The notes under the pieces are model-generated. The model saw only the letters and a program-made list of their open reading frames with translations. It was not told where the DNA came from and ran no database searches. A stretch of 64,000 bases of DNA from Marinilabilia salmonicolor (GTDB lineage Bacteria; Bacteroidota; Bacteroidia; Bacteroidales; Marinilabiliaceae), in contig NZ_PVTS01000014.1 in assembly GCF_003003035.1 (NCBI RefSeq), positions 1-64,000 of the forward strand, given 5' to 3'. The translations under genes and the position numbers were made by a program. Of the stretch, positions 1 to 64,000 are shown piece by piece. Positions within the stretch are counted from its first letter, which is position 1, and the number at the start of each line of letters is the position of its first letter.

Positions 1-75
1 ATCCACATCACACCTGCCGAAAATTTCAAAGAACTTTTGCCGCAATTTATTGATAAAAAATTACTCCAGGAATAA
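1..75 (+). CDS. C-terminal end of a cas gene, probably cas2 (partial)
   Basis: The first 75 bases read as one open frame of 24 codons ending in TAA at 73-75; the start lies outside the window. The tail is too short to recognise a family by motif. Its position directly before a type II-C-like array, where cas1 and cas2 normally sit in Bacteroidota (cas9-cas1-cas2-array), makes Cas2 the best guess. The stop is only 15 bases from the first truncated repeat. Any other cas gene or the end of an unrelated gene remains possible. Confidence 0.4.
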   Translation: MHITPAENFKELLPQFIDKKLLQE

Positions 76-90
76 GGTTTTGCTGGGGTG

Positions 91-2084
91 GATACTTTTG
101 AAAGCAATTCACAACAGTACCGTTTTAGCCTCATTTCTCGCCGGCTGTCAGCGCTACTGCAAAGATACATTTTGAAAGCAATTCACAACGTGTAATTGTG
201 TTGAGAAACGGCGAACAGAGCTGTCAGCGCTACTGCAAAGATACATTTTGAAAGCAATTCACAACAATCAACGGTAAAACAACAGGAGTAACAATGCTGT
301 CAGCGCTACTGCAAAGATACATTTTGAAAGCAATTCACAACAAAACATCTATTTCTCCAATGTAGATAGAGGCTGTCAGCGCTACTGCAAAGATACATTT
401 TGAAAGCAATTCACAACTAAAGGAACTGAACTAATTCATTTGTAAAGCTGTCAGCGCTACTGCAAAGATACATTTTGAAAGCAATTCACAACAAAAGTCG
501 TTAGGGCTGCTTGAATATTGGGCTGTCAGCGCTACTGCAAAGATACATTTTGAAAGCAATTCACAACCACCAGTAAACTGATGTTTCGTGATTTGAAGCT
601 GTCAGCGCTACTGCAAAGATACATTTTGAAAGCAATTCACAACACCTAATCGCGCTAAATTCTCCTGAAGCTCGCTGTCAGCGCTACTGCAAAGATACAT
701 TTTGAAAGCAATTCACAACTAATACGGTTGATGCACTTTCAGTGTTTAAGCTGTCAGCGCTACTGCAAAGATACATTTTGAAAGCAATTCACAACAACTT
801 GGGTATTGCGGTCAACGTTCCAGCGCTGTCAGCGCTACTGCAAAGATACATTTTGAAAGCAATTCACAACTACATCATTAAGGCTAATTTTAAAGTCCTG
901 GCTGTCAGCGCTACTGCAAAGATACATTTTGAAAGCAATTCACAACCAACTCATATCTGTGGGCTGAAGATTTGATGCTGTCAGCGCTACTGCAAAGATA
1001 CATTTTGAAAGCAATTCACAACTCATGGGCGATGCATTGCGTCCGGCAACTTGCTGTCAGCGCTACTGCAAAGATACATTTTGAAAGCAATTCACAACAA
1101 TTAATAGCCGACAAAGAAGCTCGCAACTGCTGTCAGCGCTACTGCAAAGATACATTTTGAAAGCAATTCACAACGCACACATTTGGCAACCGGATACCCC
1201 AGGGGCTGTCAGCGCTACTGCAAAGATACATTTTGAAAGCAATTCACAACGGGCCGTTGCCAGTGCCATAAAAAAAGATGGCTGTCAGCGCTACTGCAAA
1301 GATACATTTTGAAAGCAATTCACAACCGGCACAGGCAGCGGTATAAAAAACAAAAGGCTGTCAGCGCTACTGCAAAGATACATTTTGAAAGCAATTCACA
1401 ACAGGCTTTGGGCCACTTGCAAAAACTTCTTGCTGTCAGCGCTACTGCAAAGATACATTTTGAAAGCAATTCACAACTACTGCAAATGACTTTATTATTA
1501 TGCGTGGCTGTCAGCGCTACTGCAAAGATACATTTTGAAAGCAATTCACAACACACATTGCAAACACGCCAATGAATAATTGGCTGTCAGCGCTACTGCA
1601 AAGATACATTTTGAAAGCAATTCACAACAAGAACTTGAAAAGACTCTCAAGGACTTGAGCTGTCAGCGCTACTGCAAAGATACATTTTGAAAGCAATTCA
1701 CAACCATGACCGGTTAAGGGCATAAGGGAAAGAAGCTGTCAGCGCTACTGCAAAGATACATTTTGAAAGCAATTCACAACAGGTCGGCATCTTTATCCTG
1801 AACCGTGGCGGCTGTCAGCGCTACTGCAAAGATACATTTTGAAAGCAATTCACAACACCAATTCCGTGAGTTTTGCATGAGTGTGCGCTGTCAGCGCTAC
1901 TGCAAAGATACATTTTGAAAGCAATTCACAACCAAAGCCAATCAGTATGTGACGGTGCGACAGCTGTCAGCGCTACTGCAAAGATACATTTTGAAAGCAA
2001 TTCACAACGCGAGACGGGAGAGATGCAGCACGAGAATAGCTGTCAGCGCTACTACAAAGATACATTTTGAAAGCAATTCACACA
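91..2084 (-). CRISPR. Type II-C-like CRISPR array, 25 intact 46-bp repeats, 26 spacers
   Basis: Intact repeats start at 144, 220, 296, 372, 447, 522, 598, 674, 750, 825, 901, 977, 1053, 1129, 1205, 1281, 1357, 1432, 1507, 1583, 1659, 1735, 1811, 1887 and 1963. Spacers are 30 nt (20 of them), 29 nt (5) or 28 nt (the first, 116-143). Read on the minus strand the repeat begins GTTGTGAATTGC and ends CTGACAGC, the form of Bacteroidota type II-C repeats, whose 5' half pairs with tracrRNA. The left end (91-115) keeps only that half. The right-end repeat (2039-2084) is full length but has one internal change and an altered 5' end. Minus-strand transcription therefore fits best, running towards the cas gene. 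The array and the cas gene would then be convergent. No tracrRNA or cas9 lies in the window. Confidence 0.97.
1963..2008 (-). promoter_or_regulatory. Promoter-like element inside each CRISPR repeat (representative copy)
   Basis: On the minus strand repeat positions 23-30 read TATCTTTG, an exact match to the Bacteroidota -7 box TAnnTTTG. Positions 1-4 read GTTG, a possible -33 box (consensus TTTG), 18 nt upstream. A start site would fall in the last ten bases of the repeat, just before the spacer. The same element occurs in all 25 intact repeats. Its function as a promoter is inference; in Neisseria type II-C arrays repeat-borne promoters are established. Confidence 0.45.
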
Positions 2085-2144
2085 GGTTAAAATTAGTAGT
2101 GAAACCGTTTCCACCTTACTTCAAGGCTGTTTCATCGCAGACCA

Positions 2145-2178
2145 CAAAAAAAGGCTCCACTTGCGTGAAGCCTTTTTG
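2145..2178 (-). terminator. Rho-independent terminator after the GH10 gene
   Basis: AAAAAGGCT pairs with AGCCTTTTT around a 12-nt loop, and on the minus strand the stem runs into a T7 tract. It lies between the GH10 stop and the CRISPR array, so it should stop xylanase transcription before it enters the array. The A/T flanks make it partly bidirectional. Confidence 0.8.
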
Positions 2179-2196
2179 ATGTTACTTTCCTTATTT

Positions 2197-3258
2197 TTAT
2201 TTCGATGTTTTCAGGCCTTTTATAAATCCGTAATAGGCCGGTTTGGGATTCATGTTTTCGTCATAGATACATGGCCAGTCATTCAGGTCAAAGAATGACG
2301 GAATCCAGGAGTGTTTGTCGCTAAATCCCCACACGGTCATTCCATAACGTTGTTGTTTCGGGACATTCCGAATGTATGCTTCTGCCAGCCATTGGTATTT
2401 GTCAGCCTGAGCCTGAAGCATTTCTTCGGTCAGTTCGTCGTAAATTTGTATTCCGCCACCGGGGGTGTCGTCATGTTTATTGAAAATAATGTCAATCTCG
2501 GAAAGATGAATCTGCAAGCCGGTTTCTGCTGCTTTTTTGAGTGCGTATTCGATGGTTTTTTCGTCTGTATCCATGCGGATATGCATTTGGAAGCCGATTC
2601 CGGAGATGGGTACATTCTGAGCTCTTAGTTTTTCTATCATGCGCAGCATAGAGTGCAGTTTCACAGTGTCCCGCTCAATATTGAAATCATTGTAAAAAAG
2701 GACTGCCCCAGGGTCTGCCTTATGTGCCAGTTCAAAGGCCCGGGCAATGTAACCTTCACCCATGGTTTTGTACCAAATAGATTTTCTGAATTCTCCTGTG
2801 CTGTCGAGCAGCGCTTCATTGACGACATCCCAGCCGGCCACTTTCCCCTGGTATCGTTTGCCGTAGGTGAGAATGTAATCTTCCATGATTTTGTCGAGGG
2901 CAGTACTATCCGGTTCCATCTCATTGATCCATCGGGGAGTTCCTGAATGCCAGATGAAAGCATGTCCGTGAAGTCGGATGTTGTTTTGTTGTGCATAATG
3001 GACCACATCATCCACATGTTTCCAGTTGTATTCATTTTCTGAGTGATGAACAGCATACATTTTCATGCCATTTTCGAGGGTGATGCTGTTAAAATCCTTT
3101 TTAACAATTGCTTGTATGGAACTGTCTTTAACCAGTTGGTGAGCCCTGATAGCTGTTCCAATCGGGAATGAAGCACTGTCTTTCAGGTTTGAGGAGGGGT
3201 GGGGTGTTTGACAGCCCATTAGAATAAATGCGGGCAGAAGAAGCAAAAGTTTTTTCAT
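2197..3258 (-). CDS. Endo-1,4-beta-xylanase, GH10 lipoprotein
   Basis: A 353-residue secreted endo-xylanase that cleaves the beta-1,4-xylose backbone of xylan. It has a lipoprotein signal peptide with Cys16 in the lipobox (LMGC), so it is membrane anchored, probably on the cell surface. GH10 landmarks are HGHAFIWHSGTPRW (98-110), the acid/base Glu148 in WDVVNEA, the nucleophile Glu254 in HLSEIDI, and the C-terminal TVWGFSDKHSW. Length fits a single GH10 barrel with no carbohydrate-binding module. The start codon abuts the end of a dispersed palindromic repeat (see 3258-3396), so its leader is unusual. It is monocistronic and has its own terminator. Confidence 0.95.
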   Translation of the reverse strand: MKKLLLLLPAFILMGCQTPHPSSNLKDSASFPIGTAIRAHQLVKDSSIQAIVKKDFNSITLENGMKMYAVHHSENEYNWKHVDDVVHYAQQNNIRLHGHAFIWHSGTPRWINEMEPDSTALDKIMEDYILTYGKRYQGKVAGWDVVNEALLDSTGEFRKSIWYKTMGEGYIARAFELAHKADPGAVLFYNDFNIERDTVKLHSMLRMIEKLRAQNVPISGIGFQMHIRMDTDEKTIEYALKKAAETGLQIHLSEIDIIFNKHDDTPGGGIQIYDELTEEMLQAQADKYQWLAEAYIRNVPKQQRYGMTVWGFSDKHSWIPSFFDLNDWPCIYDENMNPKPAYYGFIKGLKTSK

Positions 3259-3396
3259 CCGTTTAAAATTTTGTAATTATGTGATAAAGAACTAATTAAA
3301 AATTTGAGAACGAATGGAACCGCTTCGCTCTCGCATAATATTTTTTAAACAGGTTCTCTTGTGATTTATTTTTAAAAAATATCATGCTCGTTTCAT
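3258..3396 (-). repeat. Dispersed palindromic element abutting the GH10 start codon
   Basis: On the minus strand this runs from ATGAAACGAGCATG through a long A/T stem, then the GTTCCATTCG arm and about 50 further bases, to the base before the xylanase ATG. A nearly identical copy lies at 12331-12474 in the plus direction. The two diverge outside the element at the ATGAAACGAG end. See the finding on this repeat family. Confidence 0.8.
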
Positions 3397-3785
3397 TAGT
3401 TTATGGTTTATCTAAGTTGTTGGTGTGGTGTAGTTTATGTTGAAAATTTGGGTTTGATTCATCAATAATCGCATTGGTAAGAATTAGATTTTTTGGCGGA
3501 AGGGTAAAGTGCGTACATTTAGTACGGAAAAAAAGCAAATGGGTTTTCTATTTTTTATTATTGTTAAGAGATTTTCGGCGCTTTTGTTTTGAAGTCCGGG
3601 ATCTTATTCAAATGTCGGTGGAAAATTGCCTTCCTGGTGAGTTGGGTTTTTGAAAATACATTTGACTTCGTCAGGATTTTTTTACGAAGTAATTATTTAA
3701 GTGATACTAATTTGCTATTTTCGGTTTACCTAATTCCCAGTCTGCTTTGTTTATTATATCCTGAATTAAAACAATATTTGCGATT
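3397..3785. other. Intergenic region upstream of the GH10 gene and the broken hydrolase
   Basis: A 390-bp A/T-rich divergent spacer. The only clear structure is an inverted repeat, CGTAC-ATTTA-GTACG, at 3512-3526, a possible operator. No protein or RNA gene could be supported; a 66-codon frame starting with TTG at 3589 lacks coding character. Confidence 0.5.
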
Positions 3786-4437
3786 ATGAGAATTCTGGTT
3801 TTCCTTGGTTTAGCTCTTCTTTTTTTTCTCCTGTAGCAGAACAAGTAACGGACATCTTAGCTTTTATGATGCAAGTGCGGAAGATGGTTATAATTATCCC
3901 TTTTTCTTGTTTCTTCCTGATGGGATATCTGCTGAAAAGCAGTTGACATTGATTTTAGAACCCAACAATTCAGGGTTTTCTGCATCAGGAACCTTTGCCA
4001 ACAGGTTTACGGCATTGCATCCGGATAAAGTAAAGGCTGTAGCTGCGGGGGGTATTAACGGACTTCTGATCTTACCTTGCGACTCACTGCAGAATGTTGC
4101 ACTTCCTTATCCATTGGGCGTCAGTGATATGGAGTTTCTGATAGATGTGGGTTTCCAGAAATCTGCTTTTGCAGTCACACCACAATTTCTTTTTATGGGA
4201 GCATTGGATGACAACGATGCTATCCCCTATGAAGACGGGTATAGCATTCAGGAAAGAGAGCAGGTCTTTCAGTTGCTGGGCAAACAAATGATGCCGGACA
4301 GATGGGAGAACTGTATTGAAATATACCAACAACAGGGAGTGAATGCTGTTTTTAAAACTTACCAGGGCATCGGGCATGAACAAACTCCGGAGATAAAAGA
4401 TGAAATACTGGCTTTTTTCAAAGACAAGATGGAGTAA
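3786..4437 (+). pseudogene. Alpha/beta-hydrolase-like lipoprotein, frameshifted and internally deleted
   Basis: The ATG at 3786 starts a typical lipoprotein signal peptide, but the frame stops at TAG 3834-3836. Removing one T from the T8 tract at 3820-3827 restores MRILVFLGLALLFFSC, a good lipobox, and joins the long downstream frame to its stop at 4435-4437. The downstream part carries a serine-hydrolase nucleophile elbow (GFSASG), an Asp-rich turn (GALDDND) and a late His (GIGHEQ), as expected for an alpha/beta-hydrolase. The first strand region (LILEPNNSG) is followed immediately by GFSASG, leaving no room for the usual 80-100 residues between them. An in-frame internal deletion is therefore inferred. 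Two independent lesions point to a decaying gene rather than a sequencing slip. Confidence 0.7.
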
Positions 4438-4453
4438 TTTTATTACACATTTT

Positions 4454-5620
4454 CTACAATATCAGAAACTCTTTAAGATCCGATTGCAAAATATCTTCCA
4501 GCAGTTTCCTGTTTTTGTAACTTGTCCTCGCAAATTGAAACGCAAAAACTCCATGTTTTTTGTAATCAATCTTACGCAGTTCCAGTGGATCTTCAAAGTA
4601 TGTACGGAACTTCTCGTAATCTATCTCTTTTATATTATCAGCAGGTATGTCCTTAGGTAAATCCGCAACCACCATGCTGTAGATATCATCGTTTTTATCT
4701 TTCAAAATGGCTTCCCAGTCGGGCTGTTTTTGCTCAAAGAAATATTCATAGACATTTATTCCGAAGGCGTACCAGGCAATGTCGGTGACGCACCATCCGG
4801 CAAAACGCATGGGGTTTACTTCAATAGGAATTATATGATTGTTTGAATCTACTCTGAACTCAATGTGCATGGGGAAACCACGTAACTCAATGAGGTCTCC
4901 CATTTTGCTCAGAAACTGTGTGAATGATTCAAGGTGCTCCTCAATAATTTGTTTGGAGGTAATGTAAACCCTGTCGCTTACGTCCTCTGCAGAAGAGAAA
5001 AGATGCTTCAGGATGTTCAGAACAACAGGTTCTCCGTTTCTGTCGTAATAGACATCTACGGCAAATTCATCTCCCGGGATAATTTCTTCAAGTATGAAAT
5101 TGGAGACATTGATCACTTCGCCCGGGAAATTGTGTCCCAGGGAACCGATTTCAGCTTTCAGCTTAGCCACCACTTTCCCCCATTCTTCAGGATTGTTTAC
5201 CACATGCACTCCAATGCTGAAGAAACCAACAGAAGGTTTGATGATGAAAGGGAAGGGAAGTGCCTGTGAAGATAACTGGTCTAATTGATCGAATGAGACT
5301 TCTTTAAAGAAAAAATCAGGATACATAGACTTAATGCGTTCTCTGAAACGTGCTTTGTTTTTAAAAATCAAAATAAGTTCAGGAAGTCGTGTGAAACCCA
5401 GATTTTGAGTTATCCATTCGATTGAGTTCTCTGAGTTGGTATAAAGCAAAGGGACCTTTTGGTTTCTAATGGCTTTTGTGAAAGCTTCGTCGTTCAGAAG
5501 TTGAAGATCTTTTCTGCTCGTTAGCTCTTCGGCTGCAATGTTGTTTAGCACCCCATAGTTGTTTTGAGCGATGGTGTCCTCAAGTATTTGAGAAACATAT
5601 GGATGGTCGAGTATAATCAT
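4454..5620 (-). CDS. ATP-grasp domain protein
   Basis: A 388-residue cytoplasmic protein with no signal peptide. The central region resembles the ATP-grasp fold of carboxylate-amine/thiol ligases: PFPFIIKPSVGFFSIGV (nucleotide-binding lysine and glycine loop, about 120-140), ILEEIIPGDEFAVDVYY (about 175-192) and HIEFRVDSNNHIIPIEVNPMRF (metal-binding Glu/Asn, about 255-275). The N-terminal 110 residues look like a pre-ATP-grasp domain. Substrate is not predictable, since there is no partner biosynthetic gene beside it. It converges with the broken hydrolase (16-bp gap) and is preceded by an exact -7 box. Confidence 0.8.
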   Translation of the reverse strand: MIILDHPYVSQILEDTIAQNNYGVLNNIAAEELTSRKDLQLLNDEAFTKAIRNQKVPLLYTNSENSIEWITQNLGFTRLPELILIFKNKARFRERIKSMYPDFFFKEVSFDQLDQLSSQALPFPFIIKPSVGFFSIGVHVVNNPEEWGKVVAKLKAEIGSLGHNFPGEVINVSNFILEEIIPGDEFAVDVYYDRNGEPVVLNILKHLFSSAEDVSDRVYITSKQIIEEHLESFTQFLSKMGDLIELRGFPMHIEFRVDSNNHIIPIEVNPMRFAGWCVTDIAWYAFGINVYEYFFEQKQPDWEAILKDKNDDIYSMVVADLPKDIPADNIKEIDYEKFRTYFEDPLELRKIDYKKHGVFAFQFARTSYKNRKLLEDILQSDLKEFLIL

Positions 5621-5643
5621 CTTTGTATTTTTTTATCGTGAGT

Positions 5644-5651
5644 CAAAGATA
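5644..5651 (-). promoter_or_regulatory. -7 promoter box of the ATP-grasp gene
   Basis: The minus strand reads TATCTTTG, an exact Bacteroidota -7 box (TAnnTTTG), 23 bases before the start codon. No clear -33 TTTG is visible at the expected spacing, so only half of the promoter is supported. Confidence 0.5.
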
Positions 5652-6072
5652 GATGCTAACCTGATTAATTCATAAATTATCTATTGCGATACTCTATTGC
5701 CGTCATAATTTACTAATCCTCAGTGAAAATAGATTACTATTTTCTTTTTCAAGTTTGCTTGCAGTTTCTTGGATCTTTGGGTATTTATGACCATTCCACA
5801 ACGAAAATCTGTGAATAAAGGTAGGAAAAATGGATTATTGGGGATAATGTTGTTTATTTCTCGTTAGAGAAAATGGAACATAAAATTGTTTAATATTTTT
5901 TTATTCTCTTATCTTAAGTTTTTTCCCGGATTGAGGAGGATTGTTGTTACTTTTTTTATGTTGTTATGTGTTTGATTAATTGACATTTCAGATTGGAATG
6001 TTTAGTTTTATGGTGGTAAAACAAAACGAGAGGCAAATATTGCCGGAAATTTTAACCCAAAAACCCAAAGTT
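5652..6072. other. Intergenic spacer between divergent genes
   Basis: About 420 bp of A/T-rich sequence between the ATP-grasp gene and the T9SS-secreted protein. No ORF, hairpin or complete promoter could be supported for the plus-strand gene. Confidence 0.5.
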
Positions 6073-6906
6073 ATGAATTTTTCTTACCCGACTTGTCGAA
6101 TTATCTCCTTGTGTTTTTCACTGTTTGTAATTTTTTCTCCCTCTTTTTCTCAGACTTTAATTGATTTTGATGACGATGCGAAATGGATACGCGGATCTAG
6201 TACCATTACCGGTTATGCCACTGATCACGCTTATGAGGATGGTCTTTTTCGTGCAACCGGTGGCGAGGCATGCCGAATTACTGCAAGTGATCAGGATGGT
6301 GTGCCAGGAGCACTGGGAAATTATGCCTGGAAACTTAAAGATGTGACAGCTGTTGACTGGCGGATTACGATTGCGTCAGGAGGTGTGGGAAATTTCAGTA
6401 TGAAAATCAGACGCTGGGATGAAGATCCCGAACCACATTACCAGTTGGCGTATTCCACCGACGGAGGTAGTACGTGGGAAGAGGTGGCTCAGGTAACCAA
6501 TGAAACACTTGATAATTTGAGCGAATGGAAGGCATTTGGTGGAACCATCAACAGCAGTAACGATAACATAACCATCAGACTGACACCCACTCAGGGAACG
6601 GAACGTATCATGGTTGATGATTTTGAGTGGACTTCCTATGTGGCCAATAGCCATAACTCTCCCGATGCTATGCGTTTGCAATTATGGCCTAATCCTGCCT
6701 CTGAGATGATCTATGGAGAGGGAGAGGAAAGACTGGAATTTGTGGAGCTGATAAATATGGCAGGAACAAAAGTAAAGGAAAAACAACTGTCCGGGGATAA
6801 AGGATTTTCTATCGCTGTAGATGACCTTAAAGATGGAGTTTACTTTGTTAGGATGACAGATATTGCCGGAAGGAAAACATGTACCCGGGTTTTTATCCTG
6901 CATTAA
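6073..6906 (+). CDS. T9SS type A sorting-domain secreted protein
   Basis: 277 residues from the ATG at 6073, chosen over an upstream in-frame ATG at 5980 because a signal peptide (MNFSYPTCRIISLCFSLFVIF, about 27 residues, ending SFSQ) starts there. The mature N-terminal part is a beta-rich module of unknown substrate, reminiscent of domains that precede T9SS tails (YSTDGGSTWEEVAQV, IRLTPTQG). The last 75 residues are a Por-secretion sorting domain: LQLWPNPASEMI at its start, then VELINMAGTKV, DLKDGVYFVRM and a final basic/hydrophobic strand. The protein should cross the outer membrane by T9SS and be surface attached or released. No function can be assigned to the cargo domain. Confidence 0.85.
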   Translation: MNFSYPTCRIISLCFSLFVIFSPSFSQTLIDFDDDAKWIRGSSTITGYATDHAYEDGLFRATGGEACRITASDQDGVPGALGNYAWKLKDVTAVDWRITIASGGVGNFSMKIRRWDEDPEPHYQLAYSTDGGSTWEEVAQVTNETLDNLSEWKAFGGTINSSNDNITIRLTPTQGTERIMVDDFEWTSYVANSHNSPDAMRLQLWPNPASEMIYGEGEERLEFVELINMAGTKVKEKQLSGDKGFSIAVDDLKDGVYFVRMTDIAGRKTCTRVFILH

Positions 6907-6915
6907 CAGATGAGG

Positions 6916-6958
6916 TATTCCCGGGTAAAATCCTTGAAATTTGCCCGGGAATATTTTT
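6916..6958 (+). terminator. Terminator after the T9SS protein
   Basis: TATTCCCGGGTAAA pairs with TTTGCCCGGGAATA, followed by TTTTT. It lies between convergent genes, and its T-run overlaps the first bases beyond the larE stop. Confidence 0.8.
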
Positions 6959-7805
6959 ACTGTGTCCTTTCTTCTGAGTTGTTTTGATCTTTGAAGAGCA
7001 CTCTGTTCAGTTTGCCTGAAACAAGACCTTCTTCATCGGCCAGGGCGTCAGAGAATCCTATTTTTTGTAACGATGGCGTGAGTTTTGGTAAAATCTCTTT
7101 TAATCTGGTAATTTCATTTGCAGGCACTTCAATACTGACTTCTCCTGTGCGGTATCGTGCTCTCACGTCAGAAAAACCATGTTGGTTGATTAGTGCTTCA
7201 GCATTTTCAACCATTTTCAGTTTTTTTATGGAAATGCTTTCGCCGTAAGGAAATCGGCTGCTCAAGCATGGACTGGCTGGTTTGCTCCATTCCTTCAGAT
7301 TGAAGTGTTTTGCCATTGCCCTGATATCCTCTTTTTCAAAGCCACAATCTGCAAGTGGACTAAGCACACGATATTGGTCAGCAGCTTTCAGCCCCGGTCG
7401 GTAATCTCCTAAATCACTTTTGTTGCTTCCATTAATAATTGTATAGTCGGGAAACTGGTCTTCTTTTAGGCTCTTCATTGCCGTGTAAAGAGAGTTTTTG
7501 CACCAAAAACATCTGTCCTCCGGGTTTGAATTGTATCGGGGGTCATTTATTTCTCCTGGCTTTATAATTTGATAATTGATATCATGCACGGTACAAAAGT
7601 CAATTGCCTGCTGCAGATCTCTGCGCTTAAGTGCCGGTGAGTCTCCGATAACTGCCATAGTTTTTTCCTTTCCCAGAAAATGACGACTAAGAAATGCCGC
7701 AAGGCAAGAGTCAACCCCACCTGACAGGGCAACCAGAGCTCCCTGATGATGTGTAAACCATTTCTTTGTTTTTTCGTATAGCTCTGTATTGAGAGAGTTT
7801 GCCAT
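6957..7805 (-). CDS. larE: LarE-type sulfur transferase (PP-loop)
   Basis: 282 residues, cytoplasmic. LarE adenylates and sulfurates pyridinium-dicarboxylate mononucleotide in synthesis of the nickel-pincer cofactor of lactate racemase-type enzymes. The PP-loop ATP motif SGGVDS is at 28-33; GSNKSDLGDYRPG (126-138) and PCLSSRFPYGE (179-189) are family signatures. Cys180 matches the position of the sulfur-donating cysteine. The protein also has Cys99 and Cys102 in DRCFWCK, giving three candidate cluster ligands as in LarE forms that carry a [4Fe-4S] cluster. No larA, larB or larC is adjacent, so it is an orphan here. No promoter was recognised. Confidence 0.9.
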   Translation of the reverse strand: MANSLNTELYEKTKKWFTHHQGALVALSGGVDSCLAAFLSRHFLGKEKTMAVIGDSPALKRRDLQQAIDFCTVHDINYQIIKPGEINDPRYNSNPEDRCFWCKNSLYTAMKSLKEDQFPDYTIINGSNKSDLGDYRPGLKAADQYRVLSPLADCGFEKEDIRAMAKHFNLKEWSKPASPCLSSRFPYGESISIKKLKMVENAEALINQHGFSDVRARYRTGEVSIEVPANEITRLKEILPKLTPSLQKIGFSDALADEEGLVSGKLNRVLFKDQNNSEERTQ

Positions 7806-8029
7806 AGCTCGTTGTATTTTTTAGTTATGCTATTAAACCGGTAGGAAAAGTAAAGGAAAAATATCAAAGTTCCATGGGATTGGTTTATTAATTGTTTTTA
7901 TTTTGGCCTTTTTTATGGTATTATATGAGTAGGTAGGATATTTGAAATGGCCGGATATGCCCGCAAGAGGAAATTAGAAAAAGTGTTATAAATTTTAATC
8001 AAACAGAATATTAAATAAATCTTAATAGG

Positions 8030-8836
8030 ATGAATATCAGAAATTTTAAACTATTTACTGCGACCCTGATTTTATCAGCATTAACACTTTCCTGTGAAGA
8101 GGGAAAAATCAATTTGTTTACCGTAAGTCAGGATGTGGAATTTGGGGAGCAGATGACTCAGGAGATTCTATCCAGTCCTTCCGAATATCCGATTTTGAGC
8201 AGACAGGAATATCCTGAAGCTTATGACTATCTCGAAGGCATGCGTGATAAACTGCTTGCTACCGGAGAAATTAAATATGCTGATGAATTTGCCTGGGATA
8301 TTTATATTATTGACCAGAATGTTCTAAATGCATTTGCCGTTCCAGGTGGCACTACTTTTTATTATACCGGATTGATTAAGTTTCTGGAGGACGAAGCTTC
8401 CCTGGCCGGAGTGATGGCTCATGAATTTGCCCATGCCGATAAGCGGCATTCCACCAACAGGATGACCAAAATGTACGGAGTTCAAACATTGTTGTCGGTG
8501 ATTGCCGGGGAGGAGACTACTGTGGTGGAGAATTTACTTCTTCAGTTGGGCGGAAAGGGTACAGAATTGTTTTTCAGTCGTGATGATGAATATGAGGCCG
8601 ATGAGTCAGCAGTCAGGTATCTTTATAAAACCACGTGGGATGCCAGAGGTGTGGCTCATTTTTTCGAAAAGATAGGAACCGAAGCCGACAATTCCGATTG
8701 GATGGTCTATTTTCAGACGCACCCCAATCCCGAAGACCGTGTACAGAAAATTTATGAACATCATGAGAATTTGGGAGGCAAGGACGGTGATCTCTTTGGG
8801 AGCAGATATCAGGAGCTGAAGAACAGTTTGCCTTAA
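8030..8836 (+). CDS. M48 family zinc metalloprotease, lipoprotein
   Basis: 268 residues with a lipoprotein signal peptide (lipobox TLSC, Cys22). The zinc motif HEFAH is at 131-135, and the third ligand is Glu187 in the conserved SRDDEYEAD block. It therefore belongs to the BepA/LoiP-like periplasmic M48 group, which act in envelope protein quality control. It lacks the TPR domain of BepA. The C-terminus has the typical THPNPEDRV motif. It is monocistronic, with a terminator immediately downstream. Confidence 0.93.
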   Translation: MNIRNFKLFTATLILSALTLSCEEGKINLFTVSQDVEFGEQMTQEILSSPSEYPILSRQEYPEAYDYLEGMRDKLLATGEIKYADEFAWDIYIIDQNVLNAFAVPGGTTFYYTGLIKFLEDEASLAGVMAHEFAHADKRHSTNRMTKMYGVQTLLSVIAGEETTVVENLLLQLGGKGTELFFSRDDEYEADESAVRYLYKTTWDARGVAHFFEKIGTEADNSDWMVYFQTHPNPEDRVQKIYEHHENLGGKDGDLFGSRYQELKNSLP

Positions 8837-8879
8837 TACAATAGCTTGTTTTTTTTAATTGTGCATACGTTTGCATTGC

Positions 8880-8922
8880 GGAAAGACCATTGGTGTATTT
8901 ATTGCATTATTGGTCTTTTTTG
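8880..8922 (+). terminator. Terminator after the M48 gene
   Basis: AAAGACCA and TGGTCTTT form the stem of a hairpin with a long loop, ending in TTTTTTG. Confidence 0.75.
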
Positions 8923-9285
8923 TTTGTAGTCAGTGTATTGTAATAGGAAGGGGCGGAGAAATCGGACATTAAAAAAGGGCTGCCGGTAGAACCGACAACC
9001 CTTTAACCTTAACCCTAACCCGATACAAATATAAGTCATTGTTAGAGATCGTGCAAAATATTTCATGTTTTTTTTGCAAAAAAAAGTTGCTCATCAAAGG
9101 AGGAAGGTGTTAACTGCTTAATTGTGTGTTTTTTTGAATCTAAATTAATTTTACTGCGTAATATTGTTTTTAGATTCTCTGTGATTTATCTTTTTCAAAC
9201 AATTTTCATTGTTAGTTTTGTGAGTTTTCATGTAAAAAAAAAAGAGAATCCGGCCTTGACCGGTCTTAGCATATAATTTTTTAGA
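8923..9285 (+). other. Intergenic region with a second hairpin and a -7 box for the histidine kinase
   Basis: A second imperfect hairpin lies at 8973-9004 (AAAGGG-TG-CGGT with ACCG-CA-CCCTTT, two C/A mismatches), followed by a TTAACCC/TAACCC tract. It may be an attenuator or an extra terminator. An exact -7 box, TAGTTTTG, is at 9213-9220, about 65 bases before the kinase start; no convincing -33 TTTG is present. Confidence 0.45.
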
Positions 9286-11238
9286 ATGGGTTATACAGGT
9301 TTTTCTGTTTCATTAATGTCTTTGGTAAATGCTCTGGTGCAATTGGAATCCGGAGACGAAATTGTTGACGGTTTGCTCAATGGTCTTGAAGATTTGGTCG
9401 GAAAGAAAAATTGTTGGAGTTGTTCTTTAGTGACACTCGAAGAAATGAACTTTCATCAAAGTGATCAGGAGAATGGCAGGGCCGGAGGTGAGAATAATAT
9501 TGGCAGACTTAACAAGGGAAGCAACCTTACCAATTATTATTTTAATTTTCAGGATGGAAACTTCATACATCTTGGGGTCTCAACTGCTCTTTCTGACAAG
9601 AAAAAATGCTTAATTCAATTATCGGTTGATACCATCTCCACTGTTTTAGCTATGAAGCAAAAAGTAGAATCTCCTAATGATATTGATTACGCTTCAGAGA
9701 AATCAAATGAAACAGTTCAGCAGTTGCAAAAAGAAATCAAGCGACGAAAGAGATATGAGACGAGATTGGAGGAGAGTGAGAAACGAAATGTTATGATTCT
9801 GGATAACAGCATGGATGCGATCTTGCTGACCAGTCCGTCGGGAGAAATTTTTTCTGCTAATAATAGTGCATGCCACTTGTTTGGAATGACAGAAGCAGAG
9901 ATTATCTCCCGAGGCAGAAGTGGATTGGTTGACCCCGGTGACCCGAGGTTGGCTGAAATGTTGGAAAGAAGAGATAAAAAGGGAAATGTAAAGGGAGAAT
10001 TGTTCTTTTTGCGTAAGGATGGCTCACGATTTGAAGGAGATTTGTCCTCATCGGTTTTCCTGAATGAGCATGGGGAACCCAGAAGCAGTATGATTATCCG
10101 TGATGTAACGCATCAGAAAAAGATCGAATCGCAATTATTGCTTTTGGGACATTCTGTCGAGCAGAGCCCTTTGAGCATCGTGATAACAGACCTTCAGGGA
10201 GAAATAAAATATGTCAATAAAGCTTTTACAAAAATAACAGGTTTTGAAAAGGAGGAAGCATTGGGACAAACCATGAGTATTGTGGATTCAGGTTTGCAGT
10301 GTCCTCACTTTCTGGATGAATCGTGGCAATCGGTGCTGGACGGGAATGAATGGACAGGGGAGTTGAAGAATAAACGAAAAACCGGTGAGTTGTACTGGGA
10401 ATATATCAAGATTTCTCCCGTTCGCCAGGCCTCAGGCGAAATCACTCATGTGGTATCCATCAGAGAGGATATCACTGAAAAGAAAAAGATGATTGATGAC
10501 CTGATAATTGCCAAAGAAAAAGCTGAGGAGAGTGACCGTTTAAAAACAGCTTTTCTTGCCAATGTCAGTCATGAAATTCGTACTCCGATGAATGGTATTC
10601 TGGGCTTTATGGAGTTGCTTAAAATGCCAGGACTCGGCGATGAGGAAAAGGATTCCTACATTGATATGGTGAATAGTAGTGGTGATCGGCTTTTAAAAAC
10701 GATCAATGATCTGATAGAGATTTCAAAAATTGAGTCAGGACAAGTTTGTGCGGAATATTCGCAGGTAGATATACGGGAAATAATGAATTATGCCCTTCGG
10801 TTCTTTACTCCTCAGGCACAGGATAAAAAGCTGGGATTAAGAATTTCCGAAATGCCGGAGCCCCCTAAGAATATGGTTTTTACCGATCGAACAAAGGTGG
10901 AGGCTGCTCTTTCGAACTTAATCTTCAATGCGATAAAATTTACCAATTGCGGGGAGGTTATTTTTGGCAGTTATATGGACGCTGAAAATATGGTCTTTTA
11001 CGTGAAGGATACCGGTGTGGGAATTGCTCCGGATCAAATGGACGCCGTATTTGACCGTTTTGTGCAGGCCGATTTGAATATGACCAAACCTTACCAGGGA
11101 ACAGGACTGGGATTGTCCATCATAAGGGGTTATATTACTCACCTGAAGGGGAAAATATGGGTGGAATCAGAAGTGGGAAAAGGAAGTGTCTTTTATTTTT
11201 CTATTCCTTGTCGGTCTCCCCAAAGCGGTATGAAATAA
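9286..11238 (+). CDS. Soluble PAS-PAS sensor histidine kinase
   Basis: 650 residues with no signal peptide or membrane segment, so it is a cytoplasmic sensor. Order: an unassigned N-terminal domain (1-125, possibly GAF-like), a short coiled coil (140-165), PAS1 (about 168-280), PAS2 with PAC (about 285-400), HisKA with the phosphorylated His429 in FLANVSHEIRTPMNG, and HATPase_c with the N box (NLIFNAIKFT), G1 (DTGVGIAP) and G2 (GTGLGLSI). There is no receiver domain in the protein; a stand-alone receiver is encoded 36 bp downstream and is the likely partner. The signal is unknown. Confidence 0.9.
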   Translation: MGYTGFSVSLMSLVNALVQLESGDEIVDGLLNGLEDLVGKKNCWSCSLVTLEEMNFHQSDQENGRAGGENNIGRLNKGSNLTNYYFNFQDGNFIHLGVSTALSDKKKCLIQLSVDTISTVLAMKQKVESPNDIDYASEKSNETVQQLQKEIKRRKRYETRLEESEKRNVMILDNSMDAILLTSPSGEIFSANNSACHLFGMTEAEIISRGRSGLVDPGDPRLAEMLERRDKKGNVKGELFFLRKDGSRFEGDLSSSVFLNEHGEPRSSMIIRDVTHQKKIESQLLLLGHSVEQSPLSIVITDLQGEIKYVNKAFTKITGFEKEEALGQTMSIVDSGLQCPHFLDESWQSVLDGNEWTGELKNKRKTGELYWEYIKISPVRQASGEITHVVSIREDITEKKKMIDDLIIAKEKAEESDRLKTAFLANVSHEIRTPMNGILGFMELLKMPGLGDEEKDSYIDMVNSSGDRLLKTINDLIEISKIESGQVCAEYSQVDIREIMNYALRFFTPQAQDKKLGLRISEMPEPPKNMVFTDRTKVEAALSNLIFNAIKFTNCGEVIFGSYMDAENMVFYVKDTGVGIAPDQMDAVFDRFVQADLNMTKPYQGTGLGLSIIRGYITHLKGKIWVESEVGKGSVFYFSIPCRSPQSGMK

Positions 11239-11274
11239 AGATTAATCAAACCTTAACAAATAAATGATAGACAA

Positions 11275-11658
11275 ATGCACACTTCAACAAGAAAAAAATC
11301 ATCGGGAATCATTCTTCTTGCAGAGGATGACAAACTGAGCGTATCCTATTTTAAAGCAGTCCTTTCCAGTGAAGGGTTTGACGTCATTCATGTGGACAAT
11401 GGGATTGATGCTGTTGAGAAAGTACGCAGCAACCCTGAGCTGAGTCTGGTGCTTATGGATATAAAAATGCCCCAAAAAAGCGGAGTTGAAGCCGCCAGGG
11501 AAATTCGCAGCTTCAATACCGCCCTTCCGCTCATTGCCCAAACTGCTTTTGCTTTGGCAGGTGATAAAGAAACCATTTTGGGTGCGGGATTTAATGCCTA
11601 CATAACCAAACCTGTCAGTCGGGAAGATCTATTAGATATGGTGAAACGATTTTTATAA
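11275..11658 (+). CDS. Single-domain CheY-like response regulator
   Basis: 127 residues, only a receiver domain: acidic pair Asp18/Asp19, phospho-acceptor Asp62 (VLMDIKMP), Thr90 and Lys112 (TKPVS). No output domain is present, so it may act as a phosphotransfer intermediate or by protein-protein contact. It lies 36 bp behind the PAS histidine kinase, almost certainly as one transcription unit. Such detached receivers commonly replace the fused receiver of hybrid kinases. Confidence 0.9.
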   Translation: MHTSTRKKSSGIILLAEDDKLSVSYFKAVLSSEGFDVIHVDNGIDAVEKVRSNPELSLVLMDIKMPQKSGVEAAREIRSFNTALPLIAQTAFALAGDKETILGAGFNAYITKPVSREDLLDMVKRFL

Positions 11659-11747
11659 TAAAGTAATTGGTGTTTTCTCTTCGAAACCGGAAAGATCTTT
11701 CAAACTTTGTGTTGAAATTTCAATTGCTGAGCCGCTCGGCTATTTTG

Positions 11748-12135
11748 AGTCTGTCCATTAAGTCACGTTTGTTTCCCCGAGGGCTCGGGGCAGGTTGTTA
11801 TGCCATTCCCGAAAAGTACTCATTTACTATGGGAAACTCCGCATTTTTGGGGATGCCAGGCCTTGCAAACCCAACATTCTGAACCGACACAGCTCCAATT
11901 GCCATTTTTCCCGACTTTATTGACGGGCACTATTTAGTGTCTGTAGGGAATGTTCCACTTGCTGCATTTCGACTGGCTCAATGTAACACGTTACGCTTGC
12001 CGTCAAACAGGTATTTGCCTTGGTGAAATGGGCCTTTGGCCCCACCGGAGAAAAATAGTGGCAGGCTTTACAATTGGCATCTTCTGATCCGACATATATC
12101 TAAAAATAAACTTTGTTAAGTTTATAGACAGGTTC
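11748..12135 (+). mobile_element. Degenerate MITE-like or IS-remnant element, about 390 bp
   Basis: The left end (AGTCTGTCCATTAAG) and right end (TAAGTTTATAGACAGGTTC) are imperfect terminal inverted repeats that resemble the ends of the 196-197-bp elements at 25181 and 39243. Flanking sequences are TATTTTG (11741-11747) and TATTTCG (12136-12142), a possible 7-bp target duplication with one mismatch. The interior differs from the smaller elements and carries no credible transposase; short frames in it lack coding character. Confidence 0.45.
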
Positions 12136-12242
12136 TATTTCGTTCCGGGCATCCCTTCCGTGTTTTTATTTTTTTGTCCACTCTTTGTGTTTTGTTATTC
12201 AATATGAGTTGTGATTAATTTAAAATCCCGGCTTTTATTCTA

Positions 12243-12317
12243 TTGAAACAAGCATGGCAAGGGATTCCACAAGATAATATGTATAAGTTTCTGCATTCGA
12301 GTTTCATCCGACCTTGA
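12243..12317 (+). repeat. Palindromic repeat family, diverged copy C
   Basis: This 75-bp unit aligns with the copies at 42159 and 42252. The arms TTGAAAC and GTTTCATCCG can pair. It also keeps an uninterrupted 24-codon frame (TTG start, TGA at 12315-12317) whose peptide ends NMYKFLHSSFIRP, similar to the other copies. Confidence 0.65.
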
Positions 12318-12330
12318 AAAGTTAATTTTA

Positions 12331-12474
12331 AACGAATGAAACGAGCATGATATTTTTTAAGCATAAATATCACAAAAGAATATGTTTAAAAAATATTATG
12401 CGAGAGCGAAGCGGTTCCATTCGTTCTCAAATTTTTAATTAGTTTTTTATCAGATGATTACAAAATTTTAAACG
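12331..12474 (+). repeat. Palindromic repeat family, copy D (long stem)
   Basis: ATGAAACGAGCATGATATTT pairs with a downstream arm that includes AAATATTATGCGAG and GTTCCATTCG, making a long bulged hairpin (12332-12424), followed by about 50 bp of A/T-rich sequence. It is flanked by the direct repeat ATTTTAAACGAATGAAA (starting at 12326 and at 12465). It is nearly identical, in inverted orientation, to the sequence before the GH10 gene (3258-3396). Confidence 0.8.
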
Positions 12475-12481
12475 AATGAAA

Positions 12482-12716
12482 TATTGTTTCCGGATAAAGC
12501 TACTTATTGCTTGATTATCAGGTATTTGTTATTGTGTGACGTATTAAAGAAGTCTCCTCTACCTGTGTTTGATGTAACTAAGATGTAACGCTTTTCTTTT
12601 AAGGGGAGGCGAGATGATTTTACTTCGCTTTTACAATTTTAAGAGTTGTTCACAATTGAGGGAGCAACAATTATTCATTTGTAAATAAAGGTTTGTGTTA
12701 CATTAACTATTTAACC
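12482..12716 (+). promoter_or_regulatory. Leader region of PUL1
   Basis: About 235 bp between the palindromic repeats and susC. It presumably holds the PUL1 promoter, but no clean TAnnTTTG box is present, which would fit an activator-dependent promoter. Short inverted pieces (TCCTCTACCT with AGGGGAGG) can form a weak hairpin. Confidence 0.3.
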
Positions 12717-15704
12717 ATGAAAAAAGCGAAGTTATTTAAAGGTAATTTATTCCGGAGTTTTCTCCTGTTGAGTTGTCTTTTCTTTTCCCTGCAACAGTTA
12801 ACTGCACAGGAATTGCCTGTCACGGGAACAATTACCGACGGAATGGGAGATCCATTGCCGGGTGCATCAGTAGTCATTAAGGGAACTACCAGCGGAACTA
12901 TTACCGACATTGATGGTAACTACTCATTGGAAGTGCCGTCAGATGCCGTTCTTGTTTATTCTTTTATAGGGATGAAGACTACTGAAGTTAATGTTGATGG
13001 CCAAAGCGTCATTGATATTCAGATGAAGGAGAATATTGCCACCCTTGATGAGTTGGTAGTTATTGGTTATGGTTCTGTTAAAAGAAAAGACGTAACCACT
13101 TCCATTTCCAGTGTTTCAACAAAAGAATTAGAGAAAAAGCCTATTACCAATGTTGCACAGGCAATCCAGGGGCGTGCTGCCGGGGTTTCCGTGATGAAAC
13201 CCAGCGGATCTCCCGATGCCGGAATGGTGGTGCGGGTTCGTGGTACGACCTCTCTTAACGGAAACAACGATCCGTTGTACGTGGTGGATGGAGTGCCCAT
13301 GACAGACATTGCTTATCTAAACCCCAATGATATTGAGAGCATGCAGATTCTGAAGGATGCTTCATCTGCAGCTATTTACGGGTCAAGAGCCGCAAATGGT
13401 GTTGTAATGATCAGCACCAAGTCAGGTAAAGAAGGTGTAGCTAAAATTACTTTCAACGGACACGTGGGTGTTACCGATCTGACCAATACAATCGACCCAT
13501 TGAATGTTGATCAGTATCGTGAGTTGATTGAAGATATTGGTTTAAATATGAATCTTCCTGAAAATCTCACTGATCGTACCGACTGGTATGATGAGACCTA
13601 CCAGACGGCACTGACTCAAAACTATCAGATGTCAGTAACCAATGGAGATGAGAAAATGAACTATTACCTCTCAGGTGGATATAGTAAGGAAGACGGTGTT
13701 ATTGAAGTTTCCTTTTTCGAGAGATATAATTTTAAAGCCAACATTGAAAATGAAATTCGTTCCTGGTTAAAAGTGGGAGCAAATGTTTCCTATTCCGATT
13801 ATACAGGAAACGGCATCATTTCCGGAGCAGGTTCCAATCGGGCCGGAGTGGTTTTGTCAGTGATTAATACTCCCACATATGCGCCGGTTTGGAGTGAAGA
13901 AAATCCCGGGCAGTATTACAATAACTTTTACGGTGCCAACATCACCCACCCTGTGAACAATATGTCCCGAAGTGAAGATAATCAGACCAACACTCAGCGT
14001 CTGATTGCTACCGGTAATGCAATGATTACCTTCACTGATGATTTGAACTTTAAATCAACCGTGACACTGGATCGCACCTACACGCATCAGGTCTCTTTTC
14101 TGGATCCTTTGAAAACAGCCTGGGGAAGGTCTCAGCATGGTGAAGCCGGTGATAATCGTTCACTGGGAACTGTTATGGTTTTTGATAATGTGCTGAACTA
14201 TAACAAATCTTTGAACAGGCATGATTTTGACCTTATGCTCGGTAGCTCGGGAACCACTTCTATGTGGTCACAAAGCTATCAGACCGTTTCGCATTTTCGT
14301 GATGGCAGCATAAAAACCCTGAATGCCGGAAATAAAGTTTTGCAAGGCAATGGAACTGTGGCCGCCGATTGGGCTATTATGTCTTATTTTGGCCGCCTTG
14401 GATACAATTTTGATGATAAATATCTTATGACCATGAATATGCGTGCAGATGGTTCTTCCAAACTGCACCCCGATCACCGCTGGGGGTATTTCCCATCTGT
14501 ATCCGGTGCATGGAGAGTCTCTTCCGAATCTTTTATGGATGATGTCAGCTGGCTGGATGACTTTAAAATCCGTGGTGGCTGGGGTCAAACGGGTAACCAG
14601 TCCGGTTTGGGCGATTATGCTTACTTACAGCGTTACAACATTAATCGTCAGAACTGGTGGGGTGAGGATGCTGATCCTAATGCTTTGGTTACTTTGCGTC
14701 AGTCTAATCTGAGAAATACCGATCTTACCTGGGAAACTACCACTCAAACAAACGTTGGTTTGGATCTTACAGTATTAAGAAGTCGTCTGACTTTGAATAT
14801 GGACTGGTATCACAAAAAAACCACTGACATGTTAATGACTGTTAGTCTGCCGGCCGGTTCTGCTGCAGCCAGTACCATTATGCGCAATGAGGGGGAAATG
14901 ACCAATACAGGGTTTGAGTTTACACTGAGCTCACGTAACATTAGACGAGGCGATTTTTCGTGGGATACGGATTTTAATATCTCTTTTAACCGGAATGAGC
15001 TGACAGCGCTGGAGTTGACAAAGGTTTATACTTATGCCAAAACCAGTGACCACATTGATGAACAAGTTGTTCGAAACGAGCCCGGACGTCCCCTCGGAGG
15101 TTTCTATGGTTACATCAGCGATGGAGTGGATCCTGAAACCGGGGATATGATTTATCGCGACTTAACCGGTGATGGCGTTGTGAATTCATCAGACCGGACT
15201 TACATCGGAGATCCCAATCCTGATTTCACCTACGGTATGACCAACACTGTTTCGTATAAAGGATTGTCATTGAATATCCTGCTTCAGGGAAGCTATGGAA
15301 ACGATATTTTCAATGCATCCAGAATGGAGACTGAAGGGATGTTTGATGCCAAAAATCAATCCACTGCAGTGTTGGATCGCTGGAGAATTCCCGGACAGAT
15401 TACCGATATGCCCAGAGCCGGATATAACATTAAAAACTCATCCTATTTTGTTGAAGACGGAAGTTATCTGAGAATAAAAGATGTAACCCTCTCGTATGAG
15501 TTTGATGGAGGAGTTATTGAGCGATGGGGGATTTCACGCCTTCAACCTTATGTGTCTGCTTCCAATCTGTTGACCATTACAGATTATTCAGGGATGGATC
15601 CGGAAGTAAACCAATGGGGAAACAGTGGTGCCGTCCAGGGAATTGACTGGGGATCTTACCCTCAAACCAGATCATTTGTGTTTGGAGTAAATGTTGAATT
15701 TTAA
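12717..15704 (+). CDS. SusC/RagA-like TonB-dependent outer-membrane transporter (PUL1)
   Basis: 995 residues from the ATG at 12717, preferred over an in-frame ATG 24 bp upstream because MKKAKLFKGN begins a normal signal peptide ending LTAQ. Order: carboxypeptidase-regulatory-like beta domain (about 30-105; PVTGTITDGMGDPLPGASV), TonB box region (DELVVIGYG), plug (about 115-235; VAQAIQGRAAGV, DPLYVVDGVPM, NGVVMISTKSG) and a 22-strand barrel ending in a final aromatic strand (FVFGVNVEF). It imports oligosaccharides with the SusD encoded 12 bp downstream. It lacks an STN domain, so it is not sigma-linked; the SusR-like protein at 20336 is the likely regulator. Confidence 0.95.
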   Translation: MKKAKLFKGNLFRSFLLLSCLFFSLQQLTAQELPVTGTITDGMGDPLPGASVVIKGTTSGTITDIDGNYSLEVPSDAVLVYSFIGMKTTEVNVDGQSVIDIQMKENIATLDELVVIGYGSVKRKDVTTSISSVSTKELEKKPITNVAQAIQGRAAGVSVMKPSGSPDAGMVVRVRGTTSLNGNNDPLYVVDGVPMTDIAYLNPNDIESMQILKDASSAAIYGSRAANGVVMISTKSGKEGVAKITFNGHVGVTDLTNTIDPLNVDQYRELIEDIGLNMNLPENLTDRTDWYDETYQTALTQNYQMSVTNGDEKMNYYLSGGYSKEDGVIEVSFFERYNFKANIENEIRSWLKVGANVSYSDYTGNGIISGAGSNRAGVVLSVINTPTYAPVWSEENPGQYYNNFYGANITHPVNNMSRSEDNQTNTQRLIATGNAMITFTDDLNFKSTVTLDRTYTHQVSFLDPLKTAWGRSQHGEAGDNRSLGTVMVFDNVLNYNKSLNRHDFDLMLGSSGTTSMWSQSYQTVSHFRDGSIKTLNAGNKVLQGNGTVAADWAIMSYFGRLGYNFDDKYLMTMNMRADGSSKLHPDHRWGYFPSVSGAWRVSSESFMDDVSWLDDFKIRGGWGQTGNQSGLGDYAYLQRYNINRQNWWGEDADPNALVTLRQSNLRNTDLTWETTTQTNVGLDLTVLRSRLTLNMDWYHKKTTDMLMTVSLPAGSAAASTIMRNEGEMTNTGFEFTLSSRNIRRGDFSWDTDFNISFNRNELTALELTKVYTYAKTSDHIDEQVVRNEPGRPLGGFYGYISDGVDPETGDMIYRDLTGDGVVNSSDRTYIGDPNPDFTYGMTNTVSYKGLSLNILLQGSYGNDIFNASRMETEGMFDAKNQSTAVLDRWRIPGQITDMPRAGYNIKNSSYFVEDGSYLRIKDVTLSYEFDGGVIERWGISRLQPYVSASNLLTITDYSGMDPEVNQWGNSGAVQGIDWGSYPQTRSFVFGVNVEF

Positions 15705-15716
15705 TCGAAAAGAGCT

Positions 15717-17231
15717 ATGAAGATAAATATATTAACAACCGGTATGGGAATGCTGTTGCTGTTATTGGCAGCATCCTGCTCACTGGATAAAGACCCGATT
15801 TCTGAGTTTTCGGAAGTTACTATGGGGGTTGTGGATGAATCAGGAGATCGTATTAAGTTTGAAGACCGGAGCGAAATGCTCAGCCAGTACGAAGGGATGT
15901 ACAACATCCTTAAAGATCGTCAGGAACACTGGTACCTTGACTATCTTTTGCTTACAGAAGTTCGCGCTGATAATGCTTACGCAGGGACTACCGGTGCTGA
16001 AGTAATGCCTGTCGAAGATAATTCACTGGATGGAAGCAACAGTGTGTTGGCACGCGACTGGAACAGATATCTGGAGGACATTGCCTATGTGAACTCCATT
16101 ATTGAAAATATAGACCTGGTACCTGATGCTTCTTTTTCAGATAGTGAAAGAGCACAATGGAAAGCTGAGGCTAAAATATTCAGGGCTATGGTTTTGCTGG
16201 ATATGGTTCGGATCTGGGGAAATATTCCGGTAATTACCAAGGAAGCAACAGATATTACCGCTGATAATATTGAAGAGGTTTATCCTGTTTATTTTCCTCC
16301 ACAAAACACGCCTGATGAAGCCTATCAGCAAATCATCAAAGATCTGACTGAAGCTGTGCCCGATGCACCGGCTGTTGGAGGTGATAAAACCATCCTGACA
16401 AAAGGAGTGGCCTGGTCACTGCTGGCAAAAGCTTATGCTGAAGAGACCATCAGGGACTATGATAAGGTAATCGAATACAGCGATAAAGTGATTAATGCAG
16501 GTTATTCCCTGGTTGATGACTATTCTCTGCTTTTTGGGATGAATGAAGCCGGAACAGATGTGGCTGCACGTAATACTTCTGAGGCAATTTTGGAAGTCCA
16601 TTATTATTCCGGAGGTGGCAACTGGGTGACCTGGATGTTTGGTCGAAACCTGATTAACTGGGATCAGAATTTCAGCTGGGCTAAGTGGGTGACTCCTTCA
16701 CGTGATCTGATTGCTGCCTTTGAGGCAGAAGGTGATGATGTAAGACTCGGTGAATCAGTTGTTTTTTATGAAGCAGGATGGAGTTTGTATTACCCGTCGG
16801 AAAATTATCCTTTTATGTATAAACTCCGTTCCGAAAACAACAGCATTATAAAGTTAAGACTGGCGGATATCCTTCTTTTGAAAGCGGAAGCCCTTGTAGG
16901 AAAAGGAGACCTTGACGGAGCGGCTGCTATTGTGGATCAAATCAGAGCCAGGGTGAATCTTCCGGGCCTGGACGAATCCGTGAAAGCGTCTGCAGCAGAT
17001 ATGAAAGAGGCTGTGTTGAAAGAACGCCGTCTGGAGCTGGCCTTTGAAGGACATCGGTTGTTTGACCTTATCAGAAACGACAAACTTCAGGAGGTAATGA
17101 ATGGCATTAATAACCGTGACATCGGACGTTTGCCTCAGGCGCGTTCCTTTACCGAAGAGTCAGAACTGTTCCCGATTCCTCAATCGGTGTTGGATGTGAA
17201 TTCCAATCTGGAACAAAATCCCGGATATTAA
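15717..17231 (+). CDS. SusD/RagB-like glycan-binding lipoprotein (PUL1)
   Basis: 504 residues with lipobox AASC (Cys21). It has the TPR-like helical SusD fold: an N-terminal SusD-like segment with EGMYNILKDRQ and an acidic loop, the KAEAKIFRAMVLLDMVRIWGN helix pair (about 150-170), and the C-terminal RagB block LKERRLELAFEGHRLFDLIRN (about 425-445) ending PIPQSVLDVNSNLEQNPGY, the usual family terminus. It forms the lid of the SusC transporter. Translationally it is almost coupled to susC (12-bp gap). Confidence 0.95.
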   Translation: MKINILTTGMGMLLLLLAASCSLDKDPISEFSEVTMGVVDESGDRIKFEDRSEMLSQYEGMYNILKDRQEHWYLDYLLLTEVRADNAYAGTTGAEVMPVEDNSLDGSNSVLARDWNRYLEDIAYVNSIIENIDLVPDASFSDSERAQWKAEAKIFRAMVLLDMVRIWGNIPVITKEATDITADNIEEVYPVYFPPQNTPDEAYQQIIKDLTEAVPDAPAVGGDKTILTKGVAWSLLAKAYAEETIRDYDKVIEYSDKVINAGYSLVDDYSLLFGMNEAGTDVAARNTSEAILEVHYYSGGGNWVTWMFGRNLINWDQNFSWAKWVTPSRDLIAAFEAEGDDVRLGESVVFYEAGWSLYYPSENYPFMYKLRSENNSIIKLRLADILLLKAEALVGKGDLDGAAAIVDQIRARVNLPGLDESVKASAADMKEAVLKERRLELAFEGHRLFDLIRNDKLQEVMNGINNRDIGRLPQARSFTEESELFPIPQSVLDVNSNLEQNPGY

Positions 17232-17418
17232 TATCCATTTCAGCTTTTCCCTTGTCGAAAGTCTCATGGAGATTGGCGGCAGGGGAGAGCTCCGGAAATA
17301 ATCCTGAAATTTAAAATGTTCAGCTTTTATAAAACGCAAATAATACGAAGTTGCATGATCAATGAGAATTGTAGTTGTTTCGGTTTCATAAGGCTGATAA
17401 TTTGATAAAAACATATTT

Positions 17419-18912
17419 ATGAGTAAAATATTATATACACTGCTTTTCAGTCTGATGTTTATCTCTTGTGGCTCATGTTCCAAAGAGAATGATGAGGTTG
17501 ATGATGCCGGAGAAGGTAATCAGACGGAAACACCAGTGGGCGATGTGACAGTTTTTACAACCACCGGAAACCGGGCTTATGACTTTCAGAAGAGTGCGGT
17601 TGATTATAGTGAAACTTCAAATATGTCACCCACAACGATTAAAATCAATCCGTCTGTGACATATCAGGAAATGGATGGTTTTGGTGCTGCCATTACCGGA
17701 TCTTCCTGTTACAACCTGCTGAAGATGAGTTCCGGTGACAGAGAGGAATTCCTGAAAAAGACCTTTTCCAACGAAGAGGGTATGGGCTATAGCTACGTGC
17801 GAATTGCCATAGGATGTTCAGATTTCTCTTTAAGTGAATATACCCTTTGTGATACCCCGGGAATTGAGAATTTCAGCCTTCAGTCGGAGGAACTGGATTA
17901 TGTAATTCCGGTATTGAAGGAGATTCTTGCCATTAATCCCGATTTGAAGATTCTGGGTTCTCCATGGACTCCGCCGAGATGGATGAAGGTGAATAATCTG
18001 ACCGATCTTCAGCCGTATAATTCATGGACCAGCGGACATTTGAATCCTGCTTATTATGAGGATTATGCCACTTACTTTGTGAAATGGATTCAGGCACTCG
18101 CAGGATTTGGAATTCAGGTGGATGCAGTCACACCTCAGAATGAGCCATTGAATCGCGGAAATTCTGCCTCGCTTTTTATGGGATGGGACGAACAAAAAGA
18201 ATTTGTGAAGTTCCTGGGGCCTGCCCTTGAGGAAGCCGGACTGGGAACGAAATTATATGTGTTCGACCACAATTACAATTATGATAACATGAGTGATCAG
18301 GAAGATTATCCTGTGAAAATCTATGAGGATGAAGAAGCAAGCCAATATATTGCCGGAGCTGCTTATCACAATTATGGTGGCCATTTCAGTGAATTGGAAG
18401 ACATTCATCAGAAGGCTCCTGAAAAGGAACTGATCTTTACGGAAACTTCTATTGGAACCTGGAATGACGGACAGAACCTTTCCAAACGTTTGATGGACGA
18501 CATGGAGCATGTGGCTTTTGGTTCCGTGAACAACTGGAGCCGGGCTGTTATTGTATGGAACCTGATGCTGGACTCCAACCGCGGACCCAATCGTCCCGGT
18601 GGCTGTGAGACCTGTTACGGGGCTGTTGATATTGATGTCAACAATTATAGAAGCATCACGCGCAATTCACATTATTACATTATTGGCCATTTATCCTCAG
18701 TGGTTAAGCCCGGGGCAACCAGGATTGGTGCCGGAGGTTATTCTGCTGATGGTGTTATTTACAGTGCATTCGAAAATGCCGATGGATCATATGCTTTAGT
18801 GTTGATGAATAATACAGGAGAGTCGAAATTAATCACCATCAGCGACGAGGAGAACCACTTCTCTTACACAGTTCCGACAAATGCAGTGGTTTCGTACCGC
18901 TGGAATAAGTAA
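17419..18912 (+). CDS. GH30 family glycosidase, GH30_3-like (probable endo-beta-1,6-glucanase)
   Basis: 497-residue lipoprotein (Cys17 in FISC). The GH30 (beta/alpha)8 barrel carries acid/base Glu242 in TPQNEP and nucleophile Glu342 in IFTETS; the opening motif MDGFGAAITGSS (85-96) and SPWTPPRWMK (181-190) are typical of the glucosylceramidase-like branch. The C-terminal part (about 420-497) forms the GH30 beta-sandwich. The order SusC-SusD-GH30-binding protein resembles the Bacteroides thetaiotaomicron BT3310-BT3313 fungal beta-1,6-glucan locus, whose GH30_3 enzyme is an endo-beta-1,6-glucanase. The substrate is inferred from that synteny and remembered sequence similarity. No GH3 beta-glucosidase partner is seen nearby. 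Confidence 0.85.
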   Translation: MSKILYTLLFSLMFISCGSCSKENDEVDDAGEGNQTETPVGDVTVFTTTGNRAYDFQKSAVDYSETSNMSPTTIKINPSVTYQEMDGFGAAITGSSCYNLLKMSSGDREEFLKKTFSNEEGMGYSYVRIAIGCSDFSLSEYTLCDTPGIENFSLQSEELDYVIPVLKEILAINPDLKILGSPWTPPRWMKVNNLTDLQPYNSWTSGHLNPAYYEDYATYFVKWIQALAGFGIQVDAVTPQNEPLNRGNSASLFMGWDEQKEFVKFLGPALEEAGLGTKLYVFDHNYNYDNMSDQEDYPVKIYEDEEASQYIAGAAYHNYGGHFSELEDIHQKAPEKELIFTETSIGTWNDGQNLSKRLMDDMEHVAFGSVNNWSRAVIVWNLMLDSNRGPNRPGGCETCYGAVDIDVNNYRSITRNSHYYIIGHLSSVVKPGATRIGAGGYSADGVIYSAFENADGSYALVLMNNTGESKLITISDEENHFSYTVPTNAVVSYRWNK

Positions 18913-18930
18913 TCTTAAATCTAAAATGCT

Positions 18931-20253
18931 ATGAAACGGAAATATTTATTTTTCAGTATCTTGTTTGTTTTTCTGGGCTTTGTTGCCTGTGAAGACGATG
19001 AGACAGTTGTGGGTGATCCCGAACTGACAGTACAAACCAATATTACTGCAGCACATTTTGGCGACAGCATACCTTTTGCCGCTGCTGTAAGCGATGATGA
19101 GGTGCCTCTCTCTACTCTTAAGGCACAATTGTTTTTCGGGGATGAGATGGTGGAAGAAACTGTAATCAGAACAAAAACCAATGGCGAATACAGTGGGAAG
19201 ATTTATGTTCCTTTTCACAAAGATATCCCCAATGGGACAGGAAGGCTGAAATTTATAGTTCAGAATATTGAGTTTGCCATTGAAGAGGAGACCTTCGAGG
19301 TGGCGCTTTCACGTCCCGATTATCCCTCTGTTACCCTGGTTACCGCTGAAGGTGATTATTTAATGGAGAAGGTTGATGCGCATCGTTATGCTGTAACAGC
19401 CAATTTCCCGCAGAAAGTTAAGGGATATATTAAAGCACCGGCAATTACAGAGGATGGAAACGAAATGATTTTTGGCTGGGCATCCGGTGAAATCACGGAA
19501 GGAACTTATGCAGAAATCACTTTTTCCAGTTATGCTGCAGGGGAGTACGAGATTTTCTTCAATACACTGACCTATCAGGCAGGCCCCTTTATTTCACTTG
19601 AGTTTGCAGGCCATGAAATGACAATGATTGATGATGAGAACTTTAAGGTAGAGGCCGATCTTGAAAAGGAACAGGTAATCGAGGTTGATGGAATTGCCAA
19701 CCTTGATGAGTGGTGGATTGATGAGGATTTCTTCGCGAACAACGGAGATGGCACACTTACGTTTAAAGCAATCAGTGGAAAATACCGGGTGATTGCAAAC
19801 TTTACCCATGAGTATTTTGTTGTTGAGGCTATGAGTGGCAATGATCTTGCAACTCTTCAGTCGGATGGTTCAGGAGCCCTTTGGATTATTGGCGACGGAA
19901 TAGGGAAGCCGTCATTAGACAATCAGGTTGGCTGGAATACTGATAAGGCTTTGTGTATGGCTCCCATTTCTGAAAAAGTTTACCGCGTTACAGTGGTTGG
20001 TGGTGAGTCTATTGATGCCAACTCCATCAATTTTAAGTTTTTCCATCAGAAAGGATGGGGGGGTGAATATACCAATGCCGCCCTTTCTACTACGAGTGAT
20101 ATTGTGCTGGTAGGTGATGGCGAAAATGGTCGCGATCCCGGAAACCTTGGTTTGGTCGAAGGGGTTACGTTGACTCAGGGTGCTACCTATGTATTTGAGG
20201 TAGATATCACCGCCGGATTGGAAAATGCGGTGCTGTCTGTTACTCAGGAATAA
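18931..20253 (+). CDS. Surface glycan-binding lipoprotein of PUL1
   Basis: 440 residues with lipobox VACE (Cys20) followed by an acidic stretch (EDDE), a pattern linked to surface export of lipoproteins in Bacteroidota. The rest is all-beta, apparently several Ig-like modules (about 30-125, 125-225, 225-310) and a C-terminal domain rich in aromatic residues (ALWIIGDGIGKPSL, FKFFHQKGWGGEY). It has no catalytic motif. It sits 18 bp after the GH30 gene, the place of the surface glycan-binding protein in SusC-SusD-GH30 loci. Its job is inferred from position; the binding residues cannot be named. Confidence 0.75.
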   Translation: MKRKYLFFSILFVFLGFVACEDDETVVGDPELTVQTNITAAHFGDSIPFAAAVSDDEVPLSTLKAQLFFGDEMVEETVIRTKTNGEYSGKIYVPFHKDIPNGTGRLKFIVQNIEFAIEEETFEVALSRPDYPSVTLVTAEGDYLMEKVDAHRYAVTANFPQKVKGYIKAPAITEDGNEMIFGWASGEITEGTYAEITFSSYAAGEYEIFFNTLTYQAGPFISLEFAGHEMTMIDDENFKVEADLEKEQVIEVDGIANLDEWWIDEDFFANNGDGTLTFKAISGKYRVIANFTHEYFVVEAMSGNDLATLQSDGSGALWIIGDGIGKPSLDNQVGWNTDKALCMAPISEKVYRVTVVGGESIDANSINFKFFHQKGWGGEYTNAALSTTSDIVLVGDGENGRDPGNLGLVEGVTLTQGATYVFEVDITAGLENAVLSVTQE

Positions 20254-20285
20254 TTGGGTAAAACAGTTTTTTTGAATGAAGATTG

Positions 20286-20323
20286 GCCGGCTGGAAATTT
20301 ATTTTTTCAGCCGGCTTTTTTTT
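20286..20323 (+). terminator. Terminator at the end of PUL1
   Basis: GCCGGCTG pairs with CAGCCGGC across a 14-nt loop and runs into T8. It separates PUL1 from the convergent regulator gene and could serve both strands. Confidence 0.85.
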
Positions 20324-20335
20324 GAATGGGTTTTT

Positions 20336-23215
20336 TTAAACCTGACCAATCAAGTCATCAATATCAGGATATTTTTTCCTCAGGCGATACCTGGCGGTTT
20401 CCACTCCGCGAACCGAGATGTTGAAGATGCTGGCCATCTCCTTATTGGTCAGTTCCATTTTTATGAATGCACAAATTCTTAGCTCTTTATTCGTAATACT
20501 GGGGTGTCGTCTCTTTAATTCGTCAAACAACTCCTGGTGAACTCTTTCCAGATTGGTGTCAAAAAGCTGGTATTGTTGTTCATCATTCAGGTTGACTTCA
20601 ATACTTCGAACGATATTTAATATTCCGGTGCGGGTATAATCATTTTTCGCATTTCGTCTAAGTTCATTGAGCTTATTTTGAATTTCAATTAAGAGTTCTC
20701 TTTTTTTTGCGATTAATACTGCGTTGTTGGCCAAATCTTTGCTTTTCTCGATGATGTCAGCCTCCACACGCTCTTTCTCTTTTAGTATCAGCTGAGTGTC
20801 ACGCTCCATTTCCCGAAGTTCCTGGCGTTTTTGTTCTTCTAAACGGGTTTTTTCCTTTTCCCGGACAATGATAACCTGTATTTGTCTGATTCCGGCAATA
20901 ATCAGTCCCACGGAAATTAGGCTCCAAAACAGGATCCATGGCCAGGTAGCATACCAGGCAGACTCAATGTTAAAAGACAAACGGGTTGTCCGGGCAACCT
21001 CTCCCGATAAACTTTGTGCCTTAACTTTAATAAGGTAATCTCCGCTTTTAAGAAAAGATAAGTTAATTAATGGCTCTTCCTGCCATTCAGACCATTCTGC
21101 CATTTTATTTACTAAAAGAAAGCTGTAACGGATATTTGCTTTATCGCGAATGTAGGGCGCCGACAACCAGAAGGTTATATTATGGACATTGTTTGGAAAC
21201 GTCAGATGATTCATGGAGTCTGTGACCGCAAAAGAAATGGTTGAATCATTTATGGAATAAGATGCTCTGCAGAGACGGGTTTGTACTTTTTTTGCATTCA
21301 TCTGAGATCTTGCATCCGGGTGAAATGCAAACAGGCCGTTGGTAGTTCCCAGTAATACTTCATTGGTGTTTCTAAGCGGAACAATGCATTCCATTCCTCT
21401 GTTAAGTGTACCCTTCAGAGATAGAAATGGATTGGTGATGACGGTGTCCATTTTATGGGTAAAATAGGCGACCTGGTCATCTATTACACACCAGGTAGTG
21501 TCTCCCTGCTGTTCAAGCTGTCTGATGTTTTTTTTCCGCCCAAGCAAAGTGTTTAATGCTCTATGTGGCAAAAACGTTTGTCTCTCTTTATCAAATTCAA
21601 ATAGCCCCTGGTTGGTGGAAAAAATGTTTTGCCCTTTCCAGCGATGAACATTAATGTTGAAAGGGGAGGGGAGTCCGTTTTGCTCATTGAAATGTTCTGT
21701 GGAAACCACACGAGAGCAATCTTTATTTGTTTTTATTTTGAATACCCCTTTGTATCCATGACAGACCCAATATGAATCATTTTCTCCCGGAATATCAATT
21801 AAGTCACGGGTGGAGTCCTCAAAACCCGGAACAGAGGCTGATAGCACTGTGTGACTACCATCCTGGATTTGTAGCAATCCTAACCCATTATAGGTACACA
21901 CAAAGAATTGATTGCTTTTTCCTGAAACGGGAAACAACTTCCAGACACCCTGGAATCCCTTGATTGGTACAGTTTTGTTGTTTTTTATTTCAAACAATCC
22001 CTGGTCATGGGCGCAGAATAATTGGTCGTCGATAACCTTTAGAGACCATGCTTGTCCGTCAAGTGCCGGAATTTTTTGAAATTCGTCCTGATATATAATG
22101 CTGTCAGAGTAATGGTTCGTGGAACTAAAAACGCCCTGATTGGTGGCAATATATATTCTGTTTTCGAAGAGTACTGCATCATAAATTGAAGAGCCCTGGA
22201 AAATATTGGTCAGATGGGCGTTGGGGTCGAAATAGTCCAATCCTTTATTGAGTAATGTCCAGATGACTCCTTCTTTTGATTCGTACAGGTTGAGAACCGT
22301 CTGGTCCTGTAGGTTATTGAAAGATCGTATTCTAATGAATTTATTGTCCTGTAATTTCCATGAGGATAGTTTGTTGCTCAGGGTGCCAATGTATATTCTA
22401 CCCGACCGTGATTGAATGGCAGAGGTAAATAATTGTTCCGATTCCCTGGGAATCAGCCGTTGTAGCCTTCGGACAGAGTTGTTTTGTAAAGAAATTTCAT
22501 AGATTGAACCTTCTTTGGTTAATAAAAAAACGGCTTCTTTTGTTTCTCCCCGAAGGATTTTGAGTAAACTTTCATTGTAAATATCCCCGGTTGCTATAAC
22601 TTCTGTAAATTGTGAAGTGCTGATGTTAAAATCGAAGAGCATATTCTGATCCAGTACAAACAATTTATTGTTTACTACTTCTGCAAAATTGAATGCATCT
22701 GATGCCTCGATGATTTCAACATTACTTTTATTCAACAAAATCAAATAATTATATGTACGTAATACCAGCGTGTTGTTTACCTCCAGAATTTGCCACACAT
22801 TTCCTATTTCCGAATATTTTGGCGGTAATATTTCGCGCAGGGAATGGTAAGAAAAACTACCGTTTGCATTTGTTCTGATTGTACCGAATTCGTTAAAGCC
22901 TCCGGCATAAATAATTCCATCCTTCGAACAGTGCAGACTTCTCACAGCGCTGTTGTTTGGCAGAGAAATTTTATCCCACCTTTCTCCGTCAAATCTCAGA
23001 ACCCCATAGTTGTTACCAAAGTACATGACGCCAAGGGTGTCCTGACAGGCATCCCAGAATTGGGCATCGCTGTTAAAGTCCTTATGGCTGTAGTGAGTTA
23101 CCGGAGGGTTGCCGATTATCTGGGCGGATAAATTGGAAAAAAAAGCAAGCAGGAAACAAAATATCAGCAGGTGCTTTGTGATTTTGGTTGAAAAGAATAG
23201 AGCCTTTTTTACCAT
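20336..23215 (-). CDS. SusR-like membrane-spanning regulator: beta-propeller, Y_Y_Y, LuxR-type HTH
   Basis: 959 residues. A signal peptide (about 1-32) is followed by a large periplasmic beta-propeller of two-component-regulator-propeller type (about 35-660, repeated short WDxxxG-like turns) and a triple-tyrosine-motif domain (about 690-780; YSFLLVNKMAEWSEW). Then come one membrane helix (PWILFWSLISVGLIIAG), a charged coiled coil (about 810-890) and a C-terminal LuxR/GerE-type helix-turn-helix (ITNKELRICAFIKMELTNKE, GVETARYRLRKKY). No kinase or receiver is present, so glycan sensing and DNA binding are in one chain, as in SusR-type regulators. It lies between the PUL1 operon and the second GH30 gene and probably controls both. 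Confidence 0.88.
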   Translation of the reverse strand: MVKKALFFSTKITKHLLIFCFLLAFFSNLSAQIIGNPPVTHYSHKDFNSDAQFWDACQDTLGVMYFGNNYGVLRFDGERWDKISLPNNSAVRSLHCSKDGIIYAGGFNEFGTIRTNANGSFSYHSLREILPPKYSEIGNVWQILEVNNTLVLRTYNYLILLNKSNVEIIEASDAFNFAEVVNNKLFVLDQNMLFDFNISTSQFTEVIATGDIYNESLLKILRGETKEAVFLLTKEGSIYEISLQNNSVRRLQRLIPRESEQLFTSAIQSRSGRIYIGTLSNKLSSWKLQDNKFIRIRSFNNLQDQTVLNLYESKEGVIWTLLNKGLDYFDPNAHLTNIFQGSSIYDAVLFENRIYIATNQGVFSSTNHYSDSIIYQDEFQKIPALDGQAWSLKVIDDQLFCAHDQGLFEIKNNKTVPIKGFQGVWKLFPVSGKSNQFFVCTYNGLGLLQIQDGSHTVLSASVPGFEDSTRDLIDIPGENDSYWVCHGYKGVFKIKTNKDCSRVVSTEHFNEQNGLPSPFNINVHRWKGQNIFSTNQGLFEFDKERQTFLPHRALNTLLGRKKNIRQLEQQGDTTWCVIDDQVAYFTHKMDTVITNPFLSLKGTLNRGMECIVPLRNTNEVLLGTTNGLFAFHPDARSQMNAKKVQTRLCRASYSINDSTISFAVTDSMNHLTFPNNVHNITFWLSAPYIRDKANIRYSFLLVNKMAEWSEWQEEPLINLSFLKSGDYLIKVKAQSLSGEVARTTRLSFNIESAWYATWPWILFWSLISVGLIIAGIRQIQVIIVREKEKTRLEEQKRQELREMERDTQLILKEKERVEADIIEKSKDLANNAVLIAKKRELLIEIQNKLNELRRNAKNDYTRTGILNIVRSIEVNLNDEQQYQLFDTNLERVHQELFDELKRRHPSITNKELRICAFIKMELTNKEMASIFNISVRGVETARYRLRKKYPDIDDLIGQV

Positions 23216-23252
23216 AAGATATTGAAATCAAAAATGGGAACTGTTGGTGTAG

Positions 23253-23283
23253 CAAAATTAAGAATTATTTGAAGTTTTTCCAA
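23253..23283 (-). promoter_or_regulatory. Promoter of the SusR-like regulator
   Basis: On the minus strand TTG (23281-23283) lies 20 nt before TAATTTTG (23253-23260), matching the -33 and -7 boxes of Bacteroidota sigma-ABfr promoters. The start codon is about 37 nt downstream of the -7 box. This suggests constitutive expression of the regulator. Confidence 0.6.
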
Positions 23284-23501
23284 TGCGGAACCTCTGCTTT
23301 CCGAGCCTTACCGTAATTTGCTGTGGTGACATCACCGGGTTGCCTGTTGGTGCTGCCCGTTAACAATGAAAAAATATCCCCTTAATACACGAATACGTCC
23401 ACGTTTGGCAGCGGAATGTTGCTTAGTTTTGAGAAGTTAAATTTTGTTGTTAAACCTTTTATTGCTCTGTTTTGAGTTTTAAATTTTAATCAGTAAAAAA
23501 C

Positions 23502-25133
23502 ATGTTCGGTGTAACGTCTGATAATAGAGTGGTTTTTTTAGGTCTTATTTTAGGTCTTCTGCTCTTTGGTTCTTCCTGCAGTGATGATAAAAATACGGAG
23601 GAGCCTGAAAAAACAGCCATTTTGAATTTTGATGAGACTGCTTTGCCCGGAGATCTGGAAGCTTCGGGGGGTAAAGTGGTTCTGACGGTTGAATGGGCCT
23701 GGAATCAATGGGATATTACTTCGGAAGTTGTTGAAGGAGAAGCTTTTATTTCAACAATTCTTCCTGCCGGTGGTGGAAGTATCAAGGAGGGGGAAAGTAC
23801 CACTCATGTGGAAATTGAATATGAAGCCAATGATCTTACTTCTCAAAACCGCCAGAAGATTATTCTTTCTTCTGTCACGAATGATTTGTCTGAAGAGATT
23901 ATCCTGACTCAGGTAGGCCGGCAGGAATTGCCGGTTACCAGGGTCGTGATTGACCCGGATATTGTGCATCAGACTATAACCGGTTTTGGTGGTGCCAATA
24001 TGATTTGGGGAACCGACTACCTGACCGAAGCTGAGATGGATCTGGCTTTTGGTACAGATGAAGAACAATTGGGACTTTCTATTTACCGGGTTCGGTTGTC
24101 GTCCAATCGCAGTGACTGGGCAGCGTTGGTCAACTCTGTGAAGATGGCCAATGACCGTGGCGCAAAGGTGCTGGCCAGTCCATGGTCGCCTCCCGCAGAG
24201 TGGAAAAGCAACAACAGTATAAATGGTGGAGGGTATCTTTTGAAAGAACATTATGCCGATTTTGCCGGATATATCAACGAATTCATTCAGTTTATGGCTG
24301 ATAATGGTGCCGTGGTTGATGCCGTTTCTATCCAGAATGAGCCCGACTGGGAAGTTGATTATGAGGGATGCGAATATACTGTTGCCGAGATGTATGATTT
24401 TGTGAAGAATTATGCAGGGGTGATTCAGAATGCCAAAGTTGTAGCTGCAGAATCGCTGAACTCTAATCAGGCCTATACCAGAGATATTCTTAATGATCCA
24501 ACTGCTGCGGATAATCTGGATATCGTAGGGGGACATTTGTACGGGGGCGGCCTGGCTCCTTATCCGCTGGCCCGCGAAAAAGGGAAAGAAATTTGGATGA
24601 CTGAATATTTGCTGAACCTGAACAGTGGAAATGTTCCGGGCAACTGGACGGAGCATACCGATACTGAAACGATCTGGGATGAAACCATGGAGATGCTTGA
24701 TGGCATTCATTCGGCTATGACTTATGACTGGAATGCCTACATATGGTGGTACATCCGAAGGTACTACAGTTTCCTGGGTGACGGTAACAATGGCACACAA
24801 AGGGGCAAAATATTGAAGCGTGGTTATGCTTTTTCGCACTATTCAAAATTTATACGACCGGGCTATCAGCGCATTGATGTGGGCACGGCTGGGGTTTCGA
24901 CTCTGAAAATGACTGCTTTCCGTGGAGATGGCAATACCGTGATTGTGATTCTTAACTCTTCAGAATATTCTGAAAAAACCATTGAGATGGATATGCCTGC
25001 CGGAGCAAATTCAGCAATTGCCTTTACCACATCTTCAATGCTGAACAGAAATAAGGATGTAGAAATAGTGTCTGAAGGTAAGGTTCGGGTTACTCTTCCC
25101 CGTGAGAGTGTAACCACCATTGTTTTAAACTGA
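23502..25133 (+). CDS. BACON-domain GH30 lipoprotein, GH30_8-like (probable glucuronoxylanase)
   Basis: 543 residues with lipobox SSCS (Cys26). Residues about 38-140 look like a BACON/Ig-type module (ILTQVG at its end), followed by a GH30 barrel and beta-sandwich. Acid/base Glu280 is in IQNEPDW and nucleophile Glu368 in WMTEY. The strand NAYIWWYIRRYYSFLGDG resembles the xylanase branch (GH30_8), where an Arg in this segment contacts the 4-O-methylglucuronate side chain. It differs clearly from the GH30 enzyme at 17419. Given the GH10 and arabinose genes nearby, a glucuronoxylan target is more likely than beta-1,6-glucan. It may be transcribed alone, divergently from the regulator. Confidence 0.82.
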   Translation: MFGVTSDNRVVFLGLILGLLLFGSSCSDDKNTEEPEKTAILNFDETALPGDLEASGGKVVLTVEWAWNQWDITSEVVEGEAFISTILPAGGGSIKEGESTTHVEIEYEANDLTSQNRQKIILSSVTNDLSEEIILTQVGRQELPVTRVVIDPDIVHQTITGFGGANMIWGTDYLTEAEMDLAFGTDEEQLGLSIYRVRLSSNRSDWAALVNSVKMANDRGAKVLASPWSPPAEWKSNNSINGGGYLLKEHYADFAGYINEFIQFMADNGAVVDAVSIQNEPDWEVDYEGCEYTVAEMYDFVKNYAGVIQNAKVVAAESLNSNQAYTRDILNDPTAADNLDIVGGHLYGGGLAPYPLAREKGKEIWMTEYLLNLNSGNVPGNWTEHTDTETIWDETMEMLDGIHSAMTYDWNAYIWWYIRRYYSFLGDGNNGTQRGKILKRGYAFSHYSKFIRPGYQRIDVGTAGVSTLKMTAFRGDGNTVIVILNSSEYSEKTIEMDMPAGANSAIAFTTSSMLNRNKDVEIVSEGKVRVTLPRESVTTIVLN

Positions 25134-25180
25134 CATTTAACTTCATTTTACGGAGAAAAGGATTTTGATTGATTATTTAG

Positions 25181-25377
25181 TGTTTGTCTATAAAGTCCAA
25201 CTTCTGCGTTGTTGCTCAAAATTTAAATCCTCATCCCGATTGTGCTTTTTGTTGGTTTTTTGTTTAAAAAACCTTACAAATGCTACTTCGGGACTGCGGT
25301 TTAGATTTTTTCACACGCCTTGAATTTGAACTTTCTATCTCAAACACGCAAAAAACGCTTAGTTTATAGACAGACTC
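25181..25377 (+). mobile_element. MITE-like element, copy 1 (197 bp)
   Basis: Ends are TGTTTGTCTATAAAG and TTTATAGACAGACTC (imperfect terminal inverted repeats). Internal inverted pieces (AAAATTTAAATC with GGTTTAGATTTT, ATCCCGA with TCGGGA) allow a long fold. Flanks TATTTAG (25174-25180) and TATTTCG (25378-25384) are a near 7-bp duplication. About 87% identical by eye to 39243-39438. No coding capacity. Confidence 0.8.
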
Positions 25378-25384
25378 TATTTCG

Positions 25385-25822
25385 TCTCTGAAGGAAAACA
25401 ACCCAATTTCGTTATTCTCAATAAGTAAAATCCTTAGTGTCATCCCGATGAACCAGGACGAAAACCTCGCATTTGGGGCTTTCTTATCAGAGTCTGAAAA
25501 AAAAATAGTTTTCTTGCAAGCACTATTTACGAATAATTGAGGTCAGATGAGTTTTTCTTATTCATTTATTTATATATTAGTGTTTTGAAAGGCTTCTGTT
25601 TTGGTCTGTTCCGCTCTTGCTTTCTATTCAAAACCAGTGAGTGGAACTGGTTAAAAACGAGATTGTTGTTTTTAATAAAGGGAGGAGAAAATTTTTTTGA
25701 AGATGCAATTAGATTCACCTTCCCTGTAAACGTTCAACCCCGACTCCGATTTTAATACTGACTTAAATACGCTTCATTTGATTAGTTGAATATTTATCAG
25801 ATAATTATTAAATTTTAAACCA
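25385..25822 (+). other. Intergenic region before the beta-helix genes
   Basis: About 440 bp, A/T-rich. No credible gene, no clean -7 box and no strong hairpin were seen. It presumably contains the promoter for the tandem beta-helix genes. Confidence 0.4.
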
Positions 25823-27688
25823 ATGAAAAACAAGCACTTAAACTTACTATTTGTACCTGCTCTGATGGTTGCCTTTGGGTTGGTAGCCTGTCAGCCGCCT
25901 CAGTCAATTGAGGACTCAGCCGGCAATGAATCGGTTTACGGACCGGTTGAAAAGACGTATGATTTGCCTGAAGTTTCAGGTACCATTTATTATGTGTCTC
26001 CCGATGGAAATGCGGAGGCGGATGGAACCGCTTTGGAGGCTCCAACTTCTATTGAATCTGCTTTGTCGCGTGTGGTTACAGGTGATGCAGTAGTTATGCG
26101 GGGCGGCACCTATCGTAGTGGTAATCTTATCTTTAATCAGGGGATTACTATTCAGCCATATCAGGATGAAAAACCTGTACTAAACGGTACACTTGAGGCT
26201 ACTGAGTGGGAGCAGGATGAAAACGGTCTTTGGTTTACCAGATGGGATCGTCTTTTCCCCGGGGAACCTGAATCATGGTGGAGACCGGAGCGTAATCTGG
26301 AGTTCACACCACTTCATCGTTTCAACAACGATATGGTGTTTGTTGATGGAAATATCCTTCAGTCAGCAGGTAGTAAAGATGAACTGGATGAAGGTACTTT
26401 TTTTGTGGACTACGATGCTCAGGAGATTTATATCGGTCAGGATCCTGCCGGCAAAAAGATGGAGATAACTGCTTTCCGTAAAGCTATTTTCCGTACCAGC
26501 GGAGAGGCTCATGGTAAGGAGAATGATGGCAAGGGGCCTGTTATTCGTGGCTTAACTGTTACTCAATATCCGGACACAATGGTCCACATCGATGGTTTTT
26601 ATCCTCAGGGGCATTCTGCCGATGAGGCGCATGGAAATGATGTGGTCGGAACTGTATTTGAGGACTGTACTTTCTCCAAAAGTTTACGTATTGGTGTTTT
26701 TGCCATTGGAGACAGCATGGTGATGCGTAATTGTAAAATTACAGATACCAATACAGAAGGCCTTTATGTTGTGGCGTCTGACGACGTTCTGCTGGAAGGT
26801 AATATTTTCGAAAATAACAATATTGAAAAGTGGACCGGCTTTTATCCTGCAGCGGTTAAAATCTTTAACCAGTCACACCGGGTCGTTTGCAGCGAAAACC
26901 TGATAATCAATCACCCTCATTCCAATGGCCTTTGGTACGATGTAGGTAATGTGGACGGGGTTTTTGTGAACAACCGGGTGGAAAGTGTTGGAAGCCCTGA
27001 AGGCCCTTTTCGTGATGATCAGGTGTGGCCCAGTAGTAATGGTTTCTTTTTTGAAATATCCAAAGGCGTTACCGTGGCAGGTAATGATTTCGTGAACAAC
27101 AATCAGGGGATGCTCATCTTGAACAGCTCCGGAGCTAAGGTTTACAACAATACTTTTGTGAACAGTCGTGCCAGTTTCGGCAGGGACGAGCGCGGTTCAG
27201 ATCCCGACCATTTTGGATGGCACATCAATACGGGTCCGGGTGTGGATGAGCGCGAGAACCATGAGTTTGTAAACAACCTGATGGTGGATACAATGGGGCT
27301 GGAATTTCCATTGTTGTATGTTTGGCAACCCTCCGAAATGTGTGAACGCCTGAATGAGTCCACACTGCAAAAGTTTGATAACAATGTCTATGTAAAGATG
27401 ACCAAAGAAGAAAATGCTGCTATTGCTCTGTGGAGTCCGGCCGATAATGAGAAATGTCAGACCAAAATCAGTGATCCGGCTGAACTTAATGAGCTGTATG
27501 GCCATTTTGAGGCCAATAGTAAGTTTTTCAATGGTTATGACGGAGCTCTTTTTACGAATGTGAATCCTGAGAATCTTGAAGTGAATTCTTCTTTTGAAGG
27601 ACATATTCAGGCTTCCGAAATTCCTGAGAATATTAAGGCAGCTGCCGGATGGTCAGGCGAAGATGCTCCTTTTGTTGGAGCCAGATAG
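25823..27688 (+). CDS. Right-handed beta-helix lipoprotein, GH120-like (tandem copy 1)
   Basis: 621 residues with lipobox VACQ (Cys23). After a short linker, a DUF1565-like opening (IYYVSPDGN, about 56-63; ALSRVVTGDAVVMRGGTYR) leads into parallel beta-helix rungs with many NN/GN turns. Asp373 in GLWYDVGN and Glu411 in FFFEISKG match, as remembered, the order and context of the catalytic Asp and Glu of GH120 beta-xylosidase (LWLDW and FVEVSHG), with about 15 extra residues between them. This suggests a glycosidase, perhaps an exo-acting xylosidase or arabinosidase, rather than a lyase. The family assignment is tentative. It is a paralogue of the next gene (32-bp gap). Confidence 0.7.
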   Translation: MKNKHLNLLFVPALMVAFGLVACQPPQSIEDSAGNESVYGPVEKTYDLPEVSGTIYYVSPDGNAEADGTALEAPTSIESALSRVVTGDAVVMRGGTYRSGNLIFNQGITIQPYQDEKPVLNGTLEATEWEQDENGLWFTRWDRLFPGEPESWWRPERNLEFTPLHRFNNDMVFVDGNILQSAGSKDELDEGTFFVDYDAQEIYIGQDPAGKKMEITAFRKAIFRTSGEAHGKENDGKGPVIRGLTVTQYPDTMVHIDGFYPQGHSADEAHGNDVVGTVFEDCTFSKSLRIGVFAIGDSMVMRNCKITDTNTEGLYVVASDDVLLEGNIFENNNIEKWTGFYPAAVKIFNQSHRVVCSENLIINHPHSNGLWYDVGNVDGVFVNNRVESVGSPEGPFRDDQVWPSSNGFFFEISKGVTVAGNDFVNNNQGMLILNSSGAKVYNNTFVNSRASFGRDERGSDPDHFGWHINTGPGVDERENHEFVNNLMVDTMGLEFPLLYVWQPSEMCERLNESTLQKFDNNVYVKMTKEENAAIALWSPADNEKCQTKISDPAELNELYGHFEANSKFFNGYDGALFTNVNPENLEVNSSFEGHIQASEIPENIKAAAGWSGEDAPFVGAR

Positions 27689-27720
27689 GAAGGATTCTCA
27701 AATTTTAAAAATTTATAGTA

Positions 27721-29577
27721 ATGAAGACACGTTCATTTATTACTCCATTGGGTTTCGCAGCTATGGCAGTTGCAGGTTTGTTTGCATGTCAGGCACCTGC
27801 CCCTGCTGATAGAACTGCAGAAAATGAAGAGGTCGTTTACGGACCTTATGAAACGACTTATGAACTTCCGGACGTATCAGGAACCATCTATTATGTGGCT
27901 CCTGACGGAGATGCCAGTGCTGAGGGAACTACCCTCGAGACGCCCACAACCATTGAGGCTGCCATTTCTCGTGTGGTAACCAATGATGCTATTGTAATGC
28001 GGGGTGGGACCTACCGTACAGGTGGTCTTACCTTTAATCAGGGAATTACCATTCAACCTTATCAGGACGAAAAGCCGGTATTGAACGGTACTTTTGTTGC
28101 AGATAATTGGCAACAGGACTCAGACGGTGTATGGGTTACTGATTGGGAACGCTTTTTCCCCGGTGAGCCTCAGTCATGGTGGAACAAAGAGCGAAACATC
28201 GAAAGTACGCCTATGCATCGATTCAATAACGATTGCGTTTTTGTAAATGGAGATTATTTGCAATCGGTTGGAAGTAAGGACGAGTTGGAAGAAGGTACTT
28301 TCTTTGTGGATTATGACGCAAAGAAAATTTATCTGGGAACAGATCCTTCCGGGCAGTTGGTTGAGATTACCGCATTCAATAATGCAATTATCAGGACACC
28401 TGAAGATGTACATGGTAAAACAACAGACAAGCGAGGGCCGGTTATCAAAGGTCTGGAGGTTACTCAGTATGCCGATATCAGTGTTTTGATTGACGGGCTT
28501 TTCCCTGAGGAAATATCTCCGGAGGAGGCACATGGTAATGATGCTGTTGGGACTGTTTTTGAAAATTGTTCTTTTACCAAGGCTTTGCGGGTGGCTGTCT
28601 TTGCTCATGGCGACAGCATGGTGATGCGAAACTGTAAAATTGAAGATACCAACACTGAAGGACTTTATATTGTTGCTTCGGATGATGTGCTGCTCGAACG
28701 AAATATCTTTGCACATAACAACATCGAAAACTGGCGGGGATATTTTCCTGCTGCCGTTAAAATCTTTAATCAGAGTCATCGTGTTGTTTGCCGGGAGAAT
28801 CTGGTAACCAATCAGCCTAATTCTAACGGAATCTGGTATGATGTAGGTAATGTAGATGGGGTTTTTGTTAATAATCGTGTTGAAAATGTTGGTCAGGTTG
28901 ATCAGGCAGCTCTTGGTGATAAAGTTTGGGTTGGACGCAGTGGCTTTTTCTTTGAGATTTCGGTAGGAGTTATTGTGGCCGGAAATGAATTTGTCAATAA
29001 CAATCAGGGCATTCTGATTCTTAATGCTGCGGGCTCTGAAATGTACAACAATACATTTATTAACAGCCGTGCAAGTTTTGGGCGTACAGCGCGTGGCGAT
29101 GGTGCCGATCACTTTGGATGGCATGTTACCAGCGGACCGGGTGTTGAGGAACGCGAAAATCATGTGTTTGTGAATAATCTGTTGATAGATACAGTGGGTA
29201 TGGAAACCCCTATGCTTTATGTGTGGCAACCGGCCGAGATGTGTGAGCGACTCAGTGAATCCACGCTAAAAGCCGTTGACAATAATGTATATGTGAAGAT
29301 GAATAAAGAGGAGTCGCCACTGTTGGCTTTGTGGAGTCCTGCACAAAATGAGGAATGCCAGGCGCGCATTTCAGATCCGGCGGATTTGAATGCGTTGTAT
29401 GAAACGTTTGAGACCAACAGTAAGTTCTATAATGGCTTTGATGGCGCTTTGTTTTCAGGAGATGCACAGATTGTTCCCGGATTTGAGGGACACCAGGTGG
29501 CATCCGATATTCCTGATAACATAAAGAAAGTTGCCGGTTGGAGCAATGCTCAAATTAATTTTATTGGAGCCAGGTAA
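27721..29577 (+). CDS. Right-handed beta-helix lipoprotein, GH120-like (tandem copy 2)
   Basis: 618 residues with lipobox FACQ (Cys23). It is collinear with the preceding gene along its whole length at roughly two-thirds identity by eye. The probable catalytic pair is kept: Asp374 in GIWYDVGN and Glu412 in FFFEISVG. Differences concentrate in the N-terminal linker and in the loop between those two motifs (VDQAALGDKVWVGRS here), which may alter specificity. It is co-transcribed with copy 1 and ends at a strong terminator. The long minus-strand open frame across it is a codon-bias shadow. Confidence 0.7.
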   Translation: MKTRSFITPLGFAAMAVAGLFACQAPAPADRTAENEEVVYGPYETTYELPDVSGTIYYVAPDGDASAEGTTLETPTTIEAAISRVVTNDAIVMRGGTYRTGGLTFNQGITIQPYQDEKPVLNGTFVADNWQQDSDGVWVTDWERFFPGEPQSWWNKERNIESTPMHRFNNDCVFVNGDYLQSVGSKDELEEGTFFVDYDAKKIYLGTDPSGQLVEITAFNNAIIRTPEDVHGKTTDKRGPVIKGLEVTQYADISVLIDGLFPEEISPEEAHGNDAVGTVFENCSFTKALRVAVFAHGDSMVMRNCKIEDTNTEGLYIVASDDVLLERNIFAHNNIENWRGYFPAAVKIFNQSHRVVCRENLVTNQPNSNGIWYDVGNVDGVFVNNRVENVGQVDQAALGDKVWVGRSGFFFEISVGVIVAGNEFVNNNQGILILNAAGSEMYNNTFINSRASFGRTARGDGADHFGWHVTSGPGVEERENHVFVNNLLIDTVGMETPMLYVWQPAEMCERLSESTLKAVDNNVYVKMNKEESPLLALWSPAQNEECQARISDPADLNALYETFETNSKFYNGFDGALFSGDAQIVPGFEGHQVASDIPDNIKKVAGWSNAQINFIGAR

Positions 29578-29621
29578 CATTTTTTAGGGCTTCAAACCTT
29601 ATTAGTTATTGATAAAAATGG

Positions 29622-29659
29622 AAAAAGGCCTGTCGGAAACTATTCCGACAGGCCTTTTG
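29622..29659. terminator. Bidirectional terminator between beta-helix gene and galM
   Basis: A perfect 16-bp stem (AAAAGGCCTGTCGGAA with TTCCGACAGGCCTTTT) and a 4-nt loop lies between convergent genes, with A- and T-tracts on both sides. Confidence 0.92.
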
Positions 29660-29679
29660 TATTGATTGAGCCTGTTTTA

Positions 29680-30789
29680 TTACTCCACACCAAAAACCAT
29701 AATGGTCCTGGTTTGGTAGGTTTCGTCAGGATTCAATATCGTTGACGGAAAATTCTCATGGTTAGGCGAGTCAGGAAAGTGCTGAGTCTCCAGACAGAGT
29801 CCGTTGTACTGCTCAAATACCCAATCTCCTGATTTTTGTGAGCCATCAAGGAAATTACCGGAATAAAACTGCAAACCGGGTTCTTCAGTATATATTTCCA
29901 TTGTACGTCCTGATTCCGGATCTTTCAACTTAGAGGCAAATGTCATTGCACCCTTTTCGGTTTTATTCAAGGCATAGTTGTGGTCATATCCTCCCGGAAC
30001 CTGGTCTATGCGTTCACCAATGGGATGAGGGGTCGTAAAATCGAAAGGAGTTCCTTCTACCGGTTTTATTTCTCCGGTAGGTATCAGTGTCTCATTTACC
30101 GGGGTATATGCGTCTGCATCGATGGTAAGTTCATGATTAAGAATGCTTCCTTCGCCTGCCAGATTGAAAAAAGAGTGATTTGTCAGATTTACCGGTGTGG
30201 CTTTGTCTGTGTTGGCAAGGTAATCCACAATCAGACTATCTCCCTGGAGCGTGTAAGTAACAGTGACTTCCAGATTTCCGGGGTATCCTTCCTCACCATC
30301 TTTACTAAAGTAGGTAAGTTTCAAAGCAGGCCCTTTGGCTGTCTCAACGGGGGTCGCCTCCCATACTTTCTGGTCAAAGCCGTTGGTGCCGCCATGCAGG
30401 TGGTTGGGCCCATCGTTCAAAGAAAGCTGATAGGTACTGTCATTGAGGGTGAACTGTCCTTTGTCAATCCGGTTTCCGTATCGACCGATGATGGCACCAA
30501 AAAAGCTTCTTTTTTCCAGATAGCTGGACAAGTCATCAAAACCGAGTACTACGTTTTCAATGTTTCCTGCTTTGTCGGGTGCATTCACAGTCGTGATTAC
30601 CCCTCCAAAATCAGTTATTTTTACTTCCAGACCGGAACTGCTTTTTAGCGTGTAGAGGTTAACAGCCTTTCCATCCGGAGTCTGACCCCAGGATTCTTTT
30701 TTGATGGCTTCTTCGGCCGGCACATTGCAACTGAGGATACTCAATCCTAAAATGCCTGCAAACAGAGAATGTAATGATTTTTTTCTCAT
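29680..30789 (-). CDS. galM: Aldose 1-epimerase (mutarotase), lipoprotein
   Basis: 369 residues with lipobox LSC (Cys21), so it acts in the envelope rather than the cytoplasm. It interconverts alpha and beta anomers of aldoses released from glycans. Family landmarks: GRYGNRIDKGQF (about 101-112), catalytic His in NHLHGG (about 129-134), VNLTNHSFFNLAG with the second His, and the C-terminal base Glu in LCLETQHFPDSPNH. It is transcribed away from araR and probably serves arabinose/galactose uptake. It has its own well-formed promoter with an operator-like palindrome. Confidence 0.93.
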   Translation of the reverse strand: MRKKSLHSLFAGILGLSILSCNVPAEEAIKKESWGQTPDGKAVNLYTLKSSSGLEVKITDFGGVITTVNAPDKAGNIENVVLGFDDLSSYLEKRSFFGAIIGRYGNRIDKGQFTLNDSTYQLSLNDGPNHLHGGTNGFDQKVWEATPVETAKGPALKLTYFSKDGEEGYPGNLEVTVTYTLQGDSLIVDYLANTDKATPVNLTNHSFFNLAGEGSILNHELTIDADAYTPVNETLIPTGEIKPVEGTPFDFTTPHPIGERIDQVPGGYDHNYALNKTEKGAMTFASKLKDPESGRTMEIYTEEPGLQFYSGNFLDGSQKSGDWVFEQYNGLCLETQHFPDSPNHENFPSTILNPDETYQTRTIMVFGVE

Positions 30790-30923
30790 AAATTGTTTAA
30801 TTTTAATTGTTTATTAGAGCTATAGTGTACTGCTTTTTTATACTGTTTAAACGTTTTTTCTTTCTTATTTTTTCGGATTCACAATAAGAGTATATTAAAC
30901 ATTTGTAATGCTTTTTTTGTAAA

Positions 30924-30959
30924 TTGCCAAATGTATGGCAAAAGTGCCTTAATATCAAA
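30924..30959 (-). promoter_or_regulatory. galM promoter with inverted repeat over the -7 box
   Basis: On the minus strand TTTG (30956-30959), 20 nt, then TACATTTG (30928-30935) gives matching -33 and -7 boxes. The -7 box is embedded in a perfect inverted repeat, TTGCCA-N6-TGGCAA (30924-30941), the position of a repressor site. The 5' untranslated leader would be about 130 nt. Confidence 0.65.
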
Positions 30960-31110
30960 GAGACTAACCGGTTGCAGGGTTAGGTTGTTTATGCCTTAAC
31001 GGGCTTCTCTGGTATTTGTTTTCTTCAGAATCCAATGATGATTTGTTCTTTACGGATTACCTGTAAATTAATGTATTTTTGAAATTTATTAAAAAAAATC
31101 TCTAAAAACA

Positions 31111-31141
31111 TTTTAAAAGTAGAAATTACTTTTTAATTTTG
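31111..31141 (+). promoter_or_regulatory. araR promoter with palindromic operator candidate
   Basis: The -7 box TAATTTTG is at 31134-31141. Directly upstream lies the inverted repeat AAAAGTA-GAAAT-TACTTTT (31115-31133), which fills the spacer between the -7 and the expected -33 position (TTT at 31111-31113). This arrangement suggests repression, most simply autoregulation by AraR. The leader to the araR start is about 90 nt. Confidence 0.55.
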
Positions 31142-31237
31142 AAGCATAAAACTGAATTTTTTTTTAGAAAAGATTGTAGCGTAAATAAACTAAGGAGATG
31201 TACTTCCTTGCCCGTATTATCCTAAAATAAAAATAAA

Positions 31238-31930
31238 ATGCAGTATCAGGGACACTATAAAAATGCTCCGAAACATTATCTGGCTGTGGATTGTGTGATT
31301 TTTGGTTATGAAAACTATGAACTGAAACTTCTTTTGCACAAAAGGCCCATACAACCTCAAATTGGCGGATGGTCATTAATGGGAGGTTTTTGTGGTGAGA
31401 AAGAGGCGCTGGAGACTGCTGCCAACAGGGTGTTGCGTCAGAGTACCGGACTGAAAGATATTTATCTGGAACAGGTTCAGGCTTTCTCTGAACCAGACAG
31501 GGATCCGGCAGCACGCGTAATCTCTGTGGCATTTTATGCCCTGATTCGCATAGATAAGCATGATGCAGGTAAAGTGGATGAAATGGGAGCCCGGTGGTGC
31601 TCTCTGGATGAGGTTCCGGAGTTGATTTTTGATCATTCTGATATTGTGGAAAAAGCCAAAGAAAGGTTGCAGATGAAAGCCAGCCTCGAGTTGGTTGGCA
31701 AGGAGTTGTTACCTGATGAATTTACGCTTACCCAACTGAGGAGACTCTATGAGGCCATTTATCAAAGAGAACTGGATCCCGGCAATTTTAGGAAAAAGGT
31801 ATTGGGACTTAATGTTTTGGAACGATTGAATACCAAGAATACTGAAGAATCAAAAAAAGGAGCCTTTAATTATCGCTTCAGACCCAATTCGGAGGAGTTG
31901 AACGGGCATGAGCGAATTATTAAAATCTGA
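31238..31930 (+). CDS. araR: Nudix-type L-arabinose regulator AraR
   Basis: 230 residues: an N-terminal Nudix-fold domain (about 12-140) and a C-terminal winged helix (about 155-225; EFTLTQLRRLYEAIYQREL, DPGNFRKKVLGL). The Nudix box is degenerate: where REUxEE is expected it reads NRVLRQ, so hydrolysis is not expected and the domain is probably a ligand sensor. This matches the Nudix-family AraR of B. thetaiotaomicron (BT0354), a repressor released by L-arabinose. It heads araA-araP-araD-araB, as in Bacteroides. Its own promoter carries a palindrome. Confidence 0.9.
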   Translation: MQYQGHYKNAPKHYLAVDCVIFGYENYELKLLLHKRPIQPQIGGWSLMGGFCGEKEALETAANRVLRQSTGLKDIYLEQVQAFSEPDRDPAARVISVAFYALIRIDKHDAGKVDEMGARWCSLDEVPELIFDHSDIVEKAKERLQMKASLELVGKELLPDEFTLTQLRRLYEAIYQRELDPGNFRKKVLGLNVLERLNTKNTEESKKGAFNYRFRPNSEELNGHERIIKI

Positions 31931-31955
31931 ACAAATACTTAAAAGGAATTTGACG

Positions 31956-33458
31956 ATGGAAAATTTTAAAGATTATGAAGTTTGGTTTGTTACCGGCGCG
32001 CAGTTATTGTACGGAGGTGATGCTGTTGTGGCAGTGGACGGACATTCCACTGAGATGGTGAAAGGGATGAATGCTTCAGGCAATTTGCCTGTAAAGATTG
32101 TTTACAAAGGAACTGTAAATTCTGCCAAAGAGGTTACCGCAACCATGAAAGCGGCCAACAATGATGAAAAATGTGTGGGGGTAATCACCTGGATGCATAC
32201 TTTCTCTCCTTCCAAGATGTGGATTCATGGCTTGCAGGAGCTGCGTAAACCTATTCTCCATTTTCATACTCAGTTTAATAAGGAGATTCCATGGAACGAT
32301 ATCGACATGGACTTTATGAACCTTAATCAAAGTGCTCATGGAGACCGTGAGTTCGGACATATCATGGCTCGTTTGAAGAAACCCCGGAAAGTTGTGGTTG
32401 GGCACTGGCAGGATCCCCAGGCTCAGGAGCGTATTGCTGTATGGATGCGTGTTTCTGCTGCCTGGGCCGATGCACAGGATCTTCGCATTATTCGTTTTGG
32501 CGACCAGATGAACAATGTGGCCGTAACTGATGGAGATAAAGTGGATGCCGAAATGGTTATGGGGTACCATGTGGATTATTATCCCATTGCTGATCTGGTA
32601 GCCGTTAAAGATAAAGTTACCGATGCCGAAGTGGCAGAATTGGTGAAGGTTTATGAAAATGATTATGATTTTGCTGATGATTGCAAAGCAGGAGGTGCCA
32701 ACAGAGGTCAGGTAGAACACGCTGCCCGCATTGAAATTGCTTTGCGCCGCTTTTTGGAAGAAAAAGGAGCAAAAGCATTTACTTCCAATTTCGATGATTT
32801 GAATGAGGTTGATCAGTTGCCCGGTCTTGCTTCTCAGCGTTTGATGGCGGACGGATACGGTTTTGGTGCCGAAGGCGACTGGAAAACGGCTGCTCTTTAC
32901 CGCACTATGTGGTTTATGGGGCAGGGACTGCCTAAAGGCTGCTCGTTTCTTGAAGATTATACTCTTAATTTTGACGGAGAGAACAGTACCATTCTTCAGG
33001 CACATATGCTGGAGGTTTGTCCTTTGATTGCCGACCACAAGCCCAAATTGCAGGTGCACCCATTGGGTATTGGAGGTAAGAATGATCCTGCCCGTCTGGT
33101 CTTTACCAGTAAGCCCGGTGAAGGTGTGGCAGCAACTGTTGTGGATATGGGTAATCGTTTCCGGATGATTGTCAATAAGGTGGAGTGTGTTGAATCAAAG
33201 CCACTTCCCAAGTTGCCTGTTGCCAGTGCGTTGTGGGTTCCAAAGCCCAATTTCGAAGTTGGCGCGGCAGCCTGGATTCTGGCAGGAGGAACTCATCACA
33301 CCAGTTTTTCATATGATTTAACGGCTGAATATCTGGAAGATTTTGCTGAAATCGCCGGAATTGAATTCTTGCTGATTGATGAAAAAACGACCATTCCTGA
33401 GTTTAAGAAAGAATTGCGTTGGAATGATATGTTTTACAAATTGAATCGTGGAATCTAA
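31956..33458 (+). CDS. araA: L-arabinose isomerase
   Basis: 500 residues, converting L-arabinose to L-ribulose with a divalent metal. The ATG at 31956 was chosen: it gives the usual length and N-terminus (ENFKDYEVWFVTGAQLLYG), while the in-frame ATG at 31908 overlaps araR. Signatures: VGVITWMHTFSPSKMWI (substrate loop), HFHTQFNKEIPW, DQMNNVAVTDGDKV, GCSFLEDYT with a metal-binding Glu, HMLEVCP and the C-terminal GGTHHTSFSY. It lies 25 bp behind araR and 24 bp before araP, in one operon. Confidence 0.97.
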   Translation: MENFKDYEVWFVTGAQLLYGGDAVVAVDGHSTEMVKGMNASGNLPVKIVYKGTVNSAKEVTATMKAANNDEKCVGVITWMHTFSPSKMWIHGLQELRKPILHFHTQFNKEIPWNDIDMDFMNLNQSAHGDREFGHIMARLKKPRKVVVGHWQDPQAQERIAVWMRVSAAWADAQDLRIIRFGDQMNNVAVTDGDKVDAEMVMGYHVDYYPIADLVAVKDKVTDAEVAELVKVYENDYDFADDCKAGGANRGQVEHAARIEIALRRFLEEKGAKAFTSNFDDLNEVDQLPGLASQRLMADGYGFGAEGDWKTAALYRTMWFMGQGLPKGCSFLEDYTLNFDGENSTILQAHMLEVCPLIADHKPKLQVHPLGIGGKNDPARLVFTSKPGEGVAATVVDMGNRFRMIVNKVECVESKPLPKLPVASALWVPKPNFEVGAAAWILAGGTHHTSFSYDLTAEYLEDFAEIAGIEFLLIDEKTTIPEFKKELRWNDMFYKLNRGI

Positions 33459-33482
33459 AATCGACTTTAAATAAATTAAATT

Positions 33483-35273
33483 ATGGAATCAGCTTTCGCA
33501 ACACTGGACTGGATAATATTTGCAGTCTATGCCATTGTTATCCTGGGGATGGGGCTTTTTATTTCGAGAGGAAAAAAAGGAGTGGAAAAAACCGCTCAGG
33601 ATTACTTTCTTGCCAATAAATCACTGACCTGGTGGGCTATTGGAGCATCCTTGATTGCCGCTAATATTTCGGCTGAGCAATTTATCGGTATGTCCGGTTC
33701 CGGGTATGCTTTGGGAATTGGGATTGCTTGTTATGAGTGGATTGCAGCAGCATCCCTGATTGTAATCGCCAAGTATTTTATTCCCATTTTTATTGAGAAG
33801 AAGATTTATACCATGCCACAGTTTCTTGCAGAGCGTTATTCACGTGGAGTGAGTACGGCATTTGCAATTTTCTGGTTGCTGGTATATGTGTTTGTAAACC
33901 TGACATCGGTGACCTATATGGGTGCTCTTGCCATGGAGACCATTCTGGGAATTCCCCTGATGTATGGCATTATCGGTCTTGCTGTTTTTTCCGGAATATA
34001 TTCCATTTATGGCGGACTAAAGGCTGTTGCCTGGACCGATGTCATACAGGTATTCTTCCTGGTGGTCGGTGGTCTGGTAACAACCTATGTTGCTCTTGAT
34101 GCAGTGGGTGGAGTTGGCTCCGGACCAATAAAAGGGTTCAGTACGCTTTTTGAAGGTGTCCGGGATCATTTCCATATGATAGCCGAGCAGGATACAAGGC
34201 CGGATGTATTTCTTGATTTGCCCGGTCTGGGTATTATTCTTGGAGGTATCTGGCTGACCAACTTTGGTTACTGGGGCTTTAACCAGTATATTATCCAGAA
34301 AGGTCTGGCAGCCAAATCTGTTACCGAAGCCAAGCGCGGATTGCTGTTTGGTGCTTACCTGAAAATGTTGATTCCGCTTATTGTGGTAATTCCTGGTATC
34401 GCCGCCTTTTATCTGAAGAATGATCTGGAGATTGCCGATCAGGCTTACCCATATCTTTTGGCCAATTATATGCCTGTTGGTGTTCGCGGTCTGGCATTTG
34501 CGGCTCTTTCTGCGGCCATTGTTTCATCTCTGGCGTCTATGATTAACTCTACCTCAACTATTTTTACGGTAGATATTTACAAGCCGTATTTCAATAAGAA
34601 TGCCAGTGATAAATCTCAGGTGTTGGTAGGTCGTATCACTGCCTTAGTGGCTTTGACGATAGCCGTATTTATTGCTCCTATGTTACAAAACCTGGAGCAG
34701 GCATTCCAGTATATTCAGGAATACACAGGATTTATCTATCCCGGTGTGGTTATCGTGTTTTTTATGGGACTTTTCTGGCGTCAGGCAACCAACAGAGCTG
34801 CTCTCTGGACTGCTATTCTGACATTACCTCTTGGATTTGCTTTCAAATTCGGATTCCCGGAGATGCCCTGGATGATGCGCATGGGATATGTATTTGTGGT
34901 GCTGGTCTTTGTAGCTACAATTGTCACTTTCGTAGATAAAAAATCGTGGACTACCGATACCAAACACACCGTTCGTCCAGCCTATATGCGCACCGGGTAT
35001 ATCCTGATGACCATCGGTATTGTCGCTGCTATTATTGGCGCGGTTGGTGTGAATATTTATTTCCTGAATAATTTGGGAATTGAGAGTATTTTCATGACTG
35101 CTGCAGCCTTTATTTTTGTTGGTATTATTTTGATTGCCAATGAGAAAATTATTGCAGCTGACAAGAAAGCGCTTGAGATTAATCCCGAAAGTTTCAAAAC
35201 CGGAACAACTTTTAATATTGGTGCAGTGGGAGTTATCGTTATTCTTGCATTGCTTTACGGAGTGTTCTGGTAA
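33483..35273 (+). CDS. araP: Sodium:sugar symporter (SSS family), probable arabinose importer
   Basis: 596 residues with about 14 hydrophobic membrane segments and the SSS fold: first helix [19 protein letters not shown], the unwound region [20 protein letters not shown], and the sodium-site helix [22 protein letters not shown]. It replaces an ABC importer for arabinose in Bacteroidota. Its place between araA and araD supports L-arabinose as substrate, the arrangement reported as AraP in B. thetaiotaomicron. Specificity is inferred from context, not residues. Confidence 0.9.
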
Positions 35274-35287
35274 AAAAAGATCAGAAG

Positions 35288-35977
35288 ATGGATTTAAAAA
35301 AGTTAAAGGAAGAAGTCTTCCAGGCCAATCTCGATCTGGTAAAACACAACCTGGTAATTTTTACCTGGGGGAATGTGAGTGCCATTGACCGGGAAAGAGG
35401 TTTGGTGGTAATCAAACCCAGCGGTGTGGCTTACGATGACATGACAGCCGATGACATGGTCGTCTTGAACCTGGAAGGCAACGTGGTGGAAGGTCAACTG
35501 AAACCTTCTTCGGATACTCCAACTCATATCGAATTGTATAAGAATTTTCCGGAAATAGGAGGAGTGGTGCATACCCACTCTTCCTATGCTACCGCCTGGG
35601 CACAAGCGGGTGTGGATATTCCAATTATCGGAACTACACATGCCGACTATTTTGCCAGTGATATCCCGTGTACGCGCGATATGACAAAAGAGGAGGTGGA
35701 AGGAGAATATGAGAAGGAGACAGGTACCGTAATTGTGGAAGCTTTTGCAGATAAAAACCCCAATCATATTCCCGGGGTAATTGTGAAAAATCATGGTCCT
35801 TTCACCTGGGGGAAAGATGCACACGAGGCTGTGCACAACAGCGTGGTAATGGAAGCTGTTGCTAAAATGGCTTTTGTTAGTAAGTCTGTAAATCCCAATG
35901 TTACCATGAATCCGCTTCTTACAAAAAAGCATTTCGATCGTAAACATGGTGCCAATGCCTATTACGGGCAGAAATAG
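35288..35977 (+). CDS. araD: L-ribulose-5-phosphate 4-epimerase
   Basis: 229 residues, a class II aldolase/epimerase fold that converts L-ribulose-5-phosphate to D-xylulose-5-phosphate. Zinc ligands are the two His of [10 protein letters not shown] and a later His in NHGPFTWG. Other signatures: [38 protein letters not shown] and [21 protein letters not shown]. Length matches the E. coli enzyme (231). It follows araP by 14 bp and ends just before a strong GC hairpin, so the araR-araA-araP-araD transcript probably stops there. Confidence 0.97.
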
Positions 35978-36003
35978 ATAATGTAAAGGCATCATTTCTC
36001 TCA

Positions 36004-36033
36004 CCCGGGCCGGCTTCCGGCCCGGGTTTATCT
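36004..36033 (+). terminator. GC-rich terminator between araD and araB
   Basis: CCCGGGCCGG pairs perfectly with CCGGCCCGGG across CTT and is followed by TTTAT. It implies separate or attenuated expression of araB. Confidence 0.8.
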
Positions 36034-36115
36034 CCCAAAAATTACTTAGTTATCACAAGGATGTTTTAAGCAGATAGTTGAGCATTGGAATAATTTATTG
36101 ATGAACCCTGCTTGT

Positions 36116-36151
36116 TAAAACTACTGACTAAAAACTACTGATCAAAAACTG
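36116..36151 (+). repeat. Short direct repeats just before araB
   Basis: TAAAACTACTGAC, TAAAAACTACTGATC and the partial AAAAACTGAAT lie in tandem and end 6 bases before the araB ATG. They may be a protein-binding site or only a slippage product that places the A/T-rich initiation region. Confidence 0.5.
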
Positions 36152-36157
36152 AATACA

Positions 36158-37828
36158 ATGAGCTCCAAAAAATATGTTATAGGATTGGATTACGGGTCTG
36201 ATTCTGCCCGTGCCGTGGTGGTGGATACCCAAACCGGAGAGGAAGTCTCCCAGGCAGTTAAACATTATCCACGGTGGATTGAAGGTAAATATTGTGATCC
36301 TGCTGCCAATCGGTATCGTCAGCATCCTCTGGATTATATTGAGGTTTTGGAATATACCGTAAAGACGGCCCTTAAAGAAGCCGGAACCGGTGTGGCTGAA
36401 AATGTGGTGGGTATGTCCTTCGATACAACCGGAAGTACTCCGGCCTTTGTGGATGAAGACGGGATTCCCCTGGCACTGAAACCTGAGTTTGCAGAGAATC
36501 CCAATGCTATGTTTATTCTCTGGAAAGACCATACAGCAGTGAAAGAGGCTGCCGAAATTAACCAGCTTGCCCGTAAGTGGGACGTGGATTATACTCAGTT
36601 TGAGGGCGGTGTTTATTCTTCCGAGTGGGTGTGGGCAAAAGCGCTTCATGTATTGCGCGAAGATGAGGCCATCCGAAAAGCTGCTTATTCATGGATTGAG
36701 CATGCCGACTGGATGCCATCACTAATAACCGGTACAGAACAGCCCGACAAGGTGGTGCGTAGTCGTTGTGCTGCCGGACACAAAGCTATGTGGCATGAAA
36801 GCTGGGGAGGTCTTCCTCCTGAAGAATTTCTTACTGAACTGGATCCTTTGTTGATGGGTTTTCGCGATCGATTGTTTAAAGACACTTATGCCAGTGATAC
36901 TAAAGTAGGAACCCTTACTCCCGAATGGGCAGAAAAACTTGGTCTTTCCACCGACGTGGTTGTTGGTGTAAGTGCCTTTGACTGCCACATGGGTGCTGTT
37001 GGAGGTGGTGCCACATCTAATGTGTTGGCGCGTGCCATTGGTACTTCTACTTGCGATATTATGATTGCGGATTACGAGCAAATGGGAGATAAACTGGTAA
37101 AAGGAATTTGCGGACAGGTAGATGGTTCTGTCGTTCCCGGTTATATAGGTCTGGAGGCCGGTCAGTCCGGTTTTGGTGACATCTATGCCTGGTTTAAGAA
37201 TGTCGTAGCCTGGCCGCTCAGTAATATCCTGAGCAAAACAGAACTGGTGGATGCCGGAACCCGGGAAAAACTGATTGAGGAAACCATTGATAAGATTATA
37301 CCTGAGTTAAGCCGGGAAGCCATGAAAATTTCGGTTGATGAGTCCACCATTCTTGCTGTAGATTGGATGAATGGACGCCGCACACCCGATGCCAGTCAGG
37401 AAGTGACAGGTTCCATTTCCGGGTTGACACTGGGATCCTCGGCACCACGTATTTTCAGAGCTTTGGTGGAAGCTACGGCTTTTGGGTCCAAAGCGATTGT
37501 GGACCGTTTCAGGGAAGAAGGTGTTGAACTCAAAGCTGTGATTGGTCTTGGAGGCGTGGCTCGCAAATCTCCGTTTGTGATGCAGACACTTGCCGATGTG
37601 TTGAATATGCCTATCAAAGTGGCTGCCACCGAACAGACTTGTGCTGTGGGAGCAGGTATGTTTGCTGCTGTTGTGGCGGGTATTTACGATAATGTGGAGG
37701 AAGCGCAAAAGCAGATGGGACAGGGATTTGAGAAAGAATATACTCCCAACGCAGAGAATGTGAAGAAGTATGAAGCTATTTACAGTAAATATGTGAAACT
37801 CGGGGAATTTACCGAGAAAGAATTGTAA
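36158..37828 (+). CDS. araB: Ribulokinase
   Basis: 556 residues of the FGGY kinase family; phosphorylates L-ribulose. The N-terminal phosphate-1 loop is GLDYGSDSARAVVVD; SFDTTGSTPAFVDEDG is the second ATP-site element; GGVARKSPFVMQTLADVLN carries the FGGY-type glycine motif near the C-terminus. The specificity region ALHVLREDE and CAAGHKAMWHESWGGLPPE matches araB-type ribulokinases. Separated from araD by a terminator and by a repeat-bearing leader, so it may have its own promoter. Confidence 0.96.
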   Translation: MSSKKYVIGLDYGSDSARAVVVDTQTGEEVSQAVKHYPRWIEGKYCDPAANRYRQHPLDYIEVLEYTVKTALKEAGTGVAENVVGMSFDTTGSTPAFVDEDGIPLALKPEFAENPNAMFILWKDHTAVKEAAEINQLARKWDVDYTQFEGGVYSSEWVWAKALHVLREDEAIRKAAYSWIEHADWMPSLITGTEQPDKVVRSRCAAGHKAMWHESWGGLPPEEFLTELDPLLMGFRDRLFKDTYASDTKVGTLTPEWAEKLGLSTDVVVGVSAFDCHMGAVGGGATSNVLARAIGTSTCDIMIADYEQMGDKLVKGICGQVDGSVVPGYIGLEAGQSGFGDIYAWFKNVVAWPLSNILSKTELVDAGTREKLIEETIDKIIPELSREAMKISVDESTILAVDWMNGRRTPDASQEVTGSISGLTLGSSAPRIFRALVEATAFGSKAIVDRFREEGVELKAVIGLGGVARKSPFVMQTLADVLNMPIKVAATEQTCAVGAGMFAAVVAGIYDNVEEAQKQMGQGFEKEYTPNAENVKKYEAIYSKYVKLGEFTEKEL

Positions 37829-37907
37829 GAGCTTTCTTTATATACTGATAAGGGTGTTGGCCTGTTTCTCAGGTCGCACCCTATATTCACTTAATACTGT
37901 TTTGATC

Positions 37908-39242
37908 ATGAAAAAGGCAACTCTTCTTCTGATTTTTATTGTTTTATCAATAACGGTTTCGTGGGCACAAAATCCACTGATAATGGATGAGTTTACTGCT
38001 GACCCTTCAGCCCGGGTATTCAATGATAAGGTATATGTTTATCCTTCACATGATATCAGGCTTGATTCCGGACGGTTTGCCAACTGGTTTTGTATGGAGG
38101 ATTACCATGTTTATTCTTCCGAAAATCTGACTCAATGGGAGGATCACGGAGTTATTCTTAGTCAGTATGATGTGTCTTGGGTGGATCCGTCAACTTATAG
38201 TATGTGGGCTCCCGATTGCATTGAAAAAAACGGGAAGTATTATTTTTATTTTCCTTCTACTGCCAAAGATAAGTCAGAGGGTAGAGGACGAAGGGTAGGG
38301 GTGGCTGTTGCTGACTCCCCGGAGGGGCCTTTTATCCCTCAGGAGCAACCAATGAAAGATGTATTTGGCATTGATCCCAATCCATTTATCGACAGAGATG
38401 GTCAAGCCTACCTTTATTGGGGAGGTGGCGAAAAGCTGTACATGGCAAAGCTGAAGGAGAATATGTTGGAATTGGCCACCGAACCACAGGAAGTGGTGGA
38501 TCTTCCTGCAAAATTTAAGGAGGGACCGTATCTCTTTGAGCGCAACGGAAAGTATTATTTTACTTTTCCTCATGTGCCCGAAACAACCGAACGCCTGGTT
38601 TATGCCATGGGAGACAGCCCGATGGGGCCCTTTGAATTTAAGGGAGTGATTATGAAAGAATCTCCTGTTGAGTGCTGGACCAATCATCATTCCATTATTG
38701 AATATCGTGACCAATGGTATTTGTTTTATCATCACAATGATTTGTCTCCTGATTTTGATAAAAATCGTTCGATCAAAGCAGATAGTCTGTTTTTTAATGC
38801 TGATGGAACCATTCAGGAAGTTTTACCAACATTACGTGGAGTGGGGATCACACCTGCTTCCGCCCGTATTCAGACAGACCGGTACAGCCTGGCTGAAGGA
38901 GAGAATGTCAGTTATGAGTTTGTTGATGATACAGATCCTCACCAGGGTTGGCAGGTGCATTTACCTGAAGAAGGTAACTGGATTAGTTACAATAAAGTGG
39001 ACTTTGGCACAGGCGAATTTGAAGAACTCATAGTAAAAGGATATGCAGAAAAAGGCGGAGATTTTGAAATTCGATTGAATGCGCCGGATGGTCCTCGTTT
39101 GACGGATGTTGAGTTTGACAATGCGGGTGATTACCAGTTAAAAAAGGTAACACTTTCCGACTTGCCGAAAGGGATTCATGATTTATATATTTTCAATGCC
39201 GGAGATTCGGAATTAGTATTAGATTGGATTCAGTTTAAGTAG
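37908..39242 (+). CDS. GH43 glycosidase with C-terminal CBM6
   Basis: 444 residues from the ATG at 37908, which starts a Sec signal peptide (cut after SWAQ, about residue 21); an in-frame ATG 54 bp upstream has no such logic. The five-bladed GH43 propeller carries base Asp32 (TADPSARVF), the pKa-tuning Asp156 (GIDPNPF) and acid Glu205 (FKEGPYLF). Residues about 325-444 form a CBM6-type jelly roll (DPHQGWQVHLPEEGNWISY, ending DLYIFNAGDSELVLDWIQFK). GH43-CBM6 proteins of this form are usually arabinofuranosidases or xylosidases; the arabinose operon upstream favours arabinose release. Its stop codon lies inside the target duplication of a MITE. Confidence 0.9.
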   Translation: MKKATLLLIFIVLSITVSWAQNPLIMDEFTADPSARVFNDKVYVYPSHDIRLDSGRFANWFCMEDYHVYSSENLTQWEDHGVILSQYDVSWVDPSTYSMWAPDCIEKNGKYYFYFPSTAKDKSEGRGRRVGVAVADSPEGPFIPQEQPMKDVFGIDPNPFIDRDGQAYLYWGGGEKLYMAKLKENMLELATEPQEVVDLPAKFKEGPYLFERNGKYYFTFPHVPETTERLVYAMGDSPMGPFEFKGVIMKESPVECWTNHHSIIEYRDQWYLFYHHNDLSPDFDKNRSIKADSLFFNADGTIQEVLPTLRGVGITPASARIQTDRYSLAEGENVSYEFVDDTDPHQGWQVHLPEEGNWISYNKVDFGTGEFEELIVKGYAEKGGDFEIRLNAPDGPRLTDVEFDNAGDYQLKKVTLSDLPKGIHDLYIFNAGDSELVLDWIQFK

Positions 39243-39438
39243 TGTTTGTCTATAAAGTTCAACTTCTGCATTGTTGCTCAAAATCTAAATTTTCATCCCG
39301 ATTGTGCTTTTTGTTGGTTTTTTGTTCAAAAAATCTTACAAAAGCTACTTCGGGACTGCGGTTTAGATTTTTCACACGCCTTGAATTTGAACTTTCTGGT
39401 TCAAACACGTCAAAACCGCTTAGTTTATGGACAGAAAC
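39243..39438 (+). mobile_element. MITE-like element, copy 2 (196 bp)
   Basis: Ends are TGTTTGTCTATAAAG and CTTAGTTTATGGACAGAAAC. It is flanked by an exact 7-bp direct repeat, TAAGTAG (39236-39242 and 39439-39445), the left copy containing the stop codon of the GH43 gene. It separates that gene from GH51. It has no coding capacity and would need a transposase from elsewhere. Confidence 0.85.
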
Positions 39439-39487
39439 TAAGTAGAATAACATAAAACAAGATATTTCTAATTAAAACCAATTCGAG

Positions 39488-41032
39488 ATGAACAGAAAGA
39501 ATCTACTCATTGCATTGTTTTTCGCTTTTGTTTTGGCTTTACCTGCCGGTGCCCAGAATAAAATGAATCTGGATTTTAACAATGCAGAACAGACCATCAA
39601 TAAAAATATTTATGGTCATTTTGCCGAACACCTTGGCCGTTGTATCTATGATGGAATCTGGGTGGGACCCGATTCTGACATTCCCAATGTTAACGGTTAT
39701 CGTAAAGATATCCTGGATGCTTTGAAAGAACTGAACATTCCGGTTCTTCGCTGGCCCGGAGGTTGTTTTGCCGATACGTATCACTGGAAAGATGGCGTAG
39801 GGCCGAAGAGTGAGCGTCCTAAAATTAAGAACTATTTCTGGGGTGGCTCCATTGAAGACAACAGTTTTGGTACACATGAATTTCTGAATCTTTGTGAGAT
39901 GATAGGTGCCGACCCATATATTTCTGCAAATGTGGGTAGTGGAACTGTTACCGAAATGGTAGAGTGGATAGAATACATGACTTCAGATGAGGATATTCCT
40001 ATGGCCAACTGGCGTCGCGAAAATGGTCGTGAAGAGCCCTGGGATGTTAAATTCCTTGGAATTGGTAACGAGAGCTGGGGCTGTGGAGGCGATATGCGTC
40101 CGGAGTATTACAGCGATCTGTTGCGTCAGTATTCACTCTATGCCCGACTTTATGGTGAAGGTAAATTTGAGCGTGTCGGTTGCGGAGCCAATGGCAGCGA
40201 CTACAACTGGACAGATGTGCTGATGGAGAGGGCTGCCAGAAATATGGATGCACTTTCGGTGCATTACTATACCATTGCAACAGGAGACTGGAATAATAAG
40301 TCTGCTGCCACCGGTTTTGGTGAGGACCTCTACTTTAGCGGTCTGAAAAATGCCTTGTTCATGGATGAGTTGGTTACAAAGCACTCCAACGTCATGGATA
40401 AGTATGATCCCGAAAAAAATCTTCCGCTTTTGGTTGATGAGTGGGGGATCTGGACCGATGTGGAACCCGGAACCGAACCCGGTCATTTGTTCCAGCAAAA
40501 CTCTATGCGTGATGCCTTGATTGCTGCTGTAACTTTTAATATTTTCCATCAGCATGCAGAGCGTGTCCAGATGGCTAATATTGCCCAGGTGGTAAATGTT
40601 TTGCAGGCCATGATCCTTACTGAAGACGATAAGATGGTACTGACTCCAACCTACCATGTTTTTAATATGTACAAGGTGCATCAGGATGCAACGTATATTC
40701 CTGAGTTGCTTCAAACCGTTAGCTATGAGGTGGGTGGAGAAGAAATTCCGGCTGTAAGCGGAACCGCCTCAAAGAAAGATGGAAAAGTGAACATCAGTCT
40801 TAGTAATCTGGATGCAACAGAAGAGCAGGTAATTGAAGTAGATGTGGAAGACGGAAATCTCACCAGGGTATTGTCCGCCTCTGTGTTGACTGCTCCGGAC
40901 TTTAATTCTTACAACTCATTTGACGAACCGGAGACGGTAAAACCTGTTGAGTTCTCTGATTTTAAAATTAAAAAAGGTGTGTTGACGGTAACACTGCCTG
41001 CACATTCGGTTGCCACCCTGCAACTGCAATAA
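39488..41032 (+). CDS. Alpha-L-arabinofuranosidase, GH51
   Basis: 514 residues with a Sec signal peptide (cut near GAQ, 23). GH51 barrel signatures: IYGHFAEHLGRCIYDGIW (41-58), LRWPGGCFADTYHWKDGVGP, acid/base Glu195 in GIGNESWGCGG and nucleophile Glu318 in LVDEWGIW, followed by the C-terminal beta domain. It releases terminal arabinofuranose from arabinan or arabinoxylan. It is the last gene of the arabinose block. Expression may come through or from the MITE 49 bp upstream. Confidence 0.96.
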   Translation: MNRKNLLIALFFAFVLALPAGAQNKMNLDFNNAEQTINKNIYGHFAEHLGRCIYDGIWVGPDSDIPNVNGYRKDILDALKELNIPVLRWPGGCFADTYHWKDGVGPKSERPKIKNYFWGGSIEDNSFGTHEFLNLCEMIGADPYISANVGSGTVTEMVEWIEYMTSDEDIPMANWRRENGREEPWDVKFLGIGNESWGCGGDMRPEYYSDLLRQYSLYARLYGEGKFERVGCGANGSDYNWTDVLMERAARNMDALSVHYYTIATGDWNNKSAATGFGEDLYFSGLKNALFMDELVTKHSNVMDKYDPEKNLPLLVDEWGIWTDVEPGTEPGHLFQQNSMRDALIAAVTFNIFHQHAERVQMANIAQVVNVLQAMILTEDDKMVLTPTYHVFNMYKVHQDATYIPELLQTVSYEVGGEEIPAVSGTASKKDGKVNISLSNLDATEEQVIEVDVEDGNLTRVLSASVLTAPDFNSYNSFDEPETVKPVEFSDFKIKKGVLTVTLPAHSVATLQLQ

Positions 41033-41051
41033 GATTTTTAGTAAAACGTGA

Positions 41052-41090
41052 GAAAAGCCTCTTCGGATTTTCCGGGGAGGCTTTTTTTAG
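41052..41090 (+). terminator. Terminator after GH51
   Basis: AAAAGCCTC and GAGGCTTTTTTT form the stem, with inner CGGA/TCCG pairing. It is almost identical in sequence to the terminator at 54936-54970. Confidence 0.9.
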
Positions 41091-41306
41091 TATGGAGAGT
41101 TATCTGAAAAGTTGTATTAAGTAATATGTTTCCGCCCGGTCACTCTTCTCCTGTGGAATATTATTGTTTTTGAATGATTGTTTAATGGAGGATTTTTTCT
41201 AATGTAAGTGTCTGCCTCTTAGGTGTGTGTTCAGTTGTTGGGGCTTCCGGTCTCCTCTTAAACATAGTTCAGAGGGAATATTTTTTTTTGGGTTCTTTGA
41301 TTTATA

Positions 41307-41327
41307 TTTACATTTTTGTAGTGTAAA
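41307..41327 (+). promoter_or_regulatory. Inverted repeat before the ECF sigma gene
   Basis: TTTACA-N9-TGTAAA ends 11 bases before the sigma-factor start. It overlaps the place where the promoter or ribosome-binding region must be, so it may be an operator or an mRNA hairpin. The rest of 41091-41306 shows no clear element. Confidence 0.35.
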
Positions 41328-41338
41328 TAGGTGAATGA

Positions 41339-41908
41339 ATGACTCAGGAACAGATTTTTATTAAACAGCTCAAACAAGGAAGTATTCAGGCTTTCAATGA
41401 GTTGTTTTATCTTTATTCATCTCGGTTGTATGGTTTTGGCTATAAATATCTGAAATCAGATTCTGATGCCGAAGAGCTGGTTCAGGACGTCTTTCTTAAG
41501 ATCTGGAAAAACCGGGAGAAAATTAATGAGGAGGAAAACTTTCGTGCTTACCTTTTTACCATTGCCTTTAACCAGATACGTGATTATTTTAAGTATAAAA
41601 GTGTTTATGTGGATGTAGAGGAGTTTCAACAATTCGAACCTCGGGATAATACTACGGAAGCTTCACTTACCTTTCGCTCAGTTCTGGACCAGATTACTCA
41701 ACTACTCCAAAGACTTCCGGAGAAGAAGCAACGTATTTTTCATCTAAGCCGATTTGAAGGTAAGTCAGCTAAAGAAATCGCTGAGATTGTTGGTGTTACC
41801 TCCAAAACCGTGGATAATCAGATTTCTGAGGTGATAGGATTTTTGAAAGTTCATCTTAAGAAATCGGGTTTTTTGTCATTGCTTTTCTTCTATTTATTTC
41901 TGCTTTAG
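41339..41908 (+). CDS. ECF sigma-70 factor of PUL2
   Basis: 189 residues. Region 2 (about 15-80; AFNELFYLYSSRLYGFGYKYL, DAEELVQDVFLKIWKNR) and region 4 (about 120-175; LQRLPEKKQRIFHLSRFEGK, SAKEIAEIVGVTSKTVDNQI) define a Bacteroidota RpoE/FecI-like ECF factor. A short hydrophobic tail (FLSLLFFYLFLL) is frequent in this group. Together with the FecR anti-sigma and the STN-bearing SusC downstream it forms a trans-envelope signalling set that should switch on PUL2 when the receptor is occupied. Confidence 0.94.
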   Translation: MTQEQIFIKQLKQGSIQAFNELFYLYSSRLYGFGYKYLKSDSDAEELVQDVFLKIWKNREKINEEENFRAYLFTIAFNQIRDYFKYKSVYVDVEEFQQFEPRDNTTEASLTFRSVLDQITQLLQRLPEKKQRIFHLSRFEGKSAKEIAEIVGVTSKTVDNQISEVIGFLKVHLKKSGFLSLLFFYLFLL

Positions 41909-42087
41909 GGTACTTCTAAGCAAGGGATGTTGGTAAGGCTTTTTGTTATCAGGCATTTAGCCAGGTTGCGCCAGCTTCAATTCTTCTTCATGATTGATGT
42001 ATTTCTTAAAAGAATAAAAAAAATGTGATTTTTTTTCGGGAGATTTTGGTTTTAAAATGGTATTACTTTTAAAGGCCTGGCAATTTT

Positions 42088-42133
42088 CCGAATGAAACGA
42101 GTCCCAAATGTTCGGGACGAGTTCTATCAGACC
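42088..42133 (+). repeat. Palindromic repeat family, short copy
   Basis: ATGAAACGAG, then GTCCC-AAATGTTC-GGGAC, then GAGTTCTATCAGACC. The inner stem is unrelated in sequence to the other copies but perfectly self-complementary, while the outer arms are conserved. The peptide frame of the longer copies is not kept here. Confidence 0.65.
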
Positions 42134-42156
42134 AATAACTTAGTCTTATTTTATAC

Positions 42157-42347
42157 AAATGAAACGAGCATGGCAACGATTGCCTCAAAAGAATATGTAT
42201 AAGTTCTTGCATGCGAGTTCCATCCGACCTTAATTAATAAATTTTATACGGATGAAACGAGCATGGCAACGATTACCACAAGAGAATATGTATAAGTTCT
42301 TACATGCGAGTTCCATCAGACCAATGATTTAGTTTAATTATATACTG
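42157..42347 (+). repeat. Two tandem palindromic repeat units directly before the FecR gene
   Basis: Unit A starts at ATG 42159, unit B at ATG 42252 (93 bp later), and the FecR ATG follows 96 bp after that. Each unit has ATGAAACGAGCATGG, a central AATATGTATAAGTTCTT, then CATGCGAGTTCCATC and an A/T-rich tail ending just before the next ATG. Both keep a short open frame beginning MKRAWQRLPQ and containing NMYKFLHASSIRP (24 codons, stop 42231-42233; 26 codons, stop 42330-42332). Most differences between A and B are synonymous in that frame. The remainder of 41909-42087 shows nothing recognisable. Confidence 0.75.
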
Positions 42348-43373
42348 ATGAATAAAAAGCAACAACAAATATTTGATGATTATCTCGCTGGCAGAGGAGA
42401 CAGATCATCAAAGCGCAAGTTTTTTCGGCTGTTCAGGGAGGAGTCAGGCATTTCTGATTTGAAGAAGCGTATGGCAGAGGATTGGGATGCAATCTCCTTT
42501 ACGAACTCTCATAAAGATTTATCTCCCATCCTGCAGAAAATTCATTTCTTGATTAGATCTGATTCGGAGAATGCCTCCGGTCCAAAGAAAATGACAAGGG
42601 CGTTGAAATTATTTGCCAGAATAGCTGCCGTTCTGCTTCTGCCACTTTTGGTCATAAATGCTTTGCTATTCTTCTTTGCTGAGAAGCCTGAATCGGAACC
42701 GACATTGGTGGAAATTATTTCCCCATTGGGAGCCAGAGTTAAAACCGAATTGCCTGATGGAACCATTACCTGGTTGAATAGTGGTTCTGAATTAAGTTAC
42801 TATATCCCTTTTGAAAACAGGAATGTCCAAGTAAAAGGCAATGCCTTTTTCGATGTAAAAAGTGACTCGTTACACCCCTTTACAGTCAGAGGAAACAATG
42901 CTGAAGTGAAAGTTTTAGGGACTCGTTTCAACGTGGAAATGTGGCCCGAAGAAGATATTGTAGAGGTAGTTCTGGAAGAAGGTGTCGTGGAATTTAAACC
43001 AGATCGGTGCGAACAATCATTCCAAATGACACCAGGTGAACAACTGGTCTTTGATAATGAAAAAAGAAAGCTAACCCGGAAACAGGTTGAGCCTGAAATA
43101 TATTCCTCATGGATTGATGGAAAGTTATTGCTTCGGGGAGAAAATATGGTTCGAACAGCCAGAGAATTGTCACGCTGGTTTAATGTGGATGTGGTTGTGG
43201 AGGATAGCACCATTTATGATTACACCTTCAGGGGGACGTTCAAAGACGAAAAACTTGAAGAAATTTTGAGATTGTTAAAACTGACTTCTCCAATTGATTA
43301 TGTAATTGAGGATAATAAGCAAGATAGTGCAGGCAATTTTTCGAGAAAGAAAGTAATCATTCAACATCAATAA
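42348..43373 (+). CDS. FecR-family anti-sigma factor
   Basis: 341 residues, a single-pass inner-membrane protein. A cytoplasmic N-terminal helical sigma-binding part (1-80) precedes one membrane helix (about 88-105; AAVLLLPLLVINALLFFF), the periplasmic FecR domain (about 120-225; GARVKTELPDGTITWLNSGS, VRGNNAEVKVLGTRFNV) and a C-terminal DUF4974 domain (about 255-330; YTFRGTFKDEKLEEILRLL) that should meet the STN domain of the receptor. It regulates the ECF factor at 41339. The 439-bp gap to the sigma gene is filled by palindromic repeats, which is unusual for a normally tight pair. Confidence 0.94.
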   Translation: MNKKQQQIFDDYLAGRGDRSSKRKFFRLFREESGISDLKKRMAEDWDAISFTNSHKDLSPILQKIHFLIRSDSENASGPKKMTRALKLFARIAAVLLLPLLVINALLFFFAEKPESEPTLVEIISPLGARVKTELPDGTITWLNSGSELSYYIPFENRNVQVKGNAFFDVKSDSLHPFTVRGNNAEVKVLGTRFNVEMWPEEDIVEVVLEEGVVEFKPDRCEQSFQMTPGEQLVFDNEKRKLTRKQVEPEIYSSWIDGKLLLRGENMVRTARELSRWFNVDVVVEDSTIYDYTFRGTFKDEKLEEILRLLKLTSPIDYVIEDNKQDSAGNFSRKKVIIQHQ

Positions 43374-43514
43374 ATTGAAAAATTTATGAATGTCACTTCT
43401 AAGTTAAACAGTAGTTAGTTTCGTGAACTTTTAAAAGATTTGTTTTTAAAAAAGGGGAAAAGGAAGCGGCAACTTCCAAATCCCCAATGTTGTACTTAAA
43501 ATCATTACAAAGCT

Positions 43515-46500
43515 ATGAAAAAAATTCCTAAGAGAGGAATAGGGAACAGGTGTGCCCTTACTAAAACCTATCGTATTATGCGAATCACACTCTTCTTTTT
43601 ACTAGTCGGTGTTACCCAGTTGTTTGCAGAGGTATCTTACGCTCAGGTCAAAATGCTTACTATTGATCTCGAGAATGTAAAAGCCGAAACGGTTCTTGAT
43701 GAGATTGAAAATCAAAGTCAGTTTTATTTTCTGTATAATGAGAAATTTGTTGACATGGATTTTGACACTTCTGTGAAGTGTTCAAAAGAGAATATCTTTG
43801 AAGTTCTTGATGCTCTTTTTTATGGTCGGGATATTTCATATAAAGTAGTCGACAACCAGATTATTCTTTCAAAGAGAAAAGATTCTTCGGAAGATGTCCC
43901 GCAATCTGAGAAAATTATTACCGGAAGAGTGGTTGATGGTCAGGGGGAACCGATTCCCGGAGCAACCGTTTCTGTAAAAGGAACTACTCAGGGTACCATT
44001 ACTGATGTAGAAGGGAATTATTCGCTTAAAATTCCTGGTGATGCTGATGTTTTGTTGTTTTCTTTTGTTGGTATGGAATCCAGAGAAGTTGCCATAGGCG
44101 ATAAAAGCCAGATCGACGTTTCCCTGAGAGAAGACATGGTTGGCCTGGATGAGGTTGTTGTTGTCGGATACGGGACACAAAAGAAAGTCAACCTTACTGG
44201 TTCAGTGGCCAGTGTTGATAGCAAGTTGATGGAAAATCGTCCCATGAGTAATGTCTCCTCCGGTTTATCAGGTTTGCTTCCGGGAGTGTATGTGAACCAG
44301 GGAAGTGGTATGCCCGGAGGTGACGGAGGGACCATTCGGGTGCGTGGAGTAGGTACCTTAAACAATGCTGCCCCGATGGTTATTGTTGATGGGGTGGAAT
44401 CAAGTATGGATGAGCTTTCTTCCGAAGATATTGCTTCCATTTCTGTGTTGAAAGATGCTGCATCTGCTGCTATTTATGGTTCAAAAGCTGCCAACGGAGT
44501 TATCCTGATTACGACAAAAACCGGAAAAAGCGGGGAGCCAATGGTGCGATACTCTGGTGACTTCGGTTGGCAGGCTCCCACCGATTTGCCTGAATATCTG
44601 GGGTCTGCAGAATATGCTTCGTTGTACAATCAGGCCTTGCAGGTCGAAGGGAAAGATCCGCGGTTTACAGATGCAGATATTGAACTTTTCCGTAACGGGC
44701 AGGATCCTTACGGCCATCCAAATACCGATTGGCTCGATTTACTTTATGCCGGGTCAGGCTTTCAGACATCGCATAATGTATCTGTTTCCGGAGGTTCAGA
44801 AACATCTCAATATCGTTCTTCCGTTGATTATCAAAAGCAGGATGGTATTGTGGAACATACAGGAAAAGAACGATATAATGTCCGTACCAATTTGAAGAAT
44901 GATCCTTATGAATGGCTGACAACAAATGTCAATCTTTCTTATACCCGTCAGACCTTGACACAGCCTAATAATGCTTATGTTGGCGGAGGACTGGATCAGA
45001 TTATTCGTCAGGCGTACCGTATTGCTCCCTGGATTCCCTATAAAAATGAAGATGGTACATATGCTACCATATCTGATGGTAACCCCATTGCCTGGCTTGA
45101 TCAGGGGGAACAAATCCATACAAAACAGAATTATTTTCTGGGAGTAGGGTCACTTACTTTTAAAATTTTTGAGGGCTTTACGGTTAAAGGTACTGCTTCG
45201 TTGCGTACTTACAAGGAAGATAAAAGTTCTAAAAACAAAGAGATTCAGTATAATGAGTCTAAGTACCATGGACCCACATCTATAGAGCAATTACATGTAA
45301 ATACCGAACGAATTACAGGCGATGTAGTTGCCAATTATGACAAATCAGTTGGTGGACACAATTTTGCTTTAATGGCAGGATATCATGCCGAAGCATATGA
45401 TTATAAAAGGACACGTGCTTATCGGGAGAATTTTCCAAGTACCATGCTAGATGATCTTGACGGCGGCTCATCCAAAGGAATGGTTGGCGAAGGTTACACC
45501 CGGGAGCTGAACATGATTTCATGGTTTGGACGTGTAAACTATGATTATCAAAGCAAATATCTGTTTGAAGCTAATTTGCGGTACGATGCATCCTCCCGTT
45601 TCAGTGAAGATAACAGATGGGGAGCCTTCCCCTCTTTCTCGACGGGATGGCGGCTGTCGGAAGAAGATTTTATGGAAGACCTGGAATCAATAGATAATTT
45701 GAAGTTAAGAGCATCATGGGGAATGTTGGGAAATCAGGCTGCATTAAATTCCTATTACCCTACCGTTCCAACTTTGTCTTTGGGACTTGATTATCCTTTT
45801 AACAGCAGTATTACCTCCGGAGCAGCAATTGTTTCTGCTAAAAACCAAGATCTGGTGTGGGAGAAAACGACTTCATGGGGAATTGGAGCCGATCTTACTC
45901 TTTTTCACAAATTGAATTTTACTGTTGATTACTACGACAGGAAAACCACAGATATTATAATGGCAGTTCCTTCTCCCGAAACGTTTGCACTGTCCGGGTT
46001 TTATGATAACGTAGGAGAAATGTCCAATAAAGGGATTGAATTTACGTTTCAGTACAATGATAAATTCGGAGATGTAGGTTTTAACTTTGGAGGTAACTTC
46101 GCTTACAATAAAAATGAATTGTTAAAGCTTGCCGGACAGGATCAGATTATCAGTGGAAGAACCATACGGCGAATAGGAGAATCTGTAGATTCTTTTTACG
46201 GGTATAAAACCAACGGGCTTTATCAAACAGAAAGCGAAATTGATGACTGGGCAGAAAATACCTTATATAACAGAAGTGAGCTGAAACCCGGAGACCTCAG
46301 GTATGTTGATGTTACGGGAGATGATAAGGTTACCAGCGACGATCGTACCATTCTGGGAAATTCGACACCTGATTTTGTTTATGGTTTTAATGTGGGGGCA
46401 GATTATAAGAATTTTGATTTCCTCGCGATTTTCCAGGGAACTCTGGGTGGATATGGATATATGGATTTTGATGCTATTGGTACCGTAAACGGAGATGCAT

Positions 46501-46853
46501 CCAAGCCTTCGGCAATTTGGGCCGATAGCTGGACCTCTGACAGACCAAATACTTCAGTGCCTCGGGCCATCGCCAACTTATACGGACCGAGTATGCCCCA
46601 GAATCAAACAACCGAATACTGGCTTAGAAGTACCAATTATCTGAGACTTAAGAACCTGCAAATTGGATACAATATCCCTAAAAATGTTCTTTCAAGACTT
46701 GGTGTTTCAAAAGCACGCATATACTATAGCGGCCAGAATTTGTTTACGGTTACTGATTATCTGAAAGGATGGGATCCCGAAGCTCCTTCAGGAAGAGGAA
46801 GCGGTTATCCTGTTGTTATGGTAAATTCTTTCGGAGTTAATGTATCATTTTAA
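43515..46853 (+). CDS. SusC-like TonB-dependent receptor with STN signalling domain (PUL2)
   Basis: 1112 residues. A long basic leader and signal peptide (cut after SYAQ, about 44) precede an STN domain (about 50-118; LTIDLENVKAETVLDEIENQ, KVVDNQIILSKR), a carboxypeptidase-regulatory-like domain (about 135-210), the TonB box region (DEVVVVGYG), a plug (about 220-340; MVIVDGVESSMDEL, NGVILITTKTG) and a barrel ending VMVNSFGVNVSF. The STN domain marks it as a signal transducer that contacts the FecR protein, so transport and induction are coupled. The upstream TAGTTTCG is only a near match to a -7 box, consistent with an ECF-dependent promoter. Confidence 0.96.
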   Translation: MKKIPKRGIGNRCALTKTYRIMRITLFFLLVGVTQLFAEVSYAQVKMLTIDLENVKAETVLDEIENQSQFYFLYNEKFVDMDFDTSVKCSKENIFEVLDALFYGRDISYKVVDNQIILSKRKDSSEDVPQSEKIITGRVVDGQGEPIPGATVSVKGTTQGTITDVEGNYSLKIPGDADVLLFSFVGMESREVAIGDKSQIDVSLREDMVGLDEVVVVGYGTQKKVNLTGSVASVDSKLMENRPMSNVSSGLSGLLPGVYVNQGSGMPGGDGGTIRVRGVGTLNNAAPMVIVDGVESSMDELSSEDIASISVLKDAASAAIYGSKAANGVILITTKTGKSGEPMVRYSGDFGWQAPTDLPEYLGSAEYASLYNQALQVEGKDPRFTDADIELFRNGQDPYGHPNTDWLDLLYAGSGFQTSHNVSVSGGSETSQYRSSVDYQKQDGIVEHTGKERYNVRTNLKNDPYEWLTTNVNLSYTRQTLTQPNNAYVGGGLDQIIRQAYRIAPWIPYKNEDGTYATISDGNPIAWLDQGEQIHTKQNYFLGVGSLTFKIFEGFTVKGTASLRTYKEDKSSKNKEIQYNESKYHGPTSIEQLHVNTERITGDVVANYDKSVGGHNFALMAGYHAEAYDYKRTRAYRENFPSTMLDDLDGGSSKGMVGEGYTRELNMISWFGRVNYDYQSKYLFEANLRYDASSRFSEDNRWGAFPSFSTGWRLSEEDFMEDLESIDNLKLRASWGMLGNQAALNSYYPTVPTLSLGLDYPFNSSITSGAAIVSAKNQDLVWEKTTSWGIGADLTLFHKLNFTVDYYDRKTTDIIMAVPSPETFALSGFYDNVGEMSNKGIEFTFQYNDKFGDVGFNFGGNFAYNKNELLKLAGQDQIISGRTIRRIGESVDSFYGYKTNGLYQTESEIDDWAENTLYNRSELKPGDLRYVDVTGDDKVTSDDRTILGNSTPDFVYGFNVGADYKNFDFLAIFQGTLGGYGYMDFDAIGTVNGDASKPSAIWADSWTSDRPNTSVPRAIANLYGPSMPQNQTTEYWLRSTNYLRLKNLQIGYNIPKNVLSRLGVSKARIYYSGQNLFTVTDYLKGWDPEAPSGRGSGYPVVMVNSFGVNVSF

Positions 46854-46865
46854 AAGGAAAAAGAG

Positions 46866-48458
46866 ATGAGAAAATATATAATTATCTTAGTATTTGGGTT
46901 TTTAACTGCATCCTGTGGAGAATCTTTCCTGGATTTAGCACCAAAGGATGCCTTATCTCCTGCTACGTTTTGGAAGTCAGAAAGCGATCTTGAACTTGCC
47001 CTTACAGGTTGCTATTCCGGTTTTGAAAGTGGTGACTGGTTGATGTATCGTGAATGTGGTTCTGATAATGCATTCAACAATTTCCCCTGGGAAGGTTGGA
47101 CCAATATAGGGAATGGGACCTTGTCTGCTGCAGATCCCGGAAGTAGTTATTTTAGTTACACCACCATTTATCGTTGTAATGAACTAATTGCCAATGTAAG
47201 CACTATGGATCTGGAGGCATCAACCCTGGAGGTATATGAGGCTCAGGCTCGTTTTATCAGAGCGTATAAATATTACCAGCTTGTAATTAATTATGGTGAT
47301 GTGCCGCTTGTTACAGAGAATTTTGGTTCTCCCGAAGAAGCTAAAATCCCCAGGGATTCCAGAGAAAAGGTTTTGACGTTTATCCAGGATGAATTAAAAG
47401 ATATTATTGAAGTTCTGCCTGAAGCATATTCATCAGATGATTTTGGAAAAGCAACCAAAGGAGCTGCCCAGACCTTGTTGATGAGAATTCATCTTTATTA
47501 TGGAGAATACGAGAAAGCTTTGACAGTGGCCCAAAGCATTGAGGGGTATAGTCTGAATTCGACCTTTTCCGGTGTTTTTAGTCCTGATAATGAGCAAAAT
47601 GACGAAGCTATATTATCCGTTCAGCACACGCCGGATATGTATAGTATCGACTTTACACCTTACCTGCCCAATGGTTCCGGAGGTTGGTCATCAGTAGTTC
47701 CCACCCAATCGTTGGTTGATAGTTATGAGATGGCGAGTGGATTGACTATTCAGGAAGCTGAAGAGTTGGGGCAATATGATCCTCAAAACCCCTTTGTGAA
47801 CAGAGATCCCCGCTTGCGTGCTTCCATTATTTACCCGGGACAGGTATGGCAGGGAGATGTCTATAGTTCTGTGGAGGAGGGAGATGCAAATTATTATCAA
47901 ACCGCTGATAATGCATCCAAAACAGGATACAACTTCAGGAAATATTTAAATTATCTGGATGCTTTTCCGGATGAGCCTTACTGGAATTCAGGGTTGAATA
48001 TCATCGTTTTCCGTTATGCCGAAGTTTTACTTACCATTGCGGAAGCCAAAGTGGAGTTAGGGGAGATTGATGATGAATTATATGCTGCCTTGGATGCGGT
48101 TAGACTTCGCGCAGGAATGCCTGCTGTGGACAGGACCAGATATAATACTGTCGAAAACCTTAGAGCATTGGTGCGCAATGAGCGTCGTGTAGAATTTGCC
48201 ATGGAGGGATTGAGAAGAGATGATATTATCCGTTGGGAAATTGCAGAAGAGGTGATGAATGGACCATTGTATGGGACAAAACTGGGGGCTGTTCTGGATT
48301 CAGAACAGGATAATGGCGATTACAATGTACAATTGACTGGAGATCCCATATTTGTTGAAACCAGAAAATTTGAAGCACCGAAGCATTATCTGTTGCCGAT
48401 TCCCCAATCAGCTATCGATAAAAACCCCGAATTAAAGCCCAATAATCCAGGTTACTAA
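46866..48458 (+). CDS. SusD/RagB-like glycan-binding lipoprotein (PUL2)
   Basis: 530 residues with lipobox TASC (Cys17). SusD features: FLDLAPKDALSPATFWKSESD near the N-terminus, EAQARFIRAYKYYQLVINYGDVPL (helix pair), LRNERRVEFAMEGLRRDDIIRW-like RagB block (written as LVRNERRVEFAMEGLRR and DDIIRW), and the standard end LLPIPQSAIDKNPELKPNNPGY. It pairs with the STN-SusC 12 bp upstream. Its ligand is unknown; the enzymes downstream suggest a glycan with GalNAc and beta-galactose. Confidence 0.95.
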   Translation: MRKYIIILVFGFLTASCGESFLDLAPKDALSPATFWKSESDLELALTGCYSGFESGDWLMYRECGSDNAFNNFPWEGWTNIGNGTLSAADPGSSYFSYTTIYRCNELIANVSTMDLEASTLEVYEAQARFIRAYKYYQLVINYGDVPLVTENFGSPEEAKIPRDSREKVLTFIQDELKDIIEVLPEAYSSDDFGKATKGAAQTLLMRIHLYYGEYEKALTVAQSIEGYSLNSTFSGVFSPDNEQNDEAILSVQHTPDMYSIDFTPYLPNGSGGWSSVVPTQSLVDSYEMASGLTIQEAEELGQYDPQNPFVNRDPRLRASIIYPGQVWQGDVYSSVEEGDANYYQTADNASKTGYNFRKYLNYLDAFPDEPYWNSGLNIIVFRYAEVLLTIAEAKVELGEIDDELYAALDAVRLRAGMPAVDRTRYNTVENLRALVRNERRVEFAMEGLRRDDIIRWEIAEEVMNGPLYGTKLGAVLDSEQDNGDYNVQLTGDPIFVETRKFEAPKHYLLPIPQSAIDKNPELKPNNPGY

Positions 48459-48476
48459 TAGTTTGTTGATATAAGA

Positions 48477-48515
48477 GAGCTCGTGATCTTTATGAGTCTT
48501 CACGAGCTCTTTTCT
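48477..48515 (+). terminator. Terminator after SusD of PUL2
   Basis: GAGCTCGTGA pairs perfectly with TCACGAGCTC across 13 nt and is followed by TTTTCTTTT. It lies upstream of the true start of the GH109 gene, so the enzymes may be expressed at a lower level than susCD or from their own promoter. Confidence 0.88.
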
Positions 48516-48557
48516 TTTAATCATCTTATTGTTGAACGATATAAAAACAAAAGAAAA

Positions 48558-50042
48558 ATGACCAATCGCAGATCATTTCTAAAGAACATAGCAATAGGTT
48601 CAGGGGTTATTGCTGCATCTCCGGTAATCAATGCCTGCACACCGAAAGAACAAAGTGAGAAAGCACATATTAAAAGGGCTTCGGAGAGAAAGCCCAAAAT
48701 GCATTTTAACATGTGTGGTTACCGCGCTCCTAAGCTGGACACGGTACGCATTGGTTTTGTTGGAATTGGTGACAGAGGAATCGGTGCCGTAGAGCGAATG
48801 ACTCATATCGAGGGCGTTGAAATAACGGCTGTTTGTGATACGCGACAGGCTGCGATGGATGGAGCTCAGGCCAAGCTTGTGAAAGCGGGGTTGCCCAAAG
48901 CTAAAGAATTTACCGGAAGTGATACTGCTTTTAAAGAGTTGTGCGATAGTAATATTGTTGATCTTGTATATATTGCAACTCCCTGGGAATGGCATGTTCC
49001 GGTAGCCATTGCTGCCATGAAAGGGGATAAACATACTGCCGTTGAAGTGTCCACAGCTAAAACCATGGATGAGTGCTGGGAAATGGTTGAAGTTTCCGAG
49101 CAAACCAGAAAGCATTGCGTTATTCTTGAAAATTGTTGTTATGATTTTTTTGAATTACTGACATTAAACATGGTGCGTCAGGGCGTATTTGGAGATTTGA
49201 TTCATGGGGAAGGTGCTTACATTCATGATTTGGATTATTGGCATTTTAATAAGCCTCAGGATAATAAGCCCGGAGGCGATGGAGCTTATGACAAGTTGTG
49301 GCGCCTGCACGAAAATACACGGATGGCTAATGTTTATCCAACTCATGGTTTAGGCCCTATTTGTCAGGCCATGGACATTAATCGCGGTGATCGGATGGAT
49401 TATCTGACTGCAATGATGTCGGATGATTTTACCCTGGCCAATCGCATTAAAGAATTGGCTCCCGATCGCCCCGACTTACGACAATTTGTTGGTAAAGAAA
49501 TGCGGGGTAATATGGACATGCAGATGATTCGCACCGTGAAAGGACGTACCATCATGATTCAGCATGATATCAGTTCGCCACGTCCATATTCTCGTATTCA
49601 TATGTTGAGCGGAACAAAATGTTTTGCCCAAAAATGGCCGCTTCAGCACATTGCCTTTGGACATAATGTGGCCGACGAAGCAAAAATGAAAGAACTACAG
49701 GAAAAATATACTCCTGAAATAGTCAGACGTGTGGGTGAAATGGCTAAAAAAGTAGGTGGCCATGGTGGAATGGATTTTATTATGGATTGGCGCCTGATCG
49801 ATTGTCTCCGAAATGGCTTGCCGGTGGATATGGATGTTTATGATGCTGCTGCCTGGAGTTGTATTACTCCTTTGAGTGAGTGGTCTATTCTTAATGGTTC
49901 TAAACCCATCGATATTCCTGATTTTACAAGAGGAGCGTGGAAGACCAATAAACCGATTGACCTTTCAATGAAAGAAGGAGGCAATACCCGGGTTCGAAAT
50001 GTTGTTTCGGCGGATTCCAAGAGCCAGTTAAATGTGCATTAG
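48558..50042 (+). CDS. GH109-type NAD-dependent glycosidase (probable alpha-N-acetylgalactosaminidase)
   Basis: 494 residues from ATG 48558, chosen because a terminator precedes it and the N-terminus NRRSFLKNIAIGSGVIAAS then reads as a Tat-like/lipoprotein signal. An in-frame ATG at 48483 would translate the terminator. The Gfo/Idh/MocA Rossmann motif is GFVGIGDRGIG. The signatures ATPWEWHVPVA, ENCCYDFFELLTLNMVRQG and THGLGPICQAMDINRGD are those of GH109, a family that removes terminal alpha-GalNAc by an NAD-assisted oxidation-elimination mechanism. Tat export would fit a protein folded with NAD. GH109 also contains few characterised specificities, so the substrate is probable, not certain. 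Confidence 0.88.
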   Translation: MTNRRSFLKNIAIGSGVIAASPVINACTPKEQSEKAHIKRASERKPKMHFNMCGYRAPKLDTVRIGFVGIGDRGIGAVERMTHIEGVEITAVCDTRQAAMDGAQAKLVKAGLPKAKEFTGSDTAFKELCDSNIVDLVYIATPWEWHVPVAIAAMKGDKHTAVEVSTAKTMDECWEMVEVSEQTRKHCVILENCCYDFFELLTLNMVRQGVFGDLIHGEGAYIHDLDYWHFNKPQDNKPGGDGAYDKLWRLHENTRMANVYPTHGLGPICQAMDINRGDRMDYLTAMMSDDFTLANRIKELAPDRPDLRQFVGKEMRGNMDMQMIRTVKGRTIMIQHDISSPRPYSRIHMLSGTKCFAQKWPLQHIAFGHNVADEAKMKELQEKYTPEIVRRVGEMAKKVGGHGGMDFIMDWRLIDCLRNGLPVDMDVYDAAAWSCITPLSEWSILNGSKPIDIPDFTRGAWKTNKPIDLSMKEGGNTRVRNVVSADSKSQLNVH

Positions 50043-50134
50043 CCTGGTTTCTTGACTTTGTCAATCTTTGATTCATGAATAATCGTTATTGATGATTGGG
50101 GAATAGATCAGGTTAGATTGTTGTTGAAAATTAA

Positions 50135-53404
<3,270 letters not shown>

Positions 53405-53441
53405 TGAAGGTAAATTATAACATAACCTATTAATATGTATT

Positions 53442-53482
53442 TTCCATGGCCATAAATCTTTTTCTTATGGCCATGGAAGTTT
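53442..53482 (+). terminator. Terminator after the GH2 gene
   Basis: TTCCATGGCCATAA pairs perfectly with TTATGGCCATGGAA across a 9-nt loop, followed by GTTTTAATAT. Confidence 0.85.
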
Positions 53483-53806
53483 TAATATAAGAATATGGGT
53501 AGATGATTGGAAAGCTTGCATTTTTTAATTTTCCATGAATGCATAGGAGTAAAGGATGGATACCTGCCTGAGGGGAGCGGTTTTTTTACTTCTTTGGAGA
53601 AAAAAACCAATCGATGTACTGAATTTTGGAAAAGTTTTAATTCCCAATAGTCCGTTAAGCTTTTTCAAAGCTCTGGAAATTAAATCTTTAAGCTTAAATA
53701 AATATTTTAGTAAAATCAAGAATGTCAATATTTTACGATTTTCTCTAATCTCTAACTTCTAAAATCTAACGATCTATTGAATTCGTATTACCAAATTATA
53801 ATCGCT
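53483..53806 (+). other. Intergenic region before the sugar kinase
   Basis: About 320 bp, A/T-rich. Short open frames on both strands here lack coding character. No clear -7 box or palindrome was seen. Confidence 0.4.
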
Positions 53807-54892
53807 ATGACACCAGAACAAATAACCAACCAGTTTTCTATAGATGGTACGGTTGCTACCATCAAACCATTTGGCAATGGTCTTATCAATACAACCTATA
53901 AAGTTCGGACAAGTGAGAGTGATGCCCCAAACTATCTTTTGCAAATTATCAATCATCATATTTTTCAAAATGTTCCTGAACTGACCCGCAATATAGAGCG
54001 GGTTACCAGTCACATTCGGGAAAAACTTGAAGCGCAGGGTGCCGGTGATATTGACCGACGCGTTTTAACTCCTGTTAAGACCAATGATGGCGAGGGGTTC
54101 TATAAAGATGATGAGGGCAATTACTGGCGTATGTTTCTTTTTATTGAAGGAGCCCATTCTTACGACCAACTTACCAATGTCAAACAGGCTGAGGCGGGAG
54201 GTAGAGCCTTTGGCCAATTTCAAAAGCTGGTTTCTGACTTGCCGGGAGACCCTCTTTACCCTGTTATTCCCGGATTTCATGACACCGAGATGCGCATAAA
54301 AAATTTTAAAGAGCGTGTGAATGAAAATCCGGTTGGAAGATTGGAGGAAGTTCAACAAGACGTGAATTTCTTACTTGAACGGTCAGACGAATACAAGAAA
54401 ATAATTCAGATGGGTCGTGAAGGGAAAATTCCGCAACGCATTGTTCATCAGGATACAAAGTTTAATAATGTGCTGCTGGATGAAAATGATGAGGTTCTTT
54501 GCGTGATTGACCTGGATACAGTAATGCCCGGTTATGTTTGTTATGACATAGGTGATGCCATTCGTAATGGTGCCAATACGGGCAAGGAGGATGATCCCAA
54601 TCTGGACAATGTGGGGATTGATATGGAGCTTTTCGAAGGTTTTATTAAAGGTTTTCTTCAGGAGACTCGGGATATTTTATCTGCTGAGGAGAAAGCAACC
54701 CTGGCCTTTGGAGCAAAACTGCTAACTTATGAGCAGACAGTACGGTTTCTGGATGATTACCTGAATGGCGATAAATATTATAAGATTGAATATGCGAATC
54801 ATAACCTGGTCAGAGCCAGAGCTCAAATGAAGCTTCTGCAAACAATGGAGGAGAACTGGAATGCTATGCAGCGTATTGTAGAGGAACAATGA
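53807..54892 (+). CDS. NahK-like N-acetylhexosamine kinase (APH family)
   Basis: 361 residues from ATG 53807; an in-frame TTG 30 bp upstream is less likely. It has the aminoglycoside/choline-kinase fold: a glycine-rich N lobe (FGNGLINTTYKV, 25-36), catalytic-loop Asp216 in HQDTKFNNVLLD and the metal Asp in CVIDLDTVMPGYVCYDIGDAIR. The last motif closely follows that of N-acetylhexosamine 1-kinase, which phosphorylates GlcNAc/GalNAc at C1 in the lacto-N-biose/galacto-N-biose pathway. Next to GH109 and a beta-galactosidase it completes a plausible route for liberated GalNAc. No phosphorylase or uridylyltransferase partner is nearby. Confidence 0.82.
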   Translation: MTPEQITNQFSIDGTVATIKPFGNGLINTTYKVRTSESDAPNYLLQIINHHIFQNVPELTRNIERVTSHIREKLEAQGAGDIDRRVLTPVKTNDGEGFYKDDEGNYWRMFLFIEGAHSYDQLTNVKQAEAGGRAFGQFQKLVSDLPGDPLYPVIPGFHDTEMRIKNFKERVNENPVGRLEEVQQDVNFLLERSDEYKKIIQMGREGKIPQRIVHQDTKFNNVLLDENDEVLCVIDLDTVMPGYVCYDIGDAIRNGANTGKEDDPNLDNVGIDMELFEGFIKGFLQETRDILSAEEKATLAFGAKLLTYEQTVRFLDDYLNGDKYYKIEYANHNLVRARAQMKLLQTMEENWNAMQRIVEEQ

Positions 54893-54935
54893 TTCAGCCC
54901 GGCTGAGATTGATTTATATACCTTAGAAACGTAAG

Positions 54936-54970
54936 AAAAGCCTCTTCGGATTATCCGGGGAGGTTTTTTT
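54936..54970 (+). terminator. Terminator after the sugar kinase
   Basis: AAAAGCCTC...GGGAGGTTTTTTT hairpin, differing from the one at 41052-41090 at only a few positions over about 40 bases. Confidence 0.88.
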
Positions 54971-55017
54971 ATCCAATTGTCCGAATTGTTATTTGAAGTG
55001 CATTTCTTTTTTAGTAT

Positions 55018-55146
55018 TTTGAGGAAACCTCAAATATTGTTATACAGCAGGATGTAAAAGCATTGAAGGATAGTGTTTTTCAGAATACCCTGATCCATGA
55101 AATGGTTTATGATGGTTGTATGCCATTAATTGTTGTTCCGAAATAA
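55018..55146 (+). pseudogene. Possible C-terminal remnant of a universal stress protein
   Basis: An open frame without a start codon encodes DVKALKDSVFQNTLIHEMVY followed by a hydrophobic end (PLIVVPK) and TAA at 55144-55146. The ending resembles the last strand of UspA-type proteins, where a hydrophobic P-L-x-V-x-P motif is usual. No N-terminal domain is found upstream, and a terminator lies only 50 bp before it. If real, it is a gene fragment. The remaining sequence to the antiporter (55147-55296) has no assignable feature. Confidence 0.3.
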
Positions 55147-55296
55147 AACAATCAAAAAAGAACAAAAATTCTGTGAGGAGTTTAACAAAAAGTTTATTTT
55201 ACGGTTAATTTAGCAGAGGCCTGCCAAGCTCTTCCCGGGGGAATAAAGGGTCTCCATTTATATGTAGTTAATAACCAGGACGGAAAGGGAACTCAG

Positions 55297-56766
55297 ATGC
55301 TTTTGACAATAGAGAATATACTGCTAATAGGGTCTTTGATGCTTTTTGTGAGCATTATTGCCGGAAAAACCTCCTACCGGTTTGGCATCCCTACACTGTT
55401 GCTTTTCCTGGCCATCGGGATGCTTGCCGGTTCCGACGGGATTGGTCGGATTCATTTCGACAATCCTCAAATTGCTCAGTTTATTGGCGTTGTTTCTCTT
55501 AACTTCATATTGTTTTCGGGAGGGTTGGACACCAACTGGAAGTCGGTAAAACCCATATTAGGGCAGGGAATTGCTCTGTCCACGTTGGGGGTGTTGCTGA
55601 CAGCGTTGTTGTTGGGGACATTTGTTTGGTTCCTGACCGATTTTTCCATTTATGAGAGTCTTTTGCTTGGTTCCATTGTTTCTTCGACCGATGCAGCTGC
55701 TGTATTTTCTATTTTACGATCCAAAAGCCTGGCCCTTAAAGCTAAGTTGCGTCCCACCCTGGAGCTTGAAAGCGGAAGTAACGATCCAATGGCATATGTT
55801 CTGACCATTGCCTTTTTGTCCCTGGTGGTAAATCAGGATAAAAGTCTGATTTCCATAATCCCCATGTTTTTTCAGCAAATGATACTGGGTGCTATCGCCG
55901 GTTTTTTGTTTGGCCGGATAAGCAAGTTTGTGATCAATAAGATCAAGCTTGTTTTTGAAGGATTATATCCGGTGCTGATGATTGCTTTGATGTTTATTAC
56001 CTTCTCCACCACTGATGCCTTGGGAGGTAACGGGTTTTTAGCTATTTATATCAGTGCTGTTTATTTGGGCAATCAGGATCTTATACATAAAAAAACCATA
56101 ATGAAGATGTATGATGGCTTGGCCTGGTTGATGCAAATAATACTCTTCCTGACATTAGGATTGCTTGTCTATCCATCCCATGTTTTTCCAGTGATGGGGA
56201 TCGGATTGCTGGTTTCTCTTTTTTTAATTATTGTTGCTCGTCCTGTAAGTGTGTTCATCAGCCTGATGTTTTTTAAAATGAAGATCCGAAGACGCTTATA
56301 TATCTCGTGGGTAGGATTCAGAGGAGCTGTACCTATTGTTTTTGCTACCTATCCACTGCTTGCAGGTATCGATCAGGCTGAAATGATTTTTAATATCGTA
56401 TTTTTTATTTCTGTTACCTCTGTGATGATTCAGGGCACTACCCTGACGGTGGTTGCCAAATGGTTGGGTGTCGCCCTGCCCGAACGGGTAAAGCCCATCT
56501 CCGAAACAGAAAAATTTATTTCAGAAATACCAAAATCGGCCATGAAAGAAATTTCCGTGGCGCCTGCCTGTTATGCTGTTGACCGGCGTATTGTGGATTT
56601 GGGCTTCCCTAAAAGCACTATTATTGCTATGATAAAACGGGGAGGCAGGTATATCACTCCGAGTGGCTCAACGGTTATCGAACCAAATGATACGTTATTG
56701 ATCTTGTCGGATGACGAAAAGAGCCTGAGAAATATTCAGGATTATCTGACAAAACCCGGGAAGTAA
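55297..56766 (+). CDS. Potassium/proton antiporter, CPA1 family (NhaP2/CvrA-like)
   Basis: 489 residues. About 12 membrane helices (1-390) with the CPA1 signature ASTDAAAVF-like motif (here SSTDAAAVFSILRSK), the helix segment ELESGSNDPMAYV with the essential acidic pair, and SWVGFRGAVPIVFATYP. A C-terminal RCK_C/TrkA-C regulatory domain (about 405-485; APACYAVDRRIVDLGFP, GRYITPSGSTVIEPNDTLLI) binds a ligand that gates transport. The architecture is that of cell-volume-regulation K+/H+ antiporters. It is not part of PUL2. Confidence 0.93.
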   Translation: MLLTIENILLIGSLMLFVSIIAGKTSYRFGIPTLLLFLAIGMLAGSDGIGRIHFDNPQIAQFIGVVSLNFILFSGGLDTNWKSVKPILGQGIALSTLGVLLTALLLGTFVWFLTDFSIYESLLLGSIVSSTDAAAVFSILRSKSLALKAKLRPTLELESGSNDPMAYVLTIAFLSLVVNQDKSLISIIPMFFQQMILGAIAGFLFGRISKFVINKIKLVFEGLYPVLMIALMFITFSTTDALGGNGFLAIYISAVYLGNQDLIHKKTIMKMYDGLAWLMQIILFLTLGLLVYPSHVFPVMGIGLLVSLFLIIVARPVSVFISLMFFKMKIRRRLYISWVGFRGAVPIVFATYPLLAGIDQAEMIFNIVFFISVTSVMIQGTTLTVVAKWLGVALPERVKPISETEKFISEIPKSAMKEISVAPACYAVDRRIVDLGFPKSTIIAMIKRGGRYITPSGSTVIEPNDTLLILSDDEKSLRNIQDYLTKPGK

Positions 56767-56827
56767 GTGATTTCTTAACAAAAGATTGCTTTGCCAACAA
56801 TGACGCACTTTATTTTAATGGAATGGG

Positions 56828-56872
56828 ATTGGCAGATTGCAGGACCGTTGAGCCGTTCTGCAATCCGCCAAT
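56828..56872. terminator. Hairpin between convergent antiporter and GH95 genes
   Basis: ATTGGC-A-GATTGCAG pairs with CTGCAATC-C-GCCAAT, a 15-bp stem with one mismatch and a 15-nt loop. No T-run follows on the plus strand, so it may be a processing or Rho-assisted end rather than a classical terminator. Confidence 0.5.
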
Positions 56873-56971
56873 CTTCACTCTCTCATTCGGAGATTCGGTT
56901 GTTGCGGGGGCTATGCACGAAGAAACCTCAAATGACAGAAATGTATCCTTAAATTATTGCTTTTTTCTCTT

Positions 56972-59443
56972 TTACTTAATTCTAAGTGAATAAACCTGAT
57001 TCTTCTCTGTTTTAAAATCGTATAAAAAGGTTTCAGGCAATGAGACAGCTTTTTGAGGAGCTTTTTCTGAGATAAGAGGTGTTTTTATTTGCGGTTTTTC
57101 AAAGAACGGATTGGGATTCTCTTCTTTTGCTCCTTCTAAAGTAATGTTACCGGAAATTTTCATTTCATTGGGGACCCGGATTCTGCAATTACCACCCAGT
57201 GTAGATTTGATTTCTGCTTTAATTAGGTGACCATTTGACCATTTGAAACTGACTTCGAAACCGCCGGGTGTTCTCAAACCGGTAATTTCCCCGTTTTGCC
57301 AGTCATCGGGCAGGGCCGGCAGAAAGTGAATGGCGCCGTCGTGACTTTGCAACAACATTTCCGCAATACCGACTGCACATCCGAAGTTTCCGTCAATCTG
57401 GAAAGGAGGGTGGGCATCCAGCAGGTTGGGATAGGTACCACCACCTTCACCGGAGTTGTTGTCAGTTCCAACAAGCGTGAGCTGGTCTTGAATCAGCTTC
57501 ATTGCATGATTACCATCGAGCATGCGGGCCCAGAAGTTTACTTTCCAGCCCATGGACCATCCGGTGGATACATCACCACGATGTTTCAGGGTTGTGCGGG
57601 CTGCTTCAAATAACTCAGGGGAGGAATAGGGTGAAATTTGGTTGGAGGGATGCAATCCGTAAAGGTGTGAAATGTGACGATGTTTATCATCGGGACTGTC
57701 CAGGTCTTCCATCCACTCCTGCAATTGCCCGTGCTTCCCAATTTGCATAGGTGGCAGCCGGTCAATGATTTTTTGAAAATCGTTGATTAGTTTTTCATCC
57801 TCATTAAGCAGGATGGCTGCTTTTTTTGTCTTTGTAAAAAGATCGAACAGGATCTGATTGTCCATGGTTGCTCCGGCAGTAACTGACGGACGACCGGCGG
57901 GTGCATTTTCCGGTGAGTTGGAAGGACTGACCACCAACCAACCGTTGGAAGGTTCTTCCACAAGAAAATCCTGATAAAACCGGCAGGCCGATTTCATAAT
58001 CGGATAAACTGATGCCAGATACTCCTGATCGCCACTGTAGAGATACTTTTCCCAGAGGTGTTGAGTAAGCCAGGCACCACCCATGGGCCACATACCCCAG
58101 AATGCGCCGTCAACTACTCCGGTAATGCGCCAGATATCTGTATTGTGGTGAGTTACCCATCCGTTGCAACCATACATATTCTGAGCAGTTTGTGAGCCTG
58201 CTTCAGACAACTCTCTGACCATCTCAATCAATGGCTCGTGCAATTCCGGAAGATTGGTTTTCTCAGCCGGCCAGTAATTCATTTCGGTATTGATGTTGAT
58301 GGTGTATTTACTGTCCCATGCAGGATTTGTACTGCCATTCCATATTCCCTGAAGGTTGGCAGGCTGCCCGCCCGGGCGCGAACTGGAAATCAGCAGATAA
58401 CGGCCAAACTGATAATAGAGTGATACCAGCGCCGGATCATTGGTCTGCGAAAAGTTTTTGATTCTTACGTCTGTAGGCCGCTGTATAGCCGGAGTTGTAC
58501 CCAAATCCAGCGACGACCGGGTGAAATATTTGCGATAGTCCCTGATGTGGGCTTCTTTGATTTCTGAATACGCTTTTGTTTGGGCGGCAGTAAGAAATTT
58601 CCGGCACTTTTCATTCTCATCAGCGGTTAATGTTTTGTAATCCACAAAATTGGTAGCCATAGATATTAGAATGACCACTTCGCTGGCATTTTTTACAGTG
58701 ATTTTGTCTCCATCAGCAGATGTTGCGCCATCCGTGTTGAGTATTTTGGCGAGGGTATTGAATTCTACTTTTCCTTCGACTCCTTCATGAGTGCCGGAAA
58801 TGCCGGTCATTTCGAGAGTGCTGGCATCTACCGCTTTGGTGTTCTTTGCCAATGGGCCGATTAGATTGGCAGTGAAAGACAGACTTTCCGGTCGGTCGGC
58901 AGATAACTTTACCACAATGATCTGATCGGGGAAGGAAGCAAAAATCTCTCGTTTGAAATTCACATCATCGACGGTGTAGGAAGTAGTGTGCAGGGCTTTT
59001 TCAATGTTCAGCTCCCGGTAATAGTTTGAATAATTCTCATGTCCTTCGAAAGTGAGGTTGAGATTGCCAATAGTCTGGTACATGGAGCCATGCAGTTGCT
59101 CTGCTACCATGTTTTCATTGATCATCTTTTCCGCTTCGTGGTATTGGCCGTTGAAAATCAACTTTCGCACTTTGGGCAAGGCCTCCAGGGCTTTGGGGTT
59201 ATCGTTGCGTGACGGGCCGCCCGACCAGAAAGTTTCTTCATTCAGTTGGATGTTTTCATTGGCAGGATCGCCGAACACCATGGCCCCCAGGCGTCCGTTG
59301 CCAACGGGCAGTGCTTCATTCCAGTTTTCAGCCGGCTTGTCGTACCATAGTTTAAGGTCGCTTTCCTGTGGGGTGTCTTTGGTGCAAGCTCCCAGGAGGA
59401 GAAAACTAAAAGCAATAATTAAAATTTTTCTTAATGAATTCAT
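56972..59443 (-). CDS. GH95 alpha-L-fucosidase/alpha-L-galactosidase, lipoprotein
   Basis: 823 residues from the ATG at 59443; MNSLRKILIIAFSFLLLGAC then forms a lipoprotein signal (an in-frame ATG 12 bp upstream is possible). GH95 features: LWYDKPAENWNEALPVGNGRLG at the start of the N-terminal beta domain (LWYDKPAENWN, GNGRLGAMVFGD), NINTEMNYW in the barrel with the two catalytic Asn, the acid Glu512 in SNSPENAP, and DGNFG late in the barrel. The all-helical (alpha/alpha)6 domain and C-terminal beta domain complete the usual length. It releases alpha-1,2-linked L-fucose or L-galactose from host, plant or microbial glycans. First of a minus-strand glycosidase series. Confidence 0.93.
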   Translation of the reverse strand: MNSLRKILIIAFSFLLLGACTKDTPQESDLKLWYDKPAENWNEALPVGNGRLGAMVFGDPANENIQLNEETFWSGGPSRNDNPKALEALPKVRKLIFNGQYHEAEKMINENMVAEQLHGSMYQTIGNLNLTFEGHENYSNYYRELNIEKALHTTSYTVDDVNFKREIFASFPDQIIVVKLSADRPESLSFTANLIGPLAKNTKAVDASTLEMTGISGTHEGVEGKVEFNTLAKILNTDGATSADGDKITVKNASEVVILISMATNFVDYKTLTADENEKCRKFLTAAQTKAYSEIKEAHIRDYRKYFTRSSLDLGTTPAIQRPTDVRIKNFSQTNDPALVSLYYQFGRYLLISSSRPGGQPANLQGIWNGSTNPAWDSKYTININTEMNYWPAEKTNLPELHEPLIEMVRELSEAGSQTAQNMYGCNGWVTHHNTDIWRITGVVDGAFWGMWPMGGAWLTQHLWEKYLYSGDQEYLASVYPIMKSACRFYQDFLVEEPSNGWLVVSPSNSPENAPAGRPSVTAGATMDNQILFDLFTKTKKAAILLNEDEKLINDFQKIIDRLPPMQIGKHGQLQEWMEDLDSPDDKHRHISHLYGLHPSNQISPYSSPELFEAARTTLKHRGDVSTGWSMGWKVNFWARMLDGNHAMKLIQDQLTLVGTDNNSGEGGGTYPNLLDAHPPFQIDGNFGCAVGIAEMLLQSHDGAIHFLPALPDDWQNGEITGLRTPGGFEVSFKWSNGHLIKAEIKSTLGGNCRIRVPNEMKISGNITLEGAKEENPNPFFEKPQIKTPLISEKAPQKAVSLPETFLYDFKTEKNQVYSLRIK

Positions 59444-59500
59444 GATTGATTGCATATCATATGATTTATGAGATTTGCCCTCTGCTTTCGCGGTATATTC

Positions 59501-59674
59501 TCGTCAGAGACGAATGGTAATAAGGGAAGAAGATTGCTTCGCATTGCTCGCAATGACTCTGTTTTATAGGGTTTAGCAGGGTCGGTGGGTAGTCTTCCCC
59601 TTCTGTTTCTTTAGTGGCAAAATCCTCCCCCTCGTTTCCGAGCGAGGGGGTGTTTGACTCTCGTCTCTGATGAG
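59501..59674. repeat. Extragenic hairpin module (copy near GH95)
   Basis: Three hairpins: TCGTC-AGA-GACGA (59501-59513), CCCCCTCG-N8-CGAGGGGG (59627-59650) and CTCGTC-TCT-GATGAG (59660-59674). The same two palindrome types recur at 61418-61466, on the other side of the GH43_12 gene. The intervening sequence has no gene. Confidence 0.7.
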
Positions 59675-59697
59675 GATTTTTAAGAACTGTTAATTCT

Positions 59698-61284
59698 CTA
59701 TTCTGTTATCTCATCACCTATTGTATAGTAATCGAAATCCACATAACCGCCCGTTTTTTCGGTGGCAAAAGAGAACAAGCCAAAACGATATCCCATAAAA
59801 TGTTGGGGTAGGGAATAGGCCATTTGCAGTGGTTCTCCTATTTTTTTCCACTCATTACCATTCAAGCTGTAATAGAACCGGGCTTTATCTGTTCTGTTTC
59901 TGAAATCGCAGTCGATTTTTAACCAGGCCTTATCCTGTTCCAGCGGGATGGTTTCCAGTTCAACAGGTTCTTCAGTTTCTGCACTTACCATTACAATTGA
60001 TTTACTGTTGTTTTCCATCTTTACACCTACAAATCCGTATCTTTTTTGTAATGCTACCAGCCCGGCGATATCTCCATCTTTCATACCCTTAACTTCAAGC
60101 AGGGTGGAAGCAGAACTAACTGGGCCGAAGGTGCGTTGTGTCAGAGTATTTCTGGTTTGCTCCACATTGTCATCAATACGTCCATTGGTCATGCGCAGGA
60201 ATCCTTCCCTTTCAGTCAATGACCAGTAGCGATCATCGGGGTTGTGGTTCCATTGCCATGCAAGTGGCAGTTTATCTCCGTCAAAATCATCTGATGTTAC
60301 AATACCTGATGCCCCAATGTTTTGAACTGCAATATCCAAGGTGTCCGGCACTTTCCCGTCAATTCCCAGAACCGGCCATCCATCTTCCCATTTCATGGGC
60401 ATAATGTATGGCATTCTTCCAACAGAACCATAATCACGGAACATGTAGGCATACCAGTCGCCTTCGGGAGTGTCAATAATGCTTCCCTGAGCTATTCCCC
60501 GGTCCTGAAGGGCTACTTTTCCTTCATAAGGCCCGGTGATCTGATCGGCCCGGTGTACCACAACTGTGCGCATTCCTCCCTGTGGCCAGGTGATATTGAA
60601 AATGTAATATTTGCCGTTGTGTTTGATGACCTGTGAACCTTCGGCATGCAGCATCAAATCTTCCGCAGCGACTTTACCTGCATCAGGAACGATTACCTGA
60701 TTTATACCGTCAGGTTTGACACCCGATAAATCTTCTTTCAGTTCAACAATCCGGATATCGCCACCACCATAAATCAAATATACTTTTCCGTCATCATCGA
60801 AGAAAAGGGAATTGTCGTGCAATACTGGTTCAAAAGTAATGGCTTCCCATGGCCCGTTTTCAATGTCTCTGGTTTTGTAGATGTGCGTTTTTCCGGAAGT
60901 TGCCGAAAAAGTGGATACGTAAAATGTATCGTTTTGAAAACGCAGGCTGCTGGCCCAGGAACCTTTGCCATAAGCATTCTTTCCGTTTTCAAGACGTAGT
61001 GCTTCATTGTTGGCCAGCGTATCATAGGCATAGTTGACAATTTTCCAGTTTACCAGATCTTTGGATTTCATGATGGGCACGCCGGGGCTCATGTGCATAG
61101 TGGTGCTGCTCATGTAATAAGTGTCGTCCACACGAATGATGGAAATATCCGGGACATCGGCAAAAATTACCGGGTTTTGCGCTGTTATTTGGGGTTCTTG
61201 TTGTTTTTTCTGATTTTTCCCGGAGCATGAACTCAACCACAAGCCGGAAATCAGCATAATGATTATTGAAAAATGTGTCTTCAT
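59698..61284 (-). CDS. GH43_12-like beta-xylosidase/arabinofuranosidase, lipoprotein
   Basis: 528 residues with lipobox LSSC (Cys20). The propeller (about 35-320) carries the base Asp46 (ADVPDISI), the pKa-tuning Asp157 (LHDNSLFFDDDG) and acid Glu215 (HAEGSQVIK). Residues about 330-525 form the C-terminal beta-sandwich seen in GH43 beta-xylosidases (DKLPLAWQWNHNPDDRYW, GYVDFDYYTIGDE). It removes terminal xylose or arabinofuranose from oligosaccharides. It stands alone between two copies of a GC-rich hairpin module. Confidence 0.9.
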   Translation of the reverse strand: MKTHFSIIIMLISGLWLSSCSGKNQKKQQEPQITAQNPVIFADVPDISIIRVDDTYYMSSTTMHMSPGVPIMKSKDLVNWKIVNYAYDTLANNEALRLENGKNAYGKGSWASSLRFQNDTFYVSTFSATSGKTHIYKTRDIENGPWEAITFEPVLHDNSLFFDDDGKVYLIYGGGDIRIVELKEDLSGVKPDGINQVIVPDAGKVAAEDLMLHAEGSQVIKHNGKYYIFNITWPQGGMRTVVVHRADQITGPYEGKVALQDRGIAQGSIIDTPEGDWYAYMFRDYGSVGRMPYIMPMKWEDGWPVLGIDGKVPDTLDIAVQNIGASGIVTSDDFDGDKLPLAWQWNHNPDDRYWSLTEREGFLRMTNGRIDDNVEQTRNTLTQRTFGPVSSASTLLEVKGMKDGDIAGLVALQKRYGFVGVKMENNSKSIVMVSAETEEPVELETIPLEQDKAWLKIDCDFRNRTDKARFYYSLNGNEWKKIGEPLQMAYSLPQHFMGYRFGLFSFATEKTGGYVDFDYYTIGDEITE

Positions 61285-61307
61285 TTGTGTAATGTTTTTA
61301 TGTTTGG

Positions 61308-61466
61308 GCGGATTTCAAATCCGCGAAATATAATCGTGTGGATTCGGAAACCCACACGAAAGGAGTATTCGACACTGTCAGGATCCTGCTCCTTGATTCC
61401 GATTAATTTTAGACTAACTCGTCAGAGACGAGAGATATGAAACCCCCTCGATTGGAAACGAGGGGG
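61308..61466. repeat. Cluster of extragenic hairpins upstream of GH43_12
   Basis: GCGGATTT-C-AAATCCGC (61308-61324), TCGTGTGG-N9-CCCACACGA (61334-61359), CTCGTC-AGA-GACGAG (61418-61432) and CCCCCTCG-N8-CGAGGGGG (61443-61466) follow one another within 160 bp. The last two repeat the module at 59501-59674. They may end the upstream GH97 transcript or be REP-like elements. Confidence 0.7.
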
Positions 61467-61490
61467 AGGAGTAATGAAATGATATTTGTA

Positions 61491-63437
61491 TTATTGTTGT
61501 TTCAGAATAAACCCACCGTTTGGCTGAATGTTAACTGAGAATTCTCCGTTTTCAGGAATGGTGACCGTCGCCATAGACGGAGATCCATCTTTTTTGTCGT
61601 TGTAGAAAGATACTTCCTGCCCGGCAAGCATAGGGAGTTTCAGGTCGAGTTTTTTGACCTCTTTTTCAGCGTTGATTCCTGCTATATACCATTTGTTGCC
61701 ATTCCGGCGGGCGAGTACGCTGTACTTGCCGGGGAAACCGTCAATGAAGCGGGTTTCATCCCATGTAGTGGGTATGTTGCGCATAAACTCGACTTCAAAT
61801 TCCGGCAGGTCAGTGAGATTATTTGGAGTAAGCGCAAAAAACTGAATTGGATTTTGAAAGAGAATTCCGGTTGCCAGTTGGAAAATATCGGTGGTTAATC
61901 GTTTTTGACCTTCTTTATTTCCTTTGTTCAGATATTTATTCAGAATTACACCACCAAATTCCATGCTGCCAACTGTGTTGCGCATAAATGGATGTAGGGA
62001 GGCATAGAATGCTTCCTTTTCGCGCACATCCTGAACGAATACGAGCATTTCTGATGCCAATACCGCTTCTGCGCCCACAAAATTTGGATACATCCGTTCC
62101 CAACCGCGGGGGAGGGTAGCTCCGTGGAAATTAACCATCAATCCATGATCGTTGGCATCGGAAAGAATGTTTTCGTACAAACGCATGGTTTCCTGCTTGT
62201 CGCCTCCCAGAAAATCAACCTTCAGACCTTTTACACCCATCTTTTTCAGCCATTTCATCTCTTTCTTTCGGGCGATGGAAGTGTTCATTTTATTCAGTGG
62301 TGTTTGGAAAGCATCATTGGCCGAGCCATTGGAATTGTACCACAAAAAGACTCCAACCCCTTTGTCTTCAGCATATCTGATAAGCTCTTCCATCTTTTCA
62401 TAACCGATGTTTGTATCCCACCAGGCATCAATCAGAATGTATTCGTAATCCATAGCTGCAGCCAGGTTAATGTATTTTACCTGATCGGCATAATTCATAC
62501 TGTTGTCCTGCCAGATGATCCAGCTCCAGGTGCTGCGCCCGTATTGATAATCCTGTGAGGGTTCGTAAAGTGGTTCTACCACGTCCCAGGGAATGGTGGT
62601 TTCAACTATTGGTTTAAGTGTTCCGCCTACTGTAATGGTACGCCAGGGAGTCACACCGGGAAGTCCTATTTGTGCTCCGGTACTTCCAAAACTATTGTTC
62701 TGTCCCGGATTTGGATATTCAACCGTGTAAACGCCATCTTTGAAGCTGCTCAGGTGGGAGGCACAGTAGAGGCTTCTTACGCCGGTTTCGGACAATAATA
62801 CCCATCCGTTGTCATTAATCCTAAACAAGCCCGGGAATACATATCCCTCAGGCGACTGGTTCTCGTACATTGAAACATTGGCCTGATACCCGCTTTCGTA
62901 GCTTGGTGAAGTGCGAGCAAATCCTTCCATAGGTCTCATCATGTACGACAGAAAGCTTTTAGTCTTATCGGGAAACCTGAATCCGGTTGCTTCGGATTTT
63001 ACTACAATCGCTTTGGTATCGCCCCACATTGGCAGTTCATAGCGAAAAGCAATGTCGTTGTTACTTACCTGAAAAAGGACAGATATTTGTTTCTTATCTG
63101 CGTTGGAAAAAGTGCATTTCAGGGAATTTGCCCGGTACCGAATAAATGATTGCTTAATTTTGGCTTGTGTATATGCTTTTTCAACGTTACCGGTGGAGGA
63201 TTCAGTAAAACTCATGCCGGTTGTAAAATCACCCTCGTTGGTGGTCAGTCCCAGTGGAGAATCTTCGAGCATGGTTTGTCCGTTGTAGGTGACTGAGTAA
63301 ACCGGGTTTCCGCTTTCAATATCGACACTTAGCTGAAGCTTCCCGTCGGGACTTTCTACCTCGGCCACTTGCGAATAGGCTGCTGTAGAGAATAATACAA
63401 AGCATAAGGTTATTATGCCTGGAATAATGTTTTTCAT
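61491..63437 (-). CDS. GH97 family glycosidase, probably retaining alpha-galactosidase type
   Basis: 648 residues with a Sec signal peptide (cut after AYSQ, about 23). Order: GH97 N-terminal beta-supersandwich (about 25-275), catalytic barrel (about 280-560; STWSWIIWQDN, IDAWWDTNIGYEKM, VFLWYNSNG) and C-terminal beta domain. Asp408 in LKVDFLGGDKQ occupies the place of the nucleophile of retaining GH97 enzymes; inverting SusB-type alpha-glucosidases lack it and use Glu residues on other strands. An alpha-galactosidase (or related retaining alpha-glycosidase) is therefore more likely than an alpha-glucosidase. It is part of the minus-strand glycosidase series. Confidence 0.9.
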   Translation of the reverse strand: MKNIIPGIITLCFVLFSTAAYSQVAEVESPDGKLQLSVDIESGNPVYSVTYNGQTMLEDSPLGLTTNEGDFTTGMSFTESSTGNVEKAYTQAKIKQSFIRYRANSLKCTFSNADKKQISVLFQVSNNDIAFRYELPMWGDTKAIVVKSEATGFRFPDKTKSFLSYMMRPMEGFARTSPSYESGYQANVSMYENQSPEGYVFPGLFRINDNGWVLLSETGVRSLYCASHLSSFKDGVYTVEYPNPGQNNSFGSTGAQIGLPGVTPWRTITVGGTLKPIVETTIPWDVVEPLYEPSQDYQYGRSTWSWIIWQDNSMNYADQVKYINLAAAMDYEYILIDAWWDTNIGYEKMEELIRYAEDKGVGVFLWYNSNGSANDAFQTPLNKMNTSIARKKEMKWLKKMGVKGLKVDFLGGDKQETMRLYENILSDANDHGLMVNFHGATLPRGWERMYPNFVGAEAVLASEMLVFVQDVREKEAFYASLHPFMRNTVGSMEFGGVILNKYLNKGNKEGQKRLTTDIFQLATGILFQNPIQFFALTPNNLTDLPEFEVEFMRNIPTTWDETRFIDGFPGKYSVLARRNGNKWYIAGINAEKEVKKLDLKLPMLAGQEVSFYNDKKDGSPSMATVTIPENGEFSVNIQPNGGFILKQQ

Positions 63438-63604
63438 AGTAATTTCTTTAATCTTATGTTATGATTTTTGATTCAGTACAAGTCTGCGTTCCTGCTTTAA
63501 AAAGATACTTCTAACAATACACAAAAGCATACGACACCTTCAGCGTCGATATTGTATATTTTGGAAAACTATAAACATATGAGCCCCTCAGGCACTGTTT
63601 CACT

Positions 63605-63686
63605 CAAATATATAGAAATGACCCCGAAGCGGGTCAAATATTTATAGATGTAATGTTTACAAGAAAATCGACCCCAAAGCGGGTCG
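63605..63686. repeat. Short GACCC/GGGTC hairpin pair upstream of GH97
   Basis: GACCC-CGAAGC-GGGTC (63620-63635) and CGACCC-CAAAGC-GGGTCG (63669-63686) are two versions of one hairpin. The first is bracketed by CAAATAT/TATAG direct repeats. On the minus strand CAAATATA at 63605-63612 reads TATATTTG, a -7 match, but the -33 spacing (22 nt) is long, so it is uncertain as a promoter. Confidence 0.5.
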
Positions 63687-63708
63687 TACCAGTTGCGTTT
63701 AGGCTTTT

Positions 63709-64000
63709 TTATTTATTAAACTCCCAGAAGTCAAAATTGAATAACTCCCCTTTACCTCCTTTAAAAACAAAAAATAAATCATGAATACCTTTTTGTTTCT
63801 TTGTCTTGATGGTGAATGTTTGCCAGCTGCCGTCATTTTCTGTTATTTCACAAACTCCCAACAGCTGTCCGTCTTTTGCATCCAGGCGGATTTCAATATT
63901 ACCTCCCTCTAAAACTGCTGCACGAGCTTTGAATGTTTTGGCTCCTTTGGCAAAGTCAACACTGCGAACTTTTATGTAATCGCCGTTGTGGATGTTGGTA
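63709..64000 (-). CDS. CBM6-type C-terminal domain of a secreted glycosidase (partial)
   Basis: The minus strand carries an open frame of 97 codons entering from the right edge and stopping at TAA (63709-63711). It encodes a beta-sandwich typical of CBM6: DYIKVRSVDFAKGAKTFKAR, IEIRLDAKDGQLLG, SWQTFTIKTKKQKGIHDLFF and the terminal FDFWEFNK. Such domains usually close GH43, GH16 or similar enzymes; the catalytic part lies outside the window. It resembles the C-terminus of the GH43-CBM6 protein at 37908. Confidence 0.8.
   Translation of the reverse strand, partial: TNIHNGDYIKVRSVDFAKGAKTFKARAAVLEGGNIEIRLDAKDGQLLGVCEITENDGSWQTFTIKTKKQKGIHDLFFVFKGGKGELFNFDFWEFNK

Follow-up and report, generated by a model that had tools for sequence, protein, structure and literature searches.

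Repeats of a type II-C CRISPR array in Marinilabilia salmonicolor probably carry a Bacteroidota-type promoter

The CRISPR array at the start of contig C14 (NZ_PVTS01000014.1) of Marinilabilia salmonicolor raises the question of whether each of its repeats holds a promoter of its own, written in the promoter code of the phylum. Promoters of the Bacteroidota primary sigma factor, recognizable by TAnnTTTG or TTTG, have been described for genes and sRNAs in a species that, according to the excerpts of that study, has no annotated CRISPR array (PMC7366714). In the 64,000-nt stretch analysed here (positions 1 to 64,000 of the contig; hereafter the window), the same sequence recurs inside the array: TATCTTTG occupies repeat positions 23–30 of the crRNA strand in 26 of 26 full copies. 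The original prediction had placed it there, on the minus strand, in all 25 intact repeats; this is exact, and the degenerate end copy can be added. Comparative sequence analysis makes it likely that every repeat of this type II-C array holds a promoter for the Bacteroidota primary sigma factor. The 25 exact repeats follow each other at start-to-start distances of 75 or 76 nt, so that the spacers between them are 29 or 30 nt long. The features are collected in Table 1; Rfam gave no match within window positions 1–15000.

Table 1. Features of the array and its surroundings in the window
Feature	Position	Strand	Remark
End of the multi-copy insertion sequence splitting the array	1–95		Ends contig C14
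Trailer-side part of type II-C CRISPR array	96–2084	minus (crRNA strand)	25 intact repeats, a degenerate end repeat and a half repeat
Half repeat (repeat positions 1–20), cut by the insertion sequence	96–115	minus	3' of the last spacer in the window (116–143)
25 exact 46-nt repeats	144–2008 (144–189, 220–265, ... 1963–2008)	minus	
Predicted transcription start region, lowest intact repeat (positions 35–37)	153–155	minus	Predicted from the tracrRNA box-to-duplex distance; same in every repeat
TATCTTTG boxes 1–9 of 26	160–167, 236–243, 312–319, 388–395, 463–470, 538–545, 614–621, 690–697, 766–773	minus	
TATCTTTG boxes 10–18 of 26	841–848, 917–924, 993–1000, 1069–1076, 1145–1152, 1221–1228, 1297–1304, 1373–1380, 1448–1455	minus	
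TATCTTTG boxes 19–26 of 26	1523–1530, 1599–1606, 1675–1682, 1751–1758, 1827–1834, 1903–1910, 1979–1986, 2055–2062	minus	
GTTG of the lowest intact repeat, possible -33 element (weak)	186–189	minus	Also inside the tracrRNA-pairing region; same place in 25/25 intact repeats
Oldest (trailer-end) repeat, 3 mismatches	2039–2084	minus	Changed at positions 1–2 and at position 31 just past the box; box intact
Terminator-like hairpin, 13-bp stem then T run, crRNA sense	2148–2177	minus	Between xylanase-like gene and array

The array does not end at the window edge, as had been implied, but continues on contig C5, where nine intact repeats are followed by a tenth that is interrupted by the same insertion sequence. 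TTTTGAAA (window 96–103) is repeated across the insertion on C5 as an 8-bp target duplication, the element sitting inside a CRISPR repeat (on the L029 side from about 9913). Further copies of the insertion sequence end lie mostly at the ends of other contigs. Given the continuation on C5, with the cas genes and the leader found there, the two contigs share a single array of about 36 repeats, whose trailer part is in the window. The order on C5 is cas9, a REP-transposase-like ORF, cas1 (NMENI type), cas2, a leader of about 108 bp and the array; TIGR01865, TIGR03639 (cas1_NMENI) and TIGR01573 score above cut-off, and no further free-standing ORF of at least 80 aa lies between cas9 and the array at this locus. 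The ORF directly after cas9 (L029 7042–7584) resembles REP-associated tyrosine transposases, below the curated cut-off. A tracrRNA lies upstream of cas9 on the opposite strand; its anti-repeat (L029 3156–3177) pairs with repeat positions 2–24, hairpins lie downstream, and in front of it stands TTTTG-N20-TAAACTTG, which departs from the consensus by one letter. The anti-repeat pairing sets the crRNA strand, which runs towards cas2 and the leader, with the degenerate repeat at the crRNA 5' end. Judged from cas9, cas1 and cas2, the tracrRNA anti-repeat and the array polarity, all of which fit, this is a type II-C CRISPR-Cas array.

Because its 26 copies are not independent and amount to one observation, the box in this array alone is only suggestive. 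TAnnTTTG appears on the crRNA strand in 4.2% of dinucleotide shuffles of the repeat, and together with a TTG 18–21 nt upstream in 0.3%; the window as a whole is not enriched in the motif (70 found against 60.6 ± 7.7 expected). It is the comparative evidence from the repeats of other loci that lifts the box above chance.

A first set of repeats was drawn from two sources. A search for Cas9 in 392 genomes of the phylum found it in 68, our own included, and loci were fetched from 65 of the 67 other positive genomes (G021 and G380, with no place listed, were left out); 80 public-genome loci, the best 80 of 579 confirmed matches, were added. The 146 loci were searched for arrays, 36 being at first without an accepted one. 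One 26-nt consensus (L156) was dropped, L173 was re-oriented by hand and added, and L101 and L166 were re-oriented, which yielded 113 repeat consensuses in 33 clusters at 80% identity. The locus L133, titled as a Leptospiraceae MAG, encodes a Cas9 about 50% identical to our own and is perhaps a mis-binned contig; the other kept matches are titled Bacteroidota or unassigned. Patterns were searched from repeat position 17 to the end, using 15 masks of six letters in eight. TAnnTTTG emerged as the commonest tail pattern, exact in 10 of the 33 clusters (0.95 ± 0.99 in 500 shuffles, largest 5) and within one mismatch in 24 (shuffles 10.2 ± 2.6), and it was found on the reverse strand of the repeat tails in none of the 33.

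A second sample came from the class, where Cas9 was present in 118 of 396 genomes. Eighty regions were fetched, 75 of them new and five duplicating set 1; the regions left out belonged to genomes already fetched or, in some cases, had weak, broken or unlisted places. Together with three Bacteroidota plasmids this made 78 loci, 32 without an accepted array, and 46 distinct repeats; L228, L253 and L284 were re-oriented, and a repeat-like array at L277 was rejected by the 5'-end rule. As 14 of the 19 clusters have a relative in set 1, the sample is only partly independent. TAnnTTTG was exact in 23 of the 46 repeats and within one mismatch in 41, and among the five clusters without a set-1 relative these numbers were two and four. 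Here TAnnTTTG (8 of 19 clusters) came behind ATnnTTGA (10), with which it overlaps. In the combined 147 distinct Cas9-locus repeats (40 clusters) TAnnTTTG was first, with 14 clusters, and ATnnTTGA second, with 12.

The exact box is present in only 59 of these 147 repeats. Long repeats (43–52 nt) contain it exactly in 53 of 112 cases and within one mismatch in 105, short ones (30–37 nt) in 6 and 17 of 35, the remaining 18 being further off. The two-box form TTG-N18-21-TAnnTTTG occurs in repeats of 11 of the 40 clusters (shuffle mean 0.2, largest 2). Shared descent plays a large part, since nn is TC in 47 of the 59 exact boxes; A is the commonest base after the box. Site differences were counted between related long repeats of the same length, arranged in disjoint pairs with only one member selected for the box, replacing an earlier contrast in which both had been selected, and 35 of 44 pairs were usable. 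The fixed box letters differed at 9 of 210 sites, nn at 10 of 70, the bases after the box at 102 of 372 and the linker at 45 of 244 (fixed letters against nn, p = 0.01; against the region after the box, p = 2e-13). In the earlier contrast, with both members box-selected, the third T was about as variable as nn, differing in 6 of 38 pairs. The original prediction had called for a check that the box be conserved while neighbouring bases vary; run across Bacteroidota repeats, this check was passed, the fixed letters changing least, and the conservation supports the idea of a Bacteroidota -7 box in crRNA orientation that follows the logic of Neisseria II-C arrays. Single-copy variants inside arrays (21 variants, 100 arrays) gave no depletion at the box (5/600 against 6/1552).

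Some repeats depart from this pattern. GATCTTTG replaces TATCTTTG at L249, L255, L260, L072, L079 and L080, as if the first T were dispensable. Bacteroidota 36-nt repeats such as those of L086, L091 and L118, which end GATATT or TAGATT, are without the box and have TTTG at positions 8–11; with the end hexamer 19 nt later, this is a possible different promoter layout. For 36-nt repeats ending TAnnTT we considered a box straddling the repeat end and rejected it, as the TG spacer starts that it predicts were not seen (31 against 40 expected, 613 spacers). After long repeats, 99 of 1874 spacers start with TG (118.5 expected). Spacers that follow short repeats ending in neither TAnnTT nor GATATT begin with TG more often (44 against 26.5 expected, 354 spacers).

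The tracrRNA genes of the same loci are, by their upstream sequences, a positive control for TAnnTTTG as a promoter box. An anti-repeat followed by the usual core could be assigned to 78 of 113 set-1 repeats and 27 of 48 second-sample repeats. Exact TAnnTTTG lies in 48 of the 77 distinct set-1 tracrRNA upstreams (next pattern 25; reverse strand 3); 34 of 49 boxes end 2–5 nt before the first paired base, and a TTG stands at a gap of 19–20 in 22 of 39. The second sample agrees, with the box in 13 of 25 upstreams, all 13 ending 2–5 nt before the duplex and 11 of 13 with TTG at a gap of 18–21. Should transcription of the tracrRNA begin with the first paired base, an equal offset would put the crRNA start at about repeat position 35–37. 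The predicted start thus lies about 9–12 nt before the spacer, and not at the spacer or in the last bases of the repeat, where it had been placed at first.

The upstream element of the repeat promoter is doubtful. Compared with sigma(ABfr) promoters, the repeat has the -7 box TAnnTTTG and a GTTG at gap 18 that is confounded with tracrRNA pairing. This GTTG, at repeat positions 1–4, does sit 18 nt upstream of the box in the 25 intact repeats, as originally described (the end copy at 2039–2084 reads TGTG), but as a -33 box it is a weak candidate: TTG would be kept anyway by tracrRNA pairing, the gap deviates from the preferred one, and the element is not re-created in flanks. Upstream of ORFs in these loci the TTG lies at gap 19–20 from the box in 54 of 287 cases and at gap 18 in 6. 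In the flanks of 25 shortened end repeats no -33 element was re-created at gap 19–20 (two at gap 18, two at gap 21). In the ORF-upstream ranking by strand asymmetry TAnnTTTG came 137th (279 regions against 233 on the other strand); judged from its top patterns this ranking seemed dominated by the tracrRNA core, and only the TTG spacing was used. With reference to part of a published johnsoniae passage, the -33 element may be unimportant.

The alternative that survives best, although we consider it unlikely, is that the box letters are kept for another reason, such as repeat recognition by Cas1–Cas2 or a contact of Cas9 or RNA, and that their likeness to a promoter is incidental. Spacer integration requires repeat signals, which favours the Cas1–Cas2 version, and a box with nn mostly TC, followed most often by A, is more than a plain TAnnTTTG promoter requires. 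Against this, the top tail pattern of the unbiased search in set 1 was the phylum's own promoter box, with its two free positions in the right place. The location of the constrained letters also matters, as TAnnTTTG adjoins the tracrRNA-pairing part of the repeat, just beyond it on the crRNA strand. Among set-1 repeats with the box at up to one mismatch, the duplex ends in box letters 1–4 in 46 of 67, before the box in 11 and beyond it in 10; in the second sample this happens in 18 of 25, 6 and 1, respectively. TTTG therefore lies mostly outside the crRNA:tracrRNA duplex and is kept for some reason other than pairing, which speaks against this alternative.

The oldest repeat, which is neither the integration site nor a guide-pairing site, also argues against these other reasons, since it tends to keep the box and lose its 5' half. 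It is often shortened from the 5' side. Scored by suffix, which replaced a first table biased by a 60% identity threshold, 37 of 44 shortened end repeats of the long, box-bearing type break at the box or 5' of it; breakpoints spread evenly across the detectable range would give 26.7 (p = 0.0007). Among these 44 rows are a small number of copies that are interior or carry indels, or that come from a second array at the same locus. A stricter recount, with six doubtful rows dropped by hand, all of them box-kept, gave 31 of 38, where 23.1 would be expected (p = 0.005). Within what the shortened repeats retain, mismatches fall on 2 of 222 fixed box sites and on 21 of 572 sites after the box (p = 0.035). 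The end copy of L162 has TAAATTTG where the consensus has TATCTTTG, and at L187 the flank of the end repeat supplies a box-like TATATTTA; the box is lost or damaged in the shortened end repeats of L141, L127, L211 and one array of L100.

Repeats from other phyla point the same way. In a set of Cas9 loci on 15 non-Bacteroidota plasmids, eight were without an array of at least three repeats. The seven distinct other-phylum repeats, a small sample oriented by the repeat 5' end only and of subtype not established, have TAnnTTTG in the tail in none of seven cases and end TAnnnT in all seven (TATAAT twice, TACAAT twice). These ends fit a sigma70 -10 box at the repeat end, and such sigma70-like ends in place of TAnnTTTG speak against another role for the letters.

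Less probable still is one long precursor, transcribed from an outside promoter in the trailer or leader and cut by RNase III, with the boxes weak or silent. In the excerpts consulted, leader transcription is called usual in most CRISPR types (PMC8092290) and upstream transcription can enter II-C arrays (Feussner et al., PMC12080349); the trailer of our array contains TAATTTTA, a box with one mismatch, at 2088–2095 on the minus strand, which would support such a promoter. The two-box form TTG-N18-21-TAnnTTTG is nevertheless at shuffle level outside the arrays: in crRNA sense it occurs in 2 of 122 trailer-side stretches (shuffles 1.0), with no enrichment, and towards the array in none of 158 leader-side stretches within 110 nt (shuffles 0.9) and in one within 200 nt (1.6), these trailer and leader stretches possibly including a few from arrays split by the run rule. 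Among tracrRNA upstreams it is present in 28 of 77 and 10 of 25. Because the same rule detects tracrRNA promoters, a regular outside promoter should have shown, while imperfect boxes would escape. A read-in transcript is further opposed by the terminator-like hairpin just upstream of our array (fold of 2085–2200, minus strand, -30.6 kcal/mol, z -3.0), which would shield the array from read-through, and the insertion sequence would break any single long transcript. The 158 leader-side stretches are also depleted of TAnnTTTG itself, with 4 against 16.8 expected towards the array and 8 against 22.2 in crRNA sense.

That one AT-rich repeat came by the box through chance and was then copied 26 times, as the frequency of the motif in shuffles of that repeat and its commonness in the window might suggest, is highly improbable unless the sampled repeats owe the box only to recent descent: it is conserved across clusters, also in the second sample, and its fixed positions change less than its free ones.

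How does the proposed repeat promoter compare with known systems? In Neisseria meningitidis a sigma70 -10 box lies at the very end of a 36-nt repeat, and transcription starts inside the spacer. As proposed for our array, a promoter is assigned to each repeat and acquisition takes place at the last repeat; in Neisseria, RNase III processing is reported to be dispensable, according to excerpts of PMC5052741 and PMC13187072. Unlike in Neisseria, the Bacteroidota -7 box is in the middle of a 46-nt repeat, with the predicted start about 10 nt before the spacer. Closer to our organism, the II-C arrays of Flavobacterium columnare and F. psychrophilum belong to the same phylum and have the same polarity, and a repeat-encoded promoter has already been proposed for them with RNA-seq support, including eight array reads in F. 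columnare (PMC8092290, PMC10309648). Published RNA-seq shows that an IS-split II-C array of F. psychrophilum is transcribed in both its parts (PMC10309648). In the excerpted parts of these two papers the only motif given for the proposed promoters is a TTG (-33), 33 or 35 bp upstream of the spacer; no -7 box in the repeat is pointed out, and TAnnTTTG is assigned to cas9.

Parts of Feussner et al. 2025 (PMC12080349) describe extra (oldest) II-C repeats that mutate mainly in their first 15 nt and terminators upstream of II-C arrays, and suggest a need to keep the promoter; the strings Bacteroid- and Flavobacter- are absent from its main text, and the excerpts do not link the part that is retained with a -7 element. 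For Riemerella, the excerpt of PMC5006608 reports no promoter in the repeats, perhaps because general promoter predictors miss the Bacteroidota code. We found no description of TAnnTTTG inside II-C repeats in a search that had most subscription papers and preprints outside its reach and that a differently written consensus would escape. What appears new is TAnnTTTG in II-C repeats, II-C repeat promoters themselves being established outside the phylum; of the novelty claimed at the outset, the Bacteroidota -7 box stands, while repeat promoters as such had been proposed for Flavobacterium in the papers cited above.

With a promoter in every repeat, as we favour, RNA polymerase would start about 5–7 nt past the box, and the primary crRNA would comprise about 10 nt of the repeat 3' end, the 29–30-nt spacer and the next repeat, whose first ~24 nt would pair with the tracrRNA. 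The tracrRNA would be made from its own -7 promoter, its start coinciding with the first paired base. The repeat would have three uses, with its 5' half pairing with the tracrRNA, its middle acting as promoter and the repeat at the leader end serving as integration site, and transcription would proceed from the trailer towards the leader and cas2. Since every repeat would have a promoter, both pieces of the IS-split array would stay expressible.

More tentatively, and with somewhat less than even confidence, we propose that the repeat promoters of Cas9 systems follow the sigma code of the host phylum, that both guide RNAs are primary transcripts with starts tied to their duplex, that a longer repeat shifts the start, and that arrays crossing between phyla are silent until rewritten. 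TAnnnT at the repeat end in the sampled Pseudomonadota, Bdellovibrionota, Fusobacteriota and Bacillota would then correspond to TAnnTTTG inside a Bacteroidota repeat about 10 nt longer; the tracrRNA would start at the first paired base, and the -7 box of the repeat would mark the end of the duplex. With a longer repeat, the start would fall before the spacer, so that guides keep the whole 30-nt spacer.

A promoter of this kind would bring the repeat-promoter layout of Neisseria and Campylobacter into a phylum whose promoter code differs. It names the exact element for mutation, predicts start sites of both guide RNAs that are checkable in existing RNA-seq data, and would account for possible expression of both halves of an array interrupted by an insertion sequence. 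It may also offer a reason for many Bacteroidota repeats being 46–47 nt and not 36 nt long. If the dependence on the host's code is true, an array that enters another phylum would stay silent as long as its repeats were not rewritten, which would act as a barrier to cross-phylum spread.
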